Shown here: one piece after another, positions 1 through 64,000 of the stretch | Position numbering within the stretch: position 1 is the first letter of the stretch | Layout of the letters: every line of letters begins with the position of its first letter | Assembly (NCBI GenBank): GCA_016841625.1 | Contig: JAENYU010000003.1 | Span: 1-64,000 of the forward strand | DNA length: 64,000 bases | Direction of reading: 5' to 3' | Source: Methanobacteriota archaeon | GTDB taxonomy: Archaea > Halobacteriota > Methanosarcinia > Methanosarcinales > Methanosarcinaceae | Position numbers and translations under genes: made by a program | Notes under the pieces: model-generated | Seen by the model: only the letters and a program-made list of their open reading frames with translations | Database searches by the model: none | What the model was told of the DNA's origin: nothing

Positions 1-366
1 TGTATTGTTGGGAAGTTGACGGCTCCCATCTCCCACCTGTCGGCCTGCGGCCTCCAAGGAAGGAGTCTTCCCGCCTTCGGAGATAAAAACGGGCAGAAAA
101 AAGAGGGAGAACTCAAATTTGCTTGAGGAATAGACAAAAAAATGGGAACAGGAGCCAAAAAGGAATGAATAAATAAGATGATATAATTACAAGTTCACTT
201 ACATAGAAAATTATATAAAGATAATATTGAAGTGTATCAATAGTACAGGCTATTAAAAGTGTACATTTTATGGACATTCGTGTTAGCACACAGGCACATA
301 GTAATTATACACAGTAATTATACACAGTAAGCACATACATTAATCGATCCTTTTGAAGGTGTCATT
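1..366. other. Upstream spacer with no gene
   Basis: No open frame here has protein-like composition. The first 100 bases are GC-richer and the rest is AT-rich. A TATA-like stretch (ttatataaag, 211-220) lies about 150 bases before the symporter gene and could be its promoter. A 13-base unit (agtaattatacac) is repeated at 300-312 and 313-325 and begins a third time. Confidence 0.5.
209..219 (+). promoter_or_regulatory. Candidate TATA box of the symporter gene
   Basis: An AT-rich element (attatataaag) of archaeal TATA type sits in the spacer before the symporter. It would give a leader of roughly 130 bases. Assigned by composition and position only. Confidence 0.3.
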
Positions 367-2289
367 ATGGACGGCTATCAGATCTTCTTGGCGCTACTCA
401 CGGTCTATTTAGCAGTACTTGTGAGCATTGGCTGGTATTTCAATAAAAAACAGAAATCCATTACAGACTTCTGGCTTGCAGGGCGCAGAATCGGGCCCAC
501 AGGAATCGGATTTTCAGCAGCTGCATCCTGGATCACCGCCGGTGGGATTCTTGCAGTCATCGGGTTTTACATGCTCCTGGGGATGGGCTCGATCTGGGGT
601 TTTGTGGCCCCTAATATCATTGCCCTCCTGATCATTGCGGTATTTGTGGGCAAGATAAAGAATCTTCCCGCAATCACCCAGCCCGAACTTCTGGAACAAC
701 GTTACGGCTCCTCAATCAGGCTCCCTATCGCCCTGGTAATTGCAATTGTTATGATCCTTTTTGCCGTTGCTGATGTCCAGGGACTCGCCCTTGTCCTGCA
801 GATTTTCTACGGGCTCGACAAAATCTATGCAGTAGCCCTAATCGCCCTTGTGGTCTCGGTTTATGTCACCCTCGGAGGGCTTTCAGCAGTTATCTGGACC
901 GATGTCATCCAGTTTACAATCCTTGCCCTTTTTACAATAATAATGGCTTTTGCCGCAGTGGGTACGGTAAGCGACGGAAGCCTGGGAAACGCAGCGATAA
1001 GTACCTCCGACCTTTTCGGGAACGTACCGGATGGCTGGTGGAACCCCCTCTCGATCGGGCTTCCGATGGTCATCATCTTCATCCTGGCTATCATTCCGGG
1101 CTGGATTTCCGAGCAGGACCCCTGGCAAAAGGTCTGGGCTGCAAGGGATGAAAAATCCGCACGCTCGGGAATGATCTTAGGGGCTTTCATGATCCTGGTG
1201 GTTTTCGGGTCCTGTGCGGTGATTGCAATTGCGCTCAATGCCATATACCCCGAAATCGCAGCTATGGGTTTCCCTGCAGGCATGGCGCTTGCCGAACCTG
1301 CCCTTCTAACCTTTATTAACGAACGCTTTGCCGCATCCCCCCTCCTGATCACCCTCAGCGCGATCGGACTTACTGCGGCTGCCATGTCCAATGCCGACAC
1401 GTTCGCAACCTCCGGAGGGTCCAACCTTTCCCGGGACATCTACCAGAGGTATATAAAACCGGATGCCACCATGAAGGAGATGCTGGTCATAAACCGTATT
1501 AGTGTACTCATAATCGTGCTTGGGGCATGCGCAGGCACTTTCTACATACAGGGCATCATCGAAGCAATCCACATCGCAACCTTCATTGCAAGCGCTTCTT
1601 ACTTCTTCCCCCTCATGGGAGGGCTTTACTGGAAGAGAGCAACCAGGGAAGGCGCTCTGGTATCCATGGTTGTCGGAGGGGTGTCTCAGATAGGGCTTGT
1701 GCTCCTTGACTACACAATGGAAGCCCCACCCATGGCAGCCACCTACCTTGAAGGCATCCACCCGGCCCTTATGAGTCACGGAGTCATTCTGGGCATGTCA
1801 TTGAGTGCTGTTGCTTTCTTTGGAGTTTCCTTCATGACAAAACCCTCAAGCAGAGTCAACCTCGCCCCCTTCTTCGAAGAGGAAGCCGAAGCCCTGACCC
1901 GCTACGAAGCCAGGGAAATCAACGAAATGGACCCCGCATACAGCTCCTTCCTCGGAAATATCGAAGAAAATGTCACAGGTGAACGCTCCCACCTTCAGTT
2001 GAACCTCCGGGTTTCCGACACCCTCAGCTGGAATGAACTCGTTGAAAAGCTGAAATCCGTTTCCCCTGCCTGGGTCACACCTACGGGACAGGACTCGGTA
2101 TACAGGCTGACCCACGGGGATATGCTCTCCTGTGTTGCAGTAACCAGGGGCAGCGGCAACAGGGACATCTGGCTCAAGGCCGAACCCAGGCTTGAGTCCG
2201 TGGGCAGGCAGAAAAAAGAGCTGTTTACGGCTTATGAAGAGCTGAAAAAAATCATGGGCCAGAAAGGATTCTCTCTGGACTTTTATTAA
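367..2289 (+). CDS. Sodium/solute symporter (SSS family)
   Basis: A 640-residue multi-spanning membrane protein of the sodium:solute symporter family, which imports a small solute using the sodium gradient. The N-terminal part has the family pattern: a first helix, then a TDFWLAGRR segment and an AAASWITAGG segment. About a dozen hydrophobic helices follow to roughly residue 480, and then a polar cytoplasmic tail of about 150 residues with no recognised domain. AAGGTG at 355-360 is the ribosome site for the ATG at 367. The gene stands alone, with a strong hairpin just after it. The substrate (proline, pantothenate, acetate or other) cannot be decided from sequence. Methanosarcina uses sodium gradients made by Mtr, encoded just downstream, so sodium coupling is plausible. 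Confidence 0.85.
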   Translation: MDGYQIFLALLTVYLAVLVSIGWYFNKKQKSITDFWLAGRRIGPTGIGFSAAASWITAGGILAVIGFYMLLGMGSIWGFVAPNIIALLIIAVFVGKIKNLPAITQPELLEQRYGSSIRLPIALVIAIVMILFAVADVQGLALVLQIFYGLDKIYAVALIALVVSVYVTLGGLSAVIWTDVIQFTILALFTIIMAFAAVGTVSDGSLGNAAISTSDLFGNVPDGWWNPLSIGLPMVIIFILAIIPGWISEQDPWQKVWAARDEKSARSGMILGAFMILVVFGSCAVIAIALNAIYPEIAAMGFPAGMALAEPALLTFINERFAASPLLITLSAIGLTAAAMSNADTFATSGGSNLSRDIYQRYIKPDATMKEMLVINRISVLIIVLGACAGTFYIQGIIEAIHIATFIASASYFFPLMGGLYWKRATREGALVSMVVGGVSQIGLVLLDYTMEAPPMAATYLEGIHPALMSHGVILGMSLSAVAFFGVSFMTKPSSRVNLAPFFEEEAEALTRYEAREINEMDPAYSSFLGNIEENVTGERSHLQLNLRVSDTLSWNELVEKLKSVSPAWVTPTGQDSVYRLTHGDMLSCVAVTRGSGNRDIWLKAEPRLESVGRQKKELFTAYEELKKIMGQKGFSLDFY

Positions 2290-2301
2290 GGCAGCTGAAA
2301 A

Positions 2302-2321
2302 AAGAGCCGGAATCGGCTCTT
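2302..2321 (+). terminator. Hairpin terminator after the symporter
   Basis: A perfect 8-bp stem (aagagccg / cggctctt) closes a 4-base loop, and a T-rich tract follows. It lies 13 bases after the symporter stop codon. The T-rich tract contains a short attatc-type microsatellite (about 2329-2358). Confidence 0.65.
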
Positions 2322-2486
2322 AATTCATTTTATTATCATTATCATTATCATTATTATTTATTTAAATGGGCTTTTTTGAAATGAGCATACCTTGCTATAC
2401 CGGTCCAAAAACCGAGAGATATAGAGCAGGAAACAGGGTTCAAGGATGAGTTTTTCAGGGTTTCCGACATTATTCGTGCAGGTTAT

Positions 2487-3296
2487 TCAAAGGTTCAGGG
2501 CTTTTTCCAGGGTTTTTTTCCCCAGAAGAACGTCCTCCATTGAAAAGACTTCAAGGTTGTAGACACCCCTGTACCCGGAAAGCAGGTTCAGCACGGAGAA
2601 GTCCACACAGCCTTTTCCCGGAGCCATGTGCTCGTCCCCGTCATATATTTCCGTCCACTTCCCCCCATTGTCATGCAGGTGGAGGTGGACGATATGCTCT
2701 TCCAGGACTTCCACAAAACTTCGGAGTTTTACAGGGTCCCCCCCGCAGGTGAGGTTTGCGTGCCCGATATCGAAAGTTGCTTTCAGGGACCCGGAATTTA
2801 CGGCTTTGACAGCACGGACAAGTTCTTCGGCTTTGCAGCAGAGGTTGTAAGGGTCCGTTCCTTCCTTATTTTCCAGACCCAGTATAACTCCCTGGTCTTC
2901 AGCAGTGGAAACGAGCACCTTGAGGTTTTCGACCATTGAAGAAAAAGACTTTTCCCGGTCCTGCCCGATCCTTCCGGGATGCAGTACAAGCACCCCGGCC
3001 CCTATCCGGTTTGCAAGGGCTATGGACTCATTCATGAGGGAAAACTCCCATTCTCCCATGCGGGCAGTATCTATTTGGAGGGACACGGGATAGTTGGGAT
3101 CCGGCGCAAAATAAGGAGCGTGGATGGTGCTTGCAAATTCGTACACTGACAGCTCGTCAAGTACCCGGTCCAGCTTTTCATTATCCAGCGTCCTGCCGGA
3201 ATATACCCCGAGTTTAGGGATATACAGTTCTATTGAATCCACATTCCCCTTTAGCTCACCAGGGGTACCTGCAAAGGATGAGGCTCCGAAAATCAC
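2487..3296 (-). CDS. Sugar phosphate isomerase/epimerase-like TIM-barrel protein
   Basis: A 269-residue protein of the xylose-isomerase-like / AP endonuclease 2 TIM-barrel superfamily. Metal-ligand type motifs are visible at the strand ends: IHAPYF near residue 60, LHPGRIG near 105, a glutamate in LGLENKEG near 140, FDIGHANL near 170 and HLHLHDN near 205. The superfamily uses such residues to bind divalent metals for isomerase, epimerase or endonuclease chemistry. The precise reaction cannot be told. The gene is monocistronic and convergent with the symporter gene. Confidence 0.75.
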   Translation of the reverse strand: MIFGASSFAGTPGELKGNVDSIELYIPKLGVYSGRTLDNEKLDRVLDELSVYEFASTIHAPYFAPDPNYPVSLQIDTARMGEWEFSLMNESIALANRIGAGVLVLHPGRIGQDREKSFSSMVENLKVLVSTAEDQGVILGLENKEGTDPYNLCCKAEELVRAVKAVNSGSLKATFDIGHANLTCGGDPVKLRSFVEVLEEHIVHLHLHDNGGKWTEIYDGDEHMAPGKGCVDFSVLNLLSGYRGVYNLEVFSMEDVLLGKKTLEKALNL

Positions 3297-4169
3297 AGCA
3301 AAAAGAAGGGAAATAAAATATAATAATTTTTTTGACAGGCCCTGACCCGGACATATGGGAAAAGACTTCAGAAACTCCCAAATATATATAAACAGATTTC
3401 AAAATATCGCACGACCCCCCCGGGCAACAGGGCGCCCAAAAAAAGTCATGGAAAGTTCATAGAATAAACATAGAGTAAACATGGATAACCAGAAAAGTCG
3501 TAAAACATCCATAAAAACAGGCGTACTTACAAAAATAAATCATTAAGAACATATTGATATATGATAAAGTGTTACCGGCAAACATAAACAAATAATTTAT
3601 AACTATATTTTAAAAAGTATCTATTTTTGAGGGAAATATCCAGAGAGAGACCAAAAAAAAATAAAAAATATTTTGCGTAGTAGTATTTGTGGAAAATATC
3701 TTTTATCAGGGCTCAAAGGAAGTAGAAAAATGTAAAATTAAGACAAAAGTATTGGATGATCATCAGAAGGAGATATATAAAAATAAAAGCTCGACAGAAA
3801 CTGTTTTAAATAAAAATGTGAATTATTTTATCGGGGGTAAAAAAAGCAATTTGCCCATTCCAATATCGCAATCTTTATATGACATCGACAGGGGTATAAT
3901 ATGCTTTTTTATATATATTTAGCATTTAGTGCACATTTCCCGCTAGATGCATCATATAAAAATGATTGTATAATATATAATCATATAATAATATTTTAAA
4001 TGCTTACAAATTTCGAAAGGTTTATGAATGATTCTCTCTAATCCCAAAAATAACGCTAGTAATCATCATTTTTCTTTGCAAAGATATAGCCAAAGATTCC
4101 AAAAGAAATGTACAGCGTTTTTTTGAATCCGATTTATTAACATGTTAATAAAATAAAGGAGGAAAATGA
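3297..4169. other. Long AT-rich leader region of the mtr operon
   Basis: About 870 bases of AT-rich sequence with no supportable gene. A 77-codon frame at 3689-3922 has low-complexity Lys/Asn-rich translation and no convincing ribosome site. The region must hold the mtr promoter and leader. Several AT-rich boxes are present, the clearest near 3906-3922, which would give a leader of more than 200 bases. Confidence 0.5.
3906..3922 (+). promoter_or_regulatory. Candidate TATA box for the mtr operon
   Basis: A run of tttttatatatatttag has the best archaeal TATA character in the spacer. Other AT-rich boxes near 3960-3990 are alternatives. Transcript mapping is needed to choose. Confidence 0.25.
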
Positions 4170-5087
4170 ATGGAACCACTCATAAGCATGGGAGTACTGG
4201 CACTTATGGGCGTAGCTGCAACCATTGCAGGTGCCTCAGAAGACCTTGAATCCGATGTCGGGTCCCAGAGTAACCCGAACTCGCAGGTCCAGTTAGCTCC
4301 CCAGATGATGTTTCCGCATCGAATTTATAACAAAGCTGTTTCTGGTGAACCACCATCAAACGCACTAATGTGTGCAATTGGTGCAACCGGCGCGGTAGTA
4401 TTAATGGGTGAATTCAATCTGTCTCCGCTCTTTGCACTGGTTATCGGTGCCCTCATTGCAGCATGTGTCCACGGCACTTTTGCCATGACCTCTACAATGG
4501 GCAGGGCTGCCAGTCAGAGCCGTTTCAAACAACCAGTATACCTGGACATGATCCGGAGCCACACCCCTGTTATCATGGCATATGCCTTCATAACGACGTT
4601 CTGTGTCCTGATCATTTCGTACATGATGAACGTTGTCCTCGGACACCCCTTCCCTCTGCCCCTGCTGGCATTTATCTGGGGTATCACGATAGGTGCAATC
4701 GGGTCGTCTACAGGTGATGTCCACTACGGCGCAGAGCGTGAATTCCAGCAGTTCGAATTCGGTTCAGGTCTGAACGCTTCGAACTCCGGTAACATTGTAA
4801 GGTTTGGAGAATCCGGGCTCAGGAACGGGTACGACAACTCCTGGTTCTGTGCAAAGTTCGGTGGACCTGTAACAGGTATCGCTTTTGGTATGACCGTTTT
4901 CTTGGGCAGCTGGATAACAACTGTTTTTGATCCCGCAGTAAGCATCACACGGGGCTGGCTCTCCGCTGTTGCAGGGGTTATCATTGTCTTTATCTTAATT
5001 ATATGGAACAGGAAAATTGAAGTTGCTGCCCGCAACAACTATGGACCGTACAAGGAAGACAAGCCTGAAGAGGAGGCAGCAGCATGA
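4170..5087 (+). CDS. mtrE: Tetrahydromethanopterin S-methyltransferase subunit E
   Basis: First gene of the mtr operon. The Mtr complex moves a methyl group from methyl-tetrahydro(sarcina)pterin to coenzyme M and pumps sodium out of the cell. MtrE is one of the large integral membrane subunits of the sodium-translocating part. The 305-residue product begins with a hydrophobic helix, has several further helices, and carries the highly conserved QSRFKQPVYLDMIRSHTP and GDVHYGAEREFQQFEFG loops. GGAGG at 4158-4162 fits the ATG at 4170. The stop overlaps the mtrD start by 4 bases, indicating translational coupling. Confidence 0.96.
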   Translation: MEPLISMGVLALMGVAATIAGASEDLESDVGSQSNPNSQVQLAPQMMFPHRIYNKAVSGEPPSNALMCAIGATGAVVLMGEFNLSPLFALVIGALIAACVHGTFAMTSTMGRAASQSRFKQPVYLDMIRSHTPVIMAYAFITTFCVLIISYMMNVVLGHPFPLPLLAFIWGITIGAIGSSTGDVHYGAEREFQQFEFGSGLNASNSGNIVRFGESGLRNGYDNSWFCAKFGGPVTGIAFGMTVFLGSWITTVFDPAVSITRGWLSAVAGVIIVFILIIWNRKIEVAARNNYGPYKEDKPEEEAAA

Positions 5088-5806
5088 TTGACCTCGCAGC
5101 AAACCTCTTATGGATGTTCCTGGTCGTTATCGGCGGTGTGCTGATTTCCTGGAGCGTCCACTTTGTGCCTGTAGGCGGTGCGCCTGCAGCTATGGCCCAG
5201 GCAACAGGTATCGGAACCGGTACAGTGCAGCTGGCAGCCGGGGCAGGACTTACCGGGCTTATCAGTGCCGGGTACACGATGCAAGTAGTCGACAACCTTC
5301 CCCTGATTCTCGCCTCTGGCACAGTCGGGGCCATGATCATGATCTCAGTTACCATGATCGTAGGGACCTGGGTTTATGTATACGGTGTAGGCTGTGTGCC
5401 TTCTTCCGCAAAGGTCAAGGTAGACCCCATAACCCATGACCGCCAGGACCTTTATGTGTCCCAGGGAACTGAAGGACACGGACTCCCAACAGTCTCTTTT
5501 GTTAGTGGAGTTATCGGTGGGGCTCTTGGTGGCTTTGGTGGATCCCTCGTCTACTACGCCCTCCTGAAGGTCGGAATGGGAGTCGCCGAAGTCGATGCAA
5601 ACATGATCGGACTCGTGGCAATTTTCGCAGTAGGTATCTTCTTTGTGAACGCTGTGATTCCCTCATACAATATCGGCGGTACCATCGAAGGATTCCATGA
5701 CCCGAAGTGGAAGAAGTGGCCGAAAGCGGTAATTTCATCCTTCGTCGCAACGATTTTCTGCGCACTCGTGGCAGTAATCGCAATTTCACAGCTTGGAGGT
5801 CTCTAA
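5084..5806 (+). CDS. mtrD: Tetrahydromethanopterin S-methyltransferase subunit D
   Basis: Second gene of the operon; 240 residues with about six hydrophobic segments. It is an integral membrane subunit that, with MtrC and MtrE, is thought to form the sodium-translocating core. Glycine-rich stretches (for example GGVLISWSVHFVPVGGAPAA near residue 20 and GGALGGFGGS near 155) match the family. It overlaps mtrE by ATGA, and the mtrC ribosome site is embedded in its last codons. Confidence 0.95.
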   Translation: MIDLAANLLWMFLVVIGGVLISWSVHFVPVGGAPAAMAQATGIGTGTVQLAAGAGLTGLISAGYTMQVVDNLPLILASGTVGAMIMISVTMIVGTWVYVYGVGCVPSSAKVKVDPITHDRQDLYVSQGTEGHGLPTVSFVSGVIGGALGGFGGSLVYYALLKVGMGVAEVDANMIGLVAIFAVGIFFVNAVIPSYNIGGTIEGFHDPKWKKWPKAVISSFVATIFCALVAVIAISQLGGL

Positions 5807-5807
5807 A

Positions 5808-6611
5808 ATGTCTGCAGGTGGAGACGGAGGAGAGGCCAAAGGCGGCTTACCTCCAAACACAATAATAGGAATCGGTGCCGCAGGCGGACTCATAGGAATT
5901 TACCTGGCGCACTTCCTGCCCGCAACATTCTCCTTCTTCGGAGGGCTCGGGGCAATCTGTGCCATCGTCTGGGGAGCTGACGCGGTCCGCCGTGTTGCAA
6001 GCTACGGACTTGGTACCGGAGTTCCGTCCATCGGTATGATCTCCCTTGGTATGGGTATTCTCACCGCCCTCTTCGGACTTTCGGTAGGCGGCATCGCAGG
6101 CCCGATAGTAGCCTTTATCGCAGCAGCAGTCATCGGTGCTATAATCGGTGTGCTTGCAAACAAGGTAATCGGAATGGGCATCCCGATCATGGAACAGGCA
6201 ATGGTTGAAATCGCAGGCGCAGGAACCCTGGCAATCATCGGGCTTAGCACCGTCATTGCCGGAACCTTCGACTACGCAGTCGTACTCGAAACCGTAGTCT
6301 CAACCGGGTTCATCGCAATGATCTTCATCATCGGCGGTATGGGAATCCTTCACCCCTTCAACGCAAACCTCGGACCTGACGAAAAGCAGGACAGGACCCT
6401 TATACTTGGTGTTGAGAAGGCAGCCCTTGCAATGATCATTGCAGGTCTCGCATCCTCAATCAATCTAGGTCTTGGACCTGCCTTTGTCACAATTCTTGTG
6501 GGGCTCACTGTCTGGTACATATCATTCAACAAGTTCTTCGGATTCGTCAAGAGAGACGCATACGCAGTGGTTGGAACCGGCCTTCTGCCCAGTGAGGAGG
6601 AACTACAATGA
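5808..6611 (+). CDS. mtrC: Tetrahydromethanopterin S-methyltransferase subunit C
   Basis: Integral membrane subunit of the Mtr complex with about seven to eight hydrophobic segments. The start is taken at the ATG at 5808 (267 residues, family length). GGAGGT at 5796-5800 and the bases just before sits at the correct distance, whereas an upstream TTG in the same frame lies inside that ribosome site. It overlaps mtrB by 4 bases. Confidence 0.94.
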
Positions 6612-6934
6612 GCATGATTCGTATAGCCCCCGAAGTACACCTGGTTCTGGACCCGGACACCGCCCTTGTGGCAGAGGAAAGGTCAGACTCAATTATGTAT
6701 TCCATGGAACCGGTTTTCGAGAGGCTGGAAAAACTGGAAGCGGTTTCAGGGGACCTCGTGAACTCCCTGTCACCCAGCATGCCGCTCCTGAACACCTGGC
6801 CCGGACGTGAGAATACCTCTTACATGGCCGGAATCTACGGGAACTCCTTCTACGGACTTATCGTGGGTCTTGCATTCAGCGGACTGCTGGCATTGATCAT
6901 ATACATATACAGCCTGATGGGAGGGGTGATCTAA
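6608..6934 (+). CDS. mtrB: Tetrahydromethanopterin S-methyltransferase subunit B
   Basis: A 108-residue small subunit with a soluble N-terminal part and one C-terminal membrane helix (about residues 80-104). MtrB helps anchor and organise the complex. It begins [18 protein letters not shown], typical of the family. It starts within the mtrC stop (ATGA), and mtrA begins one base after its TAA. Confidence 0.94.
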
Positions 6935-6935
6935 A

Positions 6936-7658
6936 ATGGTAGATAAAAGAGATCCAGCCCCGGGATGGCCAATCCTGAAAGGTGAATACGAAGTCGGCGA
7001 CGTGCAGGGCTGTGTTGCAGTAATTACCTGCGCATCACACCTTCCAGGCAAGCCGGTACTCGATGCCGGAGCAGCAATTACAGGGTCCTGTAAAACCGAG
7101 AACCTTGGTATAGAAAAGGTCGTTGCCCACGTTATTTCAAACCCTAACATCAGATACCTGGTCGTAACAGGAGCAGAAGTTAAAGGGCATATTACGGGAC
7201 AGGCAGCGATCAGCCTTCACGCAAACGGTGTGAAGGAAAACAGGATCGTAGGCGCAGTCGGAGCTATTCCGTATGTCGAAAACCTGAATCCTGAAGCAGT
7301 TGAGCGCTTCCAGGCACAGGTCGAGACCGTCGAACTGCTGAACACCGAAGATATGGGTGTCATCACTGCCAAGGTAAGGGACCTTGTTTCAAAGGACCCC
7401 GGAGCCTTCGATGCCGAACCCCTGGTCCTGGAGATCAGTGAGGAAGGCGAAGAAGACGAAGATGTTGGCGTCGTTAGACCGGTCTCAGGAGAAATCGCAA
7501 CAATCCGCAGCCGGTTGAAGGGCATTGAAGCCCGGATGCTTGACATCGGAAACCTGAACAAGTTCCACTCAGGGATTCACGCCGGCAAGGTTGAAGGTGC
7601 CATGATCGGACTGACTGTGACCATATCCCTGCTTGGGTTATTACTTCTCGGGAGGTAA
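6936..7658 (+). CDS. mtrA: Tetrahydromethanopterin S-methyltransferase subunit A (corrinoid protein)
   Basis: The corrinoid-carrying subunit, whose cytoplasmic domain holds a cobamide that is methylated and demethylated in each cycle. The 240-residue product has a Rossmann-like domain followed by a linker and one C-terminal membrane helix (about 219-239). The [15 protein letters not shown] segment contains His85, corresponding to the lower cobalt ligand known as His84 in Methanothermobacter. It is in the usual position between mtrB and mtrF. GGAGGT over its stop codon serves mtrF. Confidence 0.96.
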
Positions 7659-7663
7659 TGAAA

Positions 7664-7882
7664 ATGGCAGAAGAAGGACAAGGCGTCCCAATGGTGCTTA
7701 ACCCCCAGATGGGTGCAATCGATGCTACTGTTGAGAGCATCCGGTACAGAGCGCAGTTGATTGCGAGGAACCAGAAGCTAGACTCCGGGGTTATGTCCAC
7801 CGGGCTTATCGGCTTCGCACTGGGTTTCCTCTTTTCACTGGTGATGGTAATCATACTCCCATTAATCATCTGGGGTCTTTAA
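7664..7882 (+). CDS. mtrF: Tetrahydromethanopterin S-methyltransferase subunit F
   Basis: A 72-residue small subunit: a soluble N-terminus and one C-terminal helix (about 47-71). In some methanogens MtrF is fused to MtrA; here they are separate. The start is the ATG at 7664, since GGAGGT at 7651-7656 is 7 bases upstream. An ATG at 7658 is only one base from that site and adds just two residues. Confidence 0.93.
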
Positions 7883-7895
7883 AGAGGTGAATAAT

Positions 7896-8114
7896 ATGGA
7901 TGGAAAAGCACCAGCCGCATTTGTAGATCCAGATGAGTTTAGTGAAGTATTGAAGAGGCTTGACCTGATCGATGAAAAGGTCGAGTTCGTCAACAGTGAA
8001 GTTGCGCAGAGAGTCGGAAAGAAGGTAGGAAGAGACATCGGAATCCTTTATGGCGCAGTGATCGGACTGCTTCTCTTCCTGATCTATGTCTCGGTATCAT
8101 CAATGTTCATATAA
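7896..8114 (+). CDS. mtrG: Tetrahydromethanopterin S-methyltransferase subunit G
   Basis: A 72-residue small subunit with a charged N-terminal helical part and one C-terminal membrane helix (about 50-71). The ATG at 7896 is preferred over a GTG at 7887, because the GTG is part of the AGAGGTGA ribosome site. Stoichiometry and helix-hairpin packing with MtrA/B/F are known for the family. Confidence 0.93.
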   Translation: MDGKAPAAFVDPDEFSEVLKRLDLIDEKVEFVNSEVAQRVGKKVGRDIGILYGAVIGLLLFLIYVSVSSMFI

Positions 8115-8127
8115 GTGAGGGATCAAA

Positions 8128-9075
8128 ATGTTCAAGTTTGACAAGAAACAGGAAGTGTTTGAAGTAGGCGGGGTCAAGTTCGGCGGGCAGCCGGGTGAGT
8201 ACCCGACCGTGTTAGTTAGTACCATGTTCTACGCAAGGCACAAGATCGTGACCGACGAGGACAAGGGGCTTTTCGACAAAGCAGCTGCAGAAACCCTGTG
8301 GAACACACAGGTTGAACTGAGTGACGCAACCGGAAACCCCTATGTAAACCAGATTGTGGGAGAAACCCCCGAAGCCATCAGGAATTACATAGACTGGTTC
8401 CTCGGAATCGATGACAGCACCCCCTTCCTGATCGACTCTTCCGCCGGAGAAGTGCGTGCAGCCGCTGCCCAGTACTGTACCGAAATCGGTGTCGCTAACA
8501 GGGCAATCCACAACTCCATCAACGCAAGTATCGAACAGGACGAAATTGACGTCCTCACGGAGAGCGATGTGGAAGCCGCAATCGTGCTGGCCTTCAACGC
8601 AACCGACCCAACCGTCAAAGGTAAACTCGACATCCTTGAAGTCGGGGGTTCCGGACAGGACAAGGGTATGCTCCAGATAGCCAAGGAATGTGGGATCAAG
8701 ATCCCCCTGATCGACGTGGCAGCAATGCCCCTCGGTGCTGGCTCAGGCGCAACCATCCGCTCAGTCCCCACCATCAAGGGCAAGCTCGGCCTGCCTGTAG
8801 GCGGTGGATACCACAACATGGCATCCGCATGGGACTGGCTCAGAAAGTTCAAGAAGACCCAGCCTGACCCGAAGTCTATCTACATGCCTTCTGACATCGG
8901 GACAAACCTGGTAGCCCAGATCGCAGGTTCTGACTTCCTGCTCTACGGCCCTATCGAGAACGTCGAAAAGGTCTTCCCGGCTGTCGCAATGGTCGACATC
9001 ATGCTCGGGGAAACCGCCAAAGAACTCGGCATCGAGATCGCTGTGGAGAACCACCCTGTCAACCAGCTGACATAA
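8128..9075 (+). CDS. mtrH: Tetrahydromethanopterin S-methyltransferase subunit H
   Basis: The 315-residue soluble methyltransferase subunit that transfers the methyl group from methyl-tetrahydromethanopterin to the cobamide on MtrA. It is a TIM-barrel pterin-binding protein related to MeTr/AcsE. No membrane helices are seen. Conserved stretches include FLIDSSAGEVR near residue 100 and LEVGGSGQDKGML near 170. Last gene of the operon, followed by a hairpin terminator. Confidence 0.96.
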   Translation: MFKFDKKQEVFEVGGVKFGGQPGEYPTVLVSTMFYARHKIVTDEDKGLFDKAAAETLWNTQVELSDATGNPYVNQIVGETPEAIRNYIDWFLGIDDSTPFLIDSSAGEVRAAAAQYCTEIGVANRAIHNSINASIEQDEIDVLTESDVEAAIVLAFNATDPTVKGKLDILEVGGSGQDKGMLQIAKECGIKIPLIDVAAMPLGAGSGATIRSVPTIKGKLGLPVGGGYHNMASAWDWLRKFKKTQPDPKSIYMPSDIGTNLVAQIAGSDFLLYGPIENVEKVFPAVAMVDIMLGETAKELGIEIAVENHPVNQLT

Positions 9076-9112
9076 TTTCTAAAAGTTCTAAAACCGGATG
9101 TGAATGTCCGGA

Positions 9113-9145
9113 AAGCAAAGTGGAATATTTTCCCTTTGCTTTTTT
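9113..9145 (+). terminator. Terminator of the mtr operon
   Basis: An 8-bp stem (aagcaaag 9113-9120 with ctttgctt 9134-9141) closes a 13-base loop and runs into a T tract, 38 bases after the mtrH stop. Confidence 0.65.
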
Positions 9146-10406
9146 CTGTTTTTACTTTATTTTTCAGTTATTTTCTATTTCTGCTAGCGTTTTTTGTTGA
9201 CTTTTTGAGTAAACAGTTTGAGTTAGTATTTTTTTTGTTGACTTTTCGTGTTACATATTGTGCTAACATTTTATGAATTTCCTGTTTTGGTATGAGGCAA
9301 TATTCTCTTTTTACACAAAGTTCGAGACGAACATAGAAAGCATTAGAAATTGGCAGATAAATGAAATATATCAATTATGAAAATTTTTAAAAACTGAAAT
9401 TCAAAAAAGTATGAAAACTCAAAAAATTGAAAAAGAAAAGAAAAGGAAAAAAGAAAAAGGAGAAGAAGCGTTGGAGGAAAGGAATACCAGTAGAGCCAGG
9501 TAATCCTGCTGGTTCCTAATCGGGAATCATAACAATCAATTTTTGGAACCCGCTTTGCCAAAGAGGCCAGATATGTATTTAAAACAACGGAGCAGGGACA
9601 ATTAAAGGTTCGGTAGAACCTGACCGAGTGCTGACCGAGGAAAATCGACAGCATCCGGCCAGGAATTGGCGAATCCACTCCCAAACTCGCTGTTTACGTA
9701 GAGGACCAGGATCCATTGTCCGCGAACTTATCTGCGAACAACAAAGAATAGAGGCAAATTCGAGATGGTAAGAACCCTATACCCAACTCTGCGCAGGTAT
9801 GCAAACGTATGTTCACACTCCTTACAACCCCATTCATTCAGACCCCACGTCCACTTCATTCCACTTCATTAAACTAGAATGCGAACTCCAATCCACATCC
9901 CAATTTTGTTTTGATATACAATAGATAGACTATCATAACACTCATAAATAATAAATTGTGAATTGAATATCAATTAGTTTCAAGAGTACCTCCGGATATA
10001 CCTTAAAAAATATTGATAGTACAAAAGTTACAAGCAGTTAATACTCCGGCTCAAGACAAAATGAAAAGGAGAGAAGGAGATTTGGCATTTGAAGGAAAAA
10101 AAGACACTTTTAGGACTTATTATTGATAATGCAGTTTGATAAAAGTTCTTAAAAAATAGCACTAAATAGAAAGATTTAATATTCAAGAACACTTTGTCAA
10201 TATTATAAGGGGAATGTAAAAGATTTTTAGGGATCAACAAATATATTTTGGAACATTTGGATGGTTATCCAGTGTCCTGACCGGAATTTGTTAAAAGCTA
10301 CAGTACTCGTTCCGGCCATTATTAACGGACTGCAGCATACCGGATCAAAATACGATATAGTGATTTATAGAGGATCAAACGCTGCATTATTGTGTTGGGT
10401 GGTAAA
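9146..10406. other. 1.3-kb spacer without a supportable gene
   Basis: Mostly AT-rich, with a purine-rich run near 9395-9480 and a GC-richer patch at about 9470-9780 that differs in composition from its surroundings. The patch has short open frames in two phases but no recognisable protein, so it may be a decayed insertion. At 9851-9872 the motif ccacttcatt is repeated. A ccggaa/ttccgg inverted pair (about 10279-10317) lies just before the next gene. Confidence 0.4.
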
Positions 10407-11504
10407 ATGCTGATTCGAAAAAATATATCCCTTGATGACAAATATCTTAAAAAATTACAGCCACTTCTGGACGCCAACGACGGGAACCTGAGTGCTGCAA
10501 TCAGGGATACAATTGCAGTTGCCGATACTGCACTTACATATCATGACAGTATTGACGAGGCAATCAAATTTTTAAAAGAAACTCCTTCGAGAGAAGGGAT
10601 AAACGAAACAATCCAGAGCGGAGAAAATATAATTATAAATAAGACAATCCTCGAATGGCTCTTCAGGTACACAAAAGGCAGGCTTACGGAAGAAGAACTT
10701 GTCAATGAACTGATAAATCCTTTTGAAGTCCATGATATGAAAGAACTTGAAGAGTGCCTCAACAAGGTAGCCCGGAGCTACCAGTGGGCCATCCGGACTT
10801 CAATCAAATGTGAAGACATTAATAACCCAGATTGCGCCCTTGTCATTTTTTCAAACTCCACGCTAAACAGCCGGGAATTTTTTGCCCAGCTTGTGACCCA
10901 TTTCCTGGCAAAATGGAAGCGGCTAGATGTCGAACACGTTTTCCGAAGATCCAATTCTACCCAGATCTCTTTTAAAAGGAACCTCTCAGTTTCCCCGAGT
11001 GAAACTATGCCCGGGATCAGGAAGCACTTCGGGTACCTTGATATTGTGTGCAAGGAGCTCGAAGACAATACCGAGTTCTGGACGCAGCTCATGTATACCT
11101 ACAACGTGGAACGATACAACCTCGTAACCCTGCACAGGAGCCAGTTTGAAACCTTTGCCACCGGGGATGCTCCGAACCCCACTAAAATCCTGGAACGCCT
11201 GTGCAAACAGTCCGTAAGCGAAATGTCCCTTCCTGACCTGCTTATCGCATTCAAGAGAATATACCTGGCAACCCAGCTCGTCAAGAACATAGAACTCTGC
11301 CTGGAACCGGGGAAGGAATCCGCGACAATCTTCCACGACTTTAAAAATGAAAAGGTAATCTCCAACCTTATGAAATATTTCACGAATATATTCGAAGAAA
11401 AAGGCGTTCCTTTTGAACATGCATCTTATGCCAGCATGATAGTATTCAAGTTCAACGAAGAATCCGGACCTATCGAGGGTTCCAACTCCGGAAAACTAGC
11501 TTAA
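10407..11504 (+). CDS. Conserved-type protein with ribbon-helix-helix-like N-terminus
   Basis: A 365-residue protein of unknown function. Its first 45 residues (RKNISLDDKYLKKLQPLL, then a helix with NLSAAIRD) have the pattern of a ribbon-helix-helix DNA-binding domain: a short strand followed by two amphipathic helices. The rest is soluble and mixed alpha/beta with no cofactor motif or membrane segment. The ATG at 10407 follows GGTGGT; an upstream GTG adds five residues. It stands alone and converges on rtcB. A DNA-binding regulator with a ligand domain is an inference. Confidence 0.55.
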   Translation: MLIRKNISLDDKYLKKLQPLLDANDGNLSAAIRDTIAVADTALTYHDSIDEAIKFLKETPSREGINETIQSGENIIINKTILEWLFRYTKGRLTEEELVNELINPFEVHDMKELEECLNKVARSYQWAIRTSIKCEDINNPDCALVIFSNSTLNSREFFAQLVTHFLAKWKRLDVEHVFRRSNSTQISFKRNLSVSPSETMPGIRKHFGYLDIVCKELEDNTEFWTQLMYTYNVERYNLVTLHRSQFETFATGDAPNPTKILERLCKQSVSEMSLPDLLIAFKRIYLATQLVKNIELCLEPGKESATIFHDFKNEKVISNLMKYFTNIFEEKGVPFEHASYASMIVFKFNEESGPIEGSNSGKLA

Positions 11505-11615
11505 ACCCAAAAACGAGGGGAACTCCGCCCGAAACAGGAAGTTACCCCAAAAATCCCTCTTAGAAAACCACCATTAAAACCCGATCAGTCCAGAGGATTT
11601 CCGATAGGACAGTGG

Positions 11616-13133
11616 TTATCCTTTTGCTACCCCGAGAGGCAGAACACGCGCAACCTTCCGTGCAATCCCGAGTTCATGCACCACATTTACCACCTCACTG
11701 CTCGACTTGTAAACGCCTGGGGCTTCTTCTGCGATCACTGACGGATGTGTAGCCCTTACTGTAATCCCCCTGGCTTCAAGTTTCTCTTTGATGTTCTCTC
11801 CATTGAATTCCTTCTTGGCATGCGCCCGGCTCATGACCCTGCCGGCCCCGTGACAGGCGCTTCCGAAAGAGATATCCATTGCCTCTTTTGTACCGCAGAG
11901 AATATAGGAAGCAGTTCCCATACTTCCAGGGATCAAAACAGGCTGCCCGACATCTCGGAACGCTGTTGGAACCTCCGAGTGTCCGGGGGGAAAGGCCCGG
12001 GTAGCTCCTTTCCTGTGCACGTACACTTCCTTTTTCCTGCCATCGACAAGGTGTTCCTCGAGTTTTGCCACGTTGTGGGCAACATCGTAGAGAAGATCCA
12101 TTCCAAGCTCGTCGGAGTCCCTGCCAAAAACCTGTTCAAAAGTCTCCCTTGTCCAATGGGTGATGACCTGCCGGTTCGCCCAGGCATAATTTGCGGCACA
12201 GAGCATGGCCTTGAAGTAGGACTGGGCCTCATTTGACTGCGCAGGGGCGCAGGCAAGCTGCTTATCAGGGATCTGTATGCCGTACTTCTTCACGGCCTGG
12301 GAGAGAGTCTGAAGGTGATCTGTGCAGATCTGGTGCCCGGCACCCCGGGACCCGCAGTGGATCATAACCGTAACCTGCCCTTCCTCAAGCCCGAAAGCCG
12401 AAGCCACCTCCCTATCATAGATCTCGTCCACATACTGGACTTCAAGGAAATGGTTCCCGCTTCCCAGAGTCCCGAGCTGGGGTTTTCCACGCTTCCTGGC
12501 TTTTCCGCTCACATATGCGGGATCAGCACCTTCAAGGCATCCGTTCCCTTCACAGTGCTCGGTATCGGAGTCCACGCCGTAACCGGATTCCACAGCCCAC
12601 CTTGCCCCATGCAGGAAAACATCGTCCAGCTCCTTATCAGAAGCCCTGAACCGGCTTTTTGAACCAACCCCAGAGGGGACGTTCTTGAAAAGACCTTCCG
12701 TAAGCTCCTTTATACGGGGGACCACATCCTCCTTCTGCAGGTTCGTCTTTATCAAACGGACTCCGCAGTTGATGTCGAAGCCCACTCCCCCGGGACTGAT
12801 GATCCCCTCTTCACTATCAAAAGCCGCAACCCCCCCTATGGCAAACCCGTAACCCAGGTGGGCGTCCGGCATAGCCATGGAATATTTCTGGATGCCCGGA
12901 AGGGTTGCCACGTTTGCAATCTGGCTAAGGGTTTCCGGGTCAATGCCCGCAAGCAGTTTTTCGGACACGAAAAGGCGCCCCGGAACCTCCATCCCGGGGG
13001 TGTGCCCGATAGGAATTTCCCAGCTGTTATCGGAAAGCTTCCGGACCATGTCCCGCACGTCCGTAAGCATACTTTCAGCCCCTTTATTTTCCAACCCGGT
13101 ACTTTCCGATCCTGTCTCCTCGCTCTCTGTCAT
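11616..13133 (-). CDS. rtcB: RNA-splicing ligase RtcB
   Basis: GTP- and Mn-dependent RNA ligase that joins 2',3'-cyclic phosphate and 5'-OH ends, chiefly tRNA halves after intron removal. The 505-residue frame includes the family signatures: DINCGVR (120-126), a Cys/His metal site, [10 protein letters not shown] near 265, [13 protein letters not shown] near 345, GSMGTASY near 395 and the [12 protein letters not shown] active-site segment near 420. The first 21 residues are an acidic extension. An internal ATG at 13070 (preceded by AGGGG) would give a 484-residue protein closer to family length. No intein is visible, unlike in some archaeal RtcBs. The archease gene lies upstream on the same strand, and an intron-bearing tRNA-Tyr is in this window. 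Confidence 0.95.
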
Positions 13134-13465
13134 ATTGATGATCCACCGCTCCTTTGTTTTTTACAAGTATTTCCCGTATTGATTTATCCTGAAATTCCTC
13201 TTCTGACCACGCTTGAATTGCCCCAAATTCCCCTCCAGGGACACATTTCCTGGTTGTGGGTAAGGAGATCCCGGTCAATGATTCATTCGTAGTATAATGA
13301 TGCTAAGATGTACTGATAATAATTTACATAATGAAGATATGAATATGGTACAGGACTGGAAGAAAGTCAACCGCTCCCTAATCATAAATTATATAAATGA
13401 TCCCCGTTCGTTCATGTGGCCACAAAGGCAAGCTTCCGGAAACTGAGCCTGAAATGGCTTCCCGT
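13134..13465. other. Spacer between archease and rtcB
   Basis: About 330 bases with no supportable gene. A 64-codon minus frame overlaps the rtcB start in another phase and is treated as a shadow. AT-rich stretches near 13310-13400 could hold an rtcB promoter, so the two genes may be separate transcripts. Confidence 0.4.
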
Positions 13466-13906
13466 TTAAAGGTCCACGACCACCTGGGCTACCCAGCCCT
13501 CAGGCGTCTTTTCAAGTTCGAGCTGGTTGTAAGTAACCGCCTTGATCTCGGTTTCGAAGAGATGGATTTCAAGGTCCCATTTTGCCCCCGAAGCCAGGGC
13601 TTTCAGCGAGTATTTGCCTCCCTCTTCCCTGATATCCCCCACCCGGAATTCCCCGAAAATGATTTCCTCCACTTCGAAGAGAAAAAGAAGTTCGGAAAGC
13701 CAATCAACGAGCAGGGTATCCAGTTCAGAGGATTCGAGGGAAATTTCCAGCGAGGTATCTACAAGAACCTTTTTCGTGTCAATCATCACGTTGAACATGG
13801 CAAGAGCTGCATTTTCAAAGACTTCTTCCAGGGTTTTCCCATAAGCCCGGAACTTCGCATCTGCTGTATGTTCAAGGTATTCGTACTGCTCCGGTTGAGG
13901 CGGCAT
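13466..13906 (-). CDS. Archease (RtcB activator)
   Basis: A 146-residue protein of the archease family, which promotes guanylylation of RtcB and broadens its nucleotide use. It begins YEYLEHTADAKFRAYG, the family hallmark in which an aspartate contributes to a metal site, and contains LLVDWLSELLFLFE near residue 85. It lies 332 bases upstream of rtcB on the same strand, a common pairing in archaea and bacteria. Confidence 0.93.
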   Translation of the reverse strand: MPPQPEQYEYLEHTADAKFRAYGKTLEEVFENAALAMFNVMIDTKKVLVDTSLEISLESSELDTLLVDWLSELLFLFEVEEIIFGEFRVGDIREEGGKYSLKALASGAKWDLEIHLFETEIKAVTYNQLELEKTPEGWVAQVVVDL

Positions 13907-14028
13907 AAGTCCTGTATTGGGTTTTGTGTTACATTAAGTTTATTCGCCTCAGGAACCTGTTTTTATCCCGGGCGGTAAAAATTCGCTCCCGGAAATGTTT
14001 CCGGAAAAACTTAGGAGGAGCCCTTAGT

Positions 14029-14637
14029 TTACAGCTGGTTCCAGATGTAATAGATCCTCTGGAAAGCCGTGATGTGACTGGTCAACGCAATCAGGATAAC
14101 AGCCCAGCCCAGAATAGAAAAACCGGCGATGGTAGCCGGGTAGGCAAAATTTACGAAGGCAGAGAGAATGATGACCACCAGACGGTCAGCCCTGCCCATG
14201 ATCCCTCCGTAGTACCTTCCAAGGGAGAGGGCCTGGGCCTGGGTCCCAAGGTAACTTGTCAGCAGCACGCCAACGATTGCCGTGACCCCGATCTGCCAGG
14301 GTACGTAGCCTGCAAAAAAGATGCTGCAGATAATAAAAACGTCCGAATAGCGGTCGATAACATGGTCAAGGAAATCTCCCCTGGCAGTGGCCTTGTTTGA
14401 CTTCCGGGCAACCGCCCCGTCCAGAGCATCCAGGACAGAATTCAGCACAACGAAGATACCCGCCAGGAGGATGAGACCCCGGGCTGCCGGAGAGTAGTAA
14501 AAGCAGAGCCCCGCAATAAAGGCACAAATAAGAGAAGCTATGGAAACCACATCAGGCGAGATGCCATTCCGGATGAAAAGGTCTGCCAGCGGTTCAATAA
14601 CTTTTGAGGCGAAGGGTCTCAGGGCATCGAACGTCAT
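14029..14637 (-). CDS. CDP-alcohol phosphatidyltransferase (archaetidylinositol phosphate synthase type)
   Basis: A 202-residue integral membrane enzyme of phospholipid synthesis. The family signature D-x2-DG-x2-AR-x8-G-x3-D-x3-D is complete and starts at DALDGAVAR near residue 68. Six hydrophobic helices are visible. The N-terminal segment and length resemble archaeal enzymes that join inositol phosphate to CDP-archaeol, but serine or glycerol phosphate as acceptor cannot be excluded from sequence. It lies between archease and an aldolase gene on the same strand. Confidence 0.85.
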   Translation of the reverse strand: MTFDALRPFASKVIEPLADLFIRNGISPDVVSIASLICAFIAGLCFYYSPAARGLILLAGIFVVLNSVLDALDGAVARKSNKATARGDFLDHVIDRYSDVFIICSIFFAGYVPWQIGVTAIVGVLLTSYLGTQAQALSLGRYYGGIMGRADRLVVIILSAFVNFAYPATIAGFSILGWAVILIALTSHITAFQRIYYIWNQL

Positions 14638-14866
14638 GGTACTCGGAAATCTTTTTTATTTTTAATATCCGTGATGGAAAACTGCCACAGAAAAAGACGC
14701 AAGTTTTCCCATTTCGTATGCTGATCAGGATATACTTGACATATGATCTTCTGTCTTTTACCTATCTTGTTATATTTATACTTACGTCTGCACCCGGAGG
14801 AATGCACACTTTATATAGGCAGCGTAGACAAACATAATATAGACAATTATAAACAATTATCCTTTT

Positions 14867-15448
14867 TTATCCAATCCCCCTGTAATTCCCGGTCCCTTTT
14901 GCGGCAAGTTCATAGAGATACTTCACCCTGCACGAATGCTCAAGCTGTGTGGTCACGACGTAAGCCTCACTGAGGACTCTTCCCACAGCAAAAGTCCCGT
15001 GGCTGTAGACCACAAGCCCCCTGTGCTTTGAAAGAGCTTCCGCCGTATTTTCCGCAAGCTCCCTGCTCCCGATACCCCCTTTAACAACAGGGATTTCGCC
15101 CAGGAAGTACTGCCCCTCGCTGTCTACAGGCTCGATTGCCCCGCCTGCACCCGCCAGCAGGGACTCCACCACCGCATACGGGCAGTGGGCGTGAATAATT
15201 GCAAGGGCAGGAGTCCTCCGATAAATCTCCCGGTGCACCACCGTCTCCGAGGACGCGATAAGGTCCAGGGAAGAGGTCTCCTCGATCCCTACCTCCACAA
15301 CACTGTCCTCCGTGATTTCATCAAGCGCAGATCCGCTCCTGGTAATAATCATCCGGTCTCCCGCCCGGACACTGATGTTCCCGAAATGGGACTCCACAAG
15401 CCCGTGTTCCACCAGCTTGCGCCCGAATTTTGCAATTTCCTGCCACAT
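14867..15448 (-). CDS. Class II aldolase (fuculose-1-phosphate aldolase-like)
   Basis: A 193-residue zinc aldolase/adducin-family protein similar to archaeal fuculose-1-phosphate aldolases, proposed to make lactaldehyde for coenzyme F420. Seen: SHFGNISVR near residue 20, the SGSALDEI phosphate loop, the zinc histidines in HAHCPYAV, and YSHGTFAVG and QLEHSCRV further on. The start at 15448 (MWQEIAKFGRKL) is chosen because homologues begin there. An ATG at 15478 adds ten residues, and the far upstream frame is a low-complexity Phe/Leu artefact of a purine-rich spacer. No clear ribosome site is seen, so the mRNA could be leaderless. Confidence 0.85.
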   Translation of the reverse strand: MWQEIAKFGRKLVEHGLVESHFGNISVRAGDRMIITRSGSALDEITEDSVVEVGIEETSSLDLIASSETVVHREIYRRTPALAIIHAHCPYAVVESLLAGAGGAIEPVDSEGQYFLGEIPVVKGGIGSRELAENTAEALSKHRGLVVYSHGTFAVGRVLSEAYVVTTQLEHSCRVKYLYELAAKGTGNYRGIG

Positions 15449-15499
15449 CTTAAGCAAGGTATGGAGGAAGAGTGCCATAAGTTTTATGCGCCGTGCCCT

Positions 15500-15672
15500 G
15501 ACAGGAGAGTAGAAACGAGGAAAAAGCAGCCGAAAAAAAAGGAAAAAAAGAAGGAAAAACAAAGAAGCAAAAGAAAAAAAGAAACAGGGAAATAGCGGGA
15601 AAAAAGCAGGGAAATAGCAGGAAAAATGCAAAGGAAGAAAAGAAACAGGGAAATGAGAAAAGAGATGAAAAC
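15500..15672. repeat. Purine-rich low-complexity tract
   Basis: About 170 bases that are almost all A and G on the plus strand, including near-repeats of aaacagggaaatagc. It lies between the aldolase start and tRNA-Thr. On the minus strand it is a polypyrimidine tract just upstream of the aldolase gene. Confidence 0.6.
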
Positions 15673-15760
15673 TGAAGGGCTGCATTTCGGGAGCAAAAAT
15701 CTGCCATAAGATTTATCTGTGAGTATTGTATTTAGATAAGTCTGCAAGCACTTTCATCAT

Positions 15761-15834
15761 GCCTCGTTGGCTCAGCCCGGCAGAGCGAGTGATTTGTAAT
15801 CACTAGGTCGCGAGTTCGAATCTCGCACGAGGCT
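15761..15834 (+). tRNA. tRNA-Thr (anticodon TGT)
   Basis: A full cloverleaf: 7-bp acceptor (gcctcgt / acgaggc), D arm, anticodon stem agtga/tcact with loop tttgtaa (anticodon TGT at 15795-15797), and T arm with gttcgaatc. The discriminator is T and CCA is not encoded. A TrmO-like modifier of tRNA-Thr position 37 is encoded at 32.3 kb. Confidence 0.95.
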
Positions 15835-16910
15835 TGCATTTTTTTTGAAGCCTTTCGGCTCCTTTCAGACTTATTTTATCTTTAATAATTCACTTCCAGC
15901 TTAAAATAGTCTTTATTTTTATTACTTCGGGAGTGCGGAGAGTCACGAATACCTCGCTTCAGGCAGGAGATGAAGTGAACCCTCGCTGGCTTTTAAAGTA
16001 TCGATACAGGATATTCTACCATAAGCGAATTAAAAAGAATTGCGAATCGATTCTCAACAATATTTGCATGGAGCAAGGCTACAAAATACATGCAGTGTAA
16101 GTTGTAGAGGATCATGTGCACCTTTTCCTGGAATACCACCCAAGCATCTCTCGATCAGAGGTAGTTCAATACTTGGAAGGAAGCAGTTCTTACAGACTTT
16201 TCAAGCTTCGCCCGAAGCTTCTATGATAGTTAAATAATATTATAATATTCCCCTATTATTAATTATCATTAAGATAGTAAGACAACATTAGAAAGATGCA
16301 ATAACATTAGAACATTGAATTAAAATGATACTAGTTTGACAACTAATTAGAGATTAAATAACACTAGTTGCTACACATAAGTTCAAAAGTGTTATATAGA
16401 ATGCATCCATAGTACATTTTGCGTTCTCATCCCTCGCAACCCCAATAGCGAAAAATTACTTTTTAGGGACAAAATAGGGACATTAGGGACAAAAAATAGG
16501 GATAAGTGAACAGACAAGACAAAAAGCAAAAGACGCGCATAGCAAAGAGTCAATACCTTTGTATCTCTTCCCAGAAACAAAAAGACTCATTAAACGCCGT
16601 TTGAAGCTTCCAGGTTTTCTTGGATGGGAACGCAAACTGTTCTTTTTTCTCAGAGTTAAGGAATGTTCATTTTCTAAGTGTTCTTTTTTCAGAGACAAAT
16701 CACCATCTGCGGAAGAAAAGCAAGTATTTCAATAAACAAAAAAATCTTTTTTCTTCAAAAAACCTTCCGGCATTAAAAACCCTTAAACCCGGAAATAAGC
16801 CTCAAAAAAGATCAGGATGCAGGAAGCCTGAAAAAAATCAAAATAATTATATATTGACCCCTCCAATCTTTGACAATATAATAACTTCATTGTACAGGGT
16901 GACCCAAAAG
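15835..16910. other. 1-kb spacer without a supportable gene
   Basis: AT-rich with no recognisable protein. It contains a perfect 8-bp palindromic hairpin (aagcttcg-cc-cgaagctt, 16203-16220) and a cluster of tagggaca-type motifs near 16460-16505. The leftward open frame entering from the following gene is low-complexity, and its real start is at 16911. Confidence 0.4.
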
Positions 16911-17213
16911 ATGGAAGAAGAAGATGAACTTGACCTGTTTCTCGGCTCACAGGTAAAAACGGAAGAAGAAATGCTGCAGGAAAAGTGTGAAAAGACACAT
17001 AACGCAGCCTCGAATCCGATACGTAGGAACATCGTCCAGGGGACCGGCTTCCTCGGGAAGACAAAGACAGAGCTCATGAAAGAAACAAACCTCGATGAAT
17101 CCACTTTAAAGTTTCACACCGAGGTACTTATAAACGCCGATTTTGTCTTTATAGACAAAGACGGGGTTTACAGACTGACCGAACTGGGGCTGCAGGTGCT
17201 CCCTAAACTTTAA
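16911..17213 (+). CDS. Small winged-helix protein, paralogue 1
   Basis: A 100-residue protein with an acidic N-terminus (EEEDELDLFLGSQ) and a winged-helix fold. The helix-turn-helix lies near residues 42-72 (RRNIVQGTGFLGKTKTELMK, then LDESTLKFHTEVL) and a wing ends in GVYRLTELG. GGTGA at 16898-16902 supports the ATG at 16911. A clear paralogue lies at 19105-19413, the two flanking a CobW-type GTPase gene. The start VDEL/DELD segment, the ARR-x-L helix and the YRLT wing all match. Likely a DNA-binding regulator or a protein-interaction module; the target is unknown. Confidence 0.7.
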   Translation: MEEEDELDLFLGSQVKTEEEMLQEKCEKTHNAASNPIRRNIVQGTGFLGKTKTELMKETNLDESTLKFHTEVLINADFVFIDKDGVYRLTELGLQVLPKL

Positions 17214-17227
17214 ACCTTTTTTAAACT

Positions 17228-17565
17228 GAACTTGCTCCTGTTCGGAACCTGAAAAAACAGGATCTTCTTCGCCAACCAGGACCCACGCAAACCTGTCAAC
17301 ACAAGCCGGCTCAGGTTTATGCATACAGGAAGAGGGAACGGGGCATAAGCTCCGGGAGCCTGTACATAAGGCGAAGAGAAGCTACACTGTAATCGGAGCC
17401 AGGTCTGACGGGATAGACGATTACCTGTAGAGGATTCCGGTTATTCTCGGAAAAAAGAAAACTTGCTGCATGAAGGAAGATACCTTCGGCCACCACTGCA
17501 TCTATGAGTTCATTTCGGTCCGCAAACCCCCTGTCCAGTTCCGGATAGACCTCCCTTCCGGCTGA
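17228..17565 (+). pseudogene. Possible decayed coding remnant
   Basis: One reading frame runs through this GC-richer stretch with only a TAG at 17428-17430 interrupting it, and ends at TGA 17563. The translation around the stop (RSYTVIGARSDGIDDYL before it, KEDTFGHHCIYEFISV after it) looks more like real protein than random sequence. I cannot assign a family. The span also shows a weak resemblance to cobalamin-riboswitch boxes that I do not accept. Confidence 0.2.
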
Positions 17566-17872
17566 AACTTTTCCCGGAGAATACGCGCAGCAGGGAGAAG
17601 GAGCGGTTAATTTTTATATGTTTATAAATATATTCATTTGGTAATATCATTCATATGCAGTACTTCTAAGCACAGCAATACAATTTCAAACTATACAAAT
17701 GCATTTATACAAAAGCGCCACTAAAAAAAAAAAAAATCCTATCACTATAATACGCCTATTACTACAATACTCCCATCACTACGAAAATCCCATTATTACA
17801 ATACTCCCCAATAACAAATACCCTAACCAACAAACACTCCAATTAGCAAGTCCAGTGCAGGAAAGAAAAACA

Positions 17873-19003
17873 ATGAAAGTCATGATCATAGGAGGTTTTC
17901 TCGGAAGCGGGAAAACCACAACCATACTGAAACTCGGAAGGCGGCTGAGCGATTCCGGAAAGCGGATTGCCATCATCGTAAACGAGATTGGAGAAATCGG
18001 ACTTGATGGTGATACCCTCTCGGGTACCGGTATCACAACCGAAGAACTGACCAGCGGCTGCATCTGCTGCACACTTAGAATCAGCATGCAGTACACTCTC
18101 CAGACCCTGGAAGAAGAGTTCAAGCCGGATGTGGTTATCATCGAGCCCACGGGAATTGCCTTCCCTGGACAGATCAGAGAAGAAATCCAGAATATGGGGC
18201 TTTCCGAACTTTCCTTTACCCCCGTGGTGACCCTGGTTGACCCCTGTCGTTTCGGGACCGAAGTAAGTGAGATCCCAAAATTCATTGAGACCCAGATAAG
18301 GGAAGCCGAAATCCTGGGAATAAATAAGGTGGACACCGCCCCCGGAGAGAGGGTTCTTGCCACGGAAAAAATGCTTTCGGAACTGAACAATGAAGCCAGA
18401 ATCCTCAAATTCTCTGCAAAACTGGGGGACGAACAATTCGAAAACCTGCTCATCCAGCTTGAAGTTCCGGGACTTGAAAAGTCCACTTCAGAGAAACAAA
18501 ACTCCATTGAAGTCTCGGAAGTTTCGGCGTTTTCAACCCGTTATGCCCTGGTTTCCTCTCTTGACCAGGAAAAAGGCATTGCTCTTGCAGAAGAGAGCCT
18601 GCTGAGTATAAGGAACCGGGTAAGTGAAATAAACCCGGGATTCATAGGGCATGTAAAGCTATCCATCAAACTCCCGGAATCCGTGGTAAAAGGCAGCGTA
18701 ACTTCCTCGAAAGAGGCCCCCCAGGTGGAACTGGTCCTGAACAGGAAGAGTGCAAAACCCGAATTAAGGCTGCTTTCCGCCATCACAAAAGTCCCTAAAG
18801 AAGCACTTACGGAAATCGTAGAAAGTTCCATAGAAGGCAAACTCCGGGAAGCAGGGATTCCATTCGAGAAAATGGAGCAGAAAGGGCATGAACACGGAGA
18901 CGACCACGAGCAAGGGCAAGGGCACAAAACGAGAGTGGAAATGAATACGCTTATGAAGCCGGGAATAAATAAGATACCGAAAACAGAAACAAACATTGAA
19001 TGA
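17873..19003 (+). CDS. CobW/G3E-family metallochaperone GTPase
   Basis: A 376-residue G3E P-loop GTPase of the CobW/COG0523 type, thought to deliver metal ions (cobalt, zinc or nickel) to target enzymes. The Walker A motif GGFLGSGKTT is at 7-16, the metal-binding CxCC motif (SGCICC) at 62-66, and a guanine-specificity NKVD motif near residue 150. The C-terminus carries a histidine/acidic cluster (GHEHGDDHEQGQGHK). The start is the ATG at 17873, directly before the P-loop; the longer upstream frame is AT-rich low complexity. It is flanked by two paralogous winged-helix genes, which suggests metal-responsive control or a metal-dependent partner. Confidence 0.9.
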   Translation: MKVMIIGGFLGSGKTTTILKLGRRLSDSGKRIAIIVNEIGEIGLDGDTLSGTGITTEELTSGCICCTLRISMQYTLQTLEEEFKPDVVIIEPTGIAFPGQIREEIQNMGLSELSFTPVVTLVDPCRFGTEVSEIPKFIETQIREAEILGINKVDTAPGERVLATEKMLSELNNEARILKFSAKLGDEQFENLLIQLEVPGLEKSTSEKQNSIEVSEVSAFSTRYALVSSLDQEKGIALAEESLLSIRNRVSEINPGFIGHVKLSIKLPESVVKGSVTSSKEAPQVELVLNRKSAKPELRLLSAITKVPKEALTEIVESSIEGKLREAGIPFEKMEQKGHEHGDDHEQGQGHKTRVEMNTLMKPGINKIPKTETNIE

Positions 19004-19104
19004 ACCGGGAGCGGTCCGGAATATTCATATTATTCTTTTTGCCATATTTCAGAACTTATAAAAATGTGAGGCTTCAAGTCCTCAAAAACAAAAGGAGATC
19101 TTAC

Positions 19105-19413
19105 ATGCACGAAGAAGTTGACGAACTGGATGCATATTTCTCCCAGAAGGGAGAAACCACCGAAGCAGAAGCCGTGAAGCAGGAACATGTCATGATGGAA
19201 AAGGTTTCCATGAACCCGGCCAGAAGGAAACTTCTCCGGACCGTGGGGATTTTCGGGAAGAACCCGGAGCAGCTAAAAGAAGAATCAGGATTAAACGATT
19301 TCCACTTCAAGTACCACATGGATTTTTTGCTCAAAGAAACCCTCCTCAAATTGGAAGAAGGAATGTACCGCCTGACAGATCATGGGATTGCCATGCACGA
19401 CTCTGTCTGTTAA
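19105..19413 (+). CDS. Small winged-helix protein, paralogue 2
   Basis: A 102-residue paralogue of the protein at 16911-17213. It begins MHEEVDELDAYFSQKGE, has an ARRKLLRTVGIFGK helix, a second helix NDFHFKYHMDFLL and a wing ending GMYRLTDHG. AAAGGAG at 19091-19097 fits the ATG at 19105. It follows the CobW gene by about 100 bases on the same strand and is probably co-transcribed with it. Confidence 0.7.
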   Translation: MHEEVDELDAYFSQKGETTEAEAVKQEHVMMEKVSMNPARRKLLRTVGIFGKNPEQLKEESGLNDFHFKYHMDFLLKETLLKLEEGMYRLTDHGIAMHDSVC

Positions 19414-19841
19414 GGAAAAAACCTGTTAAAGGAAAAAATACCCAGTTTTTCACTTAAATTTCCTTTATTTCCGTTATTTTCCTTTACTTCATTTTATTCC
19501 GGGGTGTGGAATTCACTTCATTCCTTTTTTCCGCGTCCAATTTCCACACGTTGCGTCAGATTATTTATTAGAAATGAATTATTTTCATTGTTACCCATAA
19601 TTTCCATCGGATTCCATTCATTCCTTTCAATAGTTTAGAAAATATAATTTTTGAAAGCATGTGACCCTTTTTGAGCTCCAAACCGGATTGGGGGCTTTCT
19701 GTTAAAAAGCGATAAGTTTTTATGTTTTTCTGAGCAATGGCAATATGACTACAGTTTTTGATATTCTGTGGAAGTTTCAAAAACGCCCCAATAATTTCCA
19801 GAATACATATCGAATGATTAACAAAAGGAGTGTGAATAAAT
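19414..19841. other. Spacer before the ferredoxin gene
   Basis: About 430 bases with no gene. A perfect 8-bp inverted repeat (gtgtggaa 19504-19511 with ttccacac 19542-19549) is separated by 30 bases and may end the CobW transcript or form a regulatory site. AT-rich sequence before the ferredoxin probably holds its promoter. Confidence 0.4.
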
Positions 19842-20024
19842 ATGCCAGCATTAGTTAACGAAGAAGAATGTTCCGGATGCGGAACCTGTGTCGATGAATG
19901 CCCCTCTGAAGCAATCACCCTCAACGATGACAAGGGAATCGCAGTCGTCGACCAGGACGAATGTGTAGAATGTGGTGCATGTGAAGAAGCATGCCCGAAT
20001 GAAGCAATCAAAGTCGAAGAATAA
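19842..20024 (+). CDS. 2[4Fe-4S] ferredoxin
   Basis: A 60-residue bacterial-type ferredoxin, a small soluble electron carrier. Two CxxCxxCxxxCP motifs are present: [12 protein letters not shown] near residues 10-21 and [12 protein letters not shown] near 39-50, each binding one cubane cluster. AAAGGAGTG precedes the ATG. It has its own terminator and is probably monocistronic. Confidence 0.96.
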
Positions 20025-20035
20025 AACAATCAGCG

Positions 20036-20065
20036 TGGAATAAGTTCTTTATTCCATTTTTCTTT
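20036..20065 (+). terminator. Ferredoxin gene terminator
   Basis: A perfect 8-bp stem (tggaataa 20036-20043 with ttattcca 20049-20056) with a 5-base loop is followed by a T-rich tract. Confidence 0.7.
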
Positions 20066-20112
20066 TTCCTTTTTATCGAATTATTTTTTTCTCTACGGAG
20101 GTATCTTTTTAG

Positions 20113-21141
20113 ATGGCAGCAGTCAAAGCGGGTATTTTAGGCGCTACCGGCGCTGTAGGGCAGCGGTTCATAGAAGCTCTGGCAAACCACCCCTGGTTTG
20201 AGATCACAGCCCTTGCAGCTTCAGAAAGAAGCGCTGGAAAAACATATAAAAAAGCAGCAAACTGGAGGCTGGACAACCCGATGCCGGAAAACGTGGCCGA
20301 CATCGAAGTGGTCCCCGTGGACCCGAAAGCCGTGGACGCGGACGTAGTCTTTTCAGCCCTTCCTGCAGACCTTGCCCTCACTGTCGAACCGGACTTTGCA
20401 AAAGCCGGCTTTGCAGTTGCGAGCAACGCTTCAGCCTACAGGATGGAAACAGACATCCCTCTCGTAATCCCCGAGGTTAACCCCGAACACCTGGGGCTCC
20501 TTGAAGTCCAGCAGGACAACAGGGGATGGGACGGGTACATCATCACAAACCCCAACTGCTCCACTATCGTCATGACAGTGAGCCTGAAGCCCCTGATGCA
20601 GTTTGGGCTCGAGTCAATCCAGGTCGCCACAATGCAGGCGATTTCGGGCGCCGGATTTGCCGGGATCCCGGCAATGGCAATCTACGACAACGTGGTCCCC
20701 TACATAGGAAGCGAAGAAAAGAAAATGGAGACCGAACCCCTGAAGCTCCTTGGAGAATTCAACGGCGCGGAAGTCTTACCTGCAGACATAAAGTTCAGCG
20801 CTTCCTGCCACAGGGTCCCGGTAATTGACGGACACACGGAAGCCATCTGGGCAGGCATGGAAGCAAACCCCAGCCCCGAGGAAGTAAGGGAAGCCTTCCT
20901 GAACTTCGACCCGAAACTGGGAGACCTTCCCTCGGAACCCGAAAAAGCCCTGATTGTCCGGGACGAAGTTGACAGGCCCCAGCCGCGCCTGGACCGCAAC
21001 ATGGGCAACGGCATGAGTGTCTCCGTGGGCAGGATCAGGGAAGGCATCCGCTACATCGCAATGGGCCACAACACAATCCGCGGAGCCGCAGGGGCAAGTG
21101 TCCTGAATGCGGAACTCCTGCATTCCATTGGGAAACTTTGA
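20113..21141 (+). CDS. asd: Aspartate-semialdehyde dehydrogenase
   Basis: A 342-residue enzyme that reduces aspartyl phosphate to aspartate semialdehyde with NADPH, for lysine, threonine and methionine synthesis. The N-terminal [10 protein letters not shown] dinucleotide motif and the NPNCSTIV active-site segment with its catalytic cysteine (near residue 147) are present, as is [12 protein letters not shown] near 235. This is the archaeal/fungal-type subclass. GGAGGT lies 10 bases before the ATG. Confidence 0.95.
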
Positions 21142-21291
21142 GAGCTTTAAAAACTCTCAATTCTCTTTTTTCAGCCCCTATTTTTGATTTTTATTTTCGA
21201 GTATTCCAGGTGCTTATTAGTTCCGGAAATGCATTTCAAAAAAAGTTGGGATGGTTTGAAAAAGTTAAAAAGCTGGAAAAGTTGAAAAAAA

Positions 21292-22482
21292 TTAAGAAAA
21301 AAGTTTCCAGGCAACTTCCTCGGCTCTTCGCATTACCTCTTTTACGGGAAGCCCGCTGCTTCTTGCGACCTGTTTGCAGTCCTCAAACTCCGCGGAAATG
21401 TTGAGCAGAACCCCTTCCGAGTCCCTGGCAACCTTGACCGCCACTTCAAATTCTTCACCTCCGACATTGATATTCAGCTTCTCGATCTTCCGGGCAGCCA
21501 TCAGCCGGTGCCGCGTCGGAACCACCCTGATCCCAAGAGAACCGGTTTCGGTAATGATTTTCCGGGCAAGTTTCGAACTGTCTTCGGGTTTGCATATGAC
21601 CTTGATAACATGGGCAGGCCGGCCTTTTTTCATGGTTGCGGGGATAACCGCAACGTCCCGTGCGCCCATGGTGAGCAGTTCCTCATAGAGGTTACCGAGC
21701 ACTTCCCCGCTTACATCGTCTGCATTGGTTTCCAGGACCTCTATCGTGTCCTGGATAAGGCAGGAGTCAGGTTCGGAAAGTAAGCCCTGGAGGACATTAG
21801 GCCCCGGGAGGTCGGCATCTCCGGCCCCGTACCCTACCGCTGTTACCCTTCCCTGGGGGAAGGCTTCCACGGGCTTTGCAAAATGGGCAAGAACAGCCGC
21901 ACCGGTGGGTGTTAGCAGTTCTTTTTTCACGTTGCTGCCCTTAAAATAGAGCTTCCCGTTCCTGAGGATTTCAAGGGTTGCAGGTGCCGGCACCGGGAGA
22001 GTCCCGTGGGCGGATTCAACCGTTCCGCTGCCAACATTGATCGGGGTGCAGTAGACGGCATCACAGCCCAGGGCCTGGATCGCAGCCGAAGAGCCTATGA
22101 CGTCGGCAAACGCGTCGCTTTGCCCTACCTCGTGAAAGTGCAGGTCTGCAAGGTCGGACTGCCCGTGAACCGCAGCTTCGGCTTCAGCCATTTTTGCAAA
22201 GATATCAAGAGCACTTACTTCCACGCGAGGAGGCAGTTTTGCGGACTTAATTATGTCTATCAGTTCGGGGTATTTTCGGACTGTTTCCTTTTCCGGCACT
22301 CCTATCCGGACGTCCAGGGCTTTTATACCCTTTTTCTTTACTTCCCGGATGTCCACGGACACATCTACAGAAGCCTCTATCAATTCCCGGACGTACTGCC
22401 GGTCTGCCCCGAGGTCAAGGGTACAGCCAAGGATCATGTCCCCGGAAGCCCCTGAAAAAGGATTGAAAATCAACGCTTTCAT
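21292..22482 (-). CDS. larC: LarC-like nickel insertion protein (DUF111)
   Basis: A 396-residue LarC homologue. In bacteria LarC inserts nickel into a pyridinium pincer cofactor, using CTP. It begins ALIFNPFSGASGDM and has the FHEVGQSDAFADV, LLTPTGAAVL and ETNADDVSGE segments typical of the family. The larB-like gene lies 27 bases upstream on the same strand. No larE or lactate racemase is in the window, so the cofactor's user here is unknown. Confidence 0.9.
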   Translation of the reverse strand: MKALIFNPFSGASGDMILGCTLDLGADRQYVRELIEASVDVSVDIREVKKKGIKALDVRIGVPEKETVRKYPELIDIIKSAKLPPRVEVSALDIFAKMAEAEAAVHGQSDLADLHFHEVGQSDAFADVIGSSAAIQALGCDAVYCTPINVGSGTVESAHGTLPVPAPATLEILRNGKLYFKGSNVKKELLTPTGAAVLAHFAKPVEAFPQGRVTAVGYGAGDADLPGPNVLQGLLSEPDSCLIQDTIEVLETNADDVSGEVLGNLYEELLTMGARDVAVIPATMKKGRPAHVIKVICKPEDSSKLARKIITETGSLGIRVVPTRHRLMAARKIEKLNINVGGEEFEVAVKVARDSEGVLLNISAEFEDCKQVARSSGLPVKEVMRRAEEVAWKLFS

Positions 22483-22509
22483 GAGAACGCCACCATATTC
22501 TGAATTTTG

Positions 22510-23295
22510 TTACTCCGGTCCCGGACCCCTGCTTGCAACTGCCACCATGTTTGCGATCCGGGCCGCAAAGGCTCCCGCCACAAAACCTGCATCAATGTTC
22601 ACCACCGAAAGGATGGAGCAGGACTGAAGCATCGATAAAAGAGCGGCTTTTCCCTCGCCTCCTGCCCCGTAGCCGGTGGAGACAGGCAGCCCGATTACGG
22701 GTACATCCACAAGCCCGGACACAACCGTCGGGAGAGTCCCTTCCCTGCCCGCGGCAACTACCACCGCCCCGGGCTTCATCTCCTTCAGTTTCTGGAGTTC
22801 GGGAATCAGCCTGTGGATCCCGGCAACCCCCACATCGTACACGGCAAAGGTCTCACAGCCCATCTCAAAAGCCACGACCCTTGCCTCTTCCGCCACCGGG
22901 ACATCCGCAGTTCCTGCAGAAATTATCCCTACCACCCCGCCGGTCCTCGGAGCAGGGGTCCCGTCATGGATAACTACCGTCCGAGCGCGGCTGTTCCATT
23001 CAAGGGACTCGGGAGCAAATGCCGCCTTCAACGCATCCAGATGGGTAGCAGAGACCCGGGTGATCAGGACCCTACCGCTCTCAGCAACCATTACCCTGGC
23101 AATCTCCACAACGTCCTCGGGCTCCTTGCAGTCGGCAAGGACTGCTTCGATCACGCCGGTCCTGCTCTTACGGTGCGAGTCAAGTTTCGCAATATTCGAA
23201 TAAGAAACAAAACCCAGTCCCCTGACCTGCTGTTCTGCTGTTTCAAGGTCAATATTTCCTTCCCTGACAGCTCTTAAAATAGCATTTAGATCCAT
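22510..23295 (-). CDS. larB: LarB-like (AIR carboxylase-fold) protein
   Basis: A 261-residue homologue of LarB, which carboxylates and hydrolyses nicotinic acid adenine dinucleotide in nickel-pincer cofactor synthesis. The C-terminal half has the PurE-like fold with GIISAGTADVPVAEEA near residue 125, YDVGVAGIHR near 155, and GLPVSTGYG near 210. It heads a two-gene unit with the larC-like gene. Confidence 0.9.
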   Translation of the reverse strand: MDLNAILRAVREGNIDLETAEQQVRGLGFVSYSNIAKLDSHRKSRTGVIEAVLADCKEPEDVVEIARVMVAESGRVLITRVSATHLDALKAAFAPESLEWNSRARTVVIHDGTPAPRTGGVVGIISAGTADVPVAEEARVVAFEMGCETFAVYDVGVAGIHRLIPELQKLKEMKPGAVVVAAGREGTLPTVVSGLVDVPVIGLPVSTGYGAGGEGKAALLSMLQSCSILSVVNIDAGFVAGAFAARIANMVAVASRGPGPE

Positions 23296-23360
23296 ATACC
23301 ACCTTAATGTACCCAGAAATTAACATGCTTAAGCAATAACTCACAATCATTGGCCTGTTA

Positions 23361-23468
23361 TACGGATAATGTAACCTGTGATCTTTCATACGGATAATGT
23401 AACCTGTGATCTTTCATACGGATAATGTAACCTGTGATCTTTCATACGGATAATGTAACCTGTGATCT
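23361..23468 (+). repeat. 28-base tandem repeat (about 3.9 copies)
   Basis: Perfect copies of a 28-base unit start at 23361, 23389 and 23417, and a partial fourth runs from 23445 to 23468. The unit begins tacggataatgtaacctgtg. It sits in the divergent spacer between larB and the UMP kinase gene. Confidence 0.95.
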
Positions 23469-23604
23469 GTAATCTGCAATCCATATATTAGTATGGTGAG
23501 GGTCTTTAGGGTTTTTTCGTCATATGGGATTTTTGGTGGTTCCCGGAGGGAGAGAATCCAACGATACATTTAAAAGTCAGGATCGTTAATGACTAGCGAT
23601 CACC

Positions 23605-24306
23605 ATGCTCATAGTATTATCCCTAGGCGGTTCAATTCTTGCAAAAGACCTCGATCCGGATCGTTTTTTAAAGTATGCCGAAGCCCTCCAAAAGCTTTCG
23701 GAAAAACACGACCTGCTCGTGGTAACCGGCGGCGGGGAAGCTGCCCGGAACTACATAGCAACTGCACGCAAGGTGGGGGCGGACGAAGTAACCTGCGACT
23801 TCATAGGTATCGATATCACCCGCCTAAATGCAAGGCTCCTGATCTCGGCGCTCGGCCCCGAAGCTTACCCGGAAATCCCGACCAGCTACATGGAAGCCGC
23901 AAAAGCCCTGGAGTCCGGGAAAATCGTGGTCATGGGAGGGATCACCCCCGGACAGACCACGGACGCGGTCTCGGCAATCCTGGCGGAATTCCTGCGGGCA
24001 GACCTGCTGACAATCGCAACCTCCATCGACGGCGTCTACTCCGCCGACCCTAACGGCGACCCGGATGCCGTGAAATACGACATGATATCTCCCGAAGAAC
24101 TCATTAACATCGTGATGTCTATCGAGATGAAAGCGGGCTCGAAGTCCCCGGTAGATCCTGTAGCCGCAAAAATCATAGAAAGGTGCAAGCTCGACGCCCT
24201 GGTAATGGACGGAAGGGACCCTGACCTGCTTGAAAAGGTACTTGACGACGGGATAGCAGAGAAATCCGCAATTTCTTGCGGGACCTGGATCACAACCAGA
24301 AAATAA
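23605..24306 (+). CDS. pyrH: UMP kinase (archaeal type)
   Basis: A 233-residue amino-acid-kinase-fold enzyme that phosphorylates UMP to UDP. Seen: SLGGSIL at the N-terminus, VVTGGGEAARNY near 40, MGGITPGQTTDAV near 110, a TSIDGVYSADP nucleotide-binding loop near 140 and KSPVDPVAAK near 180. Length matches archaeal PyrH. It stands alone between a repeat array and the following export-type genes. Confidence 0.94.
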   Translation: MLIVLSLGGSILAKDLDPDRFLKYAEALQKLSEKHDLLVVTGGGEAARNYIATARKVGADEVTCDFIGIDITRLNARLLISALGPEAYPEIPTSYMEAAKALESGKIVVMGGITPGQTTDAVSAILAEFLRADLLTIATSIDGVYSADPNGDPDAVKYDMISPEELINIVMSIEMKAGSKSPVDPVAAKIIERCKLDALVMDGRDPDLLEKVLDDGIAEKSAISCGTWITTRK

Positions 24307-24529
24307 AGGCTTGAACCGAGAAATTCAACCGGAAGAGTAAGCCTTCAGAGATAAAGCAAGAAGAAGAGCAGACGTGAGAGCAAACGTAAGAGCAGACTTT
24401 AAAGCCCGGCTTCACCGGAACATCAAAACTTAAACATAGAGGTTCCGACATACATTCATATTGCAAAGAACCGGACCGATTTACCGGCTCAGGTTCACCG
24501 CAATTTTCAAAAAGGAGGAGGATCCGGGC

Positions 24530-25726
24530 TTGAGCCTGCCAGAAAAAATGAACTGTTTAAAATTGAGAGGATTTATTTTCCATTTTTTTACCCTGCTTGC
24601 GTTCCTGACCGTCTTTTGCATTCAGGTCAATCCTGCCTCTGCGGTAGAAAACGGGATGGTTCCTATGGCAGAGGGGGAAGGAAACACCCTTACTCTGGAC
24701 TTTTATTCAGATCACGAATTGTGTGATGCGACTGTCCGTTTTGAAAAGCCTTTTGAAGACGTTTATCTCGTTTTCGACATGAGTTCCGGAAAGGAACCCC
24801 TGGAATCTAAAACCTTTAAGCTGGGTTCCATGGAAGCCGGGCAGGAAATTACAAAGGTCTTCTTCTGGGAGCTTCCTGAAGACTTCAGAAAAGACCGGGA
24901 CTCTTACACATCCAGGTTTTCCGTGCGGAACGGAAACGAGACCCTTGCGGCCCAAAAGCTTTCATTTTCCTACCGGAACCCGACCCTTTCAAAGTTCAAA
25001 CTCGTGGACTTTTCCGCAGACTCCGAAAAAGCCTCGGCTCTGATCACTCTCGCGGGCCCCACAAACTTTGGATCCATGCGGATGCCTGAACCTGTTATGA
25101 TAGATCTGGACCTGAAACTCCTCTCAGGCACGGAGATCCTGTACTCCGAAAGCCATGAAAACATCCCTGTGATGGACGCCTATTACAGAGCAATTTACTG
25201 GCCCTTCCTCCTTGAAAAGGACAGGAACTACACAGCCCTCCTGAAAGTCAGTTCCCACTCCTCAGGCCTTACCACAGCCTACAGATCGGACTTCAGGGCC
25301 AGTGAAAAAGTGGAAATCCTTGACCAGGACATTGACGTGGACGAATACGGAGCAAGCGTTACGGTTGTCGGGAAGTCCCAGGTCCCCTTTGATGGCATTG
25401 TAAGGGTCGTGCTGACCTCAGAAGATGGGGAGGCACAGGTCTTTGAAGAAACCGCAGACATCCTGACCGCAGGCAAGGAAGACACTGTGGGGATAATCTG
25501 GCAGGGAGCCCCACGGGGAGATTACAATGTCATGATCTATGCGGTTAACGCAGAAGGGAAAGTCATGGACAGCCATGAGACTGTGCTTCGGGTCTTTGAG
25601 CCGGTAGCCGAGGTAACGTATTCAGAAAAATCCCCGGCTTTCAGCTTGCCGACAGTTCTCGGAATTTTCCTGTGCGTGGGAGTTTTGCTCGGAAGAAAAA
25701 AGGAAGGAAAAAAAGAAAAGCCCTGA
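24530..25726 (+). CDS. Secreted/membrane-anchored protein of an ABC export cluster
   Basis: A 398-residue protein I do not recognise by family. A hydrophobic signal sequence (FIFHFFTLLAFLTVFCIQVNPASA) is followed by a long beta-rich extracytoplasmic region, a C-terminal membrane helix and a Lys-rich end. The TTG at 24530 is preferred because GGAGGAGG (24514-24521) lies 8 bases upstream. The ATG at 24548 would be the next option. It precedes FtsX-like permease and ABC ATPase genes with short spacing, so it is probably the extracytoplasmic partner of that transporter. Confidence 0.7.
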   Translation: MSLPEKMNCLKLRGFIFHFFTLLAFLTVFCIQVNPASAVENGMVPMAEGEGNTLTLDFYSDHELCDATVRFEKPFEDVYLVFDMSSGKEPLESKTFKLGSMEAGQEITKVFFWELPEDFRKDRDSYTSRFSVRNGNETLAAQKLSFSYRNPTLSKFKLVDFSADSEKASALITLAGPTNFGSMRMPEPVMIDLDLKLLSGTEILYSESHENIPVMDAYYRAIYWPFLLEKDRNYTALLKVSSHSSGLTTAYRSDFRASEKVEILDQDIDVDEYGASVTVVGKSQVPFDGIVRVVLTSEDGEAQVFEETADILTAGKEDTVGIIWQGAPRGDYNVMIYAVNAEGKVMDSHETVLRVFEPVAEVTYSEKSPAFSLPTVLGIFLCVGVLLGRKKEGKKEKP

Positions 25727-25766
25727 AAAACTCCAGAACTATGTCGAATTCAAATGCGGGATCATT

Positions 25767-26882
25767 ATGTTTGACCTGATCATCCGAAACATAACGAACA
25801 GGAAAGTCAGGAGTGCACTCACTATCTGCGGGATTGCCCTCGGGATCTTTGCCGTTATCGTCATGGGCGCAATGTCTGAGAACTTCCACCAGACTTTTGA
25901 GCGTTCCATGAGTGTAACCAGCGATAAGATCCGGGTCTTTGCCGAAAGCGGAGTCTTTGGAGGAGGGCTCGAGGACGATAAGGTAAGCGACGTGCTTCGC
26001 GTAGCCGGGGTAAAAGACGCCTACGGGCTTTTGATGACCACCTTTGATGAAGACAAGATGGGCATGACCGGAAAGCAAATCCTCGGCGTCCCCCCTGAAA
26101 AGTCCAGCGTTGCCCTAAACCCTGTCGAGCTGAAAGCAGGCCGCTTCCTCAATCCGGGAGATTCCTACAGTGTGGTAGTCGGAAACAACATAAAAAGAGA
26201 ATACGGACTTCAGGTAGGCAGCAAATTTGAAATCCATGACAAATATTTCACCGTTGTCGGAATCCTTGATTATACCGGTTCGATCTTTGATAATGCCGTG
26301 ATCATTCCCCTTGAGACTGCCCAGGATCTTTATAATGTGGGTGATTCGGTATCCTACATCTTTGCCGTGCCTGACGAGAGGGTGGATGCTGAGATGCTCT
26401 CAAAACGCATCGAGTTAAGCGTAAAAGGCACAAGCACCCTTTCTCCGGGAGAACTTGAGGTACAGGCAAAGCAGTCCTTCATGATTTTCAGCGTAATAAC
26501 GATCAGCTCAGGGCTCCTTGCGGCGATCATAGGCGGGCTCTGCGTGATGAATACGATGCTCATGTCCGTCGCCGAAAGAACGAGGGAGTTCGGGATTTTG
26601 AAAGCCATAGGCGCAGAAACGCGGGACATCCTGCTCCTGACCCTCGGAGAGGCTTCATTCATGGGACTTTTAGGCGGAATCCTTGGAATTATAGTTGGTG
26701 TCGGGGCTGTCTATATTATGAATGCCTGGCTTGAAACGACAAGGATAGTGCTTTTCCTGATAACTCCGAGGCTTCTTATAATTGCCATGGTTTTTGCTCT
26801 GCTGATTGGCGCTCTTTCCGGGCTTTACCCTGCATACCGAGCTTCAAAAATGAGCCCGATGGAGGCTTTGAAGCATGCCTGA
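25767..26882 (+). CDS. FtsX/MacB-like ABC transporter permease
   Basis: A 371-residue permease of the FtsX-like family. One N-terminal helix (about 18-40, LTICGIALGIFAVIVMGAM) is followed by a large extracytoplasmic MacB-PCD-type domain (about 45-235) and three C-terminal helices. Near residue 270 is the NTMLMSVAERTREFGILKAIGA motif that contacts the ATPase. Such systems transmit mechanical work or export lipoproteins, peptides or lipids. It sits between the secreted protein and the ATPase genes. Confidence 0.88.
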   Translation: MFDLIIRNITNRKVRSALTICGIALGIFAVIVMGAMSENFHQTFERSMSVTSDKIRVFAESGVFGGGLEDDKVSDVLRVAGVKDAYGLLMTTFDEDKMGMTGKQILGVPPEKSSVALNPVELKAGRFLNPGDSYSVVVGNNIKREYGLQVGSKFEIHDKYFTVVGILDYTGSIFDNAVIIPLETAQDLYNVGDSVSYIFAVPDERVDAEMLSKRIELSVKGTSTLSPGELEVQAKQSFMIFSVITISSGLLAAIIGGLCVMNTMLMSVAERTREFGILKAIGAETRDILLLTLGEASFMGLLGGILGIIVGVGAVYIMNAWLETTRIVLFLITPRLLIIAMVFALLIGALSGLYPAYRASKMSPMEALKHA

Positions 26883-26902
26883 AGAAAAAAATGGAGGGCC
26901 TG

Positions 26903-27619
26903 ATGTCGGCAGAAAAATCCGGAACTGATGGACATAAAGACGGACAGAAAGTTATCATGAAGGTTGAAAACCTCTCCAAGACCTATATCCGGGGCAAGAT
27001 CCCTGTCCATGCCCTTCGCTGTGCCTGCATAACCGTACGAAAAGGAGAGTTCCTTGCCATCATGGGACCTTCGGGTTCAGGGAAATCAACCCTTCTTGCT
27101 CTGATCGGCACGCTTGAAAAAGCCACTGACGGAAAGATCATCCTTGACGGAACAGACCTGACTTCGGTACCTGAAAAACTGCTTCCCCGCGTGAGAAGAG
27201 AGAAAATCGGTTTTATTTTCCAGCACTACAACCTGATCCCTACACTTTCTGCCCTTGAAAACGTGGAACTTGCAATGCGCTTTTCCAGAGTGCCAAAAAA
27301 AGATAGGAGAGATAGAGCAAAAACCCTGCTGGAAGACCTGGGTCTGGGAGACAGACTAAATCATAAACCCACTGAGCTGTCCGGAGGAGAGCAGCAGCGA
27401 GTCTCGATCGCCAGGGCACTTGCGAACAGGCCTGCCCTTATTCTTGCAGATGAGCCAACCGGCGAGGTGGACAGTAAAACCCGGGATTCCATTGTCCGTA
27501 TATTCAAGGAGTTGAGCGAAAAGGGGCAGACAATTCTTGTGGTTACCCACGACCCCGAGGTTGCAAAGGAGTGTTCAAGGGCACTCCAGATCACGGACGG
27601 GTTGATTAAAGATAATTAA
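26903..27619 (+). CDS. ABC transporter ATP-binding protein (LolD/MacB type)
   Basis: A 238-residue ATPase subunit. Walker A GPSGSGKST, Q-loop FQHYNLIPTL, signature LSGGEQQRV, Walker B LILADEPTGEVD and H-loop VVTHD are all intact. The start at 26903 (MSAEKSG) has GGAGG 5 bases upstream; an ATG at 26891 adds four residues. It pairs with the FtsX-like permease immediately upstream. Confidence 0.93.
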   Translation: MSAEKSGTDGHKDGQKVIMKVENLSKTYIRGKIPVHALRCACITVRKGEFLAIMGPSGSGKSTLLALIGTLEKATDGKIILDGTDLTSVPEKLLPRVRREKIGFIFQHYNLIPTLSALENVELAMRFSRVPKKDRRDRAKTLLEDLGLGDRLNHKPTELSGGEQQRVSIARALANRPALILADEPTGEVDSKTRDSIVRIFKELSEKGQTILVVTHDPEVAKECSRALQITDGLIKDN

Positions 27620-27695
27620 AGGCGATAAGAAAGAAAAAAAGAGGAGAGAAAAAGGAAAGGAAAGAAAAAAAGAAGTTAAAAAAGAATTTCACGCT

Positions 27696-28619
27696 TCAAA
27701 TCTCACCGAGTTCCCAGCCCAGATGTTCTTTTATGACCGTATAAGCCATAGCAGGGGGAATGATCCCAACATCGGTTACGATCATGTCAATGTATTCGGA
27801 AGGGGTAAAGTCAAAGGCCGGGTTTTTGACCTGCACGTGAGGAAGCTCAGCCAGGACTACCGGATCTATGACCTCTTCTGAAGCCCTTTCCTCAATTTCG
27901 ATGGGGTTGCCGATGATGGTGCTTGGGCTGAACTTGTAGGTCTCGGCTGCGACCATGAAACTCTTCCTGGCCTCATGGGCGGCAAGGGCAAGCTGGGATG
28001 TCCCGATCTTGTTTACGAGAGCCCCGTTGGCTGCGATGGCGTCGGCACCAACGACTACTTTGTCCACTTCCTTCATGTGGTAGCGTACCGACGAGTCCAC
28101 TATAAGGGATGTGGGGATCCCGAAATCGTTCAGGTGCCGGATGGTCAGGAGGCCCTGGCGCCGGGGGCGGCTTTCGGTGGCAAGGACTTTGATATCTTTT
28201 CCGTCTTCAAAAGCCGTGGTGATGATGGAAAGGGCAGCGTGAGAGTTGCAGTGGGTCATGATAACGTCCCCGTCCTGGATCCTCCTGGCCCCGATTTTTC
28301 CGATCAGTTCAAGAGCCCGGTCAGCCCGGTCGATAAAACGGTTTGCGTTCTCGATGATTTCCTGCCTTGCCTCTTCCACGTTTCCGGACGAGTATTTTGA
28401 AGCGAGCTTTACGGCATTAGGGAGGGAAACAGCCGTCGGCCTGGTGCTGATGAGGAGGTCCGAAACGTCCCTGATTCGGGTTTCAAACTCGCCCATAGAA
28501 ACGACATCAAGCCCCACTGCATAGTCCCTGATTGCTCCAGCTGCAGCTTTTGCGATCCTGCCTGCGCCCCGGATTTCCATTGTCCGTATCTTTTCCGCGG
28601 TGTCCTCAACTTTTTTCAT
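27696..28619 (-). CDS. Ribose 1,5-bisphosphate isomerase (eIF2B-like)
   Basis: A 307-residue member of the eIF2B-alpha/beta/delta-like family. The MEIRGAGRIAKAAA start, MTHCNSHAAL with the catalytic-type cysteine near residue 125, and VVGADAIAANGALVNKIGT with the aspartate near 200 match archaeal ribose-1,5-bisphosphate isomerase. That enzyme makes ribulose bisphosphate in the AMP pathway that feeds type III RuBisCO. A translation-factor or MtnA function is less likely. The start at 28619 is chosen over an upstream frame whose 32 extra residues look non-coding. Confidence 0.85.
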   Translation of the reverse strand: MKKVEDTAEKIRTMEIRGAGRIAKAAAGAIRDYAVGLDVVSMGEFETRIRDVSDLLISTRPTAVSLPNAVKLASKYSSGNVEEARQEIIENANRFIDRADRALELIGKIGARRIQDGDVIMTHCNSHAALSIITTAFEDGKDIKVLATESRPRRQGLLTIRHLNDFGIPTSLIVDSSVRYHMKEVDKVVVGADAIAANGALVNKIGTSQLALAAHEARKSFMVAAETYKFSPSTIIGNPIEIEERASEEVIDPVVLAELPHVQVKNPAFDFTPSEYIDMIVTDVGIIPPAMAYTVIKEHLGWELGEI

Positions 28620-28695
28620 AGGGATAGGATAGTAAGGATTCCGATTTATAGCTATCTTCCGGGCCTTCCGGCAAATGGAGAAAAGAGCAGATAAG

Positions 28696-28782
28696 AGCAG
28701 ATCGAATCGGATCAAACCAAATCAAATCAAATCAAATCAAACCAAACCAAACCAAACCAAACCAAACAAAATCAAACAAAAT
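28696..28782 (+). repeat. Pentanucleotide microsatellite (aaatc/aaacc)
   Basis: A run of aaatc units shades into aaacc units and back. It lies just upstream of the ribose bisphosphate isomerase gene (on its 5' side) and next to the left end of an inverted-repeat element. Confidence 0.8.
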
Positions 28783-28798
28783 CAGGATAAATAGGAAG

Positions 28799-29319
28799 AT
28801 TGAACACCGATTTTCGCCAAGTGTTTATGTCCCACAATTGAACCATACTCAAGATATCACTCAAATCGAAGTCTCTTGTTGCCTAATCATGTTCGATATG
28901 GTTTCTGGGAAATCCCATTAAATTTGAAAACAAACGTAGTTGCCTTCCTTCATAGTGTGAAATAGAGTGGAAGTCAAGGTTGATGGGGTCGCCTTGATAA
29001 TATAATACCCGGGTGGATTATAATTATCATCGTTAGTTATATGTATAAGTTATGAAACTTATAATATTCAATATTTATTTGTAAAACATCTTTATCAACG
29101 TCATCTTATGGAGTTTAAGGCCTATTTAGGCGGGTTTTTGTACCATAATAGATTCAGTACGTTGATTTATAATCAAAAATCAAAAATTTAATGTTCCATG
29201 AATTGAACATATTATAAAGATCTGTTTTTTAAAAAAACAGTACTGGATGTCAGGTTTTGATGCAAAAATTGTGGATTTTTTGGTGGAACATAAAAGGATG
29301 ACGAAAATCGGTGTTGAAT
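28799..29319. mobile_element. MITE-like element with 38-bp terminal inverted repeats
   Basis: The left end (28799-28836) and the reverse complement of the right end (29282-29319) agree at 30 of 38 positions, including a shared caacaccgattttcg-type core. The 521-base interior is AT-rich with no transposase frame. This is the structure of a non-autonomous transposon or a solo remnant of an IS with those ends. No clear target duplication is seen. The right end abuts the stop codon of the regulator gene at 29323. Confidence 0.7.
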
Positions 29320-29322
29320 AGA

Positions 29323-30111
29323 TCAGATTTCAGTTATTTCATCAGACATGTCCCGGTAGTAAGCAAAAAGCTCTTTTCCCCAGTTGAGGCCAGAAGGTTC
29401 GAAACACAGGACATCTTCCTTGTAGTCGAAAGTCCCGTCGTGGAAAGGAAGGGTAAGGGAGAGGAAGCGGTCAGTTACTACATGGGAAAGTTCCAAATTT
29501 TCCTTGCAGACGTAAAAGTGTGAAGTTTCCAAATCAAGAAATGCACTCAACTCGGCCCGGTAATCCTCCCTGATTCTATCAAAGACAGGCTCTGTTACAA
29601 GGATTGAAGCCTTCATCCCACTTTTTGCAAAATTGAGAAAAAGAGTCGGATAGAGGGGATGAAAAATGGAAGCTGTACCCCATAGGCAGCTTGACGTGGC
29701 AATGTTTTCCACAAACTCTCTGTGAGGCTCAAAAAGATGAGCTCTGTCGGGAGGTTCTGAGAAGGTACAGTTCCCCAGCTCATCAATCCTTTTTAGGAGA
29801 TGGAAAGGTATGCATTCGATTGCATGTCTTGACCAATAATCATAGTTGTTCCCGAAAACACCCAGGACGCCTACCATATCCTCCATTCTTCCGGTTATGG
29901 ACAGCCCAAGAGGAGACAGCCTGTAGATATCGCCTTCCTTGAGGACCAGGTTATTCTCCCTTAACTTTTTAATCTGAGGGAGAATTGCCACTGAACTGAC
30001 ACCTAAAACAGACCTGATATCTTCAATGGTTTTCGGCCCTCCTTTCAAAAAGAGAAGAAGATTTTTTCTTTTCTCGGAGAGAAAGATCAGTTCGAGAAGC
30101 TGTTTCTTCAT
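29323..30111 (-). CDS. Msr-type winged-helix regulator (DUF1724)
   Basis: A 262-residue transcription regulator. The N-terminal winged helix (about 5-70, with KRKNLLLFLKGGPKTIEDI and a wing ending GDIYRLSPLG) is followed by a C-terminal DUF1724-type domain. Methanosarcina methyltransferase-specific regulators (Msr) have this build and control methanol or methylsulfide methyltransferase genes. No methyltransferase of that kind is adjacent here, so the target is unknown. The stop codon lies three bases from the right end of the inverted-repeat element. Confidence 0.82.
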   Translation of the reverse strand: MKKQLLELIFLSEKRKNLLLFLKGGPKTIEDIRSVLGVSSVAILPQIKKLRENNLVLKEGDIYRLSPLGLSITGRMEDMVGVLGVFGNNYDYWSRHAIECIPFHLLKRIDELGNCTFSEPPDRAHLFEPHREFVENIATSSCLWGTASIFHPLYPTLFLNFAKSGMKASILVTEPVFDRIREDYRAELSAFLDLETSHFYVCKENLELSHVVTDRFLSLTLPFHDGTFDYKEDVLCFEPSGLNWGKELFAYYRDMSDEITEI

Positions 30112-30525
30112 TGCCCTGCGTAATTATAAGTATCTTGATAAATATTTTGTGGATTCGTCCCGGCACATCCAGCATTATTATAGATACATTTCGTATTATT
30201 CGAACCTTGCATATTCTCTTTTTTTGATATATGCCAGATGGTATGAACGATTTTTTAATGAATTTAAGCATACATATCATTTAACAAATTAAGGCAGATC
30301 TGCCCTTTCAGCCTGCAAGAGTTTGGGGAAATCCGAAATTCGGGAGAACAAAATACTAAATAAAACGATTTAACAGGATATCCCAAAAATGGAAAAAATT
30401 AGTATGAACATTTGAGGACGAATTTGTATAAGTACAGAGAAACGTGCAAGTATATAATCAAAAATAAGGGTCAGAAGAACGAATTTAAAGGGCGCTAAAT
30501 AATTCAATACCAATAAAATTTTAAA
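30112..30525. other. AT-rich spacer before the twin RNA elements
   Basis: No supportable gene. It contains the presumed promoter of the Msr-type regulator on the minus strand and the region upstream of the first small-RNA candidate. Confidence 0.4.
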
Positions 30526-30542
30526 GTCGTTTAGGTTATATA
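30526..30542 (+). promoter_or_regulatory. Promoter of small-RNA copy 1
   Basis: The element gtcgtttaggttatata is almost identical to the one before copy 2 (one difference). The TATA part begins 33 bases before the first stem, exactly as in copy 2. That puts the expected start site at the foot of the stem. Confidence 0.6.
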
Positions 30543-30562
30543 CACCCATAACATAAAAAGAG

Positions 30563-30665
30563 AGTTAGCGGTTAAAGAGTTAAGGGGTTTTCTCTTAACC
30601 GCAAAGGGGTTGAATCACACAATTGGGAGCCGTATCAGAGGTGGCAAAAGGCTCCCAATTATTAT
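30563..30665 (+). ncRNA. Candidate structured small RNA, copy 1
   Basis: About 100 bases with two strong hairpins. Stem 1 pairs 30568-30575 with 30595-30602 (gcggttaa / ttaaccgc) and has extra inner pairs. Stem 2 pairs 30621-30631 with 30650-30660 (11 bp, aattgggagcc / ggctcccaatt). Between them is aaaggggttgaatca. GGGGTT also appears in the first loop. A second copy with different stem sequences but the same architecture lies 456 bases downstream. No open frame explains it. Confidence 0.65.
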
Positions 30666-30981
30666 AAAAATGAAAACTGCACGGCACAAAATTTCTTTTA
30701 AAGGACTTATGAACCGTATCCACCTTGAAACTATATAATCTTTTTGAATTGTTGAACAGTTCAAGATGTATTTATATTTTTGAAAAATTATATATCATTG
30801 CGACTTTCAAGAGCCCGAAGCGCCCTAAAAAAGAAAAAATCTAAAAGAAGAAAGGAACTTTAAAAATTACGATGGCAATAAAATATTTAACAACAATGAA
30901 ATATTTAACTACGGCTAATATTTCAATATATATCCAGAAATTTAAAGAAATCCAATATTTGAATATTGATAAATATTTTAT

Positions 30982-30998
30982 GTCGTTTATGTTATATA
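30982..30998 (+). promoter_or_regulatory. Promoter of small-RNA copy 2
   Basis: The element gtcgtttatgttatata matches the copy 1 promoter at 16 of 17 positions and has the same distance to stem 1. Confidence 0.6.
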
Positions 30999-31018
30999 TC
31001 GAAAAGTCATAGGAAACA

Positions 31019-31115
31019 ATGCAGATTAAGAGTTTTAAAGGGTTTCCTCTTGATCTCATGGGGTTGGATCATTGATAGGGACCGACGGACGGGAACAAAC
31101 GGTCCCTATCTAACT
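31019..31115 (+). ncRNA. Candidate structured small RNA, copy 2
   Basis: Stem 1 pairs gattaagag (31024-31032) with ctcttgatc (31047-31055). The linker catggggttggatca matches copy 1. Stem 2 pairs gatagggacc (31074-31083) with ggtccctatc (31101-31110) around a 17-base loop. The stem-2 sequences differ from copy 1 yet remain perfectly paired, which is covariation. The stem-1 loop again carries a G-run followed by TT. Confidence 0.65.
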
Positions 31116-31698
31116 AATCTAACAATTATCGGAAATTTTGAAATTTTTGTTAACTTCTTTTTTATTGATTTTGCTACTGATTTCGAGAGAATATTTTTAT
31201 TTAAACGACCCTTCTATTTCACTAATAATGATTAAGTCCAGTGTCATAAAATAGACAATCTGGGAAGAGTTACACCCCCGGCCCAGCTGTTATGTCAAAA
31301 CCTCCCAGGACATACAGCTTAAATTGCCTCATTTTTATAAAGTAACTAATCATAAATAAAGCTTATGAGTGAAAACTCATGTAAGCAATATATTTTAAGA
31401 TTTATGTGAACCTGTCCGGGTATGCCAGCAAAAATTTCAGCACCTAGAGAGGCTTCCTGCTAAAGAAATCTCAATCGGGGAAGACAGGAATAGCCGTCAC
31501 CTGCTATTTTGCATAAAAGGTCAGAAGGGAATTTATTAATACTATATCGAGAATTTGTAATATGATAGGAATACAAAGATTGTAAATAATAGTCAGTAAA
31601 TACTGATAACAGTTTCATAAAAATTCATTCCCCCATCCGGAATTCAACAATCCGGAATTCGAAAATCAGGAATTAAATTTAGAAAAGGAGCTAAAAAC
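31116..31698. other. AT-rich spacer before the FmdE-like gene
   Basis: About 580 bases with no supportable gene. AAAGGAG at 31684-31690 is the ribosome site of the next gene. Confidence 0.4.
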
Positions 31699-32280
31699 TT
31701 GGACTTCGAAACAGCTGTACAATTTCACGGACACGTTTGCCCAGGGATTGCAATCGGATACAGGGTAGCAACGCTTGCTGCCGAGCGCTTCAAAGACCGG
31801 AGCGAAGACGAAGAACTGGTGGCAGTTGTGGAAAACAGGTCCTGTGCCGTGGACGCCATCCAGGTTGTCAACGGCTGCACCTGCGGCAAAGGGAACCTTG
31901 TCTTTAAGGAGCACGGAAAGCACGTATACACCTTCTTCAAGAGGGGGGACGAAAAAGCCCTGAGGATTTCCCTGAAACCCGACGCTCTGCCCCAGGACGA
32001 CCGGCACACTGCCCTCTTTGCAAAACTCAGGGCAGGGACTGCAAGCCCCGAAGAAGTAAAAGAATTTCGGGCAGCACATGAAGCAAAAAGCCGAAGTATC
32101 CTGGAAAGGCCCGAGGAAGAAATCTTCTGGATTAAAGAAGTGGAAATCGAACCCCCCCAAAAAGCCAGGGTCCACCCGACTCTCATCTGCAACGAATGCG
32201 GAGAAGGTTTCATGGAACCCCTGGGCAGGGTCAAAAACGGAAAAATCGTCTGCATTCCCTGTTTCGAAGCAGGGGAATGA
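31699..32280 (+). CDS. FmdE-family protein with C-terminal zinc ribbon
   Basis: A 193-residue protein of the FmdE/FwdE family, found with formylmethanofuran dehydrogenase and also as free-standing proteins. The N-terminal domain has FHGHVCPGIAIGYR near residue 10, RSCAVDAIQVVNGCTCGKGNL near 50 and KHVYTFF near 75. The C-terminus holds a CxxC...CxxC zinc ribbon (CNECGEGF / CIPCFE). Translation starts at TTG 31699, 8 bases after AAAGGAG. No other fwd/fmd subunit is nearby, so a role outside formylmethanofuran dehydrogenase is possible. Confidence 0.85.
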   Translation: MDFETAVQFHGHVCPGIAIGYRVATLAAERFKDRSEDEELVAVVENRSCAVDAIQVVNGCTCGKGNLVFKEHGKHVYTFFKRGDEKALRISLKPDALPQDDRHTALFAKLRAGTASPEEVKEFRAAHEAKSRSILERPEEEIFWIKEVEIEPPQKARVHPTLICNECGEGFMEPLGRVKNGKIVCIPCFEAGE

Positions 32281-32311
32281 GACTGGGCAGGGAAATGAGG
32301 CAGGGCAGAGA

Positions 32312-32743
32312 ATGAATGAAAAAGAAACGAACGAAAAAGACCCTGAAGCCATCGTAATGCTGCCCGTAGGCTACGTGGAAAATGACTACCTGGAACCGGG
32401 ATACAGTGAAAAGGTCTACCAGACGGTCTCGAAGATCAGAATCAAAGAAGAACTTGCTGAAGGCCTTTACCGGATAGAGGATTTCGAAAAACTCTACATC
32501 CTCTTCCATTTCAGTAAATCAAAAGGATACGACCTTATCCACCGCCGCCGCTACGATGGGGAGATCTCGGGCCTTTTTGCCTCCAGAACTCCACGGAGGC
32601 CTAACGGGATCGGGCTCACCCTGGTGGAGCTATTGAAAGTCGAAGGCAACGTACTCCACGTAAAAGGCCTGGACGCCATCAACGGGACACCTGTCCTGGA
32701 CATAAAACCTTACATAAAAAGGATTGAAGAGGGATCGGACTAA
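32312..32743 (+). CDS. TrmO/TsaA-like tRNA methyltransferase
   Basis: A 143-residue UPF0066/TsaA-fold protein. In bacteria TrmO methylates t6A37 of tRNA-Thr using SAM. The hallmark segments LPVGYVEN, LFHFSKSKGYDL and FASRTPRRPNGIGLT are present, followed by GLDAINGTPVLDIKPY. The ATG at 32312 is chosen; the longer upstream frame overlaps the fmdE-like gene in another phase. It is 31 bases after that gene and probably in the same transcript. Confidence 0.85.
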   Translation: MNEKETNEKDPEAIVMLPVGYVENDYLEPGYSEKVYQTVSKIRIKEELAEGLYRIEDFEKLYILFHFSKSKGYDLIHRRRYDGEISGLFASRTPRRPNGIGLTLVELLKVEGNVLHVKGLDAINGTPVLDIKPYIKRIEEGSD

Positions 32744-32806
32744 AAGGAAAAGAAAAGGGAAAAACAGAGAAAACAATAAGGTCTTCTTTTGTACCTGAAA
32801 AGAAGA

Positions 32807-32832
32807 GAAAAAGGGAAAAGATTCCCTTTTTC
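32807..32832. terminator. Bidirectional terminator between TrmO-like and CobN-like genes
   Basis: An 11-bp stem (gaaaaagggaa 32807-32817 with ttccctttttc 32822-32832) with a 4-base loop lies between two convergent genes. It presents T-rich sequence on both strands. Confidence 0.65.
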
Positions 32833-32856
32833 AAATTTTACTTACATCTTTTTTGT

Positions 32857-35800
32857 TTACATTTTCTTTTTCCGCATTCCCAGGTAAATCCCGCCGGCTG
32901 CGACCAGCACGAAGAGGGTTCCTACAATGTCGGCGCCTGAGAAGGACATTCCTCCCTCATCAGATTTTTCGACCGATTCTTTCGTCATCTCGTAACCTTC
33001 CACGTACGGGTCAGCAGCGGATTTCGGAGCTTCAGGTGCAGGTTCGGGAGAATCAACCCCATACCCGGCATCCACAGCTGCCATAGTCTGGTTGCTTCCG
33101 GAAGAGGAAGAAGCAGTTTCTTCCGGGGGGTTGAGCTTTTCTGCAAGGCTTGTTTTGTGCCCGCTGCTGCTGTGCTTTTCAGGTTCATCCTGCTCAAGCT
33201 GCTGTTTTGTAGCCGCTTCGACTGCTTCACTGAAGCCGGGCACCGAGACCACACCTGCAACATAGCTGTTGAGGGTAGGGTTTCCGCAGGTGTGGTGGCA
33301 GCAGGTGACACCGTCATTTACAACGGATTCTGCGTATTCCGCAGCCAGGCTTTTGAGGACTTCATCCGAGGCGTCCCAGTTGCCTTTGAGAGCGGTCTCC
33401 AGCATCCGGGCGGTCATGGCCTGGTAGGCATGCGGGTTGTTATCCTTGAGCCAGTCGCTGAGTTCCTGGTCTGCTACGTAGGTCTGGTACACCTGGTTCC
33501 ACACATCATCACTGATCAGGTCAGGGTTCGTGGCTTCCCAACCCCAGAGGTTTTCAAGGAAGTCTGCCATTTCCCGGGCTCCGGCATAACCGTGTTCCTG
33601 CATGCCTTCGATCCATTTCGGGTTGAAATAGCGAGAGTACATTTCCCTTGTGAGGAACTGTTTCAGAGTTTCAATCTTCTCGTCCCCTCCGACCAGCATG
33701 TTCGTAATGAAAGAGTCAGGGTACTCCCCTCCAGAAACGTAGCTAACTGCAAGATTCAGCCCTCCGAGGTACTGGAAGAAATCGTCGTTGTCCAGGGTCC
33801 CATAGAGGTTTGTGCTCCGGCTGTGTACCGTGGCCTCAACTCCTTCGAGGTTCTTTTCGAAAATATCTCTCAGGTTTTCACCCCAGACGTTTTCTCCGTA
33901 GGCGTTGCACATCCTGCTGATGTAAAGGTCGGCAAGCACGTCGTTGCTGTCCCAGGTATCACTTGCTGAAACTGCATTCGAAAGCCCTGTGCCGTAACTG
34001 CCTTCCGCAGACCCGAAAATCCTGAGCAGTGCAAGGTCCAGTGCCTCACTTTCGTTAAGGGAACTTTCGCTCATAAGGAGTTCCTTGAGAGCATCTGTGT
34101 TTTCCCGGACATAGTTGGGGGAATCATCCTGAGCGTAGGCCACCTTTACAGCCCTGTCCAGAAGGCGCACCTTGTCCGGGTACATGTCCCTGTAGAGACC
34201 GGAAATCTGGATTAGCACATCGACCCTGGGCCTGCCCAGCTCCTCCATGGGAATGGCCTCCACATCAACAACCCTGCCGCTTTTCCACACGGGTTTGACC
34301 CCGAGCAGGTAGAGGATCTCGGCCTCCATGACCCCTTCATGCCTTGTAGTTTCCCCGGCCCAAAGCACGTAAGCTACCTTTCTCGGGTAGGTCCCATGCT
34401 CGGCAACATAGGCTTCAAGCAGCTGGTCAGCCATCTGCTGCCCAAGCGTCCAGGCGGCAGCTGTTGGCACTATCCGCTGGTCAAAAGCATAGAAATTTCT
34501 TCCCGAAGGGAGAGTTTCCGGGTTTCTCACAGGGTCACCCCCCTGGTTTCCGGGGATGAACCTGCCATCCAGAGCATTCAGGACCTGCAGGATTTCCTCT
34601 TCGCCCAGGGCAAGGTTTGCGGCGTATTCTTCCGCACTGCTCAGGAAAGCCCCGACGGTCTCATTATCTGTTCCAAGCACCTGAATTTGGGCATCCGTGG
34701 CATTGACCCCCCGGTTCAGGACCAGATCCAGCAGGTGAAGCTGGGAGCCTTCGGTCTCATTGAATTCGTGAACCGAATCCGTAAAGTCCGTTCCAAGCAT
34801 GGAATTTACCATACCCACAAGCTGGTCCCCTTTCGGGCTCGTGCCCAGGATGTGCAGCCCGTAGGGCATGGACTGAGTTTTGTATTCATCCAGCAGGGCT
34901 TCGAGTTCTTCCAGGAAAACAGCCTCAAAGTAAGTCTCGTTATTTTCAGCCTCTTCCATGTCGAATTCTTCATCCAGGTGCAGGGTCAGGGTAAGGTTGA
35001 GGACTTCAGACCTGTGCGCCATTTTAAGGGAATCATCTGCCCCTGCCTGCTCATAGTTCCGGATAGCTTCACTCAGGTTTGCGTAGTCCCCATAGCTTCC
35101 TGCCGCAATAATAGGGGGAACCAGGTGGTCGACGATGACTGCCCCGCCTCTGCGCTTTGCCTCATTGCCTTCTCCAAGCCCGTCCATGACATAGGGGTAA
35201 ACAACTGGCAGGTCTCCCAGCATCAGGGAAGGCCAGTCGTACCGTGAAAGCCCGAACTGTTTACCCGGCAGCCATTCCTGGGTCCCGTGCCGGCCGAAGT
35301 GAACCAGGGCATCGGAACCGTACCCGCCCTCTTCTTCGGGATGCTGGAGCCAGAGGTAAAAAGCAATGTACTGGTGATGGGGAGGCAAATCCTTGTCATG
35401 ATAAAGGACATCATTGTCCTGAAGCCAGCCCCTGGTGGGCTGGGGAGCCAGGAGCACATTTTCCCCTGCCTCTATCCCTGGGATGACGAGATACTTTCCA
35501 CTCTCATTTTCCCAGACCATGATATTTCCAGGGACCGGGCCCCAGCGGTCAATTACCTCCTGCTGCCTTTCTTCTGGGAGTTCGGAGAACCATGCCTCAT
35601 AGGTTTCTACCGGAAGCAGAGTGACTTTGCCCGTGGCCACCAGCTTGTCCAGTTCTCCGGGAGCCCAGGTCCCGATATTTATTCCCTGGGTCAGCATCAG
35701 ATCTACAAGTTCGGTTTTATTAGGAATCTCACTAACGTTTACGTCATAACCTTCAGAAGCCATAGCTTCGAGAAGACTGCAAAGAGACGGGGCGACATCG

Positions 35801-37077
35801 AGGTAAGATGCCCCGATGTTGTCCTTTCCGCCCCCATGGTTGTAATATATGATTGCGACCTTTTTTTCAGCTTCCGGGATCTTCCCCAGTTGTACCCAGC
35901 CCTCCACACGGTCGATGAGCCAGTCTACCTGGTAGTCTATGGAAACGGGCATCTCGGTCTGGGTCTCAGCATCGATTTCCGTTGCAGCCATGATCACCGG
36001 GTCAATCGCCCCCCAGAGTTCCTGCAAATCGAGCTTCATCATCTTATCCGCGGGGAGGGGATGGCTGCTGGCCTCATATTCGGTCCTGTTCATGTAGTTG
36101 TTAACGATGCCATTGATTACGGGCACATCGAGTTCTTCGGCATCAAACTTGTTGCCGAAATAAGTAAATGAGATGATTGCGTCCACGATGACCTCATCCC
36201 CCTGCTTGAAAAAGTCTCCGGAGTAAAGGGAATCAGACCCGTAAGTGGCTATCACATTGTAGTCCCTTGCTTCCAGTTCAGAGATAAGGGCGTCAATGGG
36301 CTCAATCTGGAAGGGGAAATAGCTCTGGTAAAGGGTAATCGCAACTGTGGGCTTTGCCGGGTCATAGACATGCCCTCCGTCGCTTCTGTTAGAGTACCAG
36401 ACAAGGTAGGTTTCCAGGGAATCAGTGAAGTAACCGCTCATATTCGTATGGTAGATCGCCCTATCCGGAAGCATATGGGGATCTTCAGGCACGAGATCAA
36501 GCCTGCCACTGCAGTTGTAGGCAATGCAGAAAACCAGATTTTTCAGGTTTTCCGGGTCATAAGCCCCGTTAATCCAGTAGTCGTTCAATTTTTCTCTGTA
36601 GTCCTCGATCTGGTCTTCAGGAAGAGGAATGCTCTCGTTCAACAGAGTGTCATCGTCGATAACAACGCAGCCATTTTCAATCGCCGCATCTACTGTTGGA
36701 GTTAGCTTCTGGGCCGTTGCGGGGCTGAGCATATTGATGTAAATAATGTCCATCCCGCTAAGGTCAACATCATGTTCCATTACGTAGTCAGCCATAAAAC
36801 AACTTAGGGTCAGGTTCAGGCTGCTGTTGTTATTGATCTCCTCTGCCAGATTTTTGAGGGGGAGCTCATGGCTCCGGTACCCGGTCACAATGGAGATGTT
36901 CAGGTGCGGGTTTCCATCAGCAGCGCTGACAGTGCTTTCAACCAGTTCATACTCTACACTTTCAGTTGATTCAGCTTGAACTGTCGAGACCAGCATAAAG
37001 AGCAGTAAAAATATCAATCCGAAAACTTTAGCGTATTTTACAGGGTTTTTTACCATCTTATTTCGAATTCTTTCCAT
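32857..37077 (-). CDS. Exported, membrane-anchored CobN-like chelatase
   Basis: A 1406-residue member of the CobN/ChlH/BchH magnesium- and cobalt-chelatase large-subunit family. The core has the family segments, including HFGRHGTQEWLPG near residue 600 followed by GDLPVVYPYVMDGLGEGNEAKRRG. Unlike cytoplasmic CobN it starts with a signal sequence (KVFGLIFLLLFMLVSTVQA, about 17-36). It ends with a low-complexity Ser/Pro/Glu stalk, one membrane helix (near 1378-1398) and KKKM, so the catalytic mass should face outside. GAGGAGA precedes the ATG. Upstream on the same strand are ExbD-like, ExbB-like and DUF2162 genes. No CobS/CobT ATPase partners are present. Confidence 0.88.
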   Translation of the reverse strand: MERIRNKMVKNPVKYAKVFGLIFLLLFMLVSTVQAESTESVEYELVESTVSAADGNPHLNISIVTGYRSHELPLKNLAEEINNNSSLNLTLSCFMADYVMEHDVDLSGMDIIYINMLSPATAQKLTPTVDAAIENGCVVIDDDTLLNESIPLPEDQIEDYREKLNDYWINGAYDPENLKNLVFCIAYNCSGRLDLVPEDPHMLPDRAIYHTNMSGYFTDSLETYLVWYSNRSDGGHVYDPAKPTVAITLYQSYFPFQIEPIDALISELEARDYNVIATYGSDSLYSGDFFKQGDEVIVDAIISFTYFGNKFDAEELDVPVINGIVNNYMNRTEYEASSHPLPADKMMKLDLQELWGAIDPVIMAATEIDAETQTEMPVSIDYQVDWLIDRVEGWVQLGKIPEAEKKVAIIYYNHGGGKDNIGASYLDVAPSLCSLLEAMASEGYDVNVSEIPNKTELVDLMLTQGINIGTWAPGELDKLVATGKVTLLPVETYEAWFSELPEERQQEVIDRWGPVPGNIMVWENESGKYLVIPGIEAGENVLLAPQPTRGWLQDNDVLYHDKDLPPHHQYIAFYLWLQHPEEEGGYGSDALVHFGRHGTQEWLPGKQFGLSRYDWPSLMLGDLPVVYPYVMDGLGEGNEAKRRGGAVIVDHLVPPIIAAGSYGDYANLSEAIRNYEQAGADDSLKMAHRSEVLNLTLTLHLDEEFDMEEAENNETYFEAVFLEELEALLDEYKTQSMPYGLHILGTSPKGDQLVGMVNSMLGTDFTDSVHEFNETEGSQLHLLDLVLNRGVNATDAQIQVLGTDNETVGAFLSSAEEYAANLALGEEEILQVLNALDGRFIPGNQGGDPVRNPETLPSGRNFYAFDQRIVPTAAAWTLGQQMADQLLEAYVAEHGTYPRKVAYVLWAGETTRHEGVMEAEILYLLGVKPVWKSGRVVDVEAIPMEELGRPRVDVLIQISGLYRDMYPDKVRLLDRAVKVAYAQDDSPNYVRENTDALKELLMSESSLNESEALDLALLRIFGSAEGSYGTGLSNAVSASDTWDSNDVLADLYISRMCNAYGENVWGENLRDIFEKNLEGVEATVHSRSTNLYGTLDNDDFFQYLGGLNLAVSYVSGGEYPDSFITNMLVGGDEKIETLKQFLTREMYSRYFNPKWIEGMQEHGYAGAREMADFLENLWGWEATNPDLISDDVWNQVYQTYVADQELSDWLKDNNPHAYQAMTARMLETALKGNWDASDEVLKSLAAEYAESVVNDGVTCCHHTCGNPTLNSYVAGVVSVPGFSEAVEAATKQQLEQDEPEKHSSSGHKTSLAEKLNPPEETASSSSGSNQTMAAVDAGYGVDSPEPAPEAPKSAADPYVEGYEMTKESVEKSDEGGMSFSGADIVGTLFVLVAAGGIYLGMRKKKM

Positions 37078-37126
37078 TGTATCTCCTCGTGAAAAATCGA
37101 ATTATGTAAGCCCTGGATATGTGCCT

Positions 37127-37167
37127 GGAACCCGGGAAGATTTCCTGGCGGGAGTTCGCAGGGTTCC
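37127..37167 (-). promoter_or_regulatory. Inverted repeat in the leader of the CobN-like gene
   Basis: A 7-bp pair (ggaaccc 37127-37133 with gggttcc 37161-37167) encloses smaller internal hairpins, about 50 bases before the CobN-like start. It may be a leader structure. It does not show the consensus boxes of a cobalamin riboswitch. Confidence 0.3.
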
Positions 37168-37314
37168 GGAAACAATTTTCAATTATGCATTCGAATTTCG
37201 TTCCAAATTGCGACAATATAATGTGGCAATATAATTGTGACAGTCCAATTGAGAATTTAGTTCAATTAAAATTGAAATGGAATCAAGTTTACTTGCATAA
37301 TTTTTTTAAAAAAA

Positions 37315-37701
37315 TTAACCCGAAGTTTCGTTCTTTCCGGCCTCTTCCTCACTTTCAGGCACGTAAATTACCCTGCCGTCAGCCAGCCGATACGCTGTCC
37401 CCAGGGCTTCTCCGGTTCCTCCTCCGATGTTGTCGGTCATGTTCAGGACTTCGATTGGACGGCCTTCTTCCTTGATGATGATTTTCATATCCTGCTGCCC
37501 CGGATTCTTCACAATAGTGATATCTTCGTTGGGGTTCAGGAGTTCCGGGAGCTGGTAGGACATTACAAGGGCAACCAGCAGGGCAACCGAGAAGACCATT
37601 GCCACGTCGAAAAGGTTGGCAACCCCGGTAAGGGGGTTCTGGTCCTCAGGGTCTGCCAGAAGGCCAGTCCGGTGGTAGCGTCTTGATTTTGATCTCCTCA
37701 T
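37315..37701 (-). CDS. DUF2149 protein (ExbD-like topology)
   Basis: A 128-residue protein with a short basic cytoplasmic N-terminus, one membrane helix (about 31-50, LFDVAMVFSVALLVALVMSY) and an extracytoplasmic domain. The aspartate at the start of the helix (NLFDVAMVF) is placed like the proton-carrying Asp of ExbD/TolR. It follows the ExbB-like gene by 2 bases. The ExbD analogy is inference from topology, residue placement and neighbourhood. Confidence 0.8.
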   Translation of the reverse strand: MRRSKSRRYHRTGLLADPEDQNPLTGVANLFDVAMVFSVALLVALVMSYQLPELLNPNEDITIVKNPGQQDMKIIIKEEGRPIEVLNMTDNIGGGTGEALGTAYRLADGRVIYVPESEEEAGKNETSG

Positions 37702-37703
37702 CC

Positions 37704-38330
37704 TTACTCCCCTGTTTTTTCTTCGATTGTGTCAAGGATGTAATCGATATCGGACATGTCTTCCCAGTACCAGCGCCTTCTGACCTGAGTCAGGACGTAG
37801 CCGATGATTCCGGCAAAGAGCCCCACAACCGTGGTTGCAAAAGCAATCATGAGGTTGTTTGCAAGGGTGGCAATGTCTCCCTGGGAAAGCCCGATAAGGG
37901 CAGGTCCGAGAGGGATAAGGGTTCCCATGAGCCCGAGCATGGGGGAAATCGTTGCAACAATCTTCGTTTGCTCAAGGCGCTTGGCCATTTTGATTTCATA
38001 GTCCTCGGCAAGCCTTTCGATCGCCGGGAAATTCAGGTCATTCAGGTACTTCGAAGCTTCTCTCGAAAAGGCACTTACCATGTAGTTCTGCTTTATGTTC
38101 TCCAGAACCCCGCTAGCCTCCGAAAAGTTGGAATTCAGGCAGGATTTCCTTAAACCCTTGCACTGAACTTCCAGGGAATCCCTGTCCCTGTGCCGCTTTG
38201 TGTACTCAGAGAGAAATTCCCCGATAAGGATGAGGGAGAAGAGCACAAGGAGCAGGAGGACTATGATTACCGGATAGAGTAGAGCCGAGGAGAAGGTATA
38301 CATTATCTCGAAGATGGGACCTGCACTCAT
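37704..38330 (-). CDS. MotA/TolQ/ExbB proton channel family protein
   Basis: A 208-residue membrane protein of the ExbB/TolQ/MotA family, which forms proton channels driving TonB, Tol or flagella. There is one N-terminal helix (about 15-37), a cytoplasmic stretch, then two helices with the conserved ISPMLGLMGTLIPLGPALIGL segment near residue 125 and NNLMIAFATTVVGLFAGIIGY near 158. It overlaps the DUF2162 gene upstream by 4 bases and is followed directly by the DUF2149 gene. Confidence 0.92.
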   Translation of the reverse strand: MSAGPIFEIMYTFSSALLYPVIIVLLLLVLFSLILIGEFLSEYTKRHRDRDSLEVQCKGLRKSCLNSNFSEASGVLENIKQNYMVSAFSREASKYLNDLNFPAIERLAEDYEIKMAKRLEQTKIVATISPMLGLMGTLIPLGPALIGLSQGDIATLANNLMIAFATTVVGLFAGIIGYVLTQVRRRWYWEDMSDIDYILDTIEEKTGE

Positions 38331-39004
38331 TGTTCAGACCTCACGTGCCCGAGGAAAAACCCTCCTAGAATGATGAGTCCCAGTATCAGGAGGGGAACCA
38401 CTCCTGAACTGCCTCCGTCCATGGGGACCAGGTGCATCTGTTTAGTTTTCATGTAGGCCGGGATCAGCAAAGCCCCGAGGAGGTAATATATCCCGAGGAG
38501 CATCATGAAAGTTCCCAGGGTCTCGGGGGTCTGGCCCATTTTTCTGAAAAGGAAGGAAGAGCCTACAACCGAGATGAAAAAAGCGCTCCCTACAATTAGC
38601 CCTATTTTCAGCCCGCCGATCTCGAGGGTGGAAGCCAGCAGCCCGCAGGACACAGCAAGAGCCACCAGGCAGACAGGGCAGGGCATTGAGATGGCGAGGA
38701 AGGTATGCCTTGAAACATCCTTTCCCGAGTTCCATTTCTTCTGGGTGTAAATCCCGGCTCCTATCAGGAGCAAAGATACTAAAACATGAATACTCATGCC
38801 CATTGAAGAAATTTTTTCAAAACTATCCATGCTTATGTTATCCACAAAACTTCCGAAAATCAGGGCCAAAAAGAAGTAACTGCTTCCGACTGCGAGGATT
38901 TCTCGCGTTTTTAGGTTTGAAAAGCCGCAACCTAATCCAGTTTTAAGCCCGAAGATGAGGATACCTATTAAAATCCCAATTACAGTCAATACAGCAGAGT
39001 CCAT
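38327..39004 (-). CDS. DUF2162 membrane protein (putative metal transporter)
   Basis: A 225-residue protein with about six membrane helices, of the DUF2162 family of predicted transporters. A cysteine pair in a membrane segment (SMPCPVCLVALAVSCG near residue 108) could bind a soft metal. It is the first gene of a tight unit with the ExbB-like and DUF2149 genes and, after a spacer, the CobN-like gene. The cobalt link is by neighbourhood only. Confidence 0.75.
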   Translation of the reverse strand: MDSAVLTVIGILIGILIFGLKTGLGCGFSNLKTREILAVGSSYFFLALIFGSFVDNISMDSFEKISSMGMSIHVLVSLLLIGAGIYTQKKWNSGKDVSRHTFLAISMPCPVCLVALAVSCGLLASTLEIGGLKIGLIVGSAFFISVVGSSFLFRKMGQTPETLGTFMMLLGIYYLLGALLIPAYMKTKQMHLVPMDGGSSGVVPLLILGLIILGGFFLGHVRSEQ

Positions 39005-39449
39005 GTTATCTCTCAGTCCATTTAGAATTTAATTAAATAAAAACTGGTTTTTGGGTAACGAGTATTATCCAGAAGGCTAACAAGCAGGAAGCTGAAATCG
39101 ATTTTTGGAGAAGAGAAAGATTAGGAGGAACTTCTGACCTTAGCTCAATAACTAGAAAATTAAAAAAATATCGTCATTAGACATTAAAGAATTATTATAA
39201 GCAGCAATTAAAAAAATAATCAGGGGAGGCAATAATAAATATTGATTGAATTTTAATATTAATTATGCGCAAATTAACTCCGTTAACATTTGAGATCTGA
39301 TTTGAAGTGGAGGAATGAAGAAGATGAAATTCAAGTAAATTTGTTTAATCATGACTGGAAAAAAGTGACTATAAGAGGGCATATAAGTATTTACTTGTAT
39401 ATCTAGATAGCAATAATTATAAGTAATGGAGTTTGAATAGAGATACATT
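39005..39449. other. Divergent promoter region of the CobN-like cluster and its regulator
   Basis: About 445 AT-rich bases between two divergent units. On the minus strand, tttttatttaatt-type sequence near 39030-39045 could be the TATA box for the DUF2162 gene. On the plus strand, an AT-rich box near 39412-39424 precedes the regulator. No cobalamin-riboswitch consensus is seen. Confidence 0.4.
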
Positions 39450-39995
39450 ATGGTAGTAAATGTTATGAAGAATACGGGAATCAACGGAGGGGGAGAGAAA
39501 CTCTTCAAAGCAATATCAAGCGACACCCGTCTCTCCATCCTGGAACTCCTGAGTGAAGAGGACATCCACATCTCAGGCCTGGCCAGAGAACTGGGGATCT
39601 CCGTACCCGTGGCTGCCAAACACGTAAAAGTCCTGGAGGAAGCCGAACTGGTCAAGAGAAAAAAGTTAGGGAACCTCCATATGATAGGAATCAGAATCAG
39701 CAACGTATATTCATTTCTGGACCACTTTGCGGAAAACCGGAACGTGGAAGTTGAAAAAGGCACAACCCTTCTTGAAGCCCTGAAAAGCGTTGCCGCCTTG
39801 GAGGTAACAAAGATGGGAAACAGGATCAAAGTCGTTTCCACGGACGGAGAGGAAGGCTTTTACGTTTATGAAGTGGACGGAAAATTTTCGGACAAGACCG
39901 TGGATGAATATACTTTCGAAGAAGACGCAGTCGTGGAGTGGAAAAAACTTATCCCGGTCACGAAAAAGAGACTGTTTGTGAACGTCAAGAGCTGA
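39450..39995 (+). CDS. ArsR-like regulator with a transcobalamin-like (DUF4430-like) C-terminus
   Basis: A 181-residue protein. Residues about 15-80 form an ArsR-type winged helix (LFKAISSDTRLSILELLSE, then ISGLARELGISVPVAAKHVK). The C-terminal part has GFYVYEVDGKFSDKTVDEYTF followed by EEDAVVEWKKL. This fits the DUF4430 pattern of a short YxVNGK strand, then a DGDVVEW strand, a domain related to the C-terminus of transcobalamin. It is divergent from the CobN-like cluster, so a cobamide- or cobalt-sensing repressor of that cluster is a reasonable inference. The second ATG at 39465 is an alternative start. Confidence 0.7.
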   Translation: MVVNVMKNTGINGGGEKLFKAISSDTRLSILELLSEEDIHISGLARELGISVPVAAKHVKVLEEAELVKRKKLGNLHMIGIRISNVYSFLDHFAENRNVEVEKGTTLLEALKSVAALEVTKMGNRIKVVSTDGEEGFYVYEVDGKFSDKTVDEYTFEEDAVVEWKKLIPVTKKRLFVNVKS

Positions 39996-40031
39996 GGAAG
40001 GTATCCAGGAACCCTTTACGAAACTCTTCTT

Positions 40032-40118
40032 CTGTGGTTTTTTAGCCTTTTTCCTGTGGCTTTTTAGCCAAATTCAGAGGCTTTTCAGCCAAATTCCTGT
40101 GACTTTTCAGCCTCATTC
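40032..40118 (+). repeat. Degenerate 21-22-base tandem repeat
   Basis: Four imperfect copies of a unit like ctgtggctttttagccaaattc lie between the regulator and the fibrillarin gene, ending at the fibrillarin 3' end. Confidence 0.6.
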
Positions 40119-40796
40119 CTTGAGCTTTGCCAGAACCCCGAGATGGTCTTCATGATAGGGCTTCAGGTCCCTGGCATTAAGGATTTCGAACTTCGGTTCG
40201 AATGCCTGCTCCAGTTTTTTGACTTCGTCCCTGAAAACCTGTTTCGGGTTTGCCGCCGTGTCAATGCTCCGGGCTTTGATGGCTAACAGGAGATGCCCGT
40301 CACTTTTCAAATAGCGGGCTGCATTCCTAGCGGCGATTTCTGCCTGGTTCGGCTGGGCGACGTCCTGGAAGACCACATCCACAGGCTCCACAAGGTGGGC
40401 ATAGGTTCCGGGTTTTCCGGCGTCTGCAAGGATAGGGTATACGTTTCTACGGCGGGCTGCAAGGCCTATCAGGTCCCGCATGGTTCTCGGGGAAAATTCC
40501 ACGGCATACACGGCTCCATCAGAGACGATATCCGAGACGTGACTCACCGTGGTTCCGGAGGCTGCTCCCAGGTAGAGCACCTTTGAGTCCCGCTTCAGGG
40601 GAATTTTAAACTTTTTGAGCACCATAGCTCCCAGCTTGCTCCGGCGCGGGTCCCAGGTCCGGTATTCGGAACCTTCGACGGAGAACAGTTTTTCCCCGTA
40701 GACTGTCGTCCCCGGGTCCAGGTTTCTTGTGGCAAGCTGTTTTTTGCCCCGCGTAATTTCAAAAATTCCTTCGGAAAGCGTACTGATTTCAGGCAT
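40113..40796 (-). CDS. flpA: Fibrillarin-like rRNA/tRNA 2'-O-methyltransferase
   Basis: A 227-residue SAM-dependent methyltransferase, the catalytic subunit of archaeal box C/D RNPs. Seen: LYLGAASGTTVSHVSDIV SAM-binding motif near residue 75, VYAVEFSPRTMRDL near 95, and DVVFQDVAQPNQAEI near 138. Its ATG directly follows the Nop5 stop codon, so the two RNP partners are translated from one message. Confidence 0.95.
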   Translation of the reverse strand: MPEISTLSEGIFEITRGKKQLATRNLDPGTTVYGEKLFSVEGSEYRTWDPRRSKLGAMVLKKFKIPLKRDSKVLYLGAASGTTVSHVSDIVSDGAVYAVEFSPRTMRDLIGLAARRRNVYPILADAGKPGTYAHLVEPVDVVFQDVAQPNQAEIAARNAARYLKSDGHLLLAIKARSIDTAANPKQVFRDEVKKLEQAFEPKFEILNARDLKPYHEDHLGVLAKLKE

Positions 40797-41819
40797 TTAC
40801 TGCCTCCTCTTTTTCTTTCCTTTTGGCTTTGATTTCATCCCATCACCCTGCTTTTTTTGAGGGGGCTCCGGATTCATAGCCCTGATCTGCTGCACCTTTG
40901 CGTCCAGTTTTTCTGCGAGGGAAGGGACTTTTTCCCCGGAGTAAAGGTCCATTCTCGCAGCCAGGGCGAGCTTTGCCGCAACGGCTCTTGAGATTTTACC
41001 CCGCTGCCACCAGGGAGCGGTATTGATCATGGGGTGGCTGTAAATTATACCGTGTTTCGGGGAGGGAGCCCTGGACCTGAGGTGTTTGAAAAGGGCTTTG
41101 TTAGCCCCTATTACCTGGATCGTACTGGAGGGGAAAGCGGCAAGCTTTTTCAGGCTACCTGCGATACTGATAAGCCTTGCCCCGAGCATGGGGCCTGCAA
41201 GCAGGCTCAGGTTGGGAGCTATGTTTTCCATACTGGATTCGATATACGCCTCGATCTGTTTCCGCCGGTCGTAGAGGCTGCATACGCTTGTGGCAAACCC
41301 TTTGATAAGGGCTTCATCAAGGGTTTCGAGTTCTGCACCCATTGAATCCGCAGCTTTTGCGGAAAGGGGATTTTCAGGGTCGACATTTTTCCTGGAACCG
41401 TATTTTGCGACAAACAGGGCCAGGGCTTCCCCGCTCAAACCACTTTCAGGGAAATAGCCCCCGTACCACTCGGAAAGCCTTTCCGAAAGGACGTTTACAG
41501 TTTCATTTATATCATCCAGGGCTTCCACTGCAAGGATTATGCGCTGGTCAGGCGTAATTGCCCCCGAGACCTGCAGCTTTGCAGCCTCCAGGGTTACTTC
41601 GTGTAAGAGGAAATCATACTCTTCCGGAGATTCGACAAACCCACAGGCAAGAGCAGCGGACCTGAGTTCAAAGCCTGCGGGGGGAATTCCTTTACCCGGT
41701 TCCCTCAGGGAAAGAGAACGAAGCGCAAGCTCCCTGACATTTTTTGAAAAAAGATCGGATGCCAGGACTTTCCCGTCTTCGCAAAGATCAAGAGTTCCGA
41801 ACCAGGCCTCAAGTTTCAA
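40797..41819 (-). CDS. Nop5/Nop56/Nop58 homologue (box C/D RNP core protein)
   Basis: A 340-residue scaffold protein that bridges L7Ae-bound C/D guide RNA and fibrillarin. The NOP domain is recognisable (SLLAGPMLGARLISIAGSL near residue 205; the segment from GANKALFKHLRSRAPSPKHG to IIYSHPMIN near 240), preceded by a coiled-coil region. The C-terminus is Lys/Arg-rich (KKKRRQ). It overlaps the beta-RFAP synthase gene upstream by 4 bases and abuts the fibrillarin gene. Confidence 0.95.
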   Translation of the reverse strand: MKLEAWFGTLDLCEDGKVLASDLFSKNVRELALRSLSLREPGKGIPPAGFELRSAALACGFVESPEEYDFLLHEVTLEAAKLQVSGAITPDQRIILAVEALDDINETVNVLSERLSEWYGGYFPESGLSGEALALFVAKYGSRKNVDPENPLSAKAADSMGAELETLDEALIKGFATSVCSLYDRRKQIEAYIESSMENIAPNLSLLAGPMLGARLISIAGSLKKLAAFPSSTIQVIGANKALFKHLRSRAPSPKHGIIYSHPMINTAPWWQRGKISRAVAAKLALAARMDLYSGEKVPSLAEKLDAKVQQIRAMNPEPPQKKQGDGMKSKPKGKKKRRQ

Positions 41820-42781
41820 AAAAGCCCTCCGGAGATCTCCGCACCCCTGTTCCTAGCTTTCGTGAGCAGAGCTTCTCCGCCAAGGGACTCGTCAAGCATC
41901 TGCTGGACTTCCTTCCGGATATTTTCACCTTCGCTCATGCTCCCTGCAATCCCGTAGACCACAGGCCCAAAAGAGCTGACTCCGGCCCCGCTTGCCCCGT
42001 TATCCCGCATGAACTGCACGATGTCAAGCACGGAGGGGGGCTGGAGGTCGACCTCCCGCTTTTTGAAGCCCACGGTCTGGAGATGATTGACCGCTTTTCC
42101 GAAGCTCTCCAGGTCTTCTTCCATAAGTGCCGGAAGCATCTGCATGAGGACTACATGGGACACTTCCTGGACTTCCGGCAGGGGAATGGGACAGACTTTT
42201 TTGAAAATATCCACCTCTTCCACGTCATGAGCTCCCTGGGTGTCCGCAATTGCAATGACAATAGGCCAGTCCGGGAAATCCTTCCTGAAAAGCACGGGAC
42301 CGGGAGGGACACGGCTGGCTGCTGAAGGGGAAAAAGCACTCTTTTCCTCAAATTTGTGTCCCCCGTCCAGGATGAAACCGCCCATTTCAAAGGCTGCGAC
42401 CCCGATTCCCGATGTTCCGCCTCTCCCGACAGCAACTGCAAGTTCCCGGATACTTTTTCCAAGCCCGTAGACTTCATTTACAGCAGCTGCACCCGTGAGT
42501 GCGGCCTGGGTCCCGGAGCCGAGTCCTACATGGTCAGGGATGTCCGCTTCGATACGGAGGCTTATCCCTTCCCCTTCAGGGAGTACGGCTTTGGCTGCTT
42601 TTAACACCCGGTCCGCAAGCACGGAATCTCCAAGAATTTCCACACAATCTGCCTTTTGTGCAGAGATTGACATGCCCGGAGCTCCGAGGGTTATTCCCAC
42701 ACCCCCATCGACCCTGCCAAGCTCGGCATTCATGTCGATAAGGCCCAGGTGCAGCCTGGATGGAGACGTAATCTTAATCAT
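41816..42781 (-). CDS. Beta-ribofuranosylaminobenzene 5'-phosphate synthase, copy 2
   Basis: A 321-residue GHMP-kinase-fold enzyme that condenses PRPP with p-hydroxybenzoate or p-aminobenzoate in the first committed step of methanopterin synthesis. The N-terminal SPSRLHLGLIDMNAELGRVDGG and the glycine-rich HVGLGSGTQAAL loop (near residue 95) are present, as is RGGTSGIGVAAFEMGG near 125. It is a close paralogue of the gene at 43032-43988. It overlaps the Nop5 gene by 4 bases, tying methanopterin synthesis to RNA modification in one transcript. Confidence 0.9.
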   Translation of the reverse strand: MIKITSPSRLHLGLIDMNAELGRVDGGVGITLGAPGMSISAQKADCVEILGDSVLADRVLKAAKAVLPEGEGISLRIEADIPDHVGLGSGTQAALTGAAAVNEVYGLGKSIRELAVAVGRGGTSGIGVAAFEMGGFILDGGHKFEEKSAFSPSAASRVPPGPVLFRKDFPDWPIVIAIADTQGAHDVEEVDIFKKVCPIPLPEVQEVSHVVLMQMLPALMEEDLESFGKAVNHLQTVGFKKREVDLQPPSVLDIVQFMRDNGASGAGVSSFGPVVYGIAGSMSEGENIRKEVQQMLDESLGGEALLTKARNRGAEISGGLF

Positions 42782-42914
42782 AGCGTTTTTTATTCTCTTT
42801 AATTATTCATAAAGCTTGGTACTGATTCTTTCTATTGCTTCTGAAAAAATGGAACAGGAAAACCCCCACCTCCATGAACCGCAGAAGTTTTTCAGATGCT
42901 CGGCAGGAGGCTAC

Positions 42915-43012
42915 AGCAGGGGGGCTGCGACAAGGGGTTACTGCAGAGAACCTCCGGTAAGAAGCTGCGGCAAGAAGTTGCGGTAAGGGGCTGCAGTAGA
43001 AGCTGTGCCCTG
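42915..43012 (+). repeat. Degenerate 15-17-base repeat between the two beta-RFAP synthase genes
   Basis: Imperfect copies of a unit like gctgcggcaagaagtt follow each other in the 250-base spacer between the paralogues. Confidence 0.5.
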
Positions 43013-43031
43013 TCTCAGGACGAGCTCTGCC

Positions 43032-43988
43032 TCAGGACGAGATATCCGCACCTTTATTCCTGGCTTTCGTCAAAAGTACAGTTCCGCCTACTGACTCATC
43101 GAGCATCCTCTGGACCTCGTTCCTGACCTGGGCCGCCTCACGAGAGTTGTCAACAAGGCCGTAGACAAGAGGCCCAAAAGAACTCATGCCCGCCCCATAG
43201 CAGCCGGTATCCCGCATAAAAGCCATGACATCCTGCGCAGCCGGCTGGAGGTCGACCTCTAGCTTTTTGAAGCCTACGGTCTGGACATGATTGACTGCGG
43301 CCCCGAAAGTCTCAGGGTCCTCTTCAAGGAGAGCCGGCAGCATCTGCATAAGGATCACGTGCGAAACCTCCCGCACCTCGGAAAGCGGGATCGGGCAGGT
43401 CGTATTGAAGACATTGATCTCCTTATCGTCATGAACCCCCTGGCCGTTGGGAATTGCAACAACAATCGGCCAGTCCGGGAAAGCGTGTCTTGAGAGCAAA
43501 AGGCCCGGAGGTATCCCCTTCACATCGTGTGAAAAGGTTTTTTTATCCCTGAACCTGTGTCCACCGTCCAGCAGGAAGCCGCCCATTTCAAAGGCTGCGA
43601 CCCCGATCCCTGAAGTGGTCCCCCGGTTTGCGGCAATGGCAATTTCCGTTACGGATTTTCCAAGCCCGTAAAGTTCGTTTACGGCCGTACCCGCAGAAAG
43701 CGCTGCCTGGGTACCCGAACCAAACCCTACGTGATGAGGATAATCTGCTTCGACCCGGATGCGTATGCCTTCACCCTCGGGAAGCAGGGCAAGGACTGAA
43801 CTTCGGATTTTTTCCGCAAGGTCGGACTCGCCTAGCACCTCAACGGAATCCGCTTTCTCTGCAGAAAGCTTGAGAACAGGGGAATCGAGAGTAATCCCCA
43901 CCCCTCCATCAACCCTACCAATCTCCGCATTCAGATCAATAAGGGTCAGATGAAGTCTGGATGGAGATACTATTCTAATCGTATCCAT
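43032..43988 (-). CDS. Beta-ribofuranosylaminobenzene 5'-phosphate synthase, copy 1
   Basis: A 318-residue paralogue of the preceding enzyme, with SPSRLHLTLIDLNAEIGRVDGG at the N-terminus, HVGFGSGTQAAL near residue 95 and RGTTSGIGVAAFEMGGF near 125. Both copies keep the glycine loop, so neither looks degenerate. It is first in the run of same-strand genes leading to Nop5 and fibrillarin, though a 250-base repeat-bearing spacer separates it from copy 2. Confidence 0.9.
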   Translation of the reverse strand: MDTIRIVSPSRLHLTLIDLNAEIGRVDGGVGITLDSPVLKLSAEKADSVEVLGESDLAEKIRSSVLALLPEGEGIRIRVEADYPHHVGFGSGTQAALSAGTAVNELYGLGKSVTEIAIAANRGTTSGIGVAAFEMGGFLLDGGHRFRDKKTFSHDVKGIPPGLLLSRHAFPDWPIVVAIPNGQGVHDDKEINVFNTTCPIPLSEVREVSHVILMQMLPALLEEDPETFGAAVNHVQTVGFKKLEVDLQPAAQDVMAFMRDTGCYGAGMSSFGPLVYGLVDNSREAAQVRNEVQRMLDESVGGTVLLTKARNKGADISS

Positions 43989-44013
43989 CTGTATTCTCGT
44001 TACATATTCATAA

Positions 44014-44952
44014 TCATAAAGTTTTGGAATTAACTTTCAGTTTACCCGAAAGCCATTCTTTAATAATCGAATATGTAAACGATAAAGTATTTCGGTTTAA
44101 TATAAATTTAAGGAATGAAAAAACAAGGGAATATATTTTTATACTGATTTTTGTATTCCCCTGGAAATCCAGGACGGGATCCAGGAATACAGGATTGATA
44201 TAAACCCTGCAATGTCTGCACCTCCCATGAAGCACCCCCACCAGGGAATGGGCAAAGCCGCAGAGCATCCCCGTGTCTGCAGGGTCGGGCAGGCCGAAGG
44301 TAAAATCAGCATCAAGATGTTTGATCTTCAAGGCATTCAATGTATTGGAAAAAAGCCGGAACAAAGGTTCACGAAGGCAACGAAATGCCCTTAATATATA
44401 AGAGTATTCTTTTTTCCAAAACTTTTTGGATTCTTTAGTCTTCACTTTTTCCTTTTCAATTCCCTCTACTTTCTTCTCTCTTCCTCTCCCTTTTCCCTTC
44501 TTGATTTTCTCTTCCTTTTGCTTTTCAATTTCCTCTACTTTCTGCTCTCGTCCTCCCCTTTTTTCCGTCCACATTTTCTCTTCTTTTTCCTTTTCAATTC
44601 CCTCTACTTTCTTCTTCTCTACTTTCCTTTTCTCTACTTCCCTTTTCTCAATTTCCTCCTCTTTTTCCCTTTCTATTGCCTTCCCTTTTTCAATTTCTGA
44701 TTCTTCCTTACGTTCACACTTTTTGCCCTTTTCCGACCTATCACCAGATTCCTTTTTCTCTGGCTTCTCAACAGAAACCGTACGTGAAAAGAAAAGCCAC
44801 CTTATGCCAAAATTGCCCTTGAGTAAGCTTTCTTTCTCCTTGTGCCGGGCTTCCGCATCCAGAGTGAACTCTATCGATGTGATCAGCACGAATAAAACTA
44901 AAAAAAATAATACGGAAACAATGTATACAGCCAGCATATTCAATAGGTTCAA
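44014..44952 (-). CDS. DUF2953-type membrane protein with a long charged insert
   Basis: A 312-residue protein with one N-terminal membrane helix (about 7-28), then about 120 residues of Lys/Glu-rich low complexity (62-185). The C-terminal part contains the DUF2953-type segments TFGLPDPADTGMLCGFAHSL and YINPVFLDPVLDFQG. In DNA the insert is a strong pyrimidine tract on the plus strand, made of near-repeats encoding VEKIEKEKEEK-like units, and probably expanded by slippage. It is paired with a GerW/YtfJ-like gene upstream, a pairing also found in spore-forming bacteria. Confidence 0.75.
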   Translation of the reverse strand: MNLLNMLAVYIVSVLFFLVLFVLITSIEFTLDAEARHKEKESLLKGNFGIRWLFFSRTVSVEKPEKKESGDRSEKGKKCERKEESEIEKGKAIEREKEEEIEKREVEKRKVEKKKVEGIEKEKEEKMWTEKRGGREQKVEEIEKQKEEKIKKGKGRGREKKVEGIEKEKVKTKESKKFWKKEYSYILRAFRCLREPLFRLFSNTLNALKIKHLDADFTFGLPDPADTGMLCGFAHSLVGVLHGRCRHCRVYINPVFLDPVLDFQGNTKISIKIYSLVFSFLKFILNRNTLSFTYSIIKEWLSGKLKVNSKTL

Positions 44953-45055
44953 TAAACAAAGGAAATTCCGGGCTGCATTCCCGGTTCAAAAATCCTTTCC
45001 TGTTAAATCCCGGACCCGGAACTTATTTTTTAACAAAGCCGAGCTCCAGAGGAGT

Positions 45056-45511
45056 TCATCCGCAGCATTTTTCCTCTTCTTCCCCGCTTACCATAATCTC
45101 TTCGGATCCCCCTTTTTCCGAGCTCTCACTCGATTCCCCTTTATCACACTTTTTAACTTTATCCCGGACAGCTTTTATTTTTTCCATGACCTCGGGAACG
45201 ATGTCCGGAACCGCTTCAAGAAATTTCCCGACATCACTCTTCTCCGAAATCCTGAATATCCGGGTATCCTCCTTCGAGACCACTATGAAGGCTACAGGAT
45301 CAATTTTTGCACCTGCCCCACCGCCGCCTCCGTACCCGGATTCTTTTTCCCTTTTACCTTCCCCGCCTCCGGCTCCGAAACCCATCGAGATTTTCGAAAT
45401 AGGAATAATAGTCTTGTCTGCTGCGATGATGGGGTCTCCTACAACAGTTTTAGTGCTTGCAATACGTTCAAGTTCCCCTGCTACCTCTTTAATGGTTTCT
45501 TCCACTCCCAT
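45056..45511 (-). CDS. GerW/YtfJ-family protein
   Basis: A 151-residue protein of the GerW/YtfJ (sporulation protein YtfJ) family. It has TKTVVGDPIIAADKTIIPIS near residue 20, a glycine-rich loop (SGYGGGGGAGAKIDPVAFIV near 58) and a charged Ser/Glu tail ending in CCG. In Bacillus the family acts in spore germination; in methanogens the role is unknown. It lies 103 bases upstream of the DUF2953-type gene on the same strand. Confidence 0.85.
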   Translation of the reverse strand: MGVEETIKEVAGELERIASTKTVVGDPIIAADKTIIPISKISMGFGAGGGEGKREKESGYGGGGGAGAKIDPVAFIVVSKEDTRIFRISEKSDVGKFLEAVPDIVPEVMEKIKAVRDKVKKCDKGESSESSEKGGSEEIMVSGEEEEKCCG

Positions 45512-45760
45512 GGTTTCTTCCCTCCAGAAATAGTATGCTTATGAAAAGCTTTTACTTATGTTTCGGATATATCTTTGGTTCTCAAACCCTAAGAAACCTT
45601 TCATCAAAAAAGACTTACCTGAAAAACCTTCCAAAAAAAAAGGTTTCCCGAATGACCTTTCACCAGGAAAAGATTCCATCCCGGATCTTCCCAAAAACCG
45701 GTATGATCCATGCCAAAAGCAGGGATGGGATTTATTAAGCTGCAACCCCGAACCCGGATA

Positions 45761-48103
45761 TTACAATTTTTCCGCAAGGCTGCCCGGGGCGAAACTGCCC
45801 GGAGCCTGGGATCTTGACTCCTTTTTTTCGGCATCAGAAGTTTTGATTTTTGAGAAAAAATCCTCAAGGATAGGCCCCACTTCAGCAGGGGCAACGTCAA
45901 GAAGTTCCCCACTATCTTCTATTGGGAAGTACTTGAAGACGGTAAATTTACCCAGTTTTTTCTGCAAGGTCCCCTGGTACCGGGCATCAAGCAAAATCCG
46001 GACCCCGAAGTCTTGGGGGGAGCGGACGACCCGGCCCATAGCCTGCCTAACCTTCCGGATAGTGGGCACCTGGACTGCATACTCCCAGCCTTCCCCACAA
46101 CCGAAGACCGTATCATAGGCAGATTCAACAGCCTTGATCCGGTCGTTCAGCGCAGGGTAGCCGACTCCGACCACGATCACAGTCCTCCCCCTGTTGTCCC
46201 TGAAATCCACGCCTTCGCTCAGGGTGCCCCAGAGGTAGGTGATAAGAACGGCTTTCTCGCCCTTGTCCCCGGTCCTGAAAAAGTCCTGCCTGACCTGCTG
46301 GGCCGAGACTCCTACCTCGTCCAGAAAAATAGGGATCGAGAGTTCCGGTTCAAGCAGTTTGGAGTAGCGGAGAGCCTCGGCGTAACTCTGGAAATAGATG
46401 ACAACGTTCCCCGGAGATGCGGAAACAGCTGCCATCAGAGCCTCTTTTATGCTGTCCAGGGTTTCCGGAAGGTCCCGGTTCTTTGCAAAGAGAGGGGGAA
46501 CCGAGACTGCAAGGCTCAACCTTCTTTCCGGAGGGAAGGTTGTCCCGTAGGTGATTTCCTCGACTTCCCTGGAAATGCCCAGCGTAGCCCGGACCATCTC
46601 GAAAGGCCTGAGGGTAGCCGACATGAGCACGCCCGCAAAAAGAGAGTCCATCAGGGGTTGGGTCACGTTTTTGGGGATGCAGGTAAAAAGCTCGATCCGC
46701 CCGTAAACCCTATCACTTTTCCAGTCCTTGCGCACGTTCAGGATGGGGTAGTAGTTCTGCCTGTCGGAAAGCACAAGGTAGGAAGAAAGGAAATCCGCAA
46801 CATAGCGGATCTGGGAACGCTTGGGCACGGCAAGAAGTCCTTTTTTATAGTTTTCGGCATAGATTTCCTCCAGCCTGCCCCCGAACTCACCGATTTCCCG
46901 GAGCCGGGTAAGAACACTTTCCTCGTCCGCAAACCCCTTTTTTTTCGCTTCGCGCAAGAAACGGACCTTCAACACATCAAAACGCTCGTAAGGGTCACTG
47001 ATCTGGATATCCTGCCAGTGTTTCCCAAGCCTGTTGCGTTCCCCGAACTTCAGTTTTGAGTCGTAGGTATCCTTCACGGCTTGCAACAGACAGGAAAAAA
47101 GCCTCTTTGCGTATATCCGGTTCGCATAATCCTCATCGAGAGGGATACCGTTCCCGCCTCCGAATCCCCCAGCTCCTGTTCCTGCTCCTCCGAACCCCGG
47201 GGAGTTGTCGGCTTCCGGGACTTCCCCTACTTCCGAGAGGGCTTTTTCGATGGAAAGTTCCGCAAGCGTAATAGAGGAATGAGACCGGGCTGAGGCTTCG
47301 ACGTTGTGCGCCTCGTCAAAGATCAGGATGACGTCCTCAGAATCCCTCTCGAGCCACTTCAGGAGGGTCATGAAAATTTCAGGGTTCAGGACGTGGTGGA
47401 AGTTGCATATCAGGAGTTCGGCATTTTTCAGCTCCTTCTTGAGAAGCTCGTACCCGCACATGTCCCGGTCTGCCGCATACTCCACGACATCTTCCGGGCT
47501 CCGGACATCCGAAAAAAGCCAGGAAGAAAACTCACTGCCCTCAAACCTCAACACCTCGTATAGCTTCTGACAGGAATTGTTTCGGAGGCCCCGGGCCTTT
47601 TTCCGGGCTTCCTCAAGTTCCTTTTCAAGCTCGTTTCGGAGGGCGTAGAGAGAAGGGTCTTTTGTCTTTTTGTACTTCTCAAAAGCGTCCTTGAGTTCCT
47701 TTTCTTTCGCGGCAACTTCCCTTTCAAATTCCAGGAGGTCGTAGGTGTTTTCCCCCTTAAGCTTGCACTCCTCATAATCGAGCTTCTCGGGGCACATCGC
47801 CGTTTTTCCTTTGAAGACGATGGTCTTGATGTCATTGTCCCGGTTAATCTCCCTTGCCTCATTGATGAACTGGACCATCTGCTGGTGGACATTGGTAACT
47901 ATAATCACGATTTTGTTGAGCTTTCTTCCCACATCCAGCGCCGGGGCAAGGGCACTAAGGGTCTTTCCCGTGCCGCATGCCCCTTCAAAGAGCACTATTT
48001 TTTGCTCAAGAAGAGCGGCATGGATTTTGTCCATGGCTTCTGCCTGGTTAGGGTAACAGCTCTGTTTTGTAAAATACCGCATGTATCCGTTCTTCTTCAT
48101 CAT
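45761..48103 (-). CDS. XPD/Rad3-like Fe-S DNA helicase
   Basis: A 780-residue superfamily 2 helicase, 5'-3', of the XPD/Rad3/DinG group used in DNA repair. Walker A GACGTGKT is at 41-48 and the DEAH box at 263-266. Four cysteines for a [4Fe-4S] cluster lie at about 104, 113, 178 and 216. Motif VI AMGRVVRSPQDFGVRILLD is near residue 705. A Gly-rich insert is near 305-325. It is monocistronic on the minus strand. Confidence 0.92.
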   Translation of the reverse strand: MMKKNGYMRYFTKQSCYPNQAEAMDKIHAALLEQKIVLFEGACGTGKTLSALAPALDVGRKLNKIVIIVTNVHQQMVQFINEAREINRDNDIKTIVFKGKTAMCPEKLDYEECKLKGENTYDLLEFEREVAAKEKELKDAFEKYKKTKDPSLYALRNELEKELEEARKKARGLRNNSCQKLYEVLRFEGSEFSSWLFSDVRSPEDVVEYAADRDMCGYELLKKELKNAELLICNFHHVLNPEIFMTLLKWLERDSEDVILIFDEAHNVEASARSHSSITLAELSIEKALSEVGEVPEADNSPGFGGAGTGAGGFGGGNGIPLDEDYANRIYAKRLFSCLLQAVKDTYDSKLKFGERNRLGKHWQDIQISDPYERFDVLKVRFLREAKKKGFADEESVLTRLREIGEFGGRLEEIYAENYKKGLLAVPKRSQIRYVADFLSSYLVLSDRQNYYPILNVRKDWKSDRVYGRIELFTCIPKNVTQPLMDSLFAGVLMSATLRPFEMVRATLGISREVEEITYGTTFPPERRLSLAVSVPPLFAKNRDLPETLDSIKEALMAAVSASPGNVVIYFQSYAEALRYSKLLEPELSIPIFLDEVGVSAQQVRQDFFRTGDKGEKAVLITYLWGTLSEGVDFRDNRGRTVIVVGVGYPALNDRIKAVESAYDTVFGCGEGWEYAVQVPTIRKVRQAMGRVVRSPQDFGVRILLDARYQGTLQKKLGKFTVFKYFPIEDSGELLDVAPAEVGPILEDFFSKIKTSDAEKKESRSQAPGSFAPGSLAEKL

Positions 48104-48573
48104 GAAGAGTTCCCCGGGACCTGGCAGATCCGTAACATTCTCTGCCTACCCCGCCTTTTTAAAGATTAAATCAAAGTTTTTGCGTAACGTTTATCGTTTT
48201 ATGTACCTGAAAGCTGCTTAAATAGCTTGTGCATCCCCGGAGTGAAAGTGTTCCGGAAAATCGGGAGAGAAGGAAGAGAGACAGGGAAAGTCGAAAGGAA
48301 AGTTGAAAGGAAAGGGAAAAAGGAGAAAGAAAAGAGACGGGGGAAAAGACAGGGGAAAAAACGGGGAAAAAAGAGAAGGAAAATTCACACTGTGCCCTTT
48401 TTGTTAGTGAGTTCCCGGATTGTGCGTATGACATATAAGTATGGTTATTGTAAATTAGATATCAACAAGCTTGATTGTTGAATGGAAACAATTTCAAGAT
48501 AAAAAACGCAGTAATTTTCGAATTAATAAGTGTGGTTGATAATACAGGTAATTGATAACGGGAGAGAATCGCA
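48104..48573. other. Spacer with purine-rich tract
   Basis: No supportable gene. A tract at about 48250-48385 is almost pure A/G on the plus strand, with short repeats such as gaaaggaaag and ggggaaaa. AT-rich sequence near 48470-48560 probably holds the promoter of the flavoprotein gene. Confidence 0.5.
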
Positions 48574-49131
48574 ATGAAAGTCATAGCAATCGTAGGAAGT
48601 CCACGAGAGAACGGAAACACTAACACCCTTGTCCAGCAGGTGCTTGAGGGCGCGGCTGAAGCTGGAGCAGAGACAAAAACTTACATACTCAACGAAATGG
48701 ACTACAGAGGCTGCCAGGCTTGCAACTACTGTAAGGCCAACGATGAGTGCAAGCTTGAAGACGACCTGGTAGAAGTTTTCGAGGAACTCAAAGCAGCAGA
48801 CGGAATTGTTTTCGGGTCCCCCATCTACTTTTCCCAGTTTACAGGCCAGATGCGGCTCTTTCTGGACCGCTGCTACTCCCTGGTAAACCCTGACTATTCC
48901 TCACGGGTCCCGGGCGGAAAGAAGGCAGTGCTGGTAGGCGCCCAGGGCATGCCGGACCCTGCGGCCTACGCCGGAGTCTTCGAAGAGTTCGGAGGAGAAA
49001 TTTCCCGCTTCCTGGGAATGGAAGTAAAGGACACCCTCATAGCGGCAGGGGGCGCTGCGCCAGGAGATGTCAGGGAAAATGCCGAACTTATGGAAAAGGC
49101 GAAGAACACAGGCCTGAACCTTTTCAAGTAA
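48574..49131 (+). CDS. Iron-sulfur flavoprotein (Isf-like), copy 1
   Basis: A 185-residue FMN-binding flavodoxin-fold protein of the NADPH-dependent FMN reductase family. The phosphate loop GSPRENGNTNTL (8-19) binds FMN. The compact cysteine motif C47-x2-C50-x2-C53-x5-C59 is that of Methanosarcina iron-sulfur flavoprotein (Isf), which holds a [4Fe-4S] cluster and can reduce oxygen or peroxide. It is followed by a nitroreductase and a second Isf-like gene, all on the plus strand. Confidence 0.88.
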   Translation: MKVIAIVGSPRENGNTNTLVQQVLEGAAEAGAETKTYILNEMDYRGCQACNYCKANDECKLEDDLVEVFEELKAADGIVFGSPIYFSQFTGQMRLFLDRCYSLVNPDYSSRVPGGKKAVLVGAQGMPDPAAYAGVFEEFGGEISRFLGMEVKDTLIAAGGAAPGDVRENAELMEKAKNTGLNLFK

Positions 49132-49230
49132 AACGAAAAAAATCGGGAGGGGGACCCAGATAGGCATTTCCTCCCCCGTACCACCCATACAACCCATGCC
49201 TTTTTTGGAAAGGGAAAAGGAGGCAATAAT

Positions 49231-49755
49231 ATGGATACTCTCGAAGCAATCCACACTCGAAGAAGCATACGAAAATATACCGACAGGCCCGTTCCACGGG
49301 AACTTGTTAAAGAACTGCTCCGGGCTGCCATGTGCGCCCCTTCTGCAGTCAACGCCCAGCCCTGGGTCTTTATCGTGATCGACGACCCCAAACTGCTTGA
49401 TGAGATCCCAACTTTCAGCCCCTACGCAGGCATGTGCAGGGAGGCGCAGCTTGCGGTTCTGGTTTGCGGGGATACGACCCAGGAAAAAGCTCCCGGCTAC
49501 TGGGTGCAGGACTGCTCGGCAGCAACCCAGAACCTCCTGCTAGCGGCTCATGCCCTTGGCCTCGGCGCGGTCTGGACAGGGATCTACCCGATGGAAGACA
49601 GGGTTGATGGTTTCAGAAAAGCATTCGGACTTCCAGAGCATGTAATTCCTCTGGGGCTGGTGCCCATTGGTTATCCTGCCCAGCAGCCCGGAATTCAGGA
49701 CCGATACACAGAGGAGAAAGTCTATCACAACAGGTACGGGAAGAGGGGAGAATAA
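49231..49755 (+). CDS. Nitroreductase-family FMN oxidoreductase
   Basis: A 174-residue nitroreductase-like flavoprotein. The start DTLEAIHTRRSIRKYTDRPVP carries the FMN-contacting Arg residues. AAMCAPSAVNAQPW near residue 35, LLAAHALGLGAVWTGIYP near 112 and the C-terminal LGLVPIGYPAQ match the family. It lies 99 bases after the Isf-like gene. The natural substrate is unknown; flavin, quinone or redox defence roles are known for relatives. Confidence 0.9.
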   Translation: MDTLEAIHTRRSIRKYTDRPVPRELVKELLRAAMCAPSAVNAQPWVFIVIDDPKLLDEIPTFSPYAGMCREAQLAVLVCGDTTQEKAPGYWVQDCSAATQNLLLAAHALGLGAVWTGIYPMEDRVDGFRKAFGLPEHVIPLGLVPIGYPAQQPGIQDRYTEEKVYHNRYGKRGE

Positions 49756-49927
49756 TTCGCTTAATGGTCGTTCCTGAGACGGATCAAGAAAAACGAATAG
49801 CTGGATATGTAGACGTTTTCTTCCAAATAATGGTTTTTACATCCAATAATGGTTCCGAATAGCGGAGGAAGGTACTGAAAGATAAAAAACCGCGACAAAG
49901 GAGATCAGAGACGACACACTACCTATA

Positions 49928-50002
49928 GTACTACACTGAGGGTACTACACTGAGGGTACTACACTGAGGGTACTACACTGAGGGTACTACACTGAGGGTA
50001 CT
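49928..50002 (+). repeat. 14-base tandem repeat (5 perfect copies)
   Basis: The unit gtactacactgagg is repeated exactly at 49928, 49942, 49956, 49970 and 49984, and a sixth begins (gtact). It ends 39 bases before the second Isf-like gene. Confidence 0.97.
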
Positions 50003-50041
50003 GAAATAAAGGACATGAGAGCAAATTGGAGGAGTTGAGAA

Positions 50042-50617
50042 ATGAAAGTCGTAGCATTCAACGGAAGCCCGCGAAAAGAAGGGAACACTGCAGCCCTGAT
50101 AGGCCATGTCTTATCAGAGCTTGAGAAGGAAGGAATCGAAACCGAAATGGTGCAGATCGGGGGGAAAAGCATTCACGGCTGCACGGCCTGTGCAAAATGC
50201 TTTGAGAACAGGGACAAAAAGTGCGTCATCGACAAGGATATTGTAAACGACTGCATCGAAAAGATGCTTGAAGCCGACGGAATAATTCTGGCCTCTCCGA
50301 CCTACTTTTCGGACCTGACCCCTGAACTCAAAGCCCTGATCGACAGGGCAGGTTTCGTTGCAAAAGCCAATGACGAGATGTTCAGGCGCAAGGTAGGAGC
50401 AGCCGTCGTTGCCGTAAGAAGGGCAGGCTCGATCCATGTTTTTGACTCTATCAACCACTTTTTCACCATATCCCAGATGATAATTCCGGGGTCAAGTTAC
50501 TGGAACATAGGAATCGGGCTTGGGGAAGGAGACGTGGAGAATGATGAAGAGGGCATCAGGACCATGGAGAACCTTGCACAGAACATGGCGTGGCTACTGA
50601 AGAAAATAAATGCATGA
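50042..50617 (+). CDS. Iron-sulfur flavoprotein (Isf-like), copy 2
   Basis: A 191-residue paralogue of the protein at 48574. It has the [15 protein letters not shown] loop and the motif C47-x2-C50-x2-C53-x7-C61 ([17 protein letters not shown]) for a [4Fe-4S] cluster. [19 protein letters not shown] near residue 83 is typical of NADPH-dependent FMN reductases. GGAG at 50031-50034 fits the ATG. A 14-base repeat array lies just upstream and could affect its promoter. Confidence 0.88.
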
Positions 50618-50657
50618 AAGTTAGCGGACTGCCCTGAAAATACACATTTAGCCGGAT

Positions 50658-50696
50658 CCGGGGGTTTACAGTGCTTCCTGATCCCCGGTCTGTATT
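50658..50696 (+). terminator. Possible terminator after Isf-like copy 2
   Basis: A GC stem (ccgggg 50658-50663 with ccccgg 50683-50688) with a 19-base loop is followed by tctgtattttta. Confidence 0.4.
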
Positions 50697-50730
50697 TTTA
50701 GTTAGAATTCACTTAATCCGGATCCTCCCA

Positions 50731-50750
50731 CGGTCGTGCTTGCACGACCG
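50731..50750. repeat. Perfect short hairpin
   Basis: An 8-bp perfect stem (cggtcgtg / cacgaccg) closes a 4-base cttg loop and is followed by a weak T tract. It stands isolated in an AT-rich spacer and may be a terminator or a relic of a mobile element end. Confidence 0.5.
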
Positions 50751-51240
50751 GCCTTTCCTTAAAAGTGCGTAATTATTCAGGTATCAACGGAACTCCCTGA
50801 AGTGCCGCATAAAGTGAATCAATTACAGACATCATATTTTTAGATTGGGAATGAAGGTTAATGTTTTCTAATCTACCTGAGATCTAATGACTCTTAAAGC
50901 TTCTTCATAAAGGGGCAATCGAACTCTTTTATTTATTTAATTCAAACGTGTCGCTACATTATTAAATAATTAAAGGTTTATAGAATTGCCCATATTATTT
51001 GGAGAGAAGCCCAAAAGATTCGATTCAATCTTAACCTCATTCGATTCAATCTCGAGACTCTCTATATGGTCAACAATGGCCTCTGGATTAGAGTAACATA
51101 GAAATTGGATTTCATCACTTTCCATACAAAACACGAAATGAATGATTTTTATATTAGTCAATATGAAAATCAGCATTGAGTGTAGCAGAAAAATAAGTTA
51201 GGAGCAAAGGTAGCTGAATAATTACCAAAAAAGAAAGATA
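50751..51240. other. AT-rich spacer, nothing supportable
   Basis: No gene could be supported. A 68-codon minus frame at 50970-51176 has no ribosome site or family. Confidence 0.4.
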
Positions 51241-51244
51241 AAAA

Positions 51245-51260
51245 GCACCTGTGAAGGTGC
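51245..51260 (-). terminator. Terminator of the pilin-like gene
   Basis: A 6-bp stem (gcacct / aggtgc) with a 4-base loop is followed, on the minus strand, by a run of Ts. It lies 14 bases after the pilin-like stop. Confidence 0.65.
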
Positions 51261-51273
51261 CAAATATTCGTGC

Positions 51274-51717
51274 TTAGAACCTCAGTTCCTTGTCAGCGAT
51301 AAGCTGCTTTGTCTTGACGTCAACAATCTTGATGGTAACGAATTCTCCTTTACCCATAGTCATTACGGAATCATTATCAGAATAAAGATCAAGAACTTCC
51401 GTCATTCCAACATCGAAAGTGTCAGTGCAATTTTCGATATAAAGTTCAGTGGTGCCTGTTGCGTTTGCAAGCATGATCTTTGTCGCCGAAGTGTCATTTA
51501 GACGGATGGTGTCTCCACCAAGGTGCTCAAGCTTTACAGTGTCTTGGTCTACCACGAGAATATCAATGTTCGCCTGCGGTGCGGATTCGGCGGGTCCCTG
51601 GCCGAAAACGGATGAACCGATTGCGGCGGCGAGGATGACGGTGATTGCAACCATCAACACGACACCGATAACCGGGGACACTGCGTCGTCTTTCTTGAAA
51701 ATGTTCTTAATGTCCAT
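51274..51717 (-). CDS. Archaeal type IV pilin-like protein
   Basis: A 147-residue protein with an archaeal pilin N-terminal domain: a charged leader (MDIKNIFKKDD) and then the AVSPVIGVVLMVAITVILAAAI hydrophobic helix. A beta-rich, acidic extracellular domain follows. Such proteins are processed by prepilin peptidase and form surface filaments or remain as membrane-anchored surface proteins. GGAGGGT precedes the ATG. It is monocistronic with its own terminator and a likely TATA box (minus strand, near 51800-51812). Confidence 0.88.
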   Translation of the reverse strand: MDIKNIFKKDDAVSPVIGVVLMVAITVILAAAIGSSVFGQGPAESAPQANIDILVVDQDTVKLEHLGGDTIRLNDTSATKIMLANATGTTELYIENCTDTFDVGMTEVLDLYSDNDSVMTMGKGEFVTIKIVDVKTKQLIADKELRF

Positions 51718-51744
51718 ATATACCCTCCTGCTTTCAAGGCATCT

Positions 51745-51760
51745 CAGGCTGGGAAGCCTG
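51745..51760 (-). promoter_or_regulatory. Leader hairpin before the pilin ribosome site
   Basis: A 6-bp perfect stem (caggct / agcctg) with a 4-base loop sits about 15 bases upstream of the GGAGGGT ribosome site of the pilin-like gene. It could affect translation or mRNA stability. Confidence 0.35.
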
Positions 51761-51799
51761 ATATCACCTTAATATACAAATATGTCGATGTACTTTGAT

Positions 51800-51812
51800 T
51801 TTATATATACTA
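51800..51812 (-). promoter_or_regulatory. Candidate TATA box of the pilin-like gene
   Basis: On the minus strand this reads tagtatatataaa, a good archaeal TATA sequence, about 90 bases before the start codon. Confidence 0.45.
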
Positions 51813-52181
51813 AGATATCATAACTGCGTGTAATAGTATCTAATGTTTGTAGAATATGCTTTGCTACAGACACCCCAATATACTTTAGGATCTAAAGTAA
51901 ATAAATTTTTCGGAAGAGATATTAAATTCGTACGATTTTAAAAATATAATTTTATAGTCAAGTTTATAGAATAGAGATAAATGATGGACTCCTAACGGAG
52001 AGCTGGATAAAACAAGGTGAACCTTCTACTCAGGAGTTCAAATTCGGCATAGATGCGGATGAGAGGAGTATGGAACTTTCTACATAGATTACCTTGCAGT
52101 CCGCCTGAACTAACGGAAAAGAAAAAGGCATATGGAAGCATTTTTGCGCCATATACAAAGGATACAGGAAAACCGATCCAT
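51813..52181. other. Spacer before the fdhD-like gene
   Basis: AT-rich with no supportable gene. The frame continuing upstream of the fdhD-like ATG at 52182 has no family resemblance. Confidence 0.4.
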
Positions 52182-52895
52182 ATGCCTGAAAAATACACCA
52201 CTCCTTACCCTGCAAAGAGAATCTATCCCGACGGCAGGGCAGAAGATACGGAGGTATTGCTTGCAAGGGAATGCCCTGTGAAACTTTTTCTAAACGGCAA
52301 GCATTTTACAACTCTTCTTGCCTCACCTGCCCATTTCAGGGAACTTGCAGCAGGACACATGATCTCCGAAGGAATCCTTACATTCGAAGAGATAGCCGGG
52401 ATCACGATTGAGGGGAACAGGGTAGAAATAAAGACTGTCAACCCCGAAACAAGGCAGCTGGAAAGTAGAAAAGACCCACTTGTAAGTTCGGATGCGGTTT
52501 TCGGGATAAAAGCAATCTTTGCAGGGATGGAATACCTTAGCTCCGAAACCTACAAAGTCACCCGGGGGACGCACCTCGCAGCCCTCGTAGACCGGACCGG
52601 AAAACTCATTTTTCAGGTCGTGGACGTGGGCAGGCACAACGCCTTTGACAAAGCGATAGGGTATGCCCTCCTTAACGGGCTTCCACTCTCGGAGATGTAC
52701 CTTCTTTCAACAGGCAGGCAGCCGGAATACATGGTAATGAAAGCCGCACGGGCAGGCATCCCCCTTGTAGTCACAAAAGCCATGCCCTTCGATTCGGGGG
52801 TTGAAGCTGCAAAAAAGGCAAATATGGGGCTTGTAGGGCAGCTCAAAAAGGAATCCATGCTGATCTTTGCCAATGAATGGCGGGTAAGGGTTTAA
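52182..52895 (+). CDS. FdhD-family sulfurtransferase-like protein lacking the CxxC motif
   Basis: A 237-residue FdhD homologue. FdhD passes sulfur to the molybdenum/tungsten cofactor of formate dehydrogenase. Family segments are clear: HFRELAAGHMISEGIL near residue 50, VVDVGRHNAFDKAIGYAL near 148 and STGRQPEYMVMKAARAGIPLV near 178. However, the CGxCG-type cysteine loop that carries the sulfur in Escherichia coli FdhD is missing. The region between ESRKDPLVSS and YLSSET has no cysteine, and the only cysteine is near residue 31. The ATG at 52182 is chosen by homology. No formate dehydrogenase gene is adjacent. Confidence 0.85.
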   Translation: MPEKYTTPYPAKRIYPDGRAEDTEVLLARECPVKLFLNGKHFTTLLASPAHFRELAAGHMISEGILTFEEIAGITIEGNRVEIKTVNPETRQLESRKDPLVSSDAVFGIKAIFAGMEYLSSETYKVTRGTHLAALVDRTGKLIFQVVDVGRHNAFDKAIGYALLNGLPLSEMYLLSTGRQPEYMVMKAARAGIPLVVTKAMPFDSGVEAAKKANMGLVGQLKKESMLIFANEWRVRV

Positions 52896-53012
52896 GCCGG
52901 ATTGTATCTGACAAAAAACAGAATCAAAAACAAAAAGGTCCTCTTGAGGGAGTGAAGCGACCGAAAAGGACGCGTGCTCCCGATGCGCAACTCGGGAAGC
53001 GCAACTCGGCTG

Positions 53013-53588
53013 TTAGAGCACGCCTTTTGTACTCTTTATGCCCTCACCTTCGACTTTTACGGCCCTTTTCAGGGCATGGGCAAAGGCTTTGAAGAGAGCT
53101 TCGATTTTGTGGTGGTCATTTTCCCCGTAGACGCTGGCATGTACGGTGATTTTTGCATTCGAAGCCAGGGTCTCAAAGAAATGCTTCACAAGCTGGGTGC
53201 CTAACTGCCCCACCTGAGGGCTCTCAAATTCGGCATTCAGGACAAGGTAGCTGCGCCCCCCCAGGTCCAGAGCAACTTCTGCCAGAGCTTCATCCATTGG
53301 GATTCTGGCTTCCCCGAAGCGAGCGATCCCGGCCATGTCCCCCAGGGCATCGGAAAGAGCCTTGCCGAGGACTATAGCCGTATCCTCTACCAGATGGTGC
53401 TCGTCCACATGGAGGTCGCCTTCGGCGTGCAGTTTAAGGTCGATGTCCGAATGTCTTGCAAAGGAAATCAGCATATGGTCAAAAAAACCGAGACCTGTGC
53501 TTACCTCAGCAAGCCCCGACCCATCCAGGTCAAGCTCAAGCTGGATATCGGTTTCCTTTGTTTTGCGGGAAATTCTGGCAGTCCTCAT
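53013..53588 (-). CDS. hisB: Imidazoleglycerol-phosphate dehydratase
   Basis: A 191-residue enzyme of histidine synthesis that dehydrates imidazoleglycerol phosphate. The manganese-binding histidine motifs are present: [16 protein letters not shown] near residue 34, [15 protein letters not shown] near 61, and [16 protein letters not shown] with [18 protein letters not shown] toward the end. The ATG at 53588 matches family length; upstream codons overlap the hisA 3' region. Third gene in a hisG-hisA-hisB run. Confidence 0.95.
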
Positions 53589-53655
53589 ATAGCACACATT
53601 CTCTTTTAAATTTCTTAAATACTTTGCCCCGGCTGCCCTGGCAAGTTGCGGCACA

Positions 53656-54390
53656 TCAGTCCTTTGCCGCCTCGATTGCTTCTTCAAGGGTAAACCTGCC
53701 GGTGTAAAGAGCACTTCCGACAACAACCCCTGAAGCCCCGGTCTGCTTCAGGACATCCAGGTCGGCAAGGGAACTGACCCCGCCGGAAGCAATCACGGGG
53801 ATGCTGACGGAATCTACAAGTTCCTTTGTGGGGAGGGGGTTTACACCCTGCATCAGGCCTTCGGAGTCGATGTTCGTGAAAAGCAGGCTACCTGCCCCCA
53901 GGTCTTCGAACTTCCTGCCCATATCCACGGGAGTATGTTCGGACTCCTCGGTCCAGCCTTTGATCGAGATTTTTCCGTTCTTTGCGTCCAGGGCAACGTT
54001 TATGTGTTCGCTCCCGAAAGCATCGGAAAGCCGTTTCACAAGTTCCGGGTCCTGGAGAGCTGCGGTTCCAAGGATAACCCTGTAAACCCCAAGTTTGAGA
54101 AGGGCTGCCGCATCGTCAAAACTTCGGATCCCCCCTCCCACCTGGATGCGAACCCCATTTTCCCGGCATGCCTCAACTATCTTTTCTATAATGGGGGCAT
54201 TCTTGCGCACCCCTTCAATCGCCCCGTCCAGGTCCACCAGGTGCAGGGTCTTTGCCCCCTGCCCGACCCATTCCAGAGCAACTGCCAGGGGGTCGTCCAG
54301 GGATACAATCTCACTGCCCGGAACTCCCTGCACCAGCTGCACACATTTTCCACCTTTCATGTCCACTGCGGGGATCACTTCAAAAGCCAC
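53656..54390 (-). CDS. hisA: Phosphoribosyl-formimino-AICAR-phosphate isomerase
   Basis: A 244-residue TIM-barrel isomerase of histidine synthesis. It begins [18 protein letters not shown], with the catalytic aspartate in PAVDMKGG. A second one is in [12 protein letters not shown], and phosphate-binding [13 protein letters not shown] and [11 protein letters not shown] are near the end. The start is the GTG at 54390, which has an AGAGGTGG ribosome site 6 bases upstream and gives the family length. It follows hisG by 56 bases. Confidence 0.94.
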
Positions 54391-54446
54391 GGCATTCCAC
54401 CTCTTCAAGATAAATTGGGAATTTAAGCCTGAAAGCAACAGGCCTT

Positions 54447-55313
54447 TCAGGGCATGACCCTTTCAATGGGAACTACAAGGATGTCCCTTGCCCCGACCTT
54501 TTTCAACTTGTTTACGATGGTGAAGATAAGGTCCGCGTTCACAACGGCATGGACGGCAAGGATTGGCTCGTCCTGGGACTTGCGGGACTCAACCTTCATG
54601 ATAGTGGGGCCCGACATCCCGGGAAGGACCTGTTTTACGGCTTCAAGGGAATTTTCGGGAACGTTCATCATAAGGTAGCGCTTTTCCTTTGCGTTGAGTA
54701 CGCTTTCAAGTGCGGTTTTGATGTCCAGAATCTTTTCCTTTGTTCTGAGGCTCTCCCTGTTTGCAATCAGGTAGACAGAGGAAGAAAAAGCCCTGTCAAT
54801 CACTTTCAGGCGGTTGATCATGAGAGTGGTCCCGGAACTTGAGATGTCAACAATGGCATCGGCAATCCCCACATGGGGGGTCATTTCGCAGGCCCCGCTG
54901 ACCTTTATAATCTCTACGTTTATCCCGAGCTTTTCGAAATACTGAGCCGTAATTCCCGGGAATTCCGTTGCAACCTTTTTTCCTTCCAGGTCTTCCGGCT
55001 TTTTGACACCCGAATCCTCGGGCACGGCCAGGACCAGGTTTGCCCTTCCGAATTTAAGGTCAAGCAGGGTCTCTACATCCGCCCCACATTCCGTAATCAG
55101 GTCCATGCCCGTAATGCCGACGTCAGCAGCCCCGTCCTGCACGTACTCGGGGATGTCTGCGGCCCTTGCGAAAAGGATGCTGATTTCGGGATCTATGGTT
55201 TTTGCGAAAAGTTTCCGGCTAGCTCCCCCGCTGATGGGAAGCCCCGCATCACTGAAAATTGAGATGGTGGGATCGTGAAGGCGACCCTTATTGGGTATTG
55301 CAATGCGAATCAT
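54447..55313 (-). CDS. hisG: ATP phosphoribosyltransferase (long form)
   Basis: A 288-residue long-form HisG, the first enzyme of histidine synthesis. It begins IRIAIPNKGRLHDPT, and the segment EYVQDGAADVGITGMDLI is near residue 60. The C-terminal ~75 residues (from LEAVKQVLPGMSGPTIM) form the regulatory domain that binds histidine. It heads the his run. Confidence 0.95.
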   Translation of the reverse strand: MIRIAIPNKGRLHDPTISIFSDAGLPISGGASRKLFAKTIDPEISILFARAADIPEYVQDGAADVGITGMDLITECGADVETLLDLKFGRANLVLAVPEDSGVKKPEDLEGKKVATEFPGITAQYFEKLGINVEIIKVSGACEMTPHVGIADAIVDISSSGTTLMINRLKVIDRAFSSSVYLIANRESLRTKEKILDIKTALESVLNAKEKRYLMMNVPENSLEAVKQVLPGMSGPTIMKVESRKSQDEPILAVHAVVNADLIFTIVNKLKKVGARDILVVPIERVMP

Positions 55314-55850
55314 CTGCTCTGTCCTCTGGTAGTACTCGGCTGTACTCTACTGGAATCGTTACACAGGTTATGCTCATCCGTATAAAACGTTTATCCAAAA
55401 CATTCTTTTATAATATAGATTTCACGGTAAAGTTTCCTGAAAATAAGCTTGCCCCAAAGAATGAAAAAAAGGAGGATAAAAAAGAGAAAGAAAAAGAAAA
55501 AAAGGAGTAAAGAAAGAGAGAAAGGAAGTGAGTAAAGAGGAGAGAAAGGAAAAGGGACAGGAAGATATTATCTCTCACACAGAAATTTTATTTTTTGAAA
55601 GATGGCGAGGAGAGATGTTTATAAAAAATGATATTACCCCTGGTAATGAAGATACGGGAACAATTATATAGCGGGAGTAATTTAATAGAAACAGACGCAT
55701 GATTCATAAATATAATATTATCGAAGTTATACTATAGTACTTTAAAATAGATAATATCAGAGCCGAAACAATCAGGCTGATAACATCGGGAAACCGATAA
55801 TTCCCCAACTACTGACGATACAGTAATTATTCCAAAAAAAGAGGATTCAA
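55314..55850. other. Divergent spacer with purine-rich tract
   Basis: No supportable gene. A nearly pure A/G tract on the plus strand spans about 55455-55560. AT-rich sequences on both sides of it probably hold the hisG promoter (minus) and the SAM synthetase promoter (plus, for example near 55660-55750). Confidence 0.5.
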
Positions 55851-57047
55851 ATGGCCCGAAATATCAAAGTAGAACAGCTCATACAAACCCCTGTCGAGAA
55901 GCAGCAGATCGAGCTTGTGGAACGCAAAGGGATAGGGCACCCAGACAGCATCTCGGACGGTCTGGCAGAAGCCGTAAGCCGCGCCTTATGCAAGGAGTAC
56001 ATAGAAAAATGCGGGGTTGTGCTCCACCACAACACCGATGAAACCCAGATCGTGGCAGGAAGATCCCACCCCAAATTCGGCGGAGGAGAAATTCTGCAGC
56101 CCATCTACATCCTCCTCGTTGGCAGGGCCACAAAAGAGTTTGAAGGCGTCGAGCTTGCCACGGAATCCGTGGCTCTCAAGGCTGCCCGGGATTACCTGAG
56201 AAACACCGTCGTAAACCTTGATCAGGAAAGGGACGTTATTCTGGACTGCAAACTCGGGACAGGGTCTTCGGACCTCAGGGATGTCTTCCGCCGGGACAGA
56301 GTTCCGGTTGCAAACGACACTTCCTTTGGGGTAGGGCACGCTCCGTTTTCAGAACTTGAGAACATTGTCTACAACGCCGAAAGGCAGCTTATTACCGACC
56401 TGAAAACCAAAATCCCCGGTATTGGCGAAGACATCAAGGTAATGGGGCTCAGGGACGGAGACGACATCACCCTTACCACCTGCTGCGGCATGGTAGGAAG
56501 GTATGTGGACGACCTGGACCACTATATAAGCATTAAGGAAGAAATGAAGACCTACGTGGAAGACGTCTCCAGCCGCTATACGGAAAGAAACGTGGAAGTC
56601 CAGATCAACACCGCCGACGACCTGAAAACGGGAAGTGTTTTCCTAACCGTCACCGGGACCTCGGCTGAGATGGGAGACGACGGTTCGGTGGGCCGTGGAA
56701 ACCGCTGCAACGGGCTTATCACCCCGAACAGGCCCATGAGCATGGAAGCCACCAGCGGGAAGAACCCGATCAACCACATCGGAAAGATCTATAACCTTCT
56801 CTCCACCCAGATGGCAAAGGACATTGTAAAGGAAGTCCCCGAGGTACATGACATTTACATCAGGCTGCTCTCCCAGATCGGAAAGCCCATTGACCAGCCC
56901 CTGGTGGCAAGTGCCCAGATCATCCCCGAAGACGGTACTTCTTTCTCAAAGGTTAAAGCCGAAGCTGAAGCTGTCATGGACGACTGGCTTACCAACGTGA
57001 CAAAAATCACCGATATGGTTGTAAAAGGAGAACTTGATACTTTCTGA
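55851..57047 (+). CDS. mat: S-adenosylmethionine synthetase (archaeal type)
   Basis: A 398-residue archaeal MAT, which makes SAM from methionine and ATP and differs strongly from the bacterial enzyme. Seen: [19 protein letters not shown] near residue 24, [14 protein letters not shown] near 57, and [20 protein letters not shown] near 280 followed by the [11 protein letters not shown] segment. It is monocistronic with a strong terminator. Confidence 0.96.
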
Positions 57048-57062
57048 AAAAAATAAAGGAAG

Positions 57063-57095
57063 TAAAAAAGAACCTTCGGGTTCTTTACTATTTTT
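57063..57095 (+). terminator. UUCG-tetraloop terminator of the SAM synthetase gene
   Basis: An 8-bp stem (aaagaacc 57067-57074 with ggttcttt 57079-57086) is closed by ttcg and followed by a T run. Confidence 0.75.
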
Positions 57096-57264
57096 TACTC
57101 TTTTGCTTTACTTTCGACCTGATTTTATCCCGGCTTAGAGTTTAGCTCTGGCTTTACATGAAATCATTTTCGACCAGCCTATTTTTAATCAGTCGTTTTC
57201 GACCAGCTATTTTTAACCAGCCTTTTTAACAGGACTATAGGCTATGAAACTTTACCGGGCGTAT

Positions 57265-57606
57265 TCAGACCACTTCTACATTCAACCTGTACTTTTCCTC
57301 GCCTCCGAAGCGATAAATAGTATACTTCCCCTCGATTTTCCAGGACCCCTTTTCTATGGCCTCATATTCCCACTCATGAACTCCGGGCACCGTAGTCGTA
57401 TCCAGGATATCCGGGGTAAACTTGTCCCTGAGCAGCTTGAGGCCCTTGCCTGCCTTCATTTCCCAGACGGTATGAGCAGAGTGTTCTTTCTCCTTGCTGT
57501 AAAGATGTTCTGCGGGCTCATCCCGAAGTTTGATCAAAAAGGTCTCTCTGAAGTGAACAGTAACCGTGTCGTTATTGTTGGATTCTGTAAATATCTGGGC
57601 CACCAT
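57265..57606 (-). CDS. Chagasin/I42-like protease inhibitor family protein
   Basis: A 113-residue protein whose strand pattern fits the I42 (chagasin, amoebiasin) cysteine-protease-inhibitor fold. There is an N-terminal TVTVHFRETFLIKL strand pair, a TVWEM segment, and a C-terminal GVHEWEYEAIEKGSWKIEG then YTIYRFGG and YRLNVEVV. The usual NPTTGY loop is not conserved. No signal peptide is seen, so it should be cytoplasmic, unlike most relatives. The second ATG at 57606 is chosen as start; an upstream ATG adds 14 residues. Confidence 0.6.
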   Translation of the reverse strand: MVAQIFTESNNNDTVTVHFRETFLIKLRDEPAEHLYSKEKEHSAHTVWEMKAGKGLKLLRDKFTPDILDTTTVPGVHEWEYEAIEKGSWKIEGKYTIYRFGGEEKYRLNVEVV

Positions 57607-57838
57607 TTTCCCTATACCCCCTTGCGCACTGCGCAAAGTTTTGTACATTAATTATCTGTACCTTAATTATCTTATAGTCTCTGTAATATAGAAAAGTATG
57701 CCTGATATATATAAAAAATGTTAGGAAGAAATGCCCCTGAAAACCCTTTTTAGCGAAAAACATAAATACCATCCCCATATATGGAGATGGTGCTTGAAGC
57801 AGTGCAGCGCTTTGTAGCACTGGATAAGCATCCATCGT

Positions 57839-57950
57839 CCCGCCTTAACTCAGTGGTAGAGTGCGCGGCTGTAGTTCGGCCAATGCGAGTAAAATCGCAC
57901 ATTTCCGTGCAGGTACCGCGATGTCCCCGGTTCGAGTCTGGGAGGCGGGA
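57839..57950 (+). tRNA. tRNA-Tyr (anticodon GTA) with 40-base intron
   Basis: The acceptor stem cccgcct/aggcggg has the C1-G72 pair typical of archaeal tRNA-Tyr. The anticodon stem is cgcgg (57864-57868) with ccgcg (57916-57920), and the anticodon GTA is at 57871-57873. An intron (57875-57914) interrupts after position 37, the canonical site, and can fold with the anticodon stem as a splicing motif. Mature length is 72. CCA is not encoded. Ligation of the halves would need RtcB, encoded at 11.6 kb. Confidence 0.93.
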
Positions 57951-58065
57951 CTAAAACCCATAACATTCCCCAGTAAAGGGAATAGTCAACGGGAATATTT
58001 ATATACCGGAATGACATTTATGGTTTGCTCGCAACGCGGGCAAAAACGACTAAATCAATCGGAGA

Positions 58066-58138
58066 GTCCGGATAGTGTAGAGGCCTATCATGGAGCCCTG
58101 TCGAGGCTCCGACTCGGGTTCGAATCCCGGTCCGGGCG
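58066..58138 (+). tRNA. tRNA-Asp (anticodon GTC)
   Basis: A 73-base cloverleaf: acceptor gtccgga/tccgggc (one G-T pair), anticodon stem gagcc/ggctc with loop ctgtcga (GTC at 58100-58102), T loop ttcgaat, discriminator G. It lies 115 bases after tRNA-Tyr. Confidence 0.94.
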
Positions 58139-58681
58139 CTCATTTTTTTTCGCAACCTGAACTTTTGAAACAAATTTCTACTGAATCCATGGTTGACGAT
58201 TTCAATTAGGATTCGCTTTTTTTACCAAGAAGAGATTGTCAATTCGTTCATAAAAACCTTGACCTGTGAATTCAACCCACAAACTCCACCTACAAAATTC
58301 TGAAGACATGACTGTCTTTCCTCAAAAACAAAACTATGTAATACGAAAATAGTAATTTTGAGGAACAGGAACGTAACAAAGGCGGGAGACCGGGGGGAGG
58401 AGAGAAAAAACATTGAAGCAGGCTACGAAACTCCGGATGACAGCTGGGAAAAGATCAACAGTCTGAACCGGCACATAAAGTAAACGAGAGAAAAAAAAAT
58501 GAAGCTTGAAACCCGCAGCAGGAAAAAAGCGGAGAACAGGAACCCGACCCCGCAGAACAAATCTTCTACTTACCTTCGATTATCGAGGAATACTTCAACC
58601 ACGATTAGTACTGGATGCACAGAAACGAAATCCCGGACTTAACAATAACAACTTTATTCACAAACGCCAGAATAACCTTCC
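58139..58681. other. Spacer with possible coding debris
   Basis: About 540 bases with no intact gene. Two short stretches translate into protein-like peptides ending at stops (GYETPDDSWEKINSLNRHIK near 58423-58480, and EQEPDPAEQIFYLPSIIEEY near 58535-58600), in different phases. They may be remnants of a decayed gene; no family is recognised. Confidence 0.3.
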
Positions 58682-59851
58682 ATGACAGAACCGGAATTCA
58701 GCATTAAAGAAACCCTTGAAACTGCCGGAGCAGACGCATACCTTATGACAGGGGACATCCATTCCGCTGACATCTACTACGCAACCCGTTTCCTGGCTTC
58801 GGACGCTTTCGGATACCTGCAAACAGGAGAGGGAGAAGAAATCCTTTTTATTTCCGAGATGGAACGCGGGAGAGCCGAACTTGAGTCAAGGATTTCCGGG
58901 ATACGGACTTTGCAGGACTTCGGATACATGGAGAAAATCAAGGAGAAAAAGGATGGAGCCCTGGCTTATGCTGCCTGTCTTTCCGAACTGCTCTCGGAAA
59001 CAGGGGCAAAAAAAATCGCAGTACCCTATGATTTCCCTGTTTTTTACTCGAACTTCCTTGCCGAAGCAGGCTTCTCCATAGTCCCTGTAAAGAGCCCCTT
59101 CAGGAAGATGAGAAGCCAGAAAAAGCCCGAAGAGGTGGAGGCCGTCAAGCATGCCCAGAGAGCCGGAGAAAAGGCAATGGAGGCTGCCATAGAACTTATC
59201 AAGGGAGCAGAGGAGAAAGACGGAGTCCTCTACCACGAGGGAAAGGAGCTTACAGGAGAAAAGGTGCTCTCCGTGATAGACCACACCCTGCTGGACTTCG
59301 GCTGCGAGGCGGAAGAGACCATCGTATCCTGCGGAGAGGACACCTCAAACCCCCATGGGACCACCGCCGGGCCACTCAGGGCAAATGCCCCCATCATTCT
59401 GGACATCTTTCCCAGGAGCAAGAAAAAACGCTATTTTGCAGACATGACGCGCACCGTGCTCCGGGGAGAAGCTTCGGAAGAGTTGAAAGCCATATACGAA
59501 GCCGTACTTGCAGCGCAGGAGAAGGGGCTTGCGATGGTAAAAGCCGGAGTGTCTGCGACTGACGTCCACAATGCAGTCTGTAACGTGCTGGAGGAAAGGG
59601 GCTACGACACTTACCGGAGCGGGGCAAAGGTGGGCTTCACCCATTCCACGGGGCACGGAGTAGGGCTCGACATCCACGAACTCCCGGGAGTCGGGGAAAA
59701 CAGTACCGTGCTTGAAGAAGGAAATGTAATCACCGTCGAACCCGGGCTGTACTATCCGGGAATCGGAGGTATCCGGCTCGAAGACATGGTACTTGTGACC
59801 AAAAATGGCTGTGAGAACCTGACAAAATTAGAAAAGAACTTTGTATTATAA
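58682..59851 (+). CDS. M24-family Xaa-Pro peptidase
   Basis: A 389-residue metallopeptidase of the aminopeptidase P/prolidase type, which cleaves X-Pro bonds. The N-terminal creatinase-like domain runs to about residue 145, and the pita-bread domain follows. The five metal ligands are visible: Asp in IILDIFPRS, Asp in YFADMTRT, His in HSTGHGVGLDIHE, and Glu in TVEPGLYYPG and GIRLEDMVL. Genes before and after are also stand-alone. Confidence 0.92.
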   Translation: MTEPEFSIKETLETAGADAYLMTGDIHSADIYYATRFLASDAFGYLQTGEGEEILFISEMERGRAELESRISGIRTLQDFGYMEKIKEKKDGALAYAACLSELLSETGAKKIAVPYDFPVFYSNFLAEAGFSIVPVKSPFRKMRSQKKPEEVEAVKHAQRAGEKAMEAAIELIKGAEEKDGVLYHEGKELTGEKVLSVIDHTLLDFGCEAEETIVSCGEDTSNPHGTTAGPLRANAPIILDIFPRSKKKRYFADMTRTVLRGEASEELKAIYEAVLAAQEKGLAMVKAGVSATDVHNAVCNVLEERGYDTYRSGAKVGFTHSTGHGVGLDIHELPGVGENSTVLEEGNVITVEPGLYYPGIGGIRLEDMVLVTKNGCENLTKLEKNFVL

Positions 59852-59943
59852 CCCTGCTAATGATTTATATAAGGCATAATTATAGCCATTATATATTTAT
59901 TAAGTAGGGTTCAATTTTGTAATATTCAATCTGATCAAATTTT

Positions 59944-60084
59944 AGCTGACCAGATTCAACATTATTTAGTGATCAAATTCAACATTATTTAGTGATCAAA
60001 TTCAACATTATTCAGCTGACCAGATTCAACATTATTCAGCGGATCAAATTCAACATTATTCAACGGATCAAATTCAATCTCGTT
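59944..60084 (+). repeat. 23-24-base tandem repeat (6 degenerate copies)
   Basis: Units of the type agcggatcaaattcaacatt plus attc or attt follow one another directly. Variants alternate between gaccagattcaac and gatcaaattcaac. The array fills the spacer before the methionine aminopeptidase gene and includes its likely promoter region. Confidence 0.9.
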
Positions 60085-60142
60085 GACTTAACCGATATCA
60101 ATCTTATCAATTATTATTCGACCTATTTGAGCTGGAGTTAGC

Positions 60143-61033
60143 ATGACCGATAACGTGCAAAACAGGGAAGATATCCTTGAAAAATACAGGGAAGCGGGAA
60201 GGATCCTTAGCAAGGTTCGAGCCGAAGCCGTAGATATGGTAAAGGTAGGAGGCAGCCTGCTTGAAGTCGCGGAGTTTGTGGAAAACAAGACCATCGAACT
60301 TGGAGGAAAGCCGGCTTTTCCCTGTAACATCTCAAGAAACGAAGAGGCAGCCCACGCAACCCCGAAAGCGGGAGATACTGATGTCTTTGGGAAAGATATG
60401 GTAAAGCTGGACCTCGGCGTCCACATTGACGGGTACATTGCAGACTCTGCAGTTACGGTGGACCTGTCCGGAAACCCGGACATCGTGAAAGCCGCTGAAG
60501 CCGGGCTCCAGGCAGCCATCGATGCTGTCAGGCCGGGAGTCAGTACCGGGGAAATCGGAGATGCAATCGAAAAAGCCATCAGGAGCTATGACCTGACCCC
60601 CATCCTGAACCTCACTGGACACGGGCTTTCCCAGTATGAAGCGCATGACGACCCATCCGTCCCAAACAAACACGTGGAAGGAGGCATAGTCCTTAAAGAA
60701 GGAGACGTGCTAGCTATCGAGCCTTTTGCAACGGACGGGGTAGGCGCAGTCCATGATGGTTCCTGGACCGAGATCTACAGCCTGATCCAGAAAAAACCGG
60801 TCCGTATGCCGGCAGTTCGAAAAGTCCTGAAACAGGTTGAAGAGTACAGGACCCTGCCCTTTGCAAAACGCTGGCTTGAATCCGACAAGCTGGAATTTGT
60901 ACTCATCCAGCTCGAAAAAGCAAGAATCTTCCACGGTTACCCCGTCCTTCTGGAAAGCGGAGGGGGAATGGTAGCCCAAGCAGAACACACAATAATCGTA
61001 ACTGAAGACGGCTGTGAGGTCACAACAGAATAA
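60143..61033 (+). CDS. map: Methionine aminopeptidase (type II)
   Basis: A 296-residue enzyme that removes the starting methionine from new proteins. The metal ligands are seen in KLDLGVHIDGYIADSAVTVD (two Asp), GHGLSQYEAHDD (His), AIEPFATDG (Glu) and AQAEHTIIV (Glu). The segment between the fourth and fifth ligands contains the helical insertion that marks type II archaeal/eukaryotic enzymes. Confidence 0.95.
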   Translation: MTDNVQNREDILEKYREAGRILSKVRAEAVDMVKVGGSLLEVAEFVENKTIELGGKPAFPCNISRNEEAAHATPKAGDTDVFGKDMVKLDLGVHIDGYIADSAVTVDLSGNPDIVKAAEAGLQAAIDAVRPGVSTGEIGDAIEKAIRSYDLTPILNLTGHGLSQYEAHDDPSVPNKHVEGGIVLKEGDVLAIEPFATDGVGAVHDGSWTEIYSLIQKKPVRMPAVRKVLKQVEEYRTLPFAKRWLESDKLEFVLIQLEKARIFHGYPVLLESGGGMVAQAEHTIIVTEDGCEVTTE

Positions 61034-61100
61034 GCTGAAGAGGCTTAATAATGAAATTAAATAAAGAGCAAAGGTTGAAAAAATAAACAAAAGAAAAGAG

Positions 61101-61961
61101 TTGAGCACCTTGAAATTACAGCACCTCCTTTCAGCCTTCTTTGTAACGGCCGTCCTCTCAGTAACCCTTTTATCAGGACCCTGTGCCGCCTCCTTAGTAT
61201 GCAGCAACACCATCACCCTGGAAACCGGCGGTATGAACTGGGACTATGAAGAATGCATCACAGGCGAAGAGGCTATTTTCTTCAGGGAACTTATAGACAG
61301 GGAAACCGGCAACAACGACAGTTTCGTAAACGCCTGGGAAATCCGAAACATGGAACTTGAGCTCCGGGACGGGATGGAAAAATCCATTGAAAAAAAGCCC
61401 GATGTTAAGCTCAACGGTTCTTCAGAATCGGTAAAAGTCAGGGACGTGGAGTTCTGGCTCTCTGACGAAGCCCTGGGCACGACATCCAAGATAAAACCCA
61501 TCACAAACACCGCAAAGGTCACCTACAGCTTTGAAGAAGTAGACAAGGAAGAAGGGGAAAACGAAACTGAACCAGGCACCGGAATAGGCAATGAAACCGG
61601 TACTGAAACCAGTACTGAAACCAGCATCTGGTTTTTGGGTACCCCGGACTCGGAAGTGACCATATTCCTGCCTCCCGGATATGATGCAAGCAGGACAGAA
61701 GGACTGGAAGACAAAAGCGAGGATTTTGAAGAAAGCCGCAAGGTCCTGAAAGGTAGCTTTGACCCCGAGGGGGAAATGACCCTCTGGCTTTTGGAAAACA
61801 AAAGCTATGAGACGGCAGCCCTGATGGAGGATTTAAACGGAAGCGAAGTAATGGAAAATGGAACCCTCCCCGCCGAAGATCCGGAACCTGAAGAAACCCA
61901 GGCATCCGTCGGGTTTTTTGAGAACTTCCTCGGGCGGCTTTATCTGGGCCCAAAAGCTTAA
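61101..61961 (+). CDS. Secreted protein of unknown function
   Basis: A 286-residue protein with a signal sequence (LLSAFFVTAVLSVTLLSGPCAASL, near residues 9-32). A beta-rich acidic extracellular part follows, with a Glu/Thr/Gly-rich linker (near 160-178) and Asn-x-Ser/Thr sites. No C-terminal anchor is seen, and a lipobox-like cysteine is only weakly placed. The start is TTG, either 61101 or 61110; the latter leaves a more usual MKLQHLL signal. I do not recognise the family. It precedes a DUF1805 gene by 27 bases. Confidence 0.6.
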   Translation: MSTLKLQHLLSAFFVTAVLSVTLLSGPCAASLVCSNTITLETGGMNWDYEECITGEEAIFFRELIDRETGNNDSFVNAWEIRNMELELRDGMEKSIEKKPDVKLNGSSESVKVRDVEFWLSDEALGTTSKIKPITNTAKVTYSFEEVDKEEGENETEPGTGIGNETGTETSTETSIWFLGTPDSEVTIFLPPGYDASRTEGLEDKSEDFEESRKVLKGSFDPEGEMTLWLLENKSYETAALMEDLNGSEVMENGTLPAEDPEPEETQASVGFFENFLGRLYLGPKA

Positions 61962-61988
61962 TCAGGCTTGAAACATATTCTGAAAAAC

Positions 61989-62276
61989 ATGCTCATAGAA
62001 CAGGTAAAGCTAGAGAAAGGATGCGCCCTTGGCCTCTGTTTTAAAATGCAGAAATACCCCCTGCTGGTTCTCAACGCAGAGAAGGGATTCCTGATGTGCG
62101 GGTACCTTGACATCAATGCCGCAGAAGCCCTTGGAGATACCGCAGCAAAGGTAAAGGGCGTACAGAGTTTCGAGGACATGCTAAAGGCAAACGTTGTTGA
62201 AGCAACGCCGAAAGCCAGGGAACTTGGGGTCGAACCCGGAATGACAGGCAGGGAAGCCCTGGAGAAGATGTTTTAA
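61989..62276 (+). CDS. DUF1805 (YunC-like) protein
   Basis: A 95-residue protein of the DUF1805 family, with LLVLNAEKGFLMCGYLDINAAEALGD and a C-terminal ARELGVEPGMTGREALEKM. The family forms small alpha/beta oligomers of unknown function. The ATG at 61989 gives family length; a TTG at 61968 would add seven residues. Probably in one transcript with the secreted protein. Confidence 0.8.
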   Translation: MLIEQVKLEKGCALGLCFKMQKYPLLVLNAEKGFLMCGYLDINAAEALGDTAAKVKGVQSFEDMLKANVVEATPKARELGVEPGMTGREALEKMF

Positions 62277-62545
62277 ATCGAAAGTCTCCTTTTGAATCCC
62301 CTGTATTCTTTCGGCAAATTTTTTCCCAATCTGCCAGCAGTATTTTCCACTGCGTCTGGCAATTCAACTGCACAAGCTAAACTTCATTCCAGCCAACCAT
62401 ATCCAGCTTAGCCCAATTCCAGCTTAACCGCATTCCAGCAAAAATCATTACAGCCAAATTTCATTCCTTATGACTTTTACCGTTCTAACCGTACTCGTTT
62501 CAACCTTATTCTAACTATATTCATCAACCTAATCCCGGTCAATCC

Positions 62546-63586
62546 ATGTTATACGCATTTGAACTCTCAGGTGAACACGCAAAACTGCCCGCTGCCGAAG
62601 TCCTTGCCTGCCTTGAAATCGAAGGGCTGGAATGCAGAGTCCACTATCTTATGGACCAGTGCCTGGTGGTGGACATAACTGGCGAAGAAGCAGAGCTTGA
62701 AAAGGCCCTCAAGGGGCAGGTAACGGAAAGGCTCGCAATGACCCATCACATACTGAAGGTGATAGGGATCTCCGAAAGCAAGCCGGAAGCGATCCTGGAA
62801 CTTGCAGAAGCCTTCGAACCGGCCGGCTTTATCCGGGAAGGGCAAAACTTCGTAGTCCGGGCAAAAAGGATTAAACACCATGTTGACTTCCCGGGCGAGC
62901 CCCTGGAAAAAAAGATAGGGGGCTGCATCTACCGGAAAGGATTCCGGGCAAAGCTCGAAAACCCGGACATCAAATTCCGGCTTATCCTGAGCGAGAAAGC
63001 CGTGCTCGGAACCCTCCTCTCATCCGTGGACAGAAGCGCGTACGAAGCCAGGACCCCCCAGAACAAGCCTTTTTTCCACCCCGGCGTCCTTATGCCCAGG
63101 ATAGCCCGAGCCCTTGTGAACCTTTCCCGGGTACGGCCCGGAGAGCTCTTCCTTGATCCCTTCTGCGGCACCGCAGGCATCCTTGTGGAAGCCGGGCTCC
63201 TGGGAGCCAGGGTGATTGGAATTGACGCCCAGAAAAAACTCGTCCAGGGAGCACAGATGAACCTGGAAGCCTTCGGAACGGATTATGCCCTTATGGAAGG
63301 AGATGCCTGCAGGACCCCCCTGAAAGCCGAATCCGTAAACTCAGTCGTCACCGACCCTCCCTATGGGCGTTCGGCAGCCATCCTTGCAGAGTCCCTGGAA
63401 GTGCTTTATGCCGGCGCCCTTTCAGAAATTTACCGCGTCCTGAAGCCCGGTGGAATCGCTATTGTGGTCTCGGACAAGGCAGCGTTCGAATACGGGGAAA
63501 AGGCAGGCCTCAGGGTACTTGAAATCCATGCCCAACGAGTGCACCGCAGCCTTACCCGGACAATTACGATTTTTCAAAAAGATTAA
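62546..63586 (+). CDS. tRNA (guanine10-N2)-methyltransferase (Trm11/TrmG10 type)
   Basis: A 346-residue SAM-dependent methyltransferase that dimethylates G10 of archaeal tRNAs. The N-terminal half is a THUMP-containing RNA-binding region (about 1-150). The catalytic half has FLDPFCGTAGILVEAGLLG near residue 207, GIDAQKKLVQGAQMNL near 230, and the TDPPYGRS active-site motif near 270. Monocistronic. Confidence 0.92.
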   Translation: MLYAFELSGEHAKLPAAEVLACLEIEGLECRVHYLMDQCLVVDITGEEAELEKALKGQVTERLAMTHHILKVIGISESKPEAILELAEAFEPAGFIREGQNFVVRAKRIKHHVDFPGEPLEKKIGGCIYRKGFRAKLENPDIKFRLILSEKAVLGTLLSSVDRSAYEARTPQNKPFFHPGVLMPRIARALVNLSRVRPGELFLDPFCGTAGILVEAGLLGARVIGIDAQKKLVQGAQMNLEAFGTDYALMEGDACRTPLKAESVNSVVTDPPYGRSAAILAESLEVLYAGALSEIYRVLKPGGIAIVVSDKAAFEYGEKAGLRVLEIHAQRVHRSLTRTITIFQKD

Positions 63587-63647
63587 TGATCAAAAATAAA
63601 GGCTGGATGAAGGCAGGAATACGGATACAGAAAATTAGAAAGATAGA

Positions 63648-63683
63648 GGTGTTAGCAAAGGTGTTAGCAAAGGTGTTAGCAGA
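63648..63683 (+). repeat. 12-base tandem repeat (3 copies)
   Basis: The unit ggtgttagcaaa occurs at 63648 and 63660, and with one change at 63672, between two convergent genes. Confidence 0.85.
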
Positions 63684-63757
63684 AGTGTAAGTTATCTCCT
63701 CTATTAAGCAATCCTTCTTCCCTGAAAATCAGCTCTTATTTCCTGGAAAACAGTCCT

Positions 63758-64000
63758 TTATTCCTTGAAAATCAGTTCTTCGATCACTTCAGCCATTACC
63801 CTGTGCCTGAGGATATTCTTGTAGTTCTGTTCGTTTGCCCTCCGGATGGAGTAGCTGTCCTCTACCCATTCGATGGGGAAAGGATATTTAATTTCCTTGA
63901 GGGTCAGCCCGTGTGCAGGAGCAGGTTCGATTCCTTCTTCGTAGACTTCGGGGTTGAGCATCTGGAGCAGCCAGTCTTCATCCCTTACCCCGTTTCCTAT
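63758..64000 (-). CDS. truA: tRNA pseudouridine synthase A, C-terminal part (runs off the window)
   Basis: Only the last 80 or so codons are in the window; the gene continues past the right edge. The visible part, from IGNGVRDEDWLLQML through EPAPAHGLTLKEIKYPF, matches the C-terminal end of TruA. There, an IGxGxR helix and a APxxGLxL strand end the catalytic domain. An archaeal-type extension of about 40 residues follows. TruA makes pseudouridine at positions 38-40 of tRNA. Confidence 0.75.
   Translation of the reverse strand: MGNGVRDEDWLLQMLNPEVYEEGIEPAPAHGLTLKEIKYPFPIEWVEDSYSIRRANEQNYKNILRHRVMAEVIEELIFKE

Follow-up and report, generated by a model that had tools for sequence, protein, structure and literature searches.

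In the Methanosarcina-like genome of a methane-producing archaeon, the genes for a CobN-like class I chelatase homologue, an ExbB/TolQ-type channel, a DUF2149 protein and a DUF2162 protein make up a genuine and conserved system, which is a variant of exported chelatases of the HmuS type and their motor. The archaeal module is probably an energised system that acquires cobalt from outside the cell, and a cousin of HmuS. Taken as a whole, an exported class I (de)chelatase, with ExbB/DUF2149 as its motor in the place of an AAA+ ATPase and devoted to cobalt acquisition, is the best explanation of the data, to which we assign roughly an even chance. An earlier note on this DNA had proposed a motor-driven external machine for metals or tetrapyrroles; export, conservation of the gene set and a cobalt/corrinoid context were borne out, while the action of the motor on the CobN-like protein, the removal of the metal and a corrinoid as substrate are readings of these data.

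Organisation of the module

In the window (the whole stretch of 64,000 nucleotides analysed), the module consists of the four genes listed above, together with a divergently oriented ArsR-type regulator gene (Table 1). The DUF2162 and ExbB genes overlap by 4 bases, ExbB and DUF2149 are separated by a 2-base gap, and the CobN-like gene lies 237 bases further on. The gene positions and spacing given in the earlier note were all confirmed by the ORF coordinates and the Pfam matches.

Table 1. Features of the module and of its regulator, with positions in the window.
Feature	Position	Strand	Basis
CobN-like class I chelatase homologue, predicted exported, 1406 aa	32857..37077	-	PF02514, 1123 bits; best PDB match HmuS 9d26, E 3e-148
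Signal-peptide-like N-terminus, residues 1-35, end VQA	36973..37077	-	Hydropathy and sequence
H597 of HFGRHG, equivalent of HmuS catalytic His-538	35287..35289	-	9d26 alignment and family alignment
D1099...Q1102 in LDNDDFFQYLGG, CobN-type residues at the HmuS H1209/E1212 positions	33772..33783	-	Family alignment
VEGYEM, juxtamembrane GxxM motif of the common C-terminal tail	32986..33003	-	Tail HMM and whole-genome search
Predicted C-terminal membrane anchor, then RKKKM	32875..32943	-	Hydropathy
DUF2149 protein, ExbD-position partner of the ExbB channel	37315..37701	-	PF09919, 6e-35; D32 invariant
D32, invariant TM Asp of DUF2149; putative ExbD/TolR/MotB-type ion site by analogy	37606..37608	-	Alignment
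ExbB/TolQ/MotA-type channel, 208 aa	37704..38330	-	PF01618, 1.5e-12; PDB TolQ/ExbB, E 1e-4 to 5e-3; T137 invariant
DUF2162 predicted transporter, invariant PCPVC motif	38327..39004	-	PF09930, 1.1e-68; family alignment
Palindrome GGGTAACGAGTATTATCC, candidate operator	39053..39070		Genome pattern search; kept in 8 related intergenic regions
ArsR/SmtB-type regulator, oriented away from the module	39450..39995	+	PF01022/PF12840
Regulator C-terminal domain, DUF4430-like	39759..39944	+	PF14478, 22.0 bits (cut-off 23.8); phmmer 1.6e-8 to a secreted DUF4430 repeat protein

A second complete module, outside the view of the earlier reader, is present on another contig of the same genome (C8), where CobN, DUF2162, ExbB and DUF2149 are encoded on one strand; its CobN-like protein is 38% identical to that of the window. 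The Rfam search of the window returned two tRNAs only and no B12 riboswitch, and a scan with bacterial promoter and terminator models, which are uninformative for archaea, gave counts inside the shuffle range.

Conservation of the gene set

Among 296 genomes of the phylum, DUF2162 and DUF2149 scored above cut-off in 82 and 85 genomes, respectively. A CobN homologue was found in all 85 DUF2149 genomes and in 91 of the 211 others (an overlap tallied by hand from the profile-search tables), these counts representing related genomes and not independent events. Specifically, in the family of the window DUF2162, DUF2149 and CobN occur together in 51 genomes and are jointly missing from five, with no mixed cases.

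A scan of contigs yielded 80 named loci, with DUF2149 recognised in 78 of them; within 8 kb, ExbB was present in 74, DUF2162 in 60 and CobN in 47. Of these loci, 47 had 5 kb or more of sequence on each flank; CobN was no further than 8 kb from DUF2149 in 38 of them. The module ranges over Methanosarcinaceae, Methanothrix relatives, Methanomicrobiales, ANME-1/2/3, Syntrophoarchaea-like lineages and Planctomycetota. Tandem CobN-like paralogues were observed in one genome. In conclusion, the association between CobN and DUF2149 is not due to chance; the gene set is conserved elsewhere, and the absence of co-occurrence that would have spoken against the earlier proposal is excluded.

The CobN-like protein is predicted to be exported and has no AAA+ partner

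The PF02514 domain covers residues 166-1240 of the CobN-like protein, corresponding to profile positions 2-1089 of 1090. Hydropathy analysis revealed an h-region at the N-terminus (residues 12-38, with VQA/ES at its end) and a C-terminal anchor at about residues 1379-1402, in agreement with the export predicted previously. The absence of a CobS/CobT partner also held: a genome-wide profile search found no CobS/CobT or ChlI/ChlD over cut-off, the best score being 27.8 bits versus 779. Compared with the CobNST and ChlHID complexes, the large subunit is homologous and, according to the alignment, both the catalytic His and the CobN-type active-site residues are kept. Those complexes differ in being cytoplasmic, in having AAA+ partners powered by ATP and in working in the biosynthetic direction; of the features of canonical CobNST, the AAA+ partners are missing here and the sequence signals argue against a cytoplasmic location.

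A true late cobaltochelatase of cobalamin synthesis would suit the name of the CobN family and the cob/cbi neighbours found in relatives, but the protein is predicted to be exported, has no CobS/CobT and coexists with early CbiX-type chelatases, and we regard the probability of such a function as negligible. The genome itself carries CbiM and two CbiX-type early chelatases; late cytoplasmic metal insertion is therefore unnecessary.

In a FastTree phylogeny (trimmed MAFFT alignment of 93 sequences, midpoint root, only nine of them cytoplasmic), the exported CobN proteins, HmuS included, were split from cytoplasmic CobN/BchH with a support of 0.958. The exported, motor-linked clade contains archaeal, HmuS, proteobacterial and planctomycete proteins, and HmuS is not sister to the archaeal ones. 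One tail-bearing CobN-like subfamily, which adjoins the motor in Methanoculleus (L138, L142), is devoid of the catalytic His motif, and therefore not all members can be chelatases.

Relationship to the HmuS heme system

The closest solved structure to the window protein is HmuS, an NADH-dependent heme de-chelatase of Bacteroides belonging to the Bacteroidota hmuYRSTUV system (PMC12583661, EMBO J 2025). This operon encodes the CobN-like HmuS, HmuT, the ExbB-like HmuU and the DUF2149 protein HmuV (PMC10434189, PMC13227078), and we list BtuS1/2 (PMC6460266) with it. We re-checked the HmuS/HmuU/HmuV gene content on Prevotella and Bacteroides plasmids: the CobN, ExbB and DUF2149 core is the S-U-V part of the bacterial heme operon, and the module is therefore not unique to archaea. 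The earlier note did not contain this parallel. Both systems combine a class I chelatase homologue bearing the signals of export (N-terminal signal or TM segment and C-terminal TM helix) with the lack of an AAA+ partner and with co-encoded counterparts of HmuU and HmuV. They also share the HFGxHG catalytic His (H597), a residue common to the entire superfamily, and a GxxM-like tail, seen in Prevotella HmuS. The window module differs in that neither HmuY nor the TonB-dependent receptor HmuR was found among the recognised neighbours, DUF2162 replaces HmuT and an ArsR-type sensor is present; in archaeal relatives, the operon context is one of cobalt and cobalamin genes.

These likenesses, with HmuS as best PDB match and a gene set equal to hmuS-U-V, could indicate an archaeal HmuS that strips iron from heme. 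In line with this, two CobN-like proteins of M. barkeri are up in Fe(II)/Cys and FeS2 media, a result read as heme-iron salvage in a study that also remarked on the lack of the entire operon (PMC10846266). The chelatase-motor core is widespread in Methanosarcina. However, the HmuS-specific residues are absent: in the alignment, the axial heme ligand His-254 is replaced by Y306 and the axial ligand Met-79 by L117 (or perhaps by the adjacent M116), the LSLDHxxEFMGG motif with His-1209/Glu-1212 becomes LDNDDFFQYLGG, with D/Q, and the Met-rich domain IV insertion is missing, 57 residues instead of 226 separating two aligned parts. By these residue tests, the window protein is no HmuS. Moreover, DUF2162 is unrelated to HmuT by profile, the archaeal members do not group with HmuS in the tree, and the module is linked in operons with genes for cobalt and cobalamin. 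All together, heme de-chelation appears distinctly unlikely for the archaeal protein.

The putative ExbB/DUF2149 motor and DUF2162

The profile of the ExbB-type channel retrieved both TolQ and ExbB structures from the PDB, and its TM threonines are kept. D32 of DUF2149, located in the only TM helix of the protein, is invariant in 39 archaeal and planctomycete sequences and near-invariant when bacterial sequences are added. Profile searches with DUF2149 gave no ExbD match and no meaningful PDB match, and its AlphaFold model (pLDDT 61) returned only insignificant Foldseek matches. The description of DUF2149 as ExbD-like consequently stands in part: its favourable signs are the place in the gene order, the ExbB partner and the invariant Asp of the TM helix, and no match to ExbD by profile or fold was obtained. 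Likewise, DUF2162 found no meaningful match in the PDB profile search and only insignificant Foldseek matches; its candidacy as an HmuT homologue was rejected (hhalign probability 2%).

The motor resembles the TonB-ExbB-ExbD and Tol stators in pairing an ExbB homologue with a small TM partner carrying an Asp of the essential type, and differs from them in that DUF2149 is a separate family and that TonB, TolA and an outer membrane are lacking. The archaea that carry the module are not known to possess an outer membrane that could be energised. Trichlorobacter encodes a separate ExbB-ExbD-TonB set immediately after its module, next to the DUF2149/ExbB pair; the DUF2149 motor is therefore unlikely to be what energises the receptor. 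Most simply, the motor would work on the exported chelatase and take over the part that the AAA+ ring plays for cytoplasmic CobN/ChlH.

If instead ExbB/DUF2149 powered transport by DUF2162 only, with CobN as a passive neighbour, the DUF2162 and ExbB genes would be expected close together, and they do overlap or almost touch in most loci. We give this arrangement very little credence, since bacterial and planctomycete modules consist of CobN-ExbB-DUF2149 without DUF2162, and ExbB-DUF2149 pairs devoid of DUF2162 adjoin tail-bearing surface proteins (L070, L071, L077, L170).

A common C-terminal tail

At the C-terminus of the exported CobN proteins, a [VI]xGxx[ML] motif is joined by a linker (about 10-20 residues) to a TM helix, after which come basic residues. 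The motif was found in 68 of 70 exported CobN proteins versus 8 of 31 other anchored neighbours (p 6e-14), and three of these eight are candidate clients near a module (L070, L077, L091). An HMM of the CobN tail matched non-CobN surface proteins beside the motor, namely a Peripla_BP_2 binding protein (L071, 3.6e-5), a NosD-type protein (L058, 1.7e-4; a homologue is present in L091) and a 333-aa protein (L077, 8e-4), and more weakly the giant CARDB/PQQ proteins of L070 and L066; the L170 surface protein was judged by eye to have a similar tail. In a search of 14 genomes, the matches with E <0.01 were almost all CobN-like or adjoined the module, and the two exceptions were both without the GxxM motif. 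For non-CobN proteins, it is the profile matches only that carry the claim: the adjacency test of these clients by regular expression was not significant (3/8 versus 8/31, p 0.66), and the idea of the tail as a general client tag for other surface proteins is therefore suggestive only.

Links to cobalt, corrinoids and other metals

In the window, the locus has no cob/cbi neighbour, and the link to cobalt stems from other families. In L166, cbiM-cbiN-cbiQ-cbiO are followed by DUF2162 (with a 4-base overlap), ExbB, DUF2149 and CobN, while in L163 the module and CobN precede cbiM-N-Q-O, cbiT, cbiL and cbiF. In L159 and L145, cbiT-cbiL-cbiF or cbiT-cbiL come directly after CobN, which in L164 is followed by a cbiT fragment, CobB, CobQ, cbiT, cbiL and cbiF. 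The CbiM, CbiQ, CbiL, CbiF, CbiT, CobB and CobQ proteins tested scored above the NCBIfam cut-offs, and CbiN was called by position and look of the sequence only. A new result is that ANME-1 and Syntrophoarchaea-like archaea have the module in one operon with cbiMNQO and cbiT/L/F, an arrangement that points to cobalt and gives substance to the cobalt or corrinoid context suggested earlier.

Bacterial relatives extend the picture. The Trichlorobacter (Geobacter) lovleyi plasmid pSZ77 (PMC3403914) carries, between cobalamin clusters, a TBDR-DUF2162-ExbB-DUF2149-CobN set with the same four genes in the order of the window and the tail VEGFEM; it differs in its diderm host, its TonB receptors and its separate TonB-ExbB-ExbD set. 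The Runella module lies inside hyp genes and that of Azospirillum beside nikR. The Pseudomonas aeruginosa PA1922-PA1925 operon, likened here by its CobN-like gene and its regulation alone, combines a CobN-like protein with a TonB receptor and is induced by metal lack, and differs in being Zur/zinc regulated (PMC8531726, PMC11761036). The bacterial cases fit metal acquisition. The relatives handle iron (HmuS), probably zinc (PA1922-1925) and perhaps nickel, so the metal may differ between paralogues; the whole class looks like metal acquisition with differing metals, with cobalt as the best reading for the archaeal branch.

Nickel in place of cobalt would accord with the Azospirillum and Runella contexts and with CobN1 of a hydrogenotrophic methanogen, which appears only under nickel limitation (PMC12350162). 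We consider it very unlikely for the archaeal module, whose operonic partners are CbiMNQO and cobalamin biosynthesis genes. A search of the literature for cobalt limitation in Methanosarcina yielded nothing usable.

The regulator and a candidate operator

In Methanosarcina, ANME-3 and Ethanoperedens, DUF2162 and an ArsR-type regulator are encoded divergently, and in a genome of family f8 the regulator lies upstream of DUF2162 on the same strand; the dedicated sensor postulated for the module is therefore linked to it in several lineages. The C-terminal domain of the regulator, though under the PF14478 cut-off, is homologous to proteins above it and shows similarity to secreted proteins with three DUF4430 domains that are encoded near modules in relatives of Methanothrix. 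DUF4430 itself may resemble the beta domain of transcobalamin. The palindrome between the regulator and DUF2162 genes is the sole site of its pattern in the genome and is conserved in eight relatives.

The occurrence of DUF4430-like domains both in the regulator and in proteins secreted from genes close to modules would also agree with corrinoid capture without demetallation, with the CobN-like protein as a ligand binder that the motor opens or empties for uptake of the whole corrinoid. The tail-bearing Peripla_BP_2 protein adjoining the motor in L071, the Methanoculleus subfamily without catalytic His (L138, L142) and the tandem paralogues point the same way. Against this stand the catalytic His and CobN-type active-site residues retained in the window protein, the lack of recognised BtuCD genes in the operons with recognised functions, and the transporters of those operons, which are for cobalt ions and not for corrinoids. 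We hold capture of the intact corrinoid to be unlikely.

Proposed mechanism and implications

Returning to cobalt acquisition by an exported (de)chelatase, we infer for this copy the reaction, the cobalt or corrinoid substrate, the coupling to the motor, transport by DUF2162 and ligand sensing. The products of the four genes would form a machine that handles metal outside the cytoplasm in the manner of HmuS, with cobalt as its metal. The CobN-like protein, predicted to be exported and held by its C-terminal helix, would bind a ligand that contains cobalt, probably a corrinoid or a similar tetrapyrrole, from which the metal would most likely be released. Within the same membrane, ExbB and DUF2149 would assemble into a stator driven by ions, pushing the chelatase via the juxtamembrane GxxM tail and replacing the ATP-driven CobS/CobT or ChlI/ChlD motor, which would be out of reach for a protein on the outside. 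The metal could then be imported for corrinoid synthesis by DUF2162 and, in relatives, also by the co-operonic CbiMNQO, whose linkage is observed. The ArsR regulator may sense the same ligand, or its lack, through its DUF4430-like domain and control the promoter at 39053-39070.

A broader proposal, which we advance tentatively and rate at somewhat below even, is that the chelatase traded its AAA+ engine for an ion-gradient ExbB/DUF2149 stator, engaged via the GxxM tail and powering (de)metallation outside the cytoplasm, and that, in archaea with a single membrane, this stator also drives other surface proteins bearing the tail.

The roles of archaeal HmuS/CobN homologues have been described as unclear, complete hmu operons being lacking (PMC12583661). 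Our data show that a chelatase-motor core is present in many archaea, with a testable role in cobalt handling in corrinoid-dependent organisms, and suggest that ExbB-type motors perform mechanical work without an outer membrane. If this is true, HmuU and HmuV of gut and oral Bacteroidota would power HmuS itself and not the outer-membrane receptor.

CobN variants and neighbouring genes

In one tail-bearing subfamily of exported CobN proteins (L138, L142, L053, L054, L104, L119, L157 and L088:3059-7651, plus others), FSIFSN or FTIFSS aligns at the position of the catalytic HFGxHG motif of other CobN, and its members are possible non-catalytic binders. The motor-adjacent CobN of Methanoculleus belongs to this subfamily. 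CobN genes in pieces, adjoining apparently intact motor genes, were observed at L074 (G273:C2) and L041 (G194:C1). The second CobN copy of the window's own genome (G000:C8, about 20 kb) carries near its N-terminus a low-complexity (ENV)n stretch with an assembly gap (L002:5670-6074).

Between CbiO and DUF2162 at L055:11622-12362 lies an additional membrane protein with an HTIVPDH motif and weak DsbD_2/MntP matches, possibly another metal transporter. The clearly similar GHMP-kinase-like neighbours of the window apparently arose by tandem duplication. The four anchored paralogues, on a 9.6 kb contig, showed weak tail-HMM matches and lack the GxxM motif.

Coordinates of window genes and surface-protein genes
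Feature	Position	Remarks
FilR1_middle domain (PF08350) protein	window 29323-30111	methanogenesis-regulator family
Adjacent GHMP-kinase-like pair	window 41816-42781, 43032-43988	common motif SPSRLHL...GRVDGGVGITL
Four paralogous anchored surface proteins	G000:C5 (L087) 504-1127, 5051-5695, 5911-6633, 6840-7445	200-240 aa
Giant CARDB + PQQ surface protein	L070:2136-8036	ExbB-DUF2149 directly after
Giant CARDB + PQQ surface protein	L066:462-8444	ExbB-DUF2149 directly after
Surface protein with similar tail	L170	957 aa; upstream of ExbB, with ExbB-DUF2149 directly after

Motor genes and adjacent surface proteins

ExbB-DUF2149 pairs without CobN were observed at L070, L066 and L170, where the tail consists of GYPM/GYPF followed by a glycine-rich linker and a TM helix. 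In a same-genus genome (L038 and L088; G135:C1, about 3.853-3.892 Mb), a single DUF2162-ExbB-DUF2149 module is followed by five tandem CobN-like genes. Their active-site motifs differ, and this arrangement suggests that one motor serves several chelatase-like clients.
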